A stretch of DNA of 33,731 nt from the IMG/VR virus record IMGVR_UViG_3300021197_001989, positions 1 through 33,731 of that record; one strand, written 5' to 3'. The stretch is from a virus. Every line of letters starts with the position of its first letter. The first letter of the stretch is position 1. Shown piece by piece: positions 1 through 33,731 of this stretch. Below the pieces are notes generated by a model, which saw nothing but the letters and a program-made list of their open reading frames with translations, was not told the origin of the DNA and made no database searches. A program made the translations under genes and the position numbers.

Positions 1-558
1 ACAGGAGCAACAGGTATTATCGGATCCCCGGTATGTATGGAGTATGGTTCTGGCAAACTATTCATGGGCACAAGCACAGGAAATGCTTATGAAATCGGAT
101 TTGACGGAAATACAATTACTTCTGTACTCGAACTTCATTCTATGGCTGGTGGCGAATCAGTCAGAGAAGCAAAATACGATAGCATTCAGAATCAGTGGAT
201 TTTCGAAGCTGGTGAAAAGATTTTCACTGTAGTTCCGGGAACCACAACAGCTGTTGAAAGATATGTATTGCCAGCAGGCGCAAAATGCATGGACATCGCA
301 GCAGGTGACTCTGGAGTAGCTATAATCATCAAAAGAGCAGACCATTCTTTGGCACCAATTATTGCTACGGCAGGTTGGACAGAGATTTCAAGTGAAGAGG
401 CCATGGTCGCTTCATTGAATTCATTAGGAGTAGCAGACTTTAACTATAACTATGTTATGGACAAGTGGGTTGCTGCAAGTGCATCAGGTCAAGTTCTTCT
501 TGCTGATGATCTTTTACAATTCTTGGGAAGCAGCGGTTCACCGCCACTTCCGGGATAA
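1..558 (+). CDS. C-terminal part of a virion protein, possibly beta-propeller-like (5' truncated)
   Basis: The frame is open from base 1, so this is the 3' end of a longer gene. The ATG at 37 is probably internal. The visible 185 residues alternate short beta-strand-like segments with turns: YGSGKLFMGTSTGNAYEI, then NQWIFEAGEKIFTVV, then DKWVAASASGQVLLAD. This looks like successive blades of a propeller or a fibre-associated beta protein. The end is a Gly/Ser/Pro-rich tail (LGSSGSPPLPG). It sits just upstream of a long fibre gene and is separated from it by a hairpin and T-run, so a tail-fibre or adhesin role is likely. That role is an inference from context and fold appearance. No specific family was recognised. 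Confidence 0.6.
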   Translation, partial: TGATGIIGSPVCMEYGSGKLFMGTSTGNAYEIGFDGNTITSVLELHSMAGGESVREAKYDSIQNQWIFEAGEKIFTVVPGTTTAVERYVLPAGAKCMDIAAGDSGVAIIIKRADHSLAPIIATAGWTEISSEEAMVASLNSLGVADFNYNYVMDKWVAASASGQVLLADDLLQFLGSSGSPPLPG

Positions 559-574
559 AAACTTAAAAATGCTT

Positions 575-612
575 TTGTGCCCTAGCATGTAAAAAAGAAG
601 GGTACAATTTTT
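575..612 (+). terminator. Candidate intrinsic terminator after the first gene
   Basis: TTGTGCCCT (575-583) can pair with AGGGTACAA (599-607) over 9 bp with one G-U pair, and a run of five T follows (608-612). The 15-nt loop is large, so efficiency is uncertain. Its position 17 nt after the stop codon supports the call. Confidence 0.5.
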
Positions 613-628
613 AACCATAATTAACAAT

Positions 629-647
629 GGGGAGACCCCCCAAGGAG
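629..647 (+). promoter_or_regulatory. GC-rich mini-hairpin abutting the fibre gene ribosome binding site
   Basis: GGGG (629-632) faces a run of six C (636-641). The ribosome binding site AAGGAG (642-647) starts immediately after, 10 nt before the ATG at 658. A short stem touching the SD could tune initiation or protect the mRNA 5' side. This is structure read by eye, with no functional evidence. Confidence 0.35.
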
Positions 648-657
648 AAATAAAAAT

Positions 658-3615
658 ATGGCACGAACAAGATTAAATGGAAAACACCAAGTAGATATCG
701 AGTTAGTCGATCAGGTTGGTGGTGGCGTACATGATACTTACGCTGAAGCGGCTGCAGCAGGTGTTGCAGGTTTAGGTCAATTGACTACCGCTATGTTCGA
801 TATGAGCGCATTGGCTTTGAGTGCGAGCATTTCTGATTACAGATCTGCAGCAAACAACGATGCAATCGTTAACTACGGAATGTTGATTCAGGAAGTTGCT
901 GATGAAGCAGCTCTTAGAGTCGCAGCAGATGCATCTTTGGCGCAAGAAATTGCAGACGAAGAAGCAGCAAGATTGGCCGCTGATGGTTCAATCGACACAC
1001 GTATGGCTTCTGAAGAAGCAGCAAGAGCAGCAGGCGATTCTTCGCTTACAACTCGTGTTGCAGCAGAAGAAGTTGCACGTGCAAATGCAGATGCATCTAT
1101 CGTAACAAAATTTGATGCAGATATCGCATCTGAAGAAGCAGCTAGAATCGCTGGCGATGCTTCCCTTACAACTCGCCTTGCAGCGGAAGAAGTTGCTCGT
1201 GTAGCTGATGTCGGTTCTATCGACACTAGAGTTGCAGCTGAAGAAGTCGCTCGTGCGGCAGCTGATGCTTCTATCGTTGTTAAATTTGACGCTGATATCG
1301 CAGCTGAAGAGGCGGCACGTATCGCAGCAGACGGTTCTCTTGAGACTCGCCTTGCAGCGGAAGAAACTGTAAGAGCAGCTAATGTTGGTTCTCTTGATAC
1401 AAGAGTAGGCGCAGAAGAGGCAGCAAGAGCTGCAGCTGATGCCTCTATCGTAACAAAATTCGATGCAGACATTTTGGCCGAAGAGACAGCGAGAATCGCT
1501 GGAGATGCATCTTTAAGCACTCGTATGGGTGTTGAAGAAGCTCGTGTTGACGCAATTCTTCTTTCAGCAGATGCTGATAAGGATAGTTTCGTTGAAATCG
1601 TTTCTTTGATTAACGCAGTTGATCTTACAAACGATAACGCATTGGCATCGGCTGTTTTGAGCCTTTCTAATGTAGACTCTGCTGAAGAAGCAGCACGTAT
1701 CGCTGCAGATTCTTCTCTTGAGACTCGTCTTAGTGCTGAAGAGGTTGCTAGAGCAGCTGCTGATGGCTCCATCGACACTCGCATGAGCGCAGAAGAGGCA
1801 GCTAGAGCAGCAGGTGATTCTTCACTTGACACTCTTGTCGCAGCACTTCAAGCTGATGTTGATCAAAACGAAGCAGATTCAGATGCTGCTGAACTTTCTC
1901 TAAGCACTCGTGTTGGAGCGGAAGAGGTTGCTCGTGCAGCTGCTGACACTTCTCTAACAACTAGATTGGCTGCAGAAGAAGTAGCTAGAGCAGACGGTGA
2001 TTCATCTTTGACAACTCGTCTTGCTGCAGAAGAATCAGCGAGAGCTGCTGCAATTTCAACTCTTGAGTCAACACATGACCTTGAGATGCTAATTGAAGAA
2101 ACAGCTAGAGCGGCTGGTGATGCATCATTAGATGCAAAAATTGATTCAGAAGTTTCTACACTTGTAGTTGCTGATGCTTCTCTTACAACTCGTCTTGCTG
2201 CAGAAGAGGGAGCACGAGCTGCTGCCGATACTTCTCTAGAGACACGTTTGGCCGCAGAAGAAGCTGCAAGAGCCGCTGGCGATAGTTCAATTGATACCGT
2301 CGTAGCTGCACTTCAAGCTGATGTTGACCAGAACGAAGCTGATTCCGATGCTGCGGAGCTTTCTTTAAGCAACCGTGTCGGTGCTGAAGAGGCTGCAAGA
2401 GCTGCAGGTGATCTTTCACTTACAAACCTTGTTGCTGCACTTCAAGCTGATGTTGATGGAAATGAGGCTGACTCTGATGCTGCTGAACTTTCACTCCAAA
2501 CTCGTTTGGCTGCTGAAGAAAGCGCAAGAGCAGTTGCTGATGCTTCTCTTGAAACCAAGATGGACGCTGCTGACCTTTCGTTAACAACTCGTCTTGCTGC
2601 TGAAGAAGCTGCTAGATTGGCTGGCGACAACTCAATTGACGTTGTTATGGCAGCAATCCAAGCTGACGTTGATCAGAATGAGGCAGACGCTGATGCAGCT
2701 GTCGCTTCTATCGACATCTCTATGGCTTCTGAAGAAGCTGCGAGAATCGCAGGTGATGCTTCCTTGACAACCCGTTTGGGTGCTGAAGAAGCAAGAGTAG
2801 ATGCAATCCTTAATGCTGCAGATGCAGACAAGGACACATTTGTCGAGATCGTTTCTTTGATCAACGCTGTTGACCTTACAAATGATAATGCTCTCGCATC
2901 TGCTGTAGCATCCCTCGCTCTCGTTGATTCTAACGAAGAGGCAGCTCGTATCGCTGCAGACGCTTCCCTAACCACACGTTTGGCTGCGGAAGAAGGTGCA
3001 AGAGCTGCTGATGTTGCTTCTATCGACACCAGAGTAGGCGCAGAGGAAGCTGCTAGAGCAGCTGCTGACGCATCTATCGTCGTAGTAATGGGTGACATGC
3101 AAGCTGATATCGATGCTAACGAAGCTGCATCTGATGCTGCTGAACTTTCTTTGACAACCCGCTTGGGTGCTGAAGAAGTTAGAGCTGCTGCTGCAGAACT
3201 TTCACTTGAAACCCGCCTTGCTGCGGAAGAGAGTGCAAGAGACGCTGCTGACATCTCAATTGATGCTGCTATGGTTGCAATGCAGGCAGACATCGATGCT
3301 AACGAAGCTGACGCTGACGCAGACTTGTCCGGTATCCACAATAAGTGGCAGGCACACGTATTTGCTCCAGAGCCAGTAACTGTAGCAATGGACCACATCT
3401 TCATGTTCGGTGCCCAAGGCCACGGACCAATGAAGCAGTTGTCTTATGTAGCTGTTAACGGTATGATCATGGCAGAAGTTGTAGGTGGAGCAGGTGACTT
3501 TGAGTACCTTCTTGACCCGAACGGCGACATTGATGGTATCAAATTCAAGATGGAAATCATGGAAGGCGACCGTATCTCTTACTTCGGTGAAGTAGTATAC
3601 AACCTTCAGTCATAA
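658..3615 (+). CDS. Long repetitive phage fibre protein, probably a trimeric coiled-coil shaft with a beta tip
   Basis: This 985-residue protein is probably a fibre of the tail or virion surface. Residues 1-80 are a non-repetitive head starting MARTRLNGKHQVDIELVDQV. Residues ~85-885 are a shaft of roughly 28 degenerate units of about 18 residues, of the form EEAARAAGDSSLTTRVAA. Some units are replaced by a longer insert of the type LQADVDQNEADSDAAELSL. A ~65-residue module beginning EEARVDAIL occurs twice, at about residues 293 and 710. Residues ~890-985 form a non-repetitive C-terminal domain with VNGMIM, DFEYLL and a GDRISYFG end, like the small beta-sandwich tips of phage fibres. It has a clear SD and ends at a strong terminator. 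The family is inferred from architecture. Receptor specificity cannot be read. Confidence 0.8.
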   Translation: MARTRLNGKHQVDIELVDQVGGGVHDTYAEAAAAGVAGLGQLTTAMFDMSALALSASISDYRSAANNDAIVNYGMLIQEVADEAALRVAADASLAQEIADEEAARLAADGSIDTRMASEEAARAAGDSSLTTRVAAEEVARANADASIVTKFDADIASEEAARIAGDASLTTRLAAEEVARVADVGSIDTRVAAEEVARAAADASIVVKFDADIAAEEAARIAADGSLETRLAAEETVRAANVGSLDTRVGAEEAARAAADASIVTKFDADILAEETARIAGDASLSTRMGVEEARVDAILLSADADKDSFVEIVSLINAVDLTNDNALASAVLSLSNVDSAEEAARIAADSSLETRLSAEEVARAAADGSIDTRMSAEEAARAAGDSSLDTLVAALQADVDQNEADSDAAELSLSTRVGAEEVARAAADTSLTTRLAAEEVARADGDSSLTTRLAAEESARAAAISTLESTHDLEMLIEETARAAGDASLDAKIDSEVSTLVVADASLTTRLAAEEGARAAADTSLETRLAAEEAARAAGDSSIDTVVAALQADVDQNEADSDAAELSLSNRVGAEEAARAAGDLSLTNLVAALQADVDGNEADSDAAELSLQTRLAAEESARAVADASLETKMDAADLSLTTRLAAEEAARLAGDNSIDVVMAAIQADVDQNEADADAAVASIDISMASEEAARIAGDASLTTRLGAEEARVDAILNAADADKDTFVEIVSLINAVDLTNDNALASAVASLALVDSNEEAARIAADASLTTRLAAEEGARAADVASIDTRVGAEEAARAAADASIVVVMGDMQADIDANEAASDAAELSLTTRLGAEEVRAAAAELSLETRLAAEESARDAADISIDAAMVAMQADIDANEADADADLSGIHNKWQAHVFAPEPVTVAMDHIFMFGAQGHGPMKQLSYVAVNGMIMAEVVGGAGDFEYLLDPNGDIDGIKFKMEIMEGDRISYFGEVVYNLQS

Positions 3616-3630
3616 TCCAATAAATTAAAA

Positions 3631-3652
3631 AGATAAATTTAATTATTTATCT
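3631..3652 (+). repeat. Perfect 8-bp inverted repeat just before the fibre terminator
   Basis: AGATAAAT (3631-3638) and ATTTATCT (3645-3652) are exact reverse complements around a 6-nt loop. It lies directly in front of the GC-rich terminator hairpin, so the fibre mRNA would end in two stacked hairpins. Confidence 0.55.
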
Positions 3653-3653
3653 T

Positions 3654-3687
3654 GCCCTCCCACTTTTGTGGGGGGGCACTTTTTTTT
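3654..3687 (+). terminator. Strong rho-independent terminator after the fibre gene
   Basis: GCCCTCCCAC (3654-3663) pairs with GTGGGGGGGC (3668-3677) over 10 bp with one T-G pair and a TTTT loop. It is followed, after AC, by eight T. This isolates the fibre transcript from the tail module. Confidence 0.9.
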
Positions 3688-3727
3688 CATACTACTTAAG
3701 ACAGAAGATAATCGGAGGAACCCACAT

Positions 3728-4105
3728 ATGTTTAAGAAACTTTTTTCTTTATTCTCGAAAGAAGAGCAGATTGAAGAAGCTGCAGGGGAAGAAAAGGTAG
3801 TAGTGGAAGAAAAGAAACCGCTACCAGACATTATTGAGGTTCCTTGGAAAGATGCAGCAGGTGCAAAGAATTTTGAAGACTCTATCACTAAGATGCATTC
3901 CGATTTGAAAGAATTTTATTACAAAACAAAGATGAATGAATACAGAGCAATCAAAGCTATTGAACGCCTTGAGGAGTCTACCGATAGAAAAATAGAGGAA
4001 ATTAAAAAGCTTTATGGTATCGAAGATATGGATGAGTATAATTTTGAGATTCCCTCCGCCACAGGTAAGCCCGGTTTCCTTAAAAGGAAGAAGGCCAATA
4101 AATAA
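3728..4105 (+). CDS. Small charged protein of unknown function preceding the tail sheath gene
   Basis: 125 residues starting at ATG 3728, with GGAGGA at 3714-3719 as ribosome binding site (8-nt spacing). The same frame extends upstream into the terminator but has no plausible start signal there. The N-terminus MFKKLFSLFSKEEQ is an amphipathic, basic-hydrophobic helix. Next come an acidic stretch, a predicted helical segment of about 60 residues rich in K and E (KMHSDLKEFYYKTKMNEYR), and a basic tail ending KRKKANK. It is likely a virion or tail-assembly accessory because of its position, but I recognise no family. Confidence 0.75.
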   Translation: MFKKLFSLFSKEEQIEEAAGEEKVVVEEKKPLPDIIEVPWKDAAGAKNFEDSITKMHSDLKEFYYKTKMNEYRAIKAIERLEESTDRKIEEIKKLYGIEDMDEYNFEIPSATGKPGFLKRKKANK

Positions 4106-4180
4106 TATGATTTTGAAAAAATAACAAACTATTTATTATTGTGATAAAAACAATCTAGATTTTATAGGAGAATCCCTAGA

Positions 4181-7024
4181 ATGTCAGTTAAAAAATTTAA
4201 ATTCGTATCTCCCGGTGTATTCACCAAAGAGATTGACAACTCGCAGCTACCATCAGCTGCAACACCAGCTGGTCCCGTTATTGTCGGAAGAACCCCGAAG
4301 GGACCGGGAATGCGCCCTGTAAAAGTGGACTCATTCGAACAATTCGTAGATGTTTTCGGAAATCCAGTTTCTGGAAAGAGAACTGGCGATATTTGGAGAG
4401 AGGGAAATTACCAAGCTCCAACATACGGTTCATATGCAGCGCAAGCTTATTTAGCAGCAGATGTTGATTCTGTTACATTTGTTAGGCTTCTCGGCTACAA
4501 AAATGAAAACGCAGGTGCTGCAGGTGCTGCAGGTTGGGAGACAACACAGGATCCATCCACAAGCCCACTTGACAATGGTGGGGCATTTGGTCTTTTCATT
4601 GCCCAGTCTTCATCAGGCGGATCCATGACAGGTTCTCTAGCAGCAATCTGGTACATTGATTCGGGATCCTTCATTGCGCTTAGTGGAACCGCAGCAGGCA
4701 CTACTACTCCGCAAATATACTCTAACGGAGGTCTGATAAATCAAACAGGGGATAATCTTGAGTTCACAACTATTATTGGCGATATCTCGTCAATTAAATA
4801 CAAGACTTCGTTTAACTTTGATAAATCAAGCCAGAAATACATTAGAAATGTTTTCAATACAAATCCCCAGACTGTTGGTGGAGTTATCCCGACAACAAAT
4901 CTTAAGAATGCAGAGCAAGATTACTGGCTTGGAGAAACATTCGAAGCATATGTCTTAGATAAGGTTAATTCTTCTTCTCCTGTTGTTGGCATAATCATGC
5001 CTTTGAATGAAAAGAATGAATACAGACAAGATGCCAGAGAAGCGCATACTGGATGGTTCTTCTCTCAAGACTTGACAACAAATATCGCAGCCTACGCATA
5101 TGATAACATGCAGAAGCTATTCCGCTTCCATGCACTTTCGGCGGGTCAGGAAACTCAAGAAAGCATCAAGATTTCTATTCAAGATTTGTCTTACTCTAGA
5201 GATACGACAGGTGCAGATCCTTTCGGGTCTTTCACGGTTTTAGTCAGAAGAGCAAACGACACAGATAATGTAGTGGAAACTATTGAAAGATTTTCAAACT
5301 GTAACTTAAATCCTCTTTCTCAAGATTACATTGGAAGAAGAATCGGTGACAGAAGAGTGGCTTGGGATGCAACACAGAGAACTTTAAAAAGTTACGGAAA
5401 CTACGATAACGTATCAGCGTATATCAGAGTAGAGATCGCTGAAGAGGTTGAGCAATCTGCTGTTGATGCAAGATTGTTGCCATTCGGCGTATTCGGTCCT
5501 CCAAAGTATGCTTCAGCGTTAGGTGCCACTGAAACTTCAGAAGGAACACAGGCTTCAATTATTATGTCAGGCTCACAGCAGCCAATCTTTAGCCCAGCCG
5601 GATTCATGAATACTGGATCTTTAGCTGCAGTAACAATGGATTTCAACTTCCCGTCTTCTGCAACAAGAATCTCTGCTTCAGCAGGCGGCATCTCCGACCC
5701 TAAGAATGCTTACTTCGGATTAAATGTTTCATCTTATATGGAACTTGCTGCCTCAACAGGAGAAAGAGAAAACAGAGCGGATCCGGGCTACGGCGACTAC
5801 ATTTACGCTTTAAGTGATAAATTTGGCACCGGCGACGATCCATCGGCTTCAGAGCTTACTGCTCAATGGACGTTCTCTTTAGACGAATTGATTCTTTCTG
5901 GAATTTCAAAAGTTCATTGGGAAGTCGGATCCAGAGCAGCTGATAATTCTATGACAACTGGTACAAACGGCTGGAAAGAGGTTATCGACAAAGGTTACAC
6001 TAAGTTCACATCACCGCTTTTCAACGGATTTGATGGCCTAGATATTACAGCAATTGAGCCGTTCAGCAATGCTACGGTTTCTAGCAAGACAGCAGTAGAG
6101 AACTACGCTGCTAACTCAATCAGAAGAGCGATTGATACAGTATCTGATCCGGAGTTTGTTGATATGAATCTTTTAACAATGCCGGGTCTAACAGATCCTG
6201 TTTTGACAGAGCACATGATTCAGGTTTGTGAAGATCGTGGTGATGCAATGGCTATCGTAGATATTCCAAATGTATATACCCCATTCACGGAAACAACAGC
6301 AGCTTACCAGTCTTTTGCAAATCGCTTAGGTTCAGTAAGTGAAGCAGTATCAAATCTTCAAAGCAGAGAGATCAACAGCTCATACGGATGTACTTATTAT
6401 CCATGGGTTCAGGTCAGAGATACCATTAGTGGAGGACTATTGTGGGTTCCACCATCAGTAGTAGCATTAGGAACTTTTGCTTCCTCAGAGGCTCAATCTG
6501 AAGTTTGGTTTGCTCCGGCAGGATTCAATCGCGGTGGATTATCCGAAGGCTCTGCGGGGCTTCCTGTAGTGTCTGTAACCGAGAGATTGACCTCTAGAGA
6601 CAGAGATGATCTTTACGATGCTAGTATTAACCCAATTGCTTCTTTCCCGAATGAAGGGATCGTGATCTTTGGTCAAAAGACTCTTCAATCAACCCCATCT
6701 GCACTTGATAGAATCAATGTACGTCGTATGATGATCTTTGTCAAGAAGCAAATTTCAGCAGTTGCAAATGGCATCCTTTTTGATCAGAACGTTCAAGTAA
6801 CTTGGAACCGGTTCATTGCAGCAGCAGATCCGATTTTAAGAAGTGTTCAGGATAGATTAGGAATCAGCGAATATAGATTGATTTTGGATAAGACAACTAC
6901 GACACCAGACTTGGTTGATCAAAATATTGTTTATGCAAAAGTTTATGTTAAGCCAGCTAAGGCGATTGAGTATATCGCAATTGATTTCGTTATCACAGAT
7001 AGCGGAGCCGCATTCGGAGATTAA
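4181..7024 (+). CDS. Contractile tail sheath protein (T4 gp18-like)
   Basis: The sheath wraps the tail tube and contracts at injection. The N-terminus contains the typical SPGVFTKEIDNSQLP element (residues ~10-24), which in sheath proteins forms the linking arm. The C-terminal quarter carries the conserved core, with NVRRMMIFVKKQI, a WNRFIAAADPIL stretch and a terminal beta segment with KVYVKPAKAIEYIAIDFV. At 947 residues it is much longer than T4 gp18 (659 residues). The extra length appears to lie in residues ~100-500, probably surface-exposed insertion domains. SD AGGAG precedes the ATG. The tube gene follows 56 bp downstream, the usual sheath-tube order. Confidence 0.95.
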   Translation: MSVKKFKFVSPGVFTKEIDNSQLPSAATPAGPVIVGRTPKGPGMRPVKVDSFEQFVDVFGNPVSGKRTGDIWREGNYQAPTYGSYAAQAYLAADVDSVTFVRLLGYKNENAGAAGAAGWETTQDPSTSPLDNGGAFGLFIAQSSSGGSMTGSLAAIWYIDSGSFIALSGTAAGTTTPQIYSNGGLINQTGDNLEFTTIIGDISSIKYKTSFNFDKSSQKYIRNVFNTNPQTVGGVIPTTNLKNAEQDYWLGETFEAYVLDKVNSSSPVVGIIMPLNEKNEYRQDAREAHTGWFFSQDLTTNIAAYAYDNMQKLFRFHALSAGQETQESIKISIQDLSYSRDTTGADPFGSFTVLVRRANDTDNVVETIERFSNCNLNPLSQDYIGRRIGDRRVAWDATQRTLKSYGNYDNVSAYIRVEIAEEVEQSAVDARLLPFGVFGPPKYASALGATETSEGTQASIIMSGSQQPIFSPAGFMNTGSLAAVTMDFNFPSSATRISASAGGISDPKNAYFGLNVSSYMELAASTGERENRADPGYGDYIYALSDKFGTGDDPSASELTAQWTFSLDELILSGISKVHWEVGSRAADNSMTTGTNGWKEVIDKGYTKFTSPLFNGFDGLDITAIEPFSNATVSSKTAVENYAANSIRRAIDTVSDPEFVDMNLLTMPGLTDPVLTEHMIQVCEDRGDAMAIVDIPNVYTPFTETTAAYQSFANRLGSVSEAVSNLQSREINSSYGCTYYPWVQVRDTISGGLLWVPPSVVALGTFASSEAQSEVWFAPAGFNRGGLSEGSAGLPVVSVTERLTSRDRDDLYDASINPIASFPNEGIVIFGQKTLQSTPSALDRINVRRMMIFVKKQISAVANGILFDQNVQVTWNRFIAAADPILRSVQDRLGISEYRLILDKTTTTPDLVDQNIVYAKVYVKPAKAIEYIAIDFVITDSGAAFGD

Positions 7025-7046
7025 TTTAGATATTAATCTCCACCAT

Positions 7047-7070
7047 TACTACTTAAAGATATAATAGGAG
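7047..7070 (+). promoter_or_regulatory. Possible late-gene control element upstream of the tube gene
   Basis: TACTACTTAA (7047-7056) is followed by AGATATAAT and then the SD AGGAG (7066-7070). A matching TACTACTTAA followed by GATAAT and GGAGG occurs at 3690-3717 before the 3728 gene. The TATAAT at 7060-7065 has no -35 box. It may be a phage late promoter, but only two copies were seen. Confidence 0.3.
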
Positions 7071-7080
7071 ACTTTAAAAA

Positions 7081-7623
7081 ATGGCGAATAGTTTTTGGAC
7101 ATCTGCAAATGTCGAACCAAAAAGAAAATATAGATTCTTAGTCCAGATTACTGGAACTAAAGAGGTTGGCGCACTTTGGTTTGCGAAAGGTGTCAACAAG
7201 CCAGAGATCACTGTTGAATCAACAGAGCACACATACTTAAATCATAAATTTTATTATCCGGGAATGGTTTCTTGGAACGAAGTAAGTGTTACGCTCGTAG
7301 ATCCAGTCAGTCCGGATGCAGCTCAAATCACAGCAGAAATGCTTGAGTCATCAGGGTACGCAGGCCCAAGCCAGCTCAAAGGCGAAGCACCACAAACAAA
7401 TTCAAAAGCAAAGTCTACTAATGCAGTCGGAGATGTTGTTATCACCGTTATCGACTCTGAAGGCGAAGAATTGGAAAAGTGGACTTTAAAGAACGCTTTC
7501 ATCATTAAGGTTGGTTACGGAGAACTGGAATACGGCGACGATGCCCTTTCAGAAGTATCAATTGATTTCAGGTATGACTGGGCTGAATTACAAGCTAACG
7601 GTAGAACATACTGGAAAAACTAA
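7081..7623 (+). CDS. Tail tube protein (T4 gp19-like)
   Basis: 180 residues, close to the length of T4 gp19 (163). It opens MANSFWTSANVEPKRKYRFL, the usual form for phage tubes. The C-terminal half has EKWTLKNAFIIKVGYGELEY followed by a beta strand SIDFRYDWAEL, the signature end of the tube beta-barrel. Tube subunits stack as hexameric rings to form the DNA conduit inside the sheath. It lies directly after the sheath gene. A longer relative sharing the FW...KR..F.VQI start and the EKWTLK element lies at 8724. Confidence 0.92.
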   Translation: MANSFWTSANVEPKRKYRFLVQITGTKEVGALWFAKGVNKPEITVESTEHTYLNHKFYYPGMVSWNEVSVTLVDPVSPDAAQITAEMLESSGYAGPSQLKGEAPQTNSKAKSTNAVGDVVITVIDSEGEELEKWTLKNAFIIKVGYGELEYGDDALSEVSIDFRYDWAELQANGRTYWKN

Positions 7624-7651
7624 AAAATAATATAACATAAAGAGGTGTTAA

Positions 7652-8506
7652 TTGTCTAGAAATAGTAGCAGAAAGAAAGCTGCGACCGGTTCGGGAACGA
7701 ATGCCAAACCAGTAGCAGCGGATCCTGTATTAAGCGCAGGAGGTTTTAATTTTTCGGCACCAACAGAACATGTCGAATTGCCATCAGGCGGCAAGCATTA
7801 TCCAGAGGGCCACCCACTTCACGAAAAAGATACCGTGGAGATTAAGTACATGACAGCCAAAGAAGAAGACATCTTAACTTCACAGAGTCTTCTCAAAAAA
7901 GGTCTTGCAATTGAAAGGTTGCTGGAAAGTGTCATCTTAGATAAGTCTATCAATCCAAAAACTCTCCTTGTTGGAGATCGTAATGCGATTTTGGTTGCAA
8001 CAAGAATTACTGGATTTGGAAGCGAATATAATACACAAATCAATTGCCCTTCGTGTGGTACTGGCACAGAATACACTTTTGATTTAAGTGAATCAACAAC
8101 AAAGAGTGTAGAGTTACCAGAGGAAGTACAACAAACCTCTAGCGGGACTTATATTGTTTCTTTGCCAGTTACAGGGGTCCAGACGGAAGTTAAGTTGCTT
8201 ACAGGTAATGACGAGTCTAAGATTCTTGCCCAACAGGAATCAAAAAGAAAGCACAAATTGCCAGAGTCTCCATTAACAGACCAATTAAAGGCAATCATTG
8301 TATCAGTGAACGGTCACACCGAAAGAGGCACAATCAACAACTTTGTTGATAACATGCCATCCAGAGACACAAGGCACTTAAGAAAAGCTTATGATATCTT
8401 GACTCCAAATATCGACATGAGTTATGAGTTTGATTGCTCTGCTTGCGGTGCTATGACGGACGTGGAGGTTCCGTTTACTGTATCCTTTCTTTGGCCTAAA
8501 CGATGA
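7652..8506 (+). CDS. Baseplate hub protein of the T4 gp26 / T4_baseplate family
   Basis: 284 residues from a TTG start at 7652, chosen because AGAGGTG lies about 5 nt upstream and no ATG fits. After a disordered basic leader comes a conserved block: HVELPSGGKHYPEGHPL, then EIKYMTAKEEDILTS and LLVGDRNAIL. This is the pattern of the T4-type baseplate hub protein family. Two CxxC pairs (CPSCG near residue 132, CSACG near 266) suggest a zinc ribbon. The 0-frame stop at 8504-8506 falls inside a conserved-looking domain that continues in the +1 frame, so a longer frameshifted product is likely (see 8490-8675). Confidence 0.8.
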   Translation: MSRNSSRKKAATGSGTNAKPVAADPVLSAGGFNFSAPTEHVELPSGGKHYPEGHPLHEKDTVEIKYMTAKEEDILTSQSLLKKGLAIERLLESVILDKSINPKTLLVGDRNAILVATRITGFGSEYNTQINCPSCGTGTEYTFDLSESTTKSVELPEEVQQTSSGTYIVSLPVTGVQTEVKLLTGNDESKILAQQESKRKHKLPESPLTDQLKAIIVSVNGHTERGTINNFVDNMPSRDTRHLRKAYDILTPNIDMSYEFDCSACGAMTDVEVPFTVSFLWPKR

Positions 8507-8675
8507 ATACATAAAAAGCGTTTATGAAGAATTCTTTTTGATGAAGTATCACGGCGGCTGGTCTTTTGTCGAGGCATATAATTTGCCTATACAAATCAGA
8601 CGCTGGTTTCTTCAAAGGCTTGTAAAAGAAATAGAGGCAGAGGCAGAATCTGTAAAAAAAGCAAATAAAAAATAA
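8490..8675 (+). CDS. +1-frame extension of the baseplate hub gene, or small hub-assembly protein
   Basis: In the +1 frame relative to the 7652 gene, codons are open from 8457 to a TAA at 8673-8675. The protein reads FGLNDEYIKSVYEEFF, then MKYHGGWSFVEAYNLP, then IRRWFLQRLVKEIE and a charged tail. This resembles small T4-type hub or chaperone proteins that follow the gp26-like gene. No ATG, GTG or TTG occurs in this frame before TTG 8538 and ATG 8541, which would remove the first part of the domain. A +1 slip of tRNA-Phe from TTT (8486-8488) to TTC (8487-8489) would give VSF-FGLNDEY with 61 added residues. The alternative is an independent 44-residue protein from ATG 8541. The coding character is secure. 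The expression mechanism is inferred. Confidence 0.65.
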   Translation, partial: FGLNDEYIKSVYEEFFLMKYHGGWSFVEAYNLPIQIRRWFLQRLVKEIEAEAESVKKANKK

Positions 8676-8723
8676 TTGCTGTAGAAAGTAGCCCCGAACT
8701 AATTATACCAAGGAGGGTTCCTC

Positions 8724-9566
8724 ATGCCATCATCTTTTTGGGCAGATCCAAAAAAGACATACGCCAAAAGAAATAATCTATTCACTGTTCAGATAGATTT
8801 TAATTCTTCTGTGCCTGATATTGAACCATCTGCAAAAGATCTTTTTAATAAAGTTTCTGGCATTCAATTTGTCGCTACAAGTGTTTCTCTACCTTCTTTC
8901 CAAATTGGAGCAGAAGTTGATAGAAATAATATCGGTGGAGAACAAAGAATTGTAGCTCCAAAAGTTATGGATTGGACACCAATAAAGATTACATTTGCAG
9001 ACTTTGTAGAGAGAGGCACCTATGATGAAGTATTATCTAAGGAATCCCCACAAGCTGGAGAAACGTTTGTGAAGGGACAACCCGGAGTAACCGAAATCAC
9101 TACAACAAGGTTAGCAAAATATCCAGATAGTTCCCTATATCAGGCTTTAATGCATGCATTCTTTGAGTCATTTAATAGAGATCCTGCGATATACCAAGGA
9201 GCGCAGCAAATTAATTTGGATAAATTTAGGAAAATTTTCCAAAATGTAATAATTACCTCGCACTTTGATAATGGAGATATGATTGAGAAGTGGACCTTAA
9301 AAGGTCTGTGGCCACTGGGATTTGAAAACTCTGACCTTTCATATGAGGACGATGGCATAAGAAAATTTTCTTTTGAAGTGGATTATGAGACAGCCGAGTA
9401 CTCTCATATTGGAAAAGATGGTCAAGAAGTAAAGATTTTCAATCATAACCCAAGATCAAAAACAGATAAGCCAACGATCAAAAAAAGAAATCTAGACGGC
9501 TCACTGGTGGAAGATCCAAAAAGCATAAATAATGGTTGGTCAGCACCGATAAGAAGGAAAAAATAA
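8724..9566 (+). CDS. Tube-fold baseplate/tail protein (paralogue of the tail tube, gp54- or gp48-like role)
   Basis: 280 residues with an AAGGAGGG ribosome binding site. The start MPSSFWADPKKTYAKRNNLF, followed by TVQI, parallels the tube protein at 7081. Near residue 190, EKWTLKGLWPLGFENSDLSY mirrors the EKWTLK...GELEY element of the tube, and a strand FSFEVDYETAEY closes the fold. It differs by a ~60-residue insertion in the middle and a basic C-terminal tail (RSKTDKPTIKKRN). Such tube relatives usually form the tube-initiating ring on the baseplate (T4 gp48/gp54). The fold is supported by direct comparison. The exact ring is inference. Confidence 0.75.
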   Translation: MPSSFWADPKKTYAKRNNLFTVQIDFNSSVPDIEPSAKDLFNKVSGIQFVATSVSLPSFQIGAEVDRNNIGGEQRIVAPKVMDWTPIKITFADFVERGTYDEVLSKESPQAGETFVKGQPGVTEITTTRLAKYPDSSLYQALMHAFFESFNRDPAIYQGAQQINLDKFRKIFQNVIITSHFDNGDMIEKWTLKGLWPLGFENSDLSYEDDGIRKFSFEVDYETAEYSHIGKDGQEVKIFNHNPRSKTDKPTIKKRNLDGSLVEDPKSINNGWSAPIRRKK

Positions 9567-9568
9567 TA

Positions 9569-9907
9569 ATGATTCAGGATAATAAAGAAGAAATTTTAAT
9601 TGATTTAGAAGAGCTTAAAAAGAACAACCTAAACGAAGGTTTTCACAGAATGTTTGCAACTTCAATTGAGCTGATGCTTGGACAAATGTTCGGACATTCC
9701 AGCCTCCATGCCTTGACTTCTATGATCAAAGGAAAGCCCAGAGATGTTAAGAGCTTTGCTAAAACAATAGGCCATGAAAAGAAATATATGGATGCCCTAA
9801 AAAAGCATGGCTTAGACAATCCAAAGACGTTTAAAGTTAAGTCTCGCTTGGATAAGGCAGTAAAGGGATTCGAAAAGACCACAGGAATTAAGTGGCCTTT
9901 CAAATAA
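9569..9907 (+). CDS. Small basic tail-module protein of unknown function
   Basis: 112 residues from ATG 9569, which starts 2 nt after the preceding stop codon. AAGAAGGAA at 9551-9559 serves as ribosome binding site. An in-frame upstream start at 9536 lies inside the previous gene and is less likely. The protein is mostly helical, with a hydrophobic centre (FATSIELMLGQMFGHSSLHA) and a lysine-rich C-terminal half ending KWPFK. Its place immediately before the tape-measure gene is where tail assembly chaperones often lie. No sequence family was recognised, so that role is only a possibility. Confidence 0.75.
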   Translation: MIQDNKEEILIDLEELKKNNLNEGFHRMFATSIELMLGQMFGHSSLHALTSMIKGKPRDVKSFAKTIGHEKKYMDALKKHGLDNPKTFKVKSRLDKAVKGFEKTTGIKWPFK

Positions 9908-9921
9908 GGAATTTATAACGG

Positions 9922-12045
9922 ATGGCGAGTGAAAAACAAAATGATCTATTAAGAGAAGAGATTAGTTTACAAGAGCAGTTAAACGAATTCAAGAAAGAAT
10001 ATGTTGAAGCAGTCAAGCTATTGCAATCTGAAGAAGCAATTATTTCTCCTGAACAACTCGAGGCTGCAGAAGATGCAATAATAAACTATGAAAATTTATC
10101 AGCCTCCCTCGCGAAAGTTGCTGAAAAAATAAATAATTTAAAAGCTGCTCAAGATAAATTAACAAGCTCTGCCGACAGTCTCGCAGGAAAATTGGGTGGG
10201 TTATTAAACCTCCAAAAAGACTTTAACGAAACATTAACTTCTTCAATCACAACCTCACTTGGATCTGCTGAAGGCTTTGCAAAGCTTCAAGCATCAATGT
10301 CGAAAACCTTTTCTGCAGCTAACATTGGCGCAATGGTTATCGAAGAAGTCATAACTCAAAGCCTTGAATTAACAAAGGCTCAAGATTCCGCAGCTGCTTC
10401 CTTTGCTCAATCCGGCGGCAACATAAGGCTATATAAGGGCGAAATGTTGGCCTTGGAAAGAAGCTTATTTACAGCTGGTGTCACGTCCGACGAAGCTGCA
10501 GAAGCATTTTTATCTATCAATAGAATATTTACAGATCTAAGACATGTGTCTTCTTCAGCAAGGAAAGATATCGTAGAGACAACAGCCATCTTGCAAGAGC
10601 TTGGCATTTCCTCGGATATCACAGCAGATAACATTCAGTTTATGACAAAGGTCTTGGGAACTTCGGCAGAGCAAGCAGCACATACACAAAGAGAATTATT
10701 TCAATTAGCAAGAACAATTGATATGCCTCCTGACGCGATGGCTTCAGCTTTTAAAGACGCTATGCCTGCATTATCTGCATTTGGAAGTGAGAGTACGGAA
10801 GTTTTCAAAAAGCTGCAAGTAAACGCACGCTCTGCAGGTATGGAGGTTTCAGATGTTCTTAGTATAGTTGAGAAGTTTGATACATTCGATACAGCAGCCC
10901 AGTCAGTTGGAAGGTTAAACGCCATTCTGGGTGGCTCTTATTTGAATTCTATACAAATGGTTACAACCACAGATCCCACGGAAAGAATGAGGCTGTTGTC
11001 TGATGCAGTTAACAGTGCTGGTCTAGCATTTGATGATATGAGTTACTATCAAAGAAGAGCACTTGCAGACGCAATGGGCATGGATATTCCACAATTGGCC
11101 TTATTAATGAGAGATGGGTTTGAGCAAGCAGTACCAACAGCACAGATGTCTCAAGCTGAATTAGCAAACTTAGCTGAAGAGGCAAAAGAATTCCAGACTG
11201 TTATGGATGAGCTTAAGCAGACGGGAATGCTTCTGGCACAAAGCTTGATGCCTCTCGTCACTATTTTGAAAAATACATTGAATGTATTTCAAAGCATTAT
11301 TACAGCTAGTCCTGATCTCCAAAAAGTATTCCCAGCCCTTGTAGTCGGAGTTGGCGGTCTCGCCGTAGCATTTAGCGGCCTAACTGCATCGGTGTGGCCA
11401 CTCTTGACCATTTTTGCGCCCTTGGCAGTTCTAATGGTTGCACTTACTGATGCATCGGCTCCGCTCAAAGCGGGCATTGGCGGTGTTTCTATCGCAACAG
11501 GGGTGCTAATTCTCGCACTTATTAAATTAAATGTGATATCAGGTGGCCTAGTTTTTGCCATTGGTGCAATCGCATCTGGCCTTGTAGCAATAGCAAGTAT
11601 TATCTGGCATAAAGCAGCATCTCCCGGCATGATTGACTCGCTAGATTCTCTGGGTACGGGTTTCGATAACTTATCATCTGATCTTGGCGGAACAGCCAGC
11701 GCGTTTGGTTCTCTAAAGGGAGAGATGGTAAATACTGCCAAGGCAGCACATAAACTCGATGGAACAAAAGTTGAAATGCAAACTAAAATGACGGCATCTA
11801 CTTCCGGAATGACAGCAGGCGGCGCATCAACAGCAATCAGAACAGCGAGAGATTCTGCTCAAGCATCGTCAGCGGCATACATGAATCAAGCACAGAACAT
11901 CACCTCAGATGTTAACGTCTCGGTAAAGGCAGATGATAAGTCCTTAATCAAGCTAGTTGTAAAAGCAACCGAAGAAGTGATTAACTATAGAGATTCCGGC
12001 ATAAACCCAAATGCAAATGTTATTGCAAATAAGGTAATGGTATAA
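9922..12045 (+). CDS. Tail tape measure protein
   Basis: 707 residues. The protein sets tail length and is threaded through the tube. The N-terminal ~110 residues are coiled-coil (LREEISLQEQLNEFKKEYVE), followed by a long alanine/serine-rich helical region. Residues ~468-560 hold several hydrophobic segments rich in G, A, L and I (for example ALVVGVGGLAVAFSGL and TGVLILALIKLNVI), typical of the tape-measure membrane-interacting region. The tail is polar with many T, S and Q. It ends 1 nt before the next ATG. Size and position after the tube-type genes support the call. T4 gp29 has this role with 590 residues. Confidence 0.85.
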   Translation: MASEKQNDLLREEISLQEQLNEFKKEYVEAVKLLQSEEAIISPEQLEAAEDAIINYENLSASLAKVAEKINNLKAAQDKLTSSADSLAGKLGGLLNLQKDFNETLTSSITTSLGSAEGFAKLQASMSKTFSAANIGAMVIEEVITQSLELTKAQDSAAASFAQSGGNIRLYKGEMLALERSLFTAGVTSDEAAEAFLSINRIFTDLRHVSSSARKDIVETTAILQELGISSDITADNIQFMTKVLGTSAEQAAHTQRELFQLARTIDMPPDAMASAFKDAMPALSAFGSESTEVFKKLQVNARSAGMEVSDVLSIVEKFDTFDTAAQSVGRLNAILGGSYLNSIQMVTTTDPTERMRLLSDAVNSAGLAFDDMSYYQRRALADAMGMDIPQLALLMRDGFEQAVPTAQMSQAELANLAEEAKEFQTVMDELKQTGMLLAQSLMPLVTILKNTLNVFQSIITASPDLQKVFPALVVGVGGLAVAFSGLTASVWPLLTIFAPLAVLMVALTDASAPLKAGIGGVSIATGVLILALIKLNVISGGLVFAIGAIASGLVAIASIIWHKAASPGMIDSLDSLGTGFDNLSSDLGGTASAFGSLKGEMVNTAKAAHKLDGTKVEMQTKMTASTSGMTAGGASTAIRTARDSAQASSAAYMNQAQNITSDVNVSVKADDKSLIKLVVKATEEVINYRDSGINPNANVIANKVMV

Positions 12046-12046
12046 A

Positions 12047-12631
12047 ATGGCTATAAAAACAAAAACAGGCAAAGAGATAACAATAGAACATGTCCCAACT
12101 GGATTAATGTTTGTTTTTCCAAATACTGGATTGAGAGTATTTAACGAATCCTATTCATCAGACTGGAATGAAGAGCAAGTATTCGGAAAAATGGATCCCA
12201 TAATGTCCTTCAAAGGGACAAGAAGAAATATAAGTATTGAATTTATCACATCAGATTCCGGCGGAGTTCAGAGCGCAGAGCAACTAGCAACATTTCTATA
12301 TCCAACATATGGTAAGACAAACAACGCTTTGTCCTTGAAAGACCCTCCTCTTATCAGAGTGCTTTTCAAGGGCTTTGTTCAAGCGACAGATGACTTAGGT
12401 CAGTTATGTGCTGTAACAAACTACTCAATTGACAGAGGAACATCTTACAATGATAAGACAACTACGGAAAAGTCTGGAGAATTAGAGGCCACACAAATAG
12501 TAGTCCAAATGGATCTTGTGCCTCTTCATGAATATGACATTGGCTGGATTGAAGAAGACGGGAGTTACAACTTCGGTGGAAAAGCAGCACAAGGTACATA
12601 TTACTTCTCAAATAGGAAAATAGGAAAATAA
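12047..12631 (+). CDS. Baseplate/tail tube adaptor-like protein
   Basis: 194 residues. The element SYSSDWNEEQVFGKMDPIMS (residues ~36-55), followed by FKGTRR, and the later PPLIRVLFKGFV and LVPLHEYDIGW segments match a recurrent protein of contractile-tail phages found between the tape measure and baseplate genes. I associate that protein with the tube-baseplate junction. The fold is probably mainly beta. It overlaps neither neighbour: it begins 1 nt after the tape measure stop, and the next ATG is 1 nt after its own stop, so the genes are likely translationally coupled. The junction role is an inference from position and remembered family pattern. Confidence 0.65.
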   Translation: MAIKTKTGKEITIEHVPTGLMFVFPNTGLRVFNESYSSDWNEEQVFGKMDPIMSFKGTRRNISIEFITSDSGGVQSAEQLATFLYPTYGKTNNALSLKDPPLIRVLFKGFVQATDDLGQLCAVTNYSIDRGTSYNDKTTTEKSGELEATQIVVQMDLVPLHEYDIGWIEEDGSYNFGGKAAQGTYYFSNRKIGK

Positions 12632-12632
12632 A

Positions 12633-12974
12633 ATGGCATTCAGAAGAAACGACAATAGAACAGAATTTTACAATGACAACAAGCTTTATGATGAATATTT
12701 CGATAAGAAAAATAAGAAAGGCTTCGTTCAGTATACCTCCCCTGTTTACAGTGAAGTAACAGAAGAGCAAAAAGACAACATACAGTCAGCAGTATATATC
12801 TGGAAAACTGGAGATCGTTTTTATAAACTGGCATTTGAATATTATAATAATCCTAAGTATTGGTGGGTAATCGCTTTGTTTAATGGCACACCAACAGAAT
12901 CTCATGTAAAGCCCGGAGATCAAATTTTGATACCAGTTGATCATGAAGAAATCATTCGCGTTTATGGAGTTTAA
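12633..12974 (+). CDS. Baseplate wedge protein with LysM-like domain (T4 gp53-like)
   Basis: 113 residues. The C-terminal 60 residues form a LysM-type unit: VYIWKTGDRFYKLAFEYYNN, then WWVIALFNG, then VKPGDQILIPVD. The WW(V)IA.(F)N and KPGD.(I).IP elements are characteristic of gp53-type wedge proteins, which join wedges around the hub. The N-terminal ~50 residues are charged and carry a short YTSPVYSEVTEEQ arm. It lies in a run of closely packed baseplate genes. The family is recognised with good confidence. The precise T4 equivalence is less sure. Confidence 0.8.
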   Translation: MAFRRNDNRTEFYNDNKLYDEYFDKKNKKGFVQYTSPVYSEVTEEQKDNIQSAVYIWKTGDRFYKLAFEYYNNPKYWWVIALFNGTPTESHVKPGDQILIPVDHEEIIRVYGV

Positions 12975-12976
12975 TT

Positions 12977-15900
12977 ATGGGCTTTTTTCTAACAGAGAGA
13001 GAAATCTTAGGCTTATTTGACAATGAGTACGATCGGTCCAATGTTAATTTGGATATTCAGCAAATCATTTCCAGCAATTTGGCGTTTGACACTGAATCGG
13101 CAACCACAAGAAAAGTTGATGAGATCCCGCCAGAGAATATATATTTTAATGAACTGATTGGCATTGAAGCCATAGGTACTGCACAAACTAAAAAACAATT
13201 CCGTCAAGCTAACCTTAGTGATTTTGACAGAGTAATCTTTGATTTATATAATCCAAGCGGAGGCGGAGAAGGCTTCGCGTCAGGCGCAAGATTTCTAAAT
13301 CCTACAATTTTTATTAATAAATTTTTGGCACCAAAGGTTGAAGAGCTTGTAGACTTTGTAAAATTAGAAGATCTTGAGAAAGAAATCCGCAACTATTCAT
13401 TGATCATGAAATCAAAGGGATACAAGTTTTGGACACCATATTCAATTCCATCCGGCGCACCCTTTGATATAGAGCAGAGAATTAATACGTCCGAAAAAAG
13501 TGCAGCAATCGCGATCTATGGAAACCAGAGTGGCCCATACGATGTTTTAAATATTAGGCAGGGAAATAGTACGCCATCTTCTAGGTTTATTGAGAGGAAG
13601 TTTTCTTCTATTGCTTCTAAATTTGTTAGAACAACGTCTCTTGCGCGGCGAGGCCCATCCGAAGATAAGAAGAATGTTGAAAACTATCTCTTTCTAGCAG
13701 GAAGCACGCCTCACCACGCACTGGAAAATATTTTTACAGACAAAAGATACGGCATTGTACTGGAACCTTCTAATCCAGAAATTTTCACACAGGGTACATC
13801 ACTTCAGCCTTCGGTCGGAAACAAAATAGAGCTTTCGAGAAAATATCCGGCTGTCTCTCCTTTAGCTGGATCAGTTCCGTTTTACACCAAAAGTCCTCCA
13901 ACTGTTGGTGCACCCACAGGATTAGGAGTGCCACGAATAAATATACAGGAAGATGTCGAAAAAATCCTTTCTGCTATTGAACGTATCGAGAAAAACATAA
14001 AAGTAAAAAAAGACTCTAAAGATTCCAATATAACTGTTAGCCTTTTCAAAGATGTATATAAGCCAATAGAATTAGCAAAAATTATAATGGCTCGCTGGGC
14101 ACTAAGAACCCTAGCAGATCAGATAAGGCAAGTGCGAGAGCAAATTAAAATATCTGACAACGACGACGCAGTGATTGCTCTTTCAGAGGAGATACTTGAT
14201 GCCATAAAAAGAGAAAGAATAGCAGACCCAGACTTTGATGCCTACGATCCTAAAACGACAGAAAATTTATCAAATCTTGTACAAAGGAGGGTAGAAATTT
14301 CCCCTCAATGTTATTTGATAAATAATATTATTGAAGCTGCAAAATTGAATCGTTTGAGGTTGAACATGAGCCAGCCAGCAGTTGGCCCAACAGCAGATAT
14401 TAGATATGAGAAAGTTAGAATTGTGAGTGATAGCGGCAAAAACTCTGCCGCGCTGATCAACAAGCTAACAGTAAACAAGAACCAATCCAAGATGCTTGAT
14501 CTAAGACCGACAGACATATCCAATTTATATCCATATTTGAGAATATATAAAACAGTATTTGATCAGCAGGGCAGAGTAGAAAAAGAGGCAGAGTTTAAAT
14601 TTCCTAATTTAACAAACGTCCAGAGCACCAATAAGGCGATGGAAGTAATTGGAAATGTAACCAACCAATATACACAGGAATATGGTATAACATCATTTAA
14701 TTGGAGCTTTGTTGGATCCGATCCCTTTTCATATGCTAATGATATTGACGCGACACTTTCATTGCATTTTAATGATTTTGAACAGCTTGTATTGGAAAGA
14801 AAGACAATCTACGATGGCGAGGAAGTAAGGTATAGGCTGTTGGACTTGATATCAATTTCCGAAAAGGAGCTAAAAGAGTTAAATAAGTTAGGCTCTGGGT
14901 CACCTTTATCGAAAACAGATTTTAAATATGATATTAGGGTAGATGTGGGCTGGAATGGTCCAAATTCAGAAAAGGTGAGAGGATTCAGTGCTGAAGATAG
15001 CATAAGGACTTTTTACCTCGCGATGACTGATTATGATATTGGTTTTAACCAAGAAGGGTTTTTTGAACTTATTATAAATTACAAAGCAAGACTAGAACAG
15101 GCCATGTATGATAGGAGGACAAATATATTACAACCTCCAAAATCAGAGAAAAAAGAAATAGAAAGATTGCAAAAAGAAATATCGGATTTAAAGGCGAGCA
15201 ATGAAGGTAATCAAAATAAGAACATAGGCTTAATAAGGGGGCTTGAAGACAGGGTAACGGAATTACAGTTTGAATTAAAGTCTGATACTTTCTCAAATGT
15301 GGTTGCCTTCTTGATAGAAAATGGTTCAATATTTTCAGAAACGGTAACGCCTGCGCAGATGTTTGGTTATGAAACAGAAAATGTAAACTTGCAAGACAAT
15401 GTAAGTACTACTCCAAACCAGAACTCGGAAGCTTTTGCAACACTGAAGGCAGTAGTCAATTTGGATGTCACATCACCGAGCCTCGGACTCTTTGATTTCG
15501 CTAACGCCGCATTTCTGGGGAGTAAACTCTATAGCATGGCTACATTCGACGAGGCAGACGCAAAGAAGCAGAGAATGTTGAATATTCCAGAGGAGCAATT
15601 GAGGATTATTCCTAAAAAAGAAAATGGAGAATATATTTTAAACTTTTTCTTTCTGGGTGATCTTATTGAATCACTATGTCGTAATGTCTTCAAGGAAGAC
15701 GCATCAAGGACACCCGCTGAACAAGATTTTATAAACGATATTAGAATCATTACAACAGATTTTCTTATATATGATCCAAAAAAACTAGAGTCAAAAACAT
15801 TAAATAAGGTAAACATATCAGACATACCAATATCAGTTGATTTATTTTCAAGTTTCTATTTTGAAAAGGTTATAAAATATAATGTAACCAGATATTCTTT

Positions 15901-16732
15901 GATGAAGTTCATAAAAGATGTTATATCTTATTGTATTTTGAATATTTTTGAAGAATGCTTTGGAGAGGATAATTTAGTCTCTTCAATCAATACCGCCTTT
16001 ACAGATTTCAGTAAAACACCGGGAGGAAATGATCCCTTTGACATGAAAAATTTCAACAAAGATAAGCCATTAAAATTCGGAGGCATGCCTTTAGGTCAAA
16101 ATTATGAAAGCAAATCACCTATTACAAAAGTGCATATGGATTTAAGTGCTTCCAACGTGTCAATACCTAAAATATCAAGAAAGAAGGACAGGAAGGATTG
16201 TGTGCATTCTTTGATTATCTATACCGATGCTTTTGACGTGCAAGAATTAAAGATTAATCCGGGATCTTATAATAAGAAAAGAGAAGAAGATAATAAGATT
16301 GGTCTATACCATTTGGATATCGGATCCATAAAGGGTATTCTGAAGAAAATAAACTTTTCGAAAACAGATCAAAGATATTTAAGAGAACAAAGATACACTC
16401 AAGATGTTGCCAAAGGGTTTGCAATTTTATCAAACGTTTTTGATGTTGATATCGAATTGGTGGGAAATACTCTGTTTTTCCCCGGCCAAAGAGTATTTCT
16501 CAATCTCGGGGAAAGGTTCTCTGCTTTGGGCAAGCCTTATGACAAGGGATTCTCTTTTGCAAAAGTGATGGGCATGGGCGGGTATCATCTCATAACTTCC
16601 GTAGAAAACGAAATATCTCCAGATGGATTTAGTACAAAGATTAAGGCAAGGTGGGAGACATCTGGTGACGGAGATAATAAGGATGTCAACAAGGGTGTCT
16701 CCGTCTCAAGTCCATTAAGTCAGGGTTCATAA
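12977..16732 (+). CDS. Very large baseplate/virion structural protein
   Basis: 1251 residues, SD GGAG at 12966-12969 and ATG 12977. The N-terminal third is helical and charged. A middle section has FNWSFVGSDPFSYANDIDAT and LHFNDFEQLV, beta-barrel-like. A coiled coil sits near residues 715-760 (KKEIERLQKEISDLKASN). The last ~120 residues, with NTLFFPGQRVFLNLG and FAKVMGMGGYHLITSVEN and ending KARWETSG, match the C-terminal part of large baseplate hub or LysM-linked structural proteins of marine T4-like phages. It probably belongs to the hub or wedge periphery. No peptidase or lysozyme motif was seen. Confidence 0.7.
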   Translation: MGFFLTEREILGLFDNEYDRSNVNLDIQQIISSNLAFDTESATTRKVDEIPPENIYFNELIGIEAIGTAQTKKQFRQANLSDFDRVIFDLYNPSGGGEGFASGARFLNPTIFINKFLAPKVEELVDFVKLEDLEKEIRNYSLIMKSKGYKFWTPYSIPSGAPFDIEQRINTSEKSAAIAIYGNQSGPYDVLNIRQGNSTPSSRFIERKFSSIASKFVRTTSLARRGPSEDKKNVENYLFLAGSTPHHALENIFTDKRYGIVLEPSNPEIFTQGTSLQPSVGNKIELSRKYPAVSPLAGSVPFYTKSPPTVGAPTGLGVPRINIQEDVEKILSAIERIEKNIKVKKDSKDSNITVSLFKDVYKPIELAKIIMARWALRTLADQIRQVREQIKISDNDDAVIALSEEILDAIKRERIADPDFDAYDPKTTENLSNLVQRRVEISPQCYLINNIIEAAKLNRLRLNMSQPAVGPTADIRYEKVRIVSDSGKNSAALINKLTVNKNQSKMLDLRPTDISNLYPYLRIYKTVFDQQGRVEKEAEFKFPNLTNVQSTNKAMEVIGNVTNQYTQEYGITSFNWSFVGSDPFSYANDIDATLSLHFNDFEQLVLERKTIYDGEEVRYRLLDLISISEKELKELNKLGSGSPLSKTDFKYDIRVDVGWNGPNSEKVRGFSAEDSIRTFYLAMTDYDIGFNQEGFFELIINYKARLEQAMYDRRTNILQPPKSEKKEIERLQKEISDLKASNEGNQNKNIGLIRGLEDRVTELQFELKSDTFSNVVAFLIENGSIFSETVTPAQMFGYETENVNLQDNVSTTPNQNSEAFATLKAVVNLDVTSPSLGLFDFANAAFLGSKLYSMATFDEADAKKQRMLNIPEEQLRIIPKKENGEYILNFFFLGDLIESLCRNVFKEDASRTPAEQDFINDIRIITTDFLIYDPKKLESKTLNKVNISDIPISVDLFSSFYFEKVIKYNVTRYSLMKFIKDVISYCILNIFEECFGEDNLVSSINTAFTDFSKTPGGNDPFDMKNFNKDKPLKFGGMPLGQNYESKSPITKVHMDLSASNVSIPKISRKKDRKDCVHSLIIYTDAFDVQELKINPGSYNKKREEDNKIGLYHLDIGSIKGILKKINFSKTDQRYLREQRYTQDVAKGFAILSNVFDVDIELVGNTLFFPGQRVFLNLGERFSALGKPYDKGFSFAKVMGMGGYHLITSVENEISPDGFSTKIKARWETSGDGDNKDVNKGVSVSSPLSQGS

Positions 16733-16789
16733 AACTATCTGAGCCATAAGGCACACAATAGCCGATAAATTTTTAAAAGAGAAAAACAA

Positions 16790-18043
16790 ATGCCAATTTA
16801 CAGATTAGACGCAAACAATAACTTAAATTCTTCAGAGCTTTTCCATAGAAGAATTCTTTATAAGTTTTTTGCCCTATCATTCGATGGGGAGACTCCACAG
16901 TTGCAGGCTTCTGGTATCAAGGATTACTGGAATTTTGAGAACTATTTTTATGGTAAAGTGAATCAAAACTTTGTTCCCGTTCTTCCGGTTACAGATAAGT
17001 TAAAACAAATAGAAGGTCAAAACGGCAACGTCCTTGCGTTTGATTTCGTTGCAGAATCCTTTGCTAAGTTTAAAAGTTTCTTTTCCGTGCCATTGAGGGT
17101 GGGCCGATTATCACCCGGAACTCCCATATCGGATCCTATGCCAGTCAAAGGATTCCAAAACAATGAACTGGAGTATCAAGATTATATAATTTTCTTTATG
17201 GATCAATTCAATAATTTCATTTTCAATTCCGGCATGGCCAGTAAAATAAAAGGCCCAAAAGAATATACAAGGCGGTTCTTTGAGTTTTATTTTTCTGATG
17301 ATATCCCCATCTTGAGAAGTAGTTATTTTCTCTCTTTTAGGAATCCCGGATATAGCTCTGGACTCTCTTTGATGCTGGCAGACTTAGATGCCTCAAATGA
17401 TAAGATAAAGATGGAGTTTATTGAGTCTCCAAACTTTGAGTTTTATAGGAAAGCAGCAATCAATTCGGGCTTTCAGATTGATAAGAACGTTCCATGGAGA
17501 ATCAACATAGATCTAAAATCTCCAGTAATTATAGAAAAATATTTCTCTGGAGCGTTTCAACAAAGAGATTTTGTTTCAGACGTATTCTCTTCTTATTTTG
17601 TAAAGGCATACAGGGGCGAGATGAATTCTATAGTGGCTGCAATATTTTATGGATATAGAAATTTGTATGACAGATTACCAGAACCTCCGGAGACAAACTG
17701 TATTGATGGCAACGAGCCAATAGAGCCAACTTTAGAAAGCGTAAGGTCATCATTCAACACCACTTATTGGAGTGGTAAATACATTGAGATGAAAAATAAG
17801 GAAGCAGGAAAGCCATTTGGTGAACAAAAAATACAATACATCAAGAATAATGCTTTTGTAAATCGCTCTCAAAACTTCGAAGACTATATAAATTCCAAAT
17901 TTAAATTGCCATGGCTTGAGCCCGGTTCTCTTGTCTACGAAAAGATAAAAAGAGAATTTAAAGAAAGTGGAGAAAAAGTACTTGACAATTTCTCTGAACA
18001 TGTTAAAATAATAGTAATGAATTCAATTGAATCAATTTACTGA
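16790..18043 (+). CDS. Virion structural protein of unknown function
   Basis: 417 residues from ATG 16790, after a 57-bp gap that holds no clear promoter. The protein is rich in aromatic residues (many F and Y), for example RRFFEFYFSDDIPILRSSYF, and has no membrane segment or signal peptide. It ends 17 nt inside the following polymerase gene and is the last gene of the tail block. A baseplate or tail accessory role follows only from location. No family was recognised. The 3' end carries a promoter (17982-18009). Confidence 0.65.
   Translation: MPIYRLDANNNLNSSELFHRRILYKFFALSFDGETPQLQASGIKDYWNFENYFYGKVNQNFVPVLPVTDKLKQIEGQNGNVLAFDFVAESFAKFKSFFSVPLRVGRLSPGTPISDPMPVKGFQNNELEYQDYIIFFMDQFNNFIFNSGMASKIKGPKEYTRRFFEFYFSDDIPILRSSYFLSFRNPGYSSGLSLMLADLDASNDKIKMEFIESPNFEFYRKAAINSGFQIDKNVPWRINIDLKSPVIIEKYFSGAFQQRDFVSDVFSSYFVKAYRGEMNSIVAAIFYGYRNLYDRLPEPPETNCIDGNEPIEPTLESVRSSFNTTYWSGKYIEMKNKEAGKPFGEQKIQYIKNNAFVNRSQNFEDYINSKFKLPWLEPGSLVYEKIKREFKESGEKVLDNFSEHVKIIVMNSIESIY
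17982..18009 (+). promoter_or_regulatory. Sigma70-type promoter for the polymerase gene
   Basis: TTGACA (17982-17987), 16-bp spacer, TAAAAT (18004-18009), with an extended TGT just before the -10. It marks the border between the tail block and the replication block. Transcription would start about 10 nt before the TTG at 18027, leaving a very short leader for that start and a normal leader for the TTG at 18051. Confidence 0.65.
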
Positions 18044-19235
18044 GGGCCGCTTGTTATTTCAAACACTTGATGACAAAAAAGAGTGTATAGGTATTTATTT
18101 GGATGGTGAGCTTTCGTTTAAAGACACCTTGCCAGAAGACCTTTCTCATTCTTGGTCTTATGCTTCTTTCTTGCAAAATCTTGATATTGAGTATGCCAGA
18201 ATATATTGTGGAGGGAAGACACTCAAAGAAGCTTGTCCAGAGGCCCTAGAAGCCCGCTTACAAAGCGTAGAAAATAAGTTTGCATCTTTTATCAAGTCTT
18301 TTAATACGGCCCATGTGTCGCTAAATGAGAACTGTTTTTACGATTTAGTCCCTAAAAAGTTCCTTTTAGAGTGGTGTTATGTGCGAGATCTAATCTCCAA
18401 GCACGTATTTGATACCTATGAAAAGCCAGAATGCTATGACTATACAGTTGATCTTGTAAGGGTGATAGAGGAAATTAAATATAATCGTTTAAATATTGAT
18501 AAAAGCTCTCTATCTTTGTACAGAGCAAAGCACAGGAAGTTTTCAAAGAAGCTTAAAAAAATAGACCCTTATTGCAGGTTTGATGTTTGGGGCACGAAGA
18601 CAGGACGCTTGACAACTATTAAGAATAGTTTTCCTATTTTAACCCTCGACAAGGAGCTTCGCTCTGTTGTAAAGCCGAAGAATGATTACTTTGTTGAGCT
18701 TGACTTTAATGCAGCAGAACTAAGAACGCTGCTTTCTCTGCAGGGAAAGGCACAACCAGTGGAAGATATGCACCAGTGGAACGTAAAAAACGTTTTCAAA
18801 GGAGAGATTACAAGAGACGAAGCGAAAAAGAGGATATTTGCTTGGCTTTATAATCCAGACAGTAAGGATGCTCTTTGCGATTTTGCATACGATAGAGACT
18901 CGGTGCTTAAGAAATATTACACACAAGGGCAAGTGACAACCTTTTTTAACAAAAAGATTCCTTCTGAAGACAGAACAGCACTGAACTATATCATTCAGTC
19001 GACTTGTGCCGAAAATGTTTTGAGACAAATGATAAAGGTATCTAATTATTTAAAAGGAACGAAGTCTTATGTTGCTTTCCCGATCCATGATTCTATTGTA
19101 CTTGACTTATCTGTCGAAGACAAAGAAAAATTACCAGAATTGCTGAATATCTTTTCGGACACAGAGCTTGGAAAATTCAAAGTGAACGTCAGTGTTGGAA
19201 AAGATTTTGGAAATCTTAAAAAATTAGAGGTTTAA
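18027..19235 (+). CDS. polA: Minimal family-A DNA polymerase, no exonuclease domain
   Basis: 402 residues. The family-A catalytic motifs are all present: TGRLTT at 192-197; motif A with ELDFNAAELR (Asp226); motif B as R263-x3-K267-x3-F271-x3-Y275 in TRDEAKKRIFAWLY, exactly the spacing of the E. coli O-helix; and motif C PIHDS (His354, Asp355). The protein lacks room for both the 3'-5' and the 5'-3' exonuclease domains and has a short fingers region. The start is a TTG. TTG 18027 overlaps the previous gene, and TTG 18051 is preceded by GAGGG and is an equally good candidate. Proofreading may be supplied elsewhere, and a 5' nuclease is encoded at 24921. A second polymerase (DnaE) begins at 33185. 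Confidence 0.9.
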   Translation: MNQFTEGRLLFQTLDDKKECIGIYLDGELSFKDTLPEDLSHSWSYASFLQNLDIEYARIYCGGKTLKEACPEALEARLQSVENKFASFIKSFNTAHVSLNENCFYDLVPKKFLLEWCYVRDLISKHVFDTYEKPECYDYTVDLVRVIEEIKYNRLNIDKSSLSLYRAKHRKFSKKLKKIDPYCRFDVWGTKTGRLTTIKNSFPILTLDKELRSVVKPKNDYFVELDFNAAELRTLLSLQGKAQPVEDMHQWNVKNVFKGEITRDEAKKRIFAWLYNPDSKDALCDFAYDRDSVLKKYYTQGQVTTFFNKKIPSEDRTALNYIIQSTCAENVLRQMIKVSNYLKGTKSYVAFPIHDSIVLDLSVEDKEKLPELLNIFSDTELGKFKVNVSVGKDFGNLKKLEV

Positions 19236-19236
19236 T

Positions 19237-20064
19237 ATGAATATTGTAGGATTAGGTGACGCAGGTTGTAATATTGCTGAAGCATTTACGCAGTACCCTC
19301 AATATAAAATTTTTAAAATAAATGTTGACAACGAGGGTAAGGGGTGTTATAATATACCTATACTTGAGAAACCAGAGGAATATGAATCTTATTCATACCC
19401 CAAGATTAAAACATTTTTTAAAGGAATGAAAGGAGATGTGGTTTTTATAGTTGGAGGATCTGGTAAGATATCTTGCGGATCTCTGAGAATCTTGGAAACC
19501 ATAAAGAACAGAAACATATCAATTTTATATATTAAGCCCGACGATTCCCTTCTCGATGACGAGTCAAAAATGATTGACAAGCTTGTATACAATGTGTTGC
19601 AAGAGTATACAAGGTCTGGAGTTTTTGAAAAGATGATGATCGTATCAAATGCAGAAGTAGACAAAGTTATTGGTGGCGCACCAATCATTGGATATTTTGA
19701 CAAGCTTAATGAGTTGATTGTTCCGACAATCCATATGATGAACTATTTTTCAAACAACAAGCCGGTCTCTGGGTCAATCCCTAAACCAAAAGAAACACAC
19801 AGGATATATACAGTCGGTCTCTTTGATACGAAAAAAAATGAAGAAAAAATGTTTTTTTCCCTTGACAACAGTAGAAATAAGTGTTATATTTATGGAGTAA
19901 ACGAAGAAAAGTTAAAGACAGATAAGAACTTAATGAAGACAATTAAAAAACAAATGGATTCAAAAAGAGAAGAAAATGTAAGCGTAGCATACGCAGTATA
20001 TTCAACGGAATATGAATATGATATTGGGTATGTTATTTCAAGAACCCCTAATATTCAAAAATAA
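19237..20064 (+). CDS. Divergent FtsZ/tubulin-superfamily protein
   Basis: 275 residues. The N-terminus MNIVGLGDAGCNIAEAF matches the FtsZ nucleotide-binding start GxGxxGxN (G5, G7, G10, N12), and a KINVDN strand follows as in FtsZ. At 66-84, VVFIVGGSGKISCGSLRIL sits where FtsZ has VFIAAGMGGGTGTGAAP, so the tubulin signature loop is degenerate. Residues 135-170 (IVSNAEVDKVIGGAPIIGYF, then FDKLNELI) align with the FtsZ IPN.KLLKVL...DAF...N.VL helix. The T7-loop NxDxxD is not visible (SGSIPKPK instead), so GTPase activity may be lost. Its neighbours are polA and ssb. It starts 1 nt after polA with a GAGG site. It could make filaments or be a non-polymerising relative. Confidence 0.75.
   Translation: MNIVGLGDAGCNIAEAFTQYPQYKIFKINVDNEGKGCYNIPILEKPEEYESYSYPKIKTFFKGMKGDVVFIVGGSGKISCGSLRILETIKNRNISILYIKPDDSLLDDESKMIDKLVYNVLQEYTRSGVFEKMMIVSNAEVDKVIGGAPIIGYFDKLNELIVPTIHMMNYFSNNKPVSGSIPKPKETHRIYTVGLFDTKKNEEKMFFSLDNSRNKCYIYGVNEEKLKTDKNLMKTIKKQMDSKREENVSVAYAVYSTEYEYDIGYVISRTPNIQK
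19325..19353 (+). promoter_or_regulatory. Consensus extended -10 promoter inside the FtsZ-like gene
   Basis: TTGACA (19325-19330), 17-bp spacer, TGT plus TATAAT (19348-19353), a perfect sigma70 match. It lies about 90 bp into the coding sequence, so transcripts from here would lack the FtsZ-like start and mainly serve ssb and downstream genes. Confidence 0.6.
19862..19890 (+). promoter_or_regulatory. Extended -10 promoter upstream of the ssDNA-binding protein gene
   Basis: TTGACA (19862-19867), 17-bp spacer, TGT plus TATATT (19885-19890). It lies in the 3' part of the FtsZ-like gene, about 265 bp before the ssb ATG, so the ssb mRNA would have a long leader that includes the hairpin at 20089. 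Confidence 0.65.
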
Positions 20065-20088
20065 ATTATTAATTTTTAATCAAACCAG

Positions 20089-20112
20089 CAGAGTGAGACA
20101 TTTGTCGCTCTG
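20089..20112 (+). promoter_or_regulatory. Hairpin in the ssb leader, possible autoregulatory operator
   Basis: CAGAGTGA (20089-20096) pairs with TCGCTCTG (20105-20112), 8 bp with one T-G pair, around an 8-nt loop. A weaker GCC/GGC stem follows within 20 nt. There is no T-run, so it is not a terminator. T4 gp32 represses its own mRNA through a folded leader, which makes a similar role plausible here. Confidence 0.4.
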
Positions 20113-20155
20113 ACTATAGCCAATATCGGCACAAACAACAAGAGAGGAAAGAAAG

Positions 20156-20926
20156 ATGGCATTAGACATCACAAAAATCCGAGCACGTCTCGATTCAGTA
20201 AAAAACAATGGTAAAGCTGGAGGATCATTCTGGCGACCAAAAGACGGAACACAAGCAATCCGAATTGTCCCAACACAGGACGGCGACCCCTTTAAGGATT
20301 ACTGGTTCCACTACAATTTAGGCCCAGACCAGAAAGGTGGCCTGCTTTGTCCTAGAAAAAATCACGGAGATGATTGTCCTATTTGTAATTTCAAAGACCA
20401 GCTTTGGAAAGAATTCAATGAAACACAGGACCAAGATACGATGAAGATGGCAAAAGACTTGTCTCCACGTCAACGTTTCTTTTCACCGGTACTTGTTCGT
20501 GGAGAGGAGGCCGAAGGCATCCGTATCTGGGGATATGGCAAGGAAGCTTATACTTCATTACTAAATCTTGTTCTTAATCCAGAATATGGAGATATTACAG
20601 ACATCGAAGAAGGTACAGACTTGAGCCTTACATATGGAAAACCACCCGGAGCCAGCTTTCCAAAAACAACCTTAACTCCACGACGACGAACCAGTCCTCT
20701 GTGCGACGAGGCTCTTGGCGGAGATGCAGAATGTAATCGCTTGCTTGAGAACATTCCAACCTTCGATACCCTGTTTCAGGTAAAAACCACAGAAGAGGTA
20801 CAATCTGCTCTAGATGGTCTCATGAATCACCTAGAGGGTGAGACTGGAACCTCCGTATCCGAAATTGTCGTTAGCGAAGACACTCCAAGCGTCCTCGCGG
20901 CATTTAATGAGCTAACAGGTAACTAA
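20156..20926 (+). CDS. ssb: Single-stranded DNA-binding protein (T4 gp32-like)
   Basis: 256 residues. The core resembles gp32: WRPKDGTQAIRIVP near residue 22, then a zinc-binding loop with Cys65, His70, Cys74 and Cys77 (CPRKNHGDDCPIC), followed by DQLWKEFN. The C-terminal ~50 residues are acidic (VSEIVVSEDTPSVLAAF), as expected for the tail that recruits replication partners. It coats the template strands during replication and recombination with UvsX and the helicase. SD GAGGAAAG precedes ATG 20156. A hairpin lies in the leader and a terminator-like repeat follows the stop. Arginine codons are nearly all CGN, unlike the preceding two genes. Confidence 0.88.
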   Translation: MALDITKIRARLDSVKNNGKAGGSFWRPKDGTQAIRIVPTQDGDPFKDYWFHYNLGPDQKGGLLCPRKNHGDDCPICNFKDQLWKEFNETQDQDTMKMAKDLSPRQRFFSPVLVRGEEAEGIRIWGYGKEAYTSLLNLVLNPEYGDITDIEEGTDLSLTYGKPPGASFPKTTLTPRRRTSPLCDEALGGDAECNRLLENIPTFDTLFQVKTTEEVQSALDGLMNHLEGETGTSVSEIVVSEDTPSVLAAFNELTGN

Positions 20927-20935
20927 CCATCCTCC

Positions 20936-20971
20936 GACCGCAGGGAGGCATGGGTTTATAGATGCCTCACT
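20936..20971 (+). terminator. Stem-loop terminator, left copy of a 36-bp direct repeat
   Basis: GAGGCAT (20945-20951) pairs perfectly with ATGCCTC (20962-20968) around a 10-nt loop, followed by ACTATTTTT. The whole 36-bp segment recurs at 21511-21546 with one substitution in the loop. Confidence 0.75.
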
Positions 20972-20994
20972 ATTTTTAATCCTAAGAGGAAAAT

Positions 20995-21495
20995 ATGACA
21001 ACAGAAAATACAACAACAACTACACTCACAACTGCAACTGAAGGTGCCAATGCCACTGTCCATTATCGTGGTACTTTGGAGGACGGTACAGAATTTGATA
21101 ACTCTCGTACACGAGAAGAGCCAATCACCTTTACTGTCGGCTCAGGTCAGATGATTTCCGGCTTCAACGATGCTGTAGACGGTATGACAGTGGGAGAAAC
21201 AAAAACAGTTACTCTCGCTCCAGATCAAGCATATGGAGAAGTCAATCCAGAAGCACAGACTACTTTTCCCAAGGCTGGATTCCCAGAAGGTCTTGAGCTT
21301 ACAGAAGGTATGGCTATCCCGCTAAAGACTCCAGAAGGTCGAACCTTAATCGGTCGCTTGACAGAGCAACAAGAGGAAACCGTTACTGTGGACTTGAATC
21401 ACCCACTAGCAGGACAGACCCTACAATTTGAAATTGAGCTTGTAGAAGTTACAACCACTACCACCACTTCAACCGATGAGGAAATCGCTACCTAA
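20995..21495 (+). CDS. FKBP-type peptidyl-prolyl isomerase (SlyD/FkpB-like)
   Basis: 166 residues. The FKBP domain starts near residue 15 and includes VHYRGTLEDGTEFDNSR, FTVGSGQMISGFNDAVDGM and MTVGETKTVTLAPDQAYGE, then an inserted flap (residues ~85-130) as in SlyD-type enzymes, and ends LQFEIELVEV. The active-site aromatic and hydrophobic residues of the FKBP pocket look present (Y23, F35, F46, I55). It would catalyse proline isomerisation in folding proteins and may act as a chaperone. Threonine-rich tails of about 13 residues lie at both ends. There is no signal peptide, so it is cytoplasmic. SD AAGAGGA. It is bracketed by near-identical 36-bp stem-loop repeats. Confidence 0.9.
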   Translation: MTTENTTTTTLTTATEGANATVHYRGTLEDGTEFDNSRTREEPITFTVGSGQMISGFNDAVDGMTVGETKTVTLAPDQAYGEVNPEAQTTFPKAGFPEGLELTEGMAIPLKTPEGRTLIGRLTEQQEETVTVDLNHPLAGQTLQFEIELVEVTTTTTTSTDEEIAT

Positions 21496-21510
21496 TAACA
21501 TGCGCGTTGT

Positions 21511-21546
21511 GACCGCAGGGAGGCATGGGTTTACAGATGCCTCACT
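21511..21546 (+). terminator. Stem-loop terminator, right copy of the 36-bp direct repeat
   Basis: Identical to 20936-20971 except for one loop base (C for T), with the same GAGGCAT/ATGCCTC stem, followed by TTTTATTT. It follows the FKBP stop codon by about 15 nt and precedes the 21575 promoter. Confidence 0.75.
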
Positions 21547-21574
21547 TTTATTTCAAATTATTTTATTTTTTTGC

Positions 21575-21603
21575 TTGACAGCAACCACATGATATGTTAT
21601 ATT
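21575..21603 (+). promoter_or_regulatory. Strong extended -10 promoter for the DUF262-like gene
   Basis: TTGACA (21575-21580), 17-bp spacer, TGT plus TATATT (21598-21603). It lies in non-coding DNA directly after a terminator, so it is the clearest genuine promoter of the set. The transcript would have a leader of about 140 nt before ATG 21749. Confidence 0.8.
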
Positions 21604-21645
21604 ATTATTACAAACAAGGAAGGATACTAAAACTTTTTCCCTAGA

Positions 21646-21721
21646 GAGTGCGGGGATAGTGGCACTCAACTAACCAATGCCATTTTGAATTTGTAGACGC
21701 TTGTAAGTCTTATGATTCAAA
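21646..21721 (+). promoter_or_regulatory. Structured 5' leader with mutually exclusive hairpins
   Basis: Hairpin A pairs GAGTGC (21646-21651) with GCACTC (21662-21667). An alternative stem pairs AGTGGCA (21658-21664) with TGCCATT (21678-21684) and would exclude A. Hairpin B pairs TTTGAAT (21684-21690) with ATTCAAA (21115-21121 offset in the next hundred, i.e. 21715-21721), plus an inner AGAC/GTCT stem (21695-21698 with 21707-21710). The arrangement could be a regulatory RNA or a protein-binding leader. It does not match a tRNA or a riboswitch class I know. Confidence 0.4.
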
Positions 21722-21748
21722 TACTAATAACAAAAAAGAGAGGTAAAC

Positions 21749-23119
21749 ATGGCAGATTATAGAACAACAGTAGAGAACTATTTTGATTATATTGTGGGAT
21801 TCTCACATTCCAGCTTAAAATGTGACGGTGAAGATCGATGTATCACCGCCATGCACAGTAAGGGCTTTGAAGTAAAAGTCATTCCAACTGTCTATATTGA
21901 TCGCGACTTTCAACGCAATTTCGTTTGGAATCGCGCCCGAAGACGCGCCTACAACAAGGCAGTCATGAATAAGAAATCAGGTACGCCAATCACCATCGCA
22001 TGTATCGAGAGCTGCCTAGCTTATGCAAAGTCTGTCGCTTGTGAGCTTTCAGTTCTGAAGTTCGAAGAGCTTTTGGAATTAGGCTATAAGTACATCAGCC
22101 TAGATGGTCAAAATCGTTCTTTAACCATGCAGGAATTTATTGAGAAGGGCACTGGCTTGACTATGGGAGACACTGTTTATGATTGCTCCATCACAGGAGA
22201 GTCGCATGATTTATCAAACTGTCTTTTGAAAGACTTTGAGCCGACAGTCCGTCAACAGTTCTTGACAGGAACAAAGGTTCCCGTTACTGTTTATACTGGA
22301 TATACATACCCAGAGCTTGCAGCGGAATTCCGAGACCTGAATAGTAGTGATAACTTAAACCCCATGGAGTGGAGAAACTCTTATCAAACATGGTTTGCAG
22401 GTTGGATTCGAGAACAAACTAGTAAGCATAGTGATCTATTCAAATCTTGTATGAGCAAGGGTGAGTATGAAAAAATTTCCAACCGAATGACTGATCGCGA
22501 ACTCTATTCAATATATAGTTTATATCTCGGCGGTGTTTTCAAGAGCAATATGAATGACTCTGTTTTTGATGCTCGTACTTGCAACATCAAGAAAAAGTTT
22601 ATTCTAGATAGATTGTATGAGTGCGGTGAATCAATCACACAGCACGATACTCGCTTTCCATACGACATGTCGGCATGCAACCGTGTTGACAAGATTGTAG
22701 GAAACCTAACTATGGCTGCTCCAGAATTGAAGAAACTTGGTAGCGGCAGCAGGCTCCTTAAGTGGCAAGTTTGGGCCTTCTTATCAGTTTTTGAATGGAT
22801 TCACGACAAGGGACACACAATCAAGAATGCTGATATACCACAATTCGTTCTGCTGGTTGATACTGTCCTAAAGAAGGCTCGTCACGACTCGCGGCAACAA
22901 CAATCAATCGATGAAAAAGCCAAGGGTGATGATCTTCCAAAGCAGCAATATTTCTACGGACAGTTAGAGACAATCGCAGAAAAGGGTTCTCGCGATGGAA
23001 TCAAAAGCACAATTGATGATTTGATGACAACTAACCTGAATCAGCTCCCAGTACAATTATCATCGCAAAGCCTACCTCTAGAGGTTGACTTTACATACGA
23101 AGACGAGTTTACATACTAA
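21749..23119 (+). CDS. DUF262 / DGQxR-type (ParB-like) protein
   Basis: 456 residues. Residues 114-130, KYISLDGQNRSLTMQEF, contain the DGQxR motif (D119, G120, Q121, R123) typical of the ParB/sulfiredoxin-like fold of DUF262 and related proteins. About 70 residues later come VPVTVYTGYTYPELAAEFRD and LNSSDNLNPMEWRNSY, like the iF..lN....Ls..E element of DUF262. The C-terminal half is helical. DUF262 forms the N-terminal domain of GmrS, part of a modification-dependent restriction enzyme, and occurs in other defence or DNA-processing proteins. No HNH (DUF1524) partner domain was seen here. It has its own promoter, a folded leader and a terminator, so it is a self-contained unit. Function is unknown. 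Confidence 0.65.
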   Translation: MADYRTTVENYFDYIVGFSHSSLKCDGEDRCITAMHSKGFEVKVIPTVYIDRDFQRNFVWNRARRRAYNKAVMNKKSGTPITIACIESCLAYAKSVACELSVLKFEELLELGYKYISLDGQNRSLTMQEFIEKGTGLTMGDTVYDCSITGESHDLSNCLLKDFEPTVRQQFLTGTKVPVTVYTGYTYPELAAEFRDLNSSDNLNPMEWRNSYQTWFAGWIREQTSKHSDLFKSCMSKGEYEKISNRMTDRELYSIYSLYLGGVFKSNMNDSVFDARTCNIKKKFILDRLYECGESITQHDTRFPYDMSACNRVDKIVGNLTMAAPELKKLGSGSRLLKWQVWAFLSVFEWIHDKGHTIKNADIPQFVLLVDTVLKKARHDSRQQQSIDEKAKGDDLPKQQYFYGQLETIAEKGSRDGIKSTIDDLMTTNLNQLPVQLSSQSLPLEVDFTYEDEFTY

Positions 23120-23127
23120 ATCGCAAT

Positions 23128-23152
23128 GCCCCCCTATTTGGGGGGCTTTTTT
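23128..23152 (+). terminator. Rho-independent terminator after the DUF262-like gene
   Basis: GCCCCCC (23128-23134) pairs perfectly with GGGGGGC (23140-23146) around TATTT and is followed by six T. It ends the single-gene transcript before uvsX, only 15 nt upstream of its start codon, so uvsX must rely on read-through or a promoter inside the preceding gene. Confidence 0.9.
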
Positions 23153-23167
23153 ATTTAAGGAGAAAAC

Positions 23168-24286
23168 ATGGCAAGAAAAACAACTTCATCTGCTGGAAAA
23201 CTTTCAATGGCAGACATGAGAAAGATGATCAATAAGAAAGCGGGCATGGATGTCGCCCATGACTTAAAGGAGGCAAACCCAACAGAAGTTACCCAATGGA
23301 TCCCTACAGGCTCTCGATGGCTTGATTCAATTACCTGCCGAGGAAAGTATGCGGGAATCCCAGTTGGAAAAGTGTCCGAAATTGCTGGATTGGAGGCGAC
23401 AGGTAAGTCCTATATGGCAGCTCAAATCGCGGCTAACGCTCAAGAAATGGGGATTGATGTCGTTTATTTTGATTCAGAATCAGCGATTGATCCCTCGTTT
23501 CTTGAAAATGCTGGCTGTGATTTGACAAGGCTTCTTTACGTGCAGGCACAGTCGGTTGAGTTTGTGCTTGAGACTATTGAAGACCTCTTGGCATCAGAGA
23601 ATCAGATGTTGTTTATTTGGGATTCTTTGGCTCTAACACCCGCTGTTAGTGAAGTTGAAGGCAGCTTCGATCCCATGTCGCAAATGGCGATGAAGGCTCG
23701 TATTCTTGCACGAGCGATGTCAAAACTTGCACTGCCAATTGCAAATGCGAATGCAACACTGCTTGTCTTAAATCAGCTGAAAACAAACATTACCCGTAGC
23801 CCTTCAGAGGCTATGACTACACCGTATGTCACTCCCGGAGGGAAAGCCATGGCATATGCATATTCTCTTCGTGTGTGGCTAACAGGTCGTAAAGCAAAGG
23901 CGAGTTTCGTTCTTGATGAAAACGGATTTCGAATTGGGTCTGAAGTAAAAGTCAAACTTGAAAAGTCTCGTTTTGGAACCGCTGGCCGCCGATGTAACTT
24001 CCGAATCTTGTGGGGAGGAGACAGTGTAGCAATTCAAGATGATGAATCTTTGTTTGATGCAGTGAAATCTTCGGACAACATTCTTCAGTCTGGTGCTTGG
24101 TACACCATGGTTTTCGAAGATGGAACAACAGAAAAGTTCCAAGCAGCTAAGTGGGTTGAGAAGATGCAAAACGATAAATTTCGTCAGCGTGTTTATCAGA
24201 TTATTGATGAGGAAATCATTATGAAATTTGATCAGCGTCAGGGCAGCGCATCCGATTTCTATGACTCTGAAGAAGAAACAGACTAA
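23168..24286 (+). CDS. uvsX: UvsX/RecA-family recombinase
   Basis: 372 residues (T4 UvsX is 391). Walker A is GLEATGKS at residues 74-81. Walker B-like MLFIWDSLAL follows, and LNQLKTNI corresponds to the RecA strand before loop L2. The substrate loop region DPMSQMAMKARILARAMSKL is typical of phage UvsX rather than bacterial RecA. The C-terminus is acidic (DFYDSEEETD). It catalyses strand invasion for recombination-dependent replication together with the ssDNA-binding protein. SD AAGGAG at 23157-23162. Arginine codons are mostly CGN. No mediator such as UvsY was recognised in the window. Confidence 0.92.
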   Translation: MARKTTSSAGKLSMADMRKMINKKAGMDVAHDLKEANPTEVTQWIPTGSRWLDSITCRGKYAGIPVGKVSEIAGLEATGKSYMAAQIAANAQEMGIDVVYFDSESAIDPSFLENAGCDLTRLLYVQAQSVEFVLETIEDLLASENQMLFIWDSLALTPAVSEVEGSFDPMSQMAMKARILARAMSKLALPIANANATLLVLNQLKTNITRSPSEAMTTPYVTPGGKAMAYAYSLRVWLTGRKAKASFVLDENGFRIGSEVKVKLEKSRFGTAGRRCNFRILWGGDSVAIQDDESLFDAVKSSDNILQSGAWYTMVFEDGTTEKFQAAKWVEKMQNDKFRQRVYQIIDEEIIMKFDQRQGSASDFYDSEEETD

Positions 24287-24294
24287 TTGGTAGT

Positions 24295-24918
24295 ATGGAA
24301 GATTCGTTTCTAAAAGTCAAGTACGATAAACTAGTTTTTGAGCTTAAGTTTTTAGAGGCGGATCTTCATTACCATGATTCTATTTTGAAGAAAGGGTCTG
24401 GTGAGTTTGAATCACAATGCAGATCTGCTATTAAGGATCTTGGATTGGAAAAAGTATTCTACGGAGATAAGTCTGCCGCAGAGAACTATGCTAAGAAAGA
24501 ATCTGAAATAGAGCAGGAATCAGCTAAAAAGATAAAGCCAAGTAAGCCTGTGGCCTTATTGTTTCGCAAAATAGCTTCTCAGACCCACCCAGATAAGCTT
24601 GCAAGGCTAGAGGGTGAAGAGAGGGCAGCCAAAGAAAAGCTCTTTATAGAGGCGACTGAAGCGAAGGACGAAGACAATCTATTAAGGCTTCACATCATCG
24701 CCGCAGATTTATCAATAGAGGTTCCAGATTTATCTCTAGAAGACATCTTGATGTTCGAAAAGAGGATAGGCGAGATAAAGACACAAATAGATTCTAAAAA
24801 AGGAACTTGGGTCTGGGCTTGGTTAATATCTCCCAGAGACAAGAAAGATAAAATCATAACAGATTATGTTGATTTTATGGTAAAGACAGTAGTAAAAAAA
24901 CCATCTGACCCGGAGTAA
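24295..24918 (+). CDS. J-domain protein (DnaJ-like co-chaperone)
   Basis: 207 residues. An HPD motif (His98-Pro99-Asp100) lies in LFRKIASQTHPDKLARL, the helix II/loop of a J-domain. A helix III-like segment KEKLFIEATEAKDEDNLLRL follows. The J-domain is central rather than N-terminal. It is preceded by ~90 residues of charged helix and followed by a region with tryptophans (GTWVWAWL). No Gly/Phe-rich or zinc-finger part of DnaJ is present. It would stimulate the ATPase of a host Hsp70, since no phage Hsp70 is visible here. It starts 8 nt after the uvsX stop. The motif and helix pattern give good support. Confidence 0.75.
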   Translation: MEDSFLKVKYDKLVFELKFLEADLHYHDSILKKGSGEFESQCRSAIKDLGLEKVFYGDKSAAENYAKKESEIEQESAKKIKPSKPVALLFRKIASQTHPDKLARLEGEERAAKEKLFIEATEAKDEDNLLRLHIIAADLSIEVPDLSLEDILMFEKRIGEIKTQIDSKKGTWVWAWLISPRDKKDKIITDYVDFMVKTVVKKPSDPE

Positions 24919-24920
24919 AG

Positions 24921-25880
24921 ATGACCAAAAGACTAATGGTAGTTGACGCTTTAAATGCATATTTTAGAGCATATATCGTAGACCCCAGCCTATCCGAGAA
25001 TGGCCAGCCAATTGGCGGATATAAGGGATTTGTTAAGATCCTGCAGAAGCTCTGCCGAGAGATGAGACCAGACGAAATCTTAATTGCTTGGGACGGAGCA
25101 GGCGGATCACAAAAGAGAAGGGCAACCAACAAGAATTATAAAGAGGGTCGTAAACCTATTCGTTTAAATCGGGCTGTCCGAACATTAACTGAAGATCAGG
25201 AAATGCAAAACAAAGTCTGGCAACAGAGTCGCTTGATGGAAATGCTAAATGAAATGCCTTTCATCCAGATTGTTAGTGACGGCATCGAGGCAGATGATGT
25301 GATTTCTTATGCCGTCCAGAATCACAAATATAAAGGATGGCAAAAAATTATTGTATCCAGTGATAAGGATTTCTTTCAGCTATGCGATGAAGAGACGGTT
25401 CTATATCGCCCTATTCAAAAATTATTTGTTAATAAGCCTAGAATCTTGGAAGAGCACGGTATACACCCGACAAACTTCGCCATGGCAAGGGCTATAGCTG
25501 GAGACAAGTCCGACAATTTAGAAGGTGTCCGAGGCGTTGGATTGAAGACTATTGCAAAGAAGATGCCCTTTTTCGCGAAAGAAGAGTCTGTTACCTTTGA
25601 TGAGCTTTATGAATACTGCGAAAATGATAACACAGGACTTAAAGCATTCTCGTCTATATTAGAAAACAGAAGCAGGATTCAGGACAACTACAAGATAATG
25701 CAATTGTATTCCCCGGCAATGTCTATTCAGACAAAGAATAAAATACAGTATGCACTAGACAACTTCGAACCTCATTTCAACAAGACGGAAGTAATCAAGA
25801 GAATGAAGGAAGACGGATTCGGGGAATGGAACACATCAGATATATTTGCCATTTGTAAAAGAATTTCAAGTAAAGCTTGA
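24921..25880 (+). CDS. 5'-3' exonuclease / RNase H of the FEN (PIN) family
   Basis: 319 residues, close to T4 RNase H (305). Acidic metal-binding positions occur in the usual order: VVDAL near residue 9, IAWDG near residue 58, IEADDVI, VSSDKDFF and GDKSDN. A helix-hairpin-helix VRGVGLKTIAKK follows. The conserved arginine/lysine segment KRRATNKNYKEGRK is also present. The enzyme removes RNA primers and flaps during lagging-strand synthesis, a function missing from the short family-A polymerase at 18027. It starts 2 nt after the J-domain gene stop codon. The promoter for the helicase lies across its end. Confidence 0.9.
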   Translation: MTKRLMVVDALNAYFRAYIVDPSLSENGQPIGGYKGFVKILQKLCREMRPDEILIAWDGAGGSQKRRATNKNYKEGRKPIRLNRAVRTLTEDQEMQNKVWQQSRLMEMLNEMPFIQIVSDGIEADDVISYAVQNHKYKGWQKIIVSSDKDFFQLCDEETVLYRPIQKLFVNKPRILEEHGIHPTNFAMARAIAGDKSDNLEGVRGVGLKTIAKKMPFFAKEESVTFDELYEYCENDNTGLKAFSSILENRSRIQDNYKIMQLYSPAMSIQTKNKIQYALDNFEPHFNKTEVIKRMKEDGFGEWNTSDIFAICKRISSKA

Positions 25881-25905
25881 CAGAATGTTCTTATCATGAT
25901 ATATT
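25877..25905 (+). promoter_or_regulatory. Extended -10 promoter for the helicase gene
   Basis: TTGACA (25877-25882), 17-bp spacer, TGA plus TATATT (25900-25905), immediately after the nuclease stop codon and 20 nt before the helicase ATG, with the SD CGGAGG in between. Confidence 0.75.
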
Positions 25906-25925
25906 AAAAGACATCGGAGGAATAA

Positions 25926-27281
25926 ATGTCAAATGAAAACTTTAGCCGTTATGGTAAAGATTTTCAAGAAAGCTTATGTCATTTAGTTTTAGTAGATCGT
26001 CCCTTTGCTGATCAAATTTTTGAGGTATTGGACGTAAATTTCTTAGAACTAAAGTATTTGCAAGTCTTTGTAAAAAGGATAATGTCTTATAGGGACAAGT
26101 ATCCGGAACATCCATCGGAAGATAGGATGAAAATAATTGTCAGATCAGAGCTTTCTGATGAACTAGAGGCGGTACAAAAGCAGGTTAGGGATTTCTTCGC
26201 AAGGATTTATAGAAATGAAGTCGAAGGTTCAGATTATATAAAGTCAACATCTTTGGACTTTTGTAGAAAGCAGAACTTAAAAAAGGCTATGCTAAAATCA
26301 GTAAAGTTGTTAGAGAACCATTCTTTTGATGAGATCTCGAATGTAATTAATCAGGCGATTGTTTTGGGGTCAGATTCAAACTTTGGCCACGACTATATCA
26401 AAGACTTTGAACAGAGATTTATGTTTAAATCCAGAGATCCAGTTGCAACTGGCTGGCCGCAGATAGATAAGATAACCAAGCAGGGTTTAGGAAATGGAGA
26501 GCTGGGTGTCGTCATTGCGCCTACCGGCGCAGGAAAGAGTATGGCCCTTGTCCACCTTGGGGCGCAAGCTTTGATTGCAGGTAAGAATGTCATTTATTAT
26601 ACTCTTGAACTTTCTGATACCGTCGTGGGTTCTCGTTTTGATAGTTGCATAACCAATGTCCCTCTGGACTCTCTAAACTCCTTCAAGGAAGAGATCCATG
26701 AAAAGATCCAAGAACTTGAAGGTAAACTTATTGTTAAAGAGCATCCAACCAAGTCAGCATCCCCAGTAACACTAAAGAATCACTTAGAAAAAGTCATTAA
26801 TCGCGGATTTAAACCCGATGTTATTATTGTGGACTATGCCGATCTTTTGAGACCAACTTCAGGATTAAGGGAGAAAAGACATGAATTGGAGACTATTTAT
26901 GAACAGCTTCGCGGCTTGGCGCAAGAATTTAATTGCTGTCTATGGACTGCAAGCCAGACAAATCGTTCTGGATTAAACGCAGAAGTTATTACAATGGAAT
27001 CTATTTCGGAGGCTTTCAATAAATGTTTTGTAGCAGATTTTATATTTTCAATATCCAGAACAGCAGAGGACAAATTAGCTAGCACAGGGAGAATTTTTGT
27101 AGCAAAAAATAGAAACGGACAAGATGGTTTGATATTTCCTATATATATGAGCACCAAGAATATCACTATTAAGGTGTTGGAATCAACCGGAGAGACTATT
27201 GGTGAAGTACAGAAGGATGCCAAAAAGAGACAAGATGCTAAGTTAAGAGAAAAATACGATAAATTTAAGAAAAATAAATAG
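25926..27281 (+). CDS. Replicative DNA helicase (DnaB / T4 gp41-like)
   Basis: 451 residues (T4 gp41 is 475). The N-terminal domain (1-160) is helical. The RecA-like motor has Walker A APTGAGKS (198-205), IYYTLELSD, Walker B IIVDYADLLRP, and LWTASQTNRSG, the DnaB motif H3 glutamine strand. A late FSISRTAEDKL and FVAKNRNGQDG match the arginine-finger region. It would unwind the fork as a hexamer. No primase gene is visible in the window. The gene has its own promoter and strong SD and ends in a lysine-rich tail. Confidence 0.9.
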   Translation: MSNENFSRYGKDFQESLCHLVLVDRPFADQIFEVLDVNFLELKYLQVFVKRIMSYRDKYPEHPSEDRMKIIVRSELSDELEAVQKQVRDFFARIYRNEVEGSDYIKSTSLDFCRKQNLKKAMLKSVKLLENHSFDEISNVINQAIVLGSDSNFGHDYIKDFEQRFMFKSRDPVATGWPQIDKITKQGLGNGELGVVIAPTGAGKSMALVHLGAQALIAGKNVIYYTLELSDTVVGSRFDSCITNVPLDSLNSFKEEIHEKIQELEGKLIVKEHPTKSASPVTLKNHLEKVINRGFKPDVIIVDYADLLRPTSGLREKRHELETIYEQLRGLAQEFNCCLWTASQTNRSGLNAEVITMESISEAFNKCFVADFIFSISRTAEDKLASTGRIFVAKNRNGQDGLIFPIYMSTKNITIKVLESTGETIGEVQKDAKKRQDAKLREKYDKFKKNK

Positions 27282-27295
27282 GGGGAAAATAAATA

Positions 27296-29539
27296 ATGTC
27301 ATTAAACACACTGCAAGAATATACAAGAATCGCAAAATACGCAAAGTATTTGCCAGAAGAAAACCGAAGGGAAACTTGGAACGAACAAGTTGATAGAGTA
27401 TTCGATATGCATATGGAGTACTTTGAGGACTACCCGGATGTAGTACCTCATATTGAATTTGCAAAGGCTGCCGTTCTAAAGAAGGACATTTTAGGTTCGC
27501 AAAGAATTTTGCAGTTTGGGGGTACTCCTATCTTCAAGCACAACGCAAGGGTTTACAATTGCGGATTTGGTCACATCAACCGCCCACGAGCATTTCAAGA
27601 GCTTATGTATCTTCTTTTGTGCGGCTGCGGCATTGGCTTTTCGGTGCAGAAGCACCATGTTTCACAACTCCCTCCAGCTACAAAGCGGGGAGAAATTATT
27701 GAAAAGACCTATCTAGTACCAGATACTATTGAGGGGTGGGCTGATGCTATTGGTGTTCTTATTGCAAGCTATATGGGTGGAATCTCAGAATTTGATGAGT
27801 ATATCGGCGAAAAGGTGGTCTTTGATTACTCGAATATCCGCCCTGCAGGTGCTCCCCTATCTTCAGGTGCTAAAGCTCCCGGTCCAGATGGTCTTCGCCG
27901 TTCTATTGATAAAATTGAGGAGATATTTGAGAAGAGTCTTTCAAAAACTCGTACAGTAAAGATGCGCCCACTTGATGTTTACGATATCATTATGCACGCC
28001 GCTGATGCAGTTATTTCTGGCGGTGTTCGTCGATCTGCAACAATCGCCCTTTTCTCTCCAGAAGATGAAGAGATGGCAACTGCCAAGACTGGCAATTGGT
28101 TTATTGAAAATCCACAGCGTGGCAGATCAAACAATAGTGCTTTACTTGTTCGAGATGAAACTTCAAAAGAAACATTCAATAAACTGATGTCTTGTGTGAA
28201 AGAATACGGAGAACCCGGCTTTGTATGGGCAGAGAGTACGGAAATGGGCTTCAACCCATGCGTAGAAATTGGCCTGTACCCTGTTGATGTAGAGACTGGA
28301 AAGTCTGGTTGGCAGTTCTGCAATCTTGCTGAAATCAATGGAAAGAGAGCGAACACAGAAGAAAAGTTTTATCAAGCATGTAAAGCAGCTGCCATTGTTG
28401 GCACACTTCAGGCTGCTTATACTAGCTTTCCTTACGTTGGGGAAACTACAGAGAGAATCACAAGGCGAGAAGCTCTATTGGGTGTGTCAATTACTGGAAT
28501 GATGGACAATCCTGATGTTCTTTTTGACCCACAAATTCAGCGTAATGGGGCAAAGATCGTGAAAGATATGAATAAAGAGATTGCTCAAATCATTGGCATC
28601 AATCCAGCCGCCAGAACCACATGTGTTAAACCAGCCGGTTCAACTAGCTGCATACTTGGCACAGCAAGCGGTATTCATCCTCATCACGCCAAGCGTTACT
28701 TCCGCCGCGTCCAAGCAAACGTTCAAGAGAATCCCGTTCAGCATTTTAAAAAGATTAACCCTCGCGCAGTTGAGACTTCTGTTTGGGATCCCAATGGGGT
28801 GACCGAGGTCATCACCTTCCTTTGTGAAGTTCCAGTAGGGGCAAAGACAAAGAATCAAATTGATGCATCAAAATTGCTAGAAAGTGTTAAGCTAACACAG
28901 CAGAATTGGGTTCGTTACGGAACAAACAAAGAGCTTTGTACACAACCATGGTTGAGTCATAATGTCTCAAACACTATTCATGTCCGACAAGATGAATGGA
29001 ATCCAATTGAGGATTACATTTATAACAATAGGAAATATTTTGCTGGCATCGCCTTGATTCCAAACTCTGGAGATAAAGATTACCCACAGGCTCCATTTTG
29101 TGCAGTACCTTATGGAGTAGACATTTATCGTGAATATGGCGATGGTTCTTTCTTTGCTTCTGGTATTATCGAAAAGGGCCTAGAAGCATTCGGCAACAAC
29201 CTCTGGGCTGCGTGTGATTGCCTTCTGGGTGTCGGTGAGCCTATTGAACAGGCAAATTGGATTAAGCGTGAGTGGATTACTGCTGCAATCAAATTTGCTG
29301 ATAGTCACTTCAGTGGCGAAGTTCGAACGATGACTTATTGCCTCAAAGATGTATACAACCTTAAGATGTGGGAAAAGTTAAGTAAAGAATACAAGGATGT
29401 GGATTGGAAGGAGATGAGCGAACAAGAAGATAACATTGATTTCGGACAGGAGTCTGCTTGTGCCGGTGGCGCATGTGAGATGCCAGAAGAATATTTAGAA
29501 GCACTAAGAAGCACAACTATAAATGTGGAGGAAAGATGA
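27296..29539 (+). CDS. nrdJ: Adenosylcobalamin-dependent class II ribonucleotide reductase, monomeric type
   Basis: 747 residues, near the 739 of the Lactobacillus RTPR. It reduces ribonucleotides to deoxyribonucleotides for phage DNA synthesis, using B12 instead of oxygen or a metal radical subunit. The active-site triad appears as N320, C322, E324 (FNPCVEIGLYPVD). Redox cysteines are C89 (VYNCGFG) and probably C342 (QFCNLAEING). A C-terminal CAGGAC pair re-reduces the site, as in RTPR. The substrate or effector region includes RRSATIALFSPED. GGGGGAAAA precedes the ATG. It overlaps the next gene by 4 nt (ATGA). Arginine codons are mostly CGN. Confidence 0.92.
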   Translation: MSLNTLQEYTRIAKYAKYLPEENRRETWNEQVDRVFDMHMEYFEDYPDVVPHIEFAKAAVLKKDILGSQRILQFGGTPIFKHNARVYNCGFGHINRPRAFQELMYLLLCGCGIGFSVQKHHVSQLPPATKRGEIIEKTYLVPDTIEGWADAIGVLIASYMGGISEFDEYIGEKVVFDYSNIRPAGAPLSSGAKAPGPDGLRRSIDKIEEIFEKSLSKTRTVKMRPLDVYDIIMHAADAVISGGVRRSATIALFSPEDEEMATAKTGNWFIENPQRGRSNNSALLVRDETSKETFNKLMSCVKEYGEPGFVWAESTEMGFNPCVEIGLYPVDVETGKSGWQFCNLAEINGKRANTEEKFYQACKAAAIVGTLQAAYTSFPYVGETTERITRREALLGVSITGMMDNPDVLFDPQIQRNGAKIVKDMNKEIAQIIGINPAARTTCVKPAGSTSCILGTASGIHPHHAKRYFRRVQANVQENPVQHFKKINPRAVETSVWDPNGVTEVITFLCEVPVGAKTKNQIDASKLLESVKLTQQNWVRYGTNKELCTQPWLSHNVSNTIHVRQDEWNPIEDYIYNNRKYFAGIALIPNSGDKDYPQAPFCAVPYGVDIYREYGDGSFFASGIIEKGLEAFGNNLWAACDCLLGVGEPIEQANWIKREWITAAIKFADSHFSGEVRTMTYCLKDVYNLKMWEKLSKEYKDVDWKEMSEQEDNIDFGQESACAGGACEMPEEYLEALRSTTINVEER

Positions 29540-29805
29540 GTTTTACACCGTGTAATCGTTATATATTAGTAAACAGACAACCAAGCCAAGAAGAGGAAAT
29601 GTTAATTGCATTGCCGGAAGGGACTTTTCAAACGGAGAATCGTTTTGAAAGGGTATCCATCGAGGGGATTTCTTCAGAAGTCCGACCTCCTTTGGCAGTA
29701 GGAAAAGATGTGGTAGTTTTGAGCCACATGATCGAAGAAGTGGATTTTGGGAATGGGCCAGTCTATTTAGTATTGGAAAATCATGTCCTTGGAATCGTGG
29801 AGTAA
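29536..29805 (+). CDS. GroES / T4 gp31-like cochaperonin
   Basis: 89 residues, a GroES-like length. The layout matches the family: an N-terminal CNRYILVNRQP strand, ALPEGTFQTENR near the mobile loop, a VSIEGIS strand, a VGKDVVVLSHMIEEVDF hairpin and the final strand YLVLENHVLGIVE. Identity to any particular GroES is low, as is usual for phage gp31. T4 gp31 replaces GroES on host GroEL to fold the capsid protein, and the same job is plausible here. It is translationally coupled to nrdJ (ATGA), with SD GGAGG. The call rests on pattern and length. Confidence 0.6.
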   Translation: MSFTPCNRYILVNRQPSQEEEMLIALPEGTFQTENRFERVSIEGISSEVRPPLAVGKDVVVLSHMIEEVDFGNGPVYLVLENHVLGIVE

Positions 29806-29808
29806 CAA

Positions 29809-29964
29809 ATGCAAATCAATGAGCAATTCATTAACTTGCTGAAGCAATTGATTAAAGAGACCATTAGGGAAAGGGAGGTTCTTCTTGAGTCTCCTGTCCC
29901 TACTCAATCAGAAGTTTTGGTAGAGAGTAAAGTAAATAAGCTTTTAAAAAACATTAAGAAGTAG
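29809..29964 (+). CDS. 51-residue protein with an amphipathic LIKETIRE helix
   Basis: ATG 29809, stop TAG 29962-29964, 51 residues. It begins 3 nt after the GroES-like stop, with GGAG overlapping that stop region as a weak ribosome binding site. The N-terminal half is an amphipathic helix (INEQFINLLKQLIKETIRER). The C-terminal half has EVLVESKVNKLLKNIKK. The helix resembles the N-terminus of the 31063 protein (IRNIIKEETAQALSE). Function is unknown. Confidence 0.6.
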   Translation: MQINEQFINLLKQLIKETIREREVLLESPVPTQSEVLVESKVNKLLKNIKK

Positions 29965-29987
29965 GTTAGTTCTACAAAAGAGGGATT

Positions 29988-30857
29988 TTGAGGCTAGATA
30001 AGCATACATATGAGTATGACACCATTGTAATTGGAGGTGATCTAAATGCTAAAATCTATGCTTATTATACTAAGTGTCCTTGTATTTATGGAGGCGATGC
30101 TGCTCCCTTTAGGTTTGATATGCTTGAAAAAGGAATGCCCTTATTCAAGACGACAAACATGCTTCAGACGTTCGAGAAAATAAATTTCATACTTGGACTG
30201 TCCGGACAACTCCCTATGGGAAATAAAGTTTCATCCATAAACATAAGAGACAATCTTCTTAAAGCGACTACTAAAGATTCTCGACTTGCAAAATTTGAGT
30301 TCAATAAGCTAATAATCTTTGACGACAAAGATGTGTATGGATTGCCTTTAATAAAGGAAAAGAAAGTTGGAAAATCACGAGTTCTGGACTGGTTTAATGT
30401 GCGCTCTGGCATGGAGCATGATCATGATTTGTTTGCGACCCAAGACGATTTCGTCAGAGGGGTTATCTTTTATCCCTCCGACAGATTCGGAAATCAAGCG
30501 TCAGGAAGAGTTAGAAAGGATTTGGTCGCGACATCGTACCTAGAAGAAGAGCAGGTAAAAGACTTTGAGTATTCTGATACAATGGCTAGATTCAAAATAT
30601 TGCAGATGATGAAGGATGCTGGAATCAAGGGTGCTCGTAATGGTCGCGACATGAACAACCCAGAGACTTATCGGTACTACTCTCCGAAGATTGAAGCAAC
30701 TCAAAGAGAAATAATACCAGATGTAACCAATTATTATGAAGAAGACGAAAGGTTCGAGTTTCGTTATGACACAGCCGATGAATTAATCAAACAATTCAGT
30801 GAAGAGCCTGACAGCTATGCCTCAAAATTATTAAACTTATTAACCAAAACAAACTAA
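29988..30857 (+). CDS. Protein of unknown function with a possible Rossmann-like N-terminus
   Basis: 289 residues from a TTG start at 29988, chosen for the AGAGGG at 29979-29984. The first ATG in frame is far inside the conserved-looking start. Residues 8-20, YDTIVIGGDLNAK, form a hydrophobic strand followed by a glycine turn, like a dinucleotide-binding fold but without a full GxGxxG. A cysteine pair KCPCIYGG follows. The middle has FIDDKD-like acidic turns and LDWFNVRSGMEHDHDLF, and the end is charged helix. It may be an enzyme, but I do not recognise it. Confidence 0.6.
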   Translation: MRLDKHTYEYDTIVIGGDLNAKIYAYYTKCPCIYGGDAAPFRFDMLEKGMPLFKTTNMLQTFEKINFILGLSGQLPMGNKVSSINIRDNLLKATTKDSRLAKFEFNKLIIFDDKDVYGLPLIKEKKVGKSRVLDWFNVRSGMEHDHDLFATQDDFVRGVIFYPSDRFGNQASGRVRKDLVATSYLEEEQVKDFEYSDTMARFKILQMMKDAGIKGARNGRDMNNPETYRYYSPKIEATQREIIPDVTNYYEEDERFEFRYDTADELIKQFSEEPDSYASKLLNLLTKTN

Positions 30858-30868
30858 TTATATAAGTT

Positions 30869-31066
30869 ATGGGACACTTAAAAGACGTTAACGAAACTTA
30901 CTTAACTCATTGCCGACATGCCTTGGCTTTGAGTTCTCGCCTTTTCCTGTCATCTATAGGGCAAGCACTACACGCTTTTGTTCCAGATGCACACCCACCA
31001 CTCGGTTCTGATGTGAGATCTCTTATTTCATTTCTGGAATCAAAATTACCGGAGAATAGAAAATGA
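30869..31066 (+). CDS. Small DUF6356-like protein
   Basis: 65 residues from ATG 30869. It resembles the DUF6356 pattern: YLTHCRHALALSSRLFLSSI, then GQALHAFVPDAHP, then SLISFLESKLPEN. In such proteins a hydrophobic helix is followed by a His-Ala-Phe/Leu-(V)P turn. The helix (ALALSSRLFLSSIGQAL) could insert in or lie on a membrane. Function is unknown. There is no clear SD, and the 3' end overlaps the next gene by 4 nt (ATGA). Confidence 0.6.
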   Translation: MGHLKDVNETYLTHCRHALALSSRLFLSSIGQALHAFVPDAHPPLGSDVRSLISFLESKLPENRK

Positions 31067-31365
31067 AAATCACCAAAACACAAATTAGAAATATTATCAA
31101 AGAAGAGACTGCACAGGCGTTAAGCGAGATGTATGTTCAGCCAGTCGAGGGTAAAAGAACTCCCGATGAAGCTGAAGTCCTTATTACCGGATACGGCGGG
31201 TTGACAATTGAACAGATTAGAAGTAAATTATTGGGTATGTTACAGGAAGCAGCACAAGATGATTCTTTGGCTACCTTTAATTCCCTTGTTAGAAATGGAG
31301 TCATGATGCGCTTTTACAAGACATTGGTGGAGCATAATGCATTATCCCCAGACGGGAGTCCTTGA
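31063..31365 (+). CDS. Small protein with an IIKEE-type N-terminal helix
   Basis: 100 residues, ATGA overlap with the previous gene. It starts MKITKTQIRNIIKEETAQAL. Short N-terminal helices of this form (I/L-K-Q/N-I-I-K-E-E) recur on otherwise unrelated small proteins of aquatic phages, as I remember them. The rest is helical (LTIEQIRSKLLGMLQEAAQD). A role in binding to a common virion or replication partner is possible but unproven. Confidence 0.65.
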   Translation: MKITKTQIRNIIKEETAQALSEMYVQPVEGKRTPDEAEVLITGYGGLTIEQIRSKLLGMLQEAAQDDSLATFNSLVRNGVMMRFYKTLVEHNALSPDGSP

Positions 31366-31368
31366 ACA

Positions 31369-32001
31369 ATGAAGCTCCTACTTGAAAATTGGCGAGAGTA
31401 TGTTAAAGAGGAAGAGGAAGTCAGCGAGGGAATCATGGACTTCTTCAAGAGCGATTCCACGGCACCTTCAAATACAGACATGTCTCCCGAAGAAAGGGAA
31501 TTTCATAAACAAGAAGCCTTGTTTAATTCTAAAGACTGGCACGAAGCATTTGACGTATATAATCATTACCAGATCCTCATGTACGGCGGCGCATATAATC
31601 GCAGCAAGCGCATCGACCCACATAGGATGAGATTGTCGAGAAAGGCATGGACCAAGCTGACACCGATGGGTAGAAGGAAACGACTGCGAGAACTCGCCGC
31701 GTTTCACGACAACGTTCTTCGTCCGACAGCAGATAAGATATTTGGCTTCGCTGCTGAACTAGAGTCGGGTGATTTTGTGGATGCCACCAGTAGATACAAG
31801 GTCTGGTCAGGTGATATCAGCCCTTCAAGAATCCGAAAAAAAATACCAAACTGGGCTAAATCGTTCAGGTCAGCACTTAAGGTACTCAAAAGGTTTTATG
31901 AAAACGAAGCTCCCAAACTCGGCCTCGACGAATGGTCTCCGCAACCCGGACTAGAAGACATCAAAGATTTTATGGATTTAGCAAGCATACAAGAGGAATA
32001 G
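31369..32001 (+). CDS. Unknown helical protein with an ENWREYV N-terminus
   Basis: 210 residues from ATG 31369, 3 nt after the previous stop. It starts MKLLLENWREYVKEEEEVSE, another recurrent N-terminal element of phage proteins in this kind of genome. The middle carries DWHEAFDVYNHYQILMYGG and a basic stretch (RKAWTKLTPMGRRKRLRELA) that could bind nucleic acid. The end is acidic. No family was recognised. Confidence 0.65.
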   Translation: MKLLLENWREYVKEEEEVSEGIMDFFKSDSTAPSNTDMSPEEREFHKQEALFNSKDWHEAFDVYNHYQILMYGGAYNRSKRIDPHRMRLSRKAWTKLTPMGRRKRLRELAAFHDNVLRPTADKIFGFAAELESGDFVDATSRYKVWSGDISPSRIRKKIPNWAKSFRSALKVLKRFYENEAPKLGLDEWSPQPGLEDIKDFMDLASIQEE

Positions 32002-32883
32002 TTGAGTTCTTTTCACTTAGCAGGAATTGTTCCTGTAGCGGGACAGCCCCTTGATTTTAAAATGGACTGGCATGATTCACTAATGCCAATCGCGCCAGAT
32101 TACCTCGCAGTAGAGCGAGCAGTCTTTGAGTGTGCTTGGGCCGGATGCGAAACAATTTGGATTGTAGCCAACGATGATATGACACCGCTTATCAGACACA
32201 GGCTGGGTGAGTGGGTACAGGATCCTGTTTGGATTGGCCGCAGCATGGACCGCTACCCCTCCGAGAGCAGGAAGAAAATACCTATCTTCTATGTACCCTT
32301 AAGAGCCAAAGACGTAGGCAAGAGAGATTGTCTAGCTTGGTCTGTATTGCACGGAGCAGTCACAGCTTTTGAAGTATCAGCAAGATTAAGCAAGTGGGTG
32401 ATACCAAAAAGAAACTATGTGGCGTTCCCTTACGGAGTTTATGATCCAGAGATAATCCGAGAGCATAGAAAAACAATTTCAAGCAACAATTCATTTATGT
32501 TGTCGTACAACGGCAAGACAGTGCAAGATGGCGAGTATCTTGGGTTCACCTTCGACAAAGACGACTTCGTTAACTGTCGCAGAGAAATAAGAAAGGGCAC
32601 AGGAGAATACAATTCAAAGGTTATGGAAGACGGCATATTCCCAAGGGAGAAACTGCCAAAAGAAGAAAGATGGTCTGCACGTTATTTTTCTCTTGACAAA
32701 ATCTTTAAACCTGTTATAATATATAAAGAAAACAAAGTTGAAGTCCCTTGGTATTACAACGTAGATTCTTGGGATGGGTATTGCAATTACTTGGGGTCAG
32801 AAGAAAGGAAGCAAGTTGAAAGACCTCACCCAATATTTATGAAGTATCACGAATGGAATGAAATAGGAGTCGATGATGAGTGA
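32002..32883 (+). CDS. Nucleotidyltransferase-like (GT-A fold) protein
   Basis: 293 residues from TTG 32002, immediately after the previous stop, with AGAGGAA as ribosome binding site. Residues 6-65 (GIVPVAGQPLDF, then LMPIAPDYLAVERAVFECAW, then ETIWIVANDDM) follow the sugar-nucleotidyltransferase layout of strand, glycine turn, substrate loop, helix and second strand. The usual GxGTR signature is degenerate (AGQPLDF) and the K of PK.L.P is replaced by D, so catalysis is uncertain. It might modify a nucleotide, sugar or DNA base, or be a binding relative. A consensus promoter lies inside its 3' end. Confidence 0.5.
   Translation: MSSFHLAGIVPVAGQPLDFKMDWHDSLMPIAPDYLAVERAVFECAWAGCETIWIVANDDMTPLIRHRLGEWVQDPVWIGRSMDRYPSESRKKIPIFYVPLRAKDVGKRDCLAWSVLHGAVTAFEVSARLSKWVIPKRNYVAFPYGVYDPEIIREHRKTISSNNSFMLSYNGKTVQDGEYLGFTFDKDDFVNCRREIRKGTGEYNSKVMEDGIFPREKLPKEERWSARYFSLDKIFKPVIIYKENKVEVPWYYNVDSWDGYCNYLGSEERKQVERPHPIFMKYHEWNEIGVDDE
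32693..32720 (+). promoter_or_regulatory. Consensus extended -10 promoter within the nucleotidyltransferase-like gene
   Basis: TTGACA (32693-32698), 16-bp spacer, TGT plus TATAAT (32715-32720). It would transcribe the small gene at 32873 and the DnaE gene. Confidence 0.65.
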
Positions 32884-33160
32884 CAAGACAAGAGCAGAAC
32901 TAAACAAAATGACAAAAAAGAATCTATTGTTACATATTGAGAATATGCAGCTGATGCTTGAAAACGATCATCTTGAGACACAGAAAGAAAATAGGGAGAT
33001 GAGAGACATTCTTTCAAGCATTTCTGATCCAGATATTAGCAAGATTCAGAAAGGTGCAGGAGTTTTGCGATATGAAGTATCTCGACACGATTTCGAATCA
33101 TCAGAAGATAAGAAAAAAATGATAAAAATGGTTGACAACTTCATTAGTTCTGTGCTATAA
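32873..33160 (+). CDS. Small coiled-coil protein of unknown function
   Basis: 95 residues. Two ATGs stand in tandem (32873 and 32876) and overlap the end of the preceding gene. AGGAG at 32864-32868 is the ribosome binding site and fits either start. The first ~45 residues are a likely coiled coil (LLLHIENMQLMLENDHLETQ, then KENREMRDIL). The rest is a charged helix (KKKMIKMVDNFISSVL). It may be a partner or accessory of the adjacent polymerase, by location only. The dnaE promoter overlaps its 3' end. Confidence 0.65.
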   Translation: MMSDKTRAELNKMTKKNLLLHIENMQLMLENDHLETQKENREMRDILSSISDPDISKIQKGAGVLRYEVSRHDFESSEDKKKMIKMVDNFISSVL

Positions 33161-33161
33161 T
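33132..33161 (+). promoter_or_regulatory. Consensus extended -10 promoter for dnaE
   Basis: TTGACA (33132-33137), 18-bp spacer, TGC plus TATAAT (33156-33161), 24 nt before ATG 33185 with SD GGAGG (33173-33177) between. Both boxes match the sigma70 consensus exactly. Confidence 0.75.
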
Positions 33162-33184
33162 TCTAATTATTCGGAGGTTTTAGA

Positions 33185-33731
33185 ATGACAAAGATTCCAT
33201 TTGTAGGGCTTCACGCCCATTCTGTTGCTGGTTCTATTTTTGATGCGCTTGGATATCCTCAAGAGCATATGGACTTTGCTTACGAAAACGGCATGAACGC
33301 TTTGGCTTTGACGGACCATGGTAACATGAACGGCTTGCCACACCAAGTAATGCACGCCAAAAAGATGAAGAGCGAAGGCAAAAACTTCAAACCCATCTTC
33401 GGTGTCGAGGCTTATTTTCTACCATCTATTGCAGATTGGAAGAAGGATTATGAAGCAGCTAAAGAGGACAAGAAAAAGAAAAAGACCCTGAGCAAAGACG
33501 TTACAGCCACAACGGTAGAGGACGAGGACGCATCTAAGAAGGCAGTCCGAAATATCTTGAATCGTCGCAGGCACCTTATCTTATTGGCCCAAGACCAAAA
33601 GGGTCTAAGCAATCTGTTCTCTTTGATTTCAGAATCATTTGGACCCGGTAATTATTACCGATATCCACGAGTGGACTTTGAATTACTTAAAAAGTATTCT
33701 GAGGGGGTCATAGGGGCTTCTGCTTGTTTGG
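33185..33731 (+). CDS. dnaE: DNA polymerase III alpha subunit (DnaE, family C), N-terminal part, cut by the window edge
   Basis: 182 residues are visible, and the frame remains open at the last base. This is the PHP domain at the start of DnaE: LHAHSVAGSIFDALG (HxH pair, residues 9-11), ALALTDHGNMNGL, FGVEAYFLP, HLILLAQDQKGLSNLFSLIS and GVIGASACL occur in the normal DnaE order. A lysine-rich insertion (KKDYEAAKEDKKKKK, residues ~80-110) separates the third and fourth blocks. In bacteria DnaE is the replicative polymerase. Here it would be the main phage replicase, beside the small family-A enzyme at 18027. The catalytic palm (with its PDxDxD motif) lies beyond the window, so activity cannot be judged. 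Confidence 0.88.
   Translation, partial: MTKIPFVGLHAHSVAGSIFDALGYPQEHMDFAYENGMNALALTDHGNMNGLPHQVMHAKKMKSEGKNFKPIFGVEAYFLPSIADWKKDYEAAKEDKKKKKTLSKDVTATTVEDEDASKKAVRNILNRRRHLILLAQDQKGLSNLFSLISESFGPGNYYRYPRVDFELLKKYSEGVIGASACL

Follow-up and report, generated by a model that had tools for sequence, protein, structure and literature searches.

An HNH-less DUF262 gene at an exchange hotspot between the ssb-like and uvsX genes of uncultured phages

Introduction

DUF262 NTPases take part in bacterial defences, where they work together with a nuclease, and we know of no DUF262 protein that works without a partner. What, then, might a DUF262 gene do in a phage, when it lacks the nuclease domain and has no nuclease gene beside it? 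This question is raised by an IMG/VR record (IMGVR_UViG_3300021197_001989), the whole of which, 33,731 bases, was analyzed and is called the window here; the features of the locus described below lie on its plus strand. Genes for a tail sheath, UvsX and an exonuclease point to a contractile-tailed phage. The record is probably a genome fragment, and its source is an uncultured, probably marine, phage.

Results

The DUF262 open reading frame starts with ATG at 21749, ends with TAA at 23119 and encodes 456 amino acids. It sits between an FKBP-type peptidyl-prolyl isomerase gene (20995..21495; named by eye), which has homologs in 27 related slots and is an accessory gene there too, and a gene for a uvsX/RecA-like recombinase (23168..24286; phrog_97 UvsX, E = 4e-57). 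Further upstream lies an ssb-like gene (20156..20926) which is kept in relatives. Its product resembles phage gp32-type ssDNA-binding proteins and has a zinc-finger-like CPRKNHGDDCPIC motif, both recognized by eye. Some other genes of the window may be mentioned: a 275-aa protein (19237-20064) with glycine-rich GLGDAGCN and GGSGKISCG segments is reminiscent of FtsZ/tubulin, for which PDB sequences, searched with a profile, yielded weak FtsZ matches only (E about 0.1); a 985-aa protein (658-3615) with degenerate EEAARAADASL-type repeats is likely to be long and to form a coil or fibre; and a short separate ORF of 402 aa (18027-19235) has a DNA polymerase I-like palm region (named by eye).

The initial annotation had recognized LDGQNR and a later DUF262 element in the 456-aa protein, and both are found, at residues 118-123 and 193-205 (EFRDLNSSDNLNP), within the coordinates it gave. 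Moreover, the three motifs described for GmrS (PMC4619093), QR, DGQxR and FxxxN, are all present in this order, according to an alignment of 16 family members and a check in 19 proteins. The QR motif (Q55-R56; 21911..21916) is invariant in the alignment, with R56 present in all 19; D119, G120 and R123 of the DGQNR motif (residues 119-123; 22103..22117), a predicted NTP-phosphate site whose equivalent in BrxU is DGQQR (PMC8565348), and the FxxxN motif (F194-N198; 22328..22342) are invariant in all 19. Taken together, R56, W60, D119, G120, R123, F194, N198, R209 and R221 do not vary in the 19 proteins. A profile search for DUF262, proposed in the initial annotation, succeeds for the family but not for the single protein: PF03235 (GmrSD_N) matches 13 of the 16 HNH-less members (best E = 1.3e-11), whereas the 456-aa protein alone obtains 18.0 bits (E = 0.0033), below the curated cut-off of 33.2 bits. 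The protein alone also matches phrog_2598 (E = 1.2e-6). Judged by these profiles, it is a divergent homolog of DUF262/GmrSD_N (ParB/Srx fold) rather than a curated member.

As had been stated earlier, no DUF1524 partner accompanies the gene; neither DUF1524/GmrSD_C (PF07510) nor an HNH domain was found in the whole record, a fragment of 33.7 kb. The C-terminal part of the protein (residues 206-440; 22364..23068) is helical, matches the linker region of BrxU and stops short of the HNH domain. Since the HNH motif of BrxU is located at residues 474-475 (PMC8565348), the 456-aa protein corresponds to BrxU minus its nuclease domain.

Relatives were difficult to find. Neither 50,697 phage records nor IMG/VR yielded a match when searched with the single sequence, an alignment of two sequences detected nothing beyond the locus L020, two scans of bacterial genomes yielded no homolog, and PDB sequence searches no relative. 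One of the alignments (A4) matched only Cas9 HNH domains in PDB, via its HNH-bearing rows, and these hits were discarded. The family emerged only once the cyanophage DUF262-HNH proteins S-SSM7 gp35 and Sf-FS3 joined the query profile, which then reached 47 viral loci. These fall into two groups, one with DGGNR and a C-terminal HNH domain, the other with DGQNR, a length of about 380-456 aa and no HNH domain; the window protein belongs to the latter. It has relatives at 18 further phage loci, with an identity of 79% at L020 and of 19-25% elsewhere, and these are HNH-less without exception and keep the core motif residues. The missing nuclease is, therefore, a trait of the clade, which has a conserved C-terminus of its own (YYF..R..R). 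Consequently, we no longer regard the C-terminus as the remains of an HNH domain, and a one-off acquisition was likewise dismissed once further carrier loci emerged. Identity to the L020 gene is 84, 88 and 59% at codon positions 1, 2 and 3, respectively, and as the differences fall mainly at third positions, the protein is under purifying selection. Over the 19 loci, DUF262 and UvsX distances correlate (Mantel r = 0.60). However, at L185 and L189, UvsX is 95% and the DUF262 alleles are only 31% identical, which suggests, on sequence grounds, that one allele was exchanged for another at this position.

An AlphaFold model built with the 16 HNH-less relatives reached a pLDDT of 77.6; an earlier run with nine mostly HNH-type sequences was unusable (pLDDT 33). 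Compared with known structures, the model resembles BrxU (Z 7.1), SspE (6.7) and CDP/CTPgS-bound ParB (6.2), and VIA-align placed model residues 30-430 on BrxU 1-422. The best viral structural matches (BFVD) are GmrSD_N proteins (E = 1e-8). A Foldseek search against PDB returned nothing at E < 0.001, and only its ranking (ParB, BrxU, SspE) was used. Matches to F1-ATPase cover just the helical C-terminus, a common helix arrangement, and were rejected. Because the Z values are under 8, the fold match is supportive only alongside motifs and profiles. Taken with these, the model supports a predicted ParB/sulfiredoxin-type fold; a lack of structural similarity to the ParB/DUF262 fold, which would have refuted the initial annotation, was thus not observed.

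The gene is part of a cassette (about 21550..23150), whose borders are defined by comparison with relatives lacking it. The gene-less loci L002 (UvsX 97% identical), L005 and L006 are similar to the window up to 21549-21553, where a hairpin ends, and again from 23146-23168 onwards, at the ribosome site and start of uvsX. The hairpin occurs twice in the window as a 31-nt repeat (CCGCAGGGAGGCATGGG..GATGCCTC), first at 20938..20968 and again, with a T-rich tail, at 21513..21552 (repeat 21513-21543), where it forms the left breakpoint. Its 13-nt core has two exact copies in the 33,731 bases, while none is expected. In many relatives, the same 31-nt hairpin is seen at slot-gene borders, on the coding strand only.

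Downstream of the second copy, a sigma70-type promoter (TTGACA-17-TATATT, its −10 element preceded by TG; 21575..21603) matches the consensus at 11 of 12 positions, and behind the ORF an intrinsic terminator (7-bp G+C stem and T-run; 23128..23152) follows, which is also present in L020 and in the ORF-less cassette of L040. Both signals, claimed previously, are thus confirmed in the sequence and support an independent transcription unit. However, contrary to what had been thought, the promoter is not unusual for this operon: eight promoters of at least 11/12 are found in the window, all on the plus strand, compared to about 0.9 expected, so that a promoter as such is unremarkable here. These near-consensus sigma70-like sequences are at 13224, 17982, 19325, 19862, 21575, 25877, 32693 and 33132, several of them inside ORFs. 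Furthermore, such a promoter is present at only 2 of the 17 DUF262 loci and is, therefore, a trait of this lineage's cassette and not of the gene family. The leader (21610..21748), with a ribosome site GAGAGG at about 21738-21743, has about the length proposed (139 nt), but the special folding ascribed to it is not supported: its fold is not better than those of shuffled sequences (z = −1.0; 32 of 200 shuffles were as good), and it matches no Rfam family. Compared to L020, the leader is 90% and the hairpin region 97.5% identical, versus 59% at third codon positions.

The hairpin is invariant ahead of different cargo. Hairpin and promoter precede DUF262 in the window and L020, an L7/L12-like gene in L007, a ParB-like gene with a methylase in L036, and no gene in L040. 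L040 retains the equivalent of 21513-21649, including the 5′ part of the leader, and the terminator without the ORF; this stretch (L040:5796-6000; hairpin, promoter, leader start, terminator) represents the scar of a deletion or, alternatively, a short RNA unit. The cargo of L007 (2081-2638) encodes a ribosomal L7/L12 C-terminal domain protein (PF00542, E = 2e-22). These junction comparisons imply gain and loss at the stem-loop/promoter junction among relatives. Swapping probably occurs by recombination at hairpin-promoter junctions, a role suggested by the breakpoints only. With its own promoter and terminator, a position between conserved genes and its absence in close relatives, the cassette qualifies as a phage moron. 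It is similar, by description, to the promoter-stem-loop cassettes (PeSLs) proposed for T4-like phages (Arbiol 2010; Comeau 2014), in which, as far as they are outlined via PMC4503421, swapped modules meet at a stem-loop with a host-type promoter behind it, as here.

To place the gene in a wider context, slots anchored by the ssb-like gene on the left and uvsX on the right were collected (174 loci, dereplicated to 120 slots, 84 of them non-empty). The DUF262 gene is rare among relatives having both anchors, being present in 1 of 77 near and 8 of 76 far ones. In nearly all carriers, it lies between the ssb-like gene and uvsX, with UvsX identities down to 53%; L118 carries it without a uvsX or ssb homolog nearby. 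The gene downstream of it varies (ClpP-like, FA-hydroxylase, an unrelated protein, or uvsX). Among the 120 slots, 17 contain DUF262, 10 GHKL ATPases (PF13589 in three of four clusters), a type linked to restriction-modification (PMC2292703), and 15 methyltransferase/endonuclease/ParB-like modules. The latter include D12 adenine methyltransferases (PF02086) and MunI-like endonucleases (PF11407; above cut-off in L179), whereas ParB-like proteins were mostly recognized by motif, with profile support in L081 only. A MunI-like endonuclease lies beside a D12 methyltransferase at L067:650-2110 and L179:4251-5593, probably as a type II restriction-modification pair. The three conflict classes never share a slot (0 versus 6.1 expected in the 84 non-empty slots, P = 5e-5; for uvsX-ascertained loci only, 0 versus 4.0, P = 0.005), a statistic which in both cases ignores phylogeny. 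In contrast, the other occupants FKBP, ClpP (PF00574) and FA-hydroxylase (PF04116) co-occur freely, in 17 of 42 conflict-class slots versus 27 of 78 others. L148 and L160 show a swap of DUF262 for GHKL, with 83% identical DNA on either side. Thus, a large group of uncultured phages generally exchanges genes at the ssb-uvsX slot, a hotspot, and the link to genome conflict that had been drawn from the occurrence of DUF262 in anti-phage systems is backed by the genes replacing DUF262 in relatives.

Several characterized systems are comparable. NsnA (PADLOC PDLC03877), the DUF262 subunit of Menshen, an anti-phage system, has a similar size (model of 385 positions) and likewise lacks DUF1524. Its model matches 14 of the 16 family members (best 5.6e-17) over the DGQNR and FxxxN core; however, the 456-aa protein gives no match even at E = 1, the L020 ortholog reaches only 1.1e-4, and NsnA is a subunit of a defence system whereas its relative here is phage-borne. 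NsnB had no match in 10 carrier records, which are fragments, in a search that detected the positive control; NsnC had none either, but there no control was detected. The model of PD-T4-2 subunit A (PADLOC PDLC04027), a DUF262 protein without DUF1524 (PMC10952713), matches 6 of the 16 members (best 1.1e-9) but not the 456-aa protein. The type IV enzymes GmrSD and BrxU share the three motifs and the predicted fold, yet they have a DUF1524/HNH domain or partner, absent from the phage protein and its record; DGQNR instead of DGQQR and low identity set the phage protein further apart. In ECOR17, a type IV system cannot do without an HNH-less GmrS1, which by description also has a GmrS-type ParB_n domain and is required by an HNH-bearing partner (PMC12373910); unlike the phage gene, which has no nuclease neighbor, this GmrS1 is host-encoded beside the GmrSD2 nuclease. 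Finally, S-SSM7 gp35 and Sf-FS3 are homologous in the N-terminal part (hhalign E = 7e-10), but differ by DGGNR, the C-terminal HNH domain and other genome locations.

Discussion

Neither the DUF262 domain nor the swapping of phage cassettes is new, and stand-alone DUF262 subunits have been described for defences made up of several genes. Within the collections and literature covered, an HNH-less virus-borne DUF262 family without partner genes is new, and so is DUF262 alternating with restriction-modification and GHKL genes in a single slot. The cassette is a self-contained accessory moron in the ssb-uvsX hotspot, with a product distantly related to Menshen NsnA. As relatives carry restriction-modification or ATPase genes at the same spot, it probably holds a swappable DNA-conflict gene; to the complete reading, an active NTPase in DNA conflict that is swapped as a cassette, we give about an even chance. 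In such a scenario, the cassette's promoter would drive synthesis of the protein during infection, and the protein would bind and hydrolyze NTP in the DGQNR pocket, as the pocket of BrxU hydrolyzes NTPs even with its HNH motif mutated (PMC8565348). NTP use may let it engage DNA or a DNA-bound complex (the DUF262 pocket of SspE senses DNA modification; PMC10952713) and interfere with non-self DNA, be it of co-infecting phages, mobile elements or the host. A partner or nuclease encoded elsewhere would probably act together with it, and relatives would exchange the conflict job between unrelated systems, probably via hairpin-promoter recombination. A bolder version is rather doubtful: with the nuclease-free NTPase as its only gene, virulent phages might possess an exclusion system that is complete in itself. 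It would then belong to a set of unrelated weapons (type II restriction-modification, GHKL ATPase, DUF262), mutually exclusive, which a large phage group rotates through the one slot beside its recombinase gene. Against the conflict reading, the attachment to ssb and uvsX (Mantel correlation) is compatible with a recombination helper as well, the 456-aa protein itself is below the PF03235 cut-off and has no NsnA match, and the carrier records are fragments of genomes that may hold a partner nuclease elsewhere.

How do other explanations compare? The protein might serve counter-defence, a nuclease-less subunit that enters and poisons host DUF262 complexes (GmrSD/BrxU, GmrS1-GmrSD2 doublets, Menshen). 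DUF262 enzymes are indeed dimers or hetero-complexes, BrxU forming an interlocked dimer (PMC8565348) and HNH-less GmrS1 having to team with GmrSD2, and T4-like phages have several GmrSD inhibitors in one hotspot (PMC12373910); a protein ending just short of the HNH start position and alleles replaced on a constant background, as in an arms race, would also fit. However, the NTPase motifs, which a passive decoy could do without, are invariant in 19 proteins; such conservation implies a need for NTP use and disfavors a purely passive decoy. Further, the two scans of bacterial genomes found no homolog, and the MunI-like endonuclease among the alternative occupants is no obvious counter-defence gene, so that we consider this role unlikely. 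Another idea is that of an orphan subunit in two-part restriction, with a phage DUF262 sensor and a nuclease from elsewhere in the genome or from the host. Characterized DUF262 systems do include a nuclease or second subunit (PMC10952713), and fragmentary carrier records could hide one; yet the downstream neighbor is inconsistent among carriers, and searches of carrier records detected neither NsnB nor GmrSD_C, making such an arrangement quite improbable.

The constant position in almost all carriers, even at the lowest UvsX identity, and the similarity to ParB could point instead to a helper of recombination or replication, i.e., a ParB-like NTP switch acting with SSB and UvsX on the phage's own DNA. 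Against this, about nine of ten relatives with both anchors manage without the gene, restriction-modification or GHKL cassettes take its place, alleles are replaced while UvsX is nearly constant, and the L118 gene has neither anchor nearby. The alternative occupants favor a conflict role at the DNA level over core DNA processing, which the initial annotation had offered besides superinfection exclusion and inhibition of host GmrSD. We rate the helper as decidedly improbable. That the gene is a functionless, decayed remnant of a DUF262-HNH gene (homing-like or GmrSD), as the cyanophage homologs might suggest, is hardly credible: judged from the sequences, this is largely refuted by the codon-position pattern of purifying selection and by the HNH-less form with its own C-terminus common to the whole clade.

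A long-lived nuclease-less viral family maintained by selection with an intact NTPase site, and swapped with restriction-modification and GHKL genes, suggests that phages use such proteins against competitors or host defences. In addition, the ssb-uvsX slot is a concrete place to seek more unknown phage conflict genes. Many unknown occupants, among them ParB-like proteins recognized by motif and GHKL ATPases, are contained in the slots L002-L081 and L148-L227, and these may be conflict genes as well.
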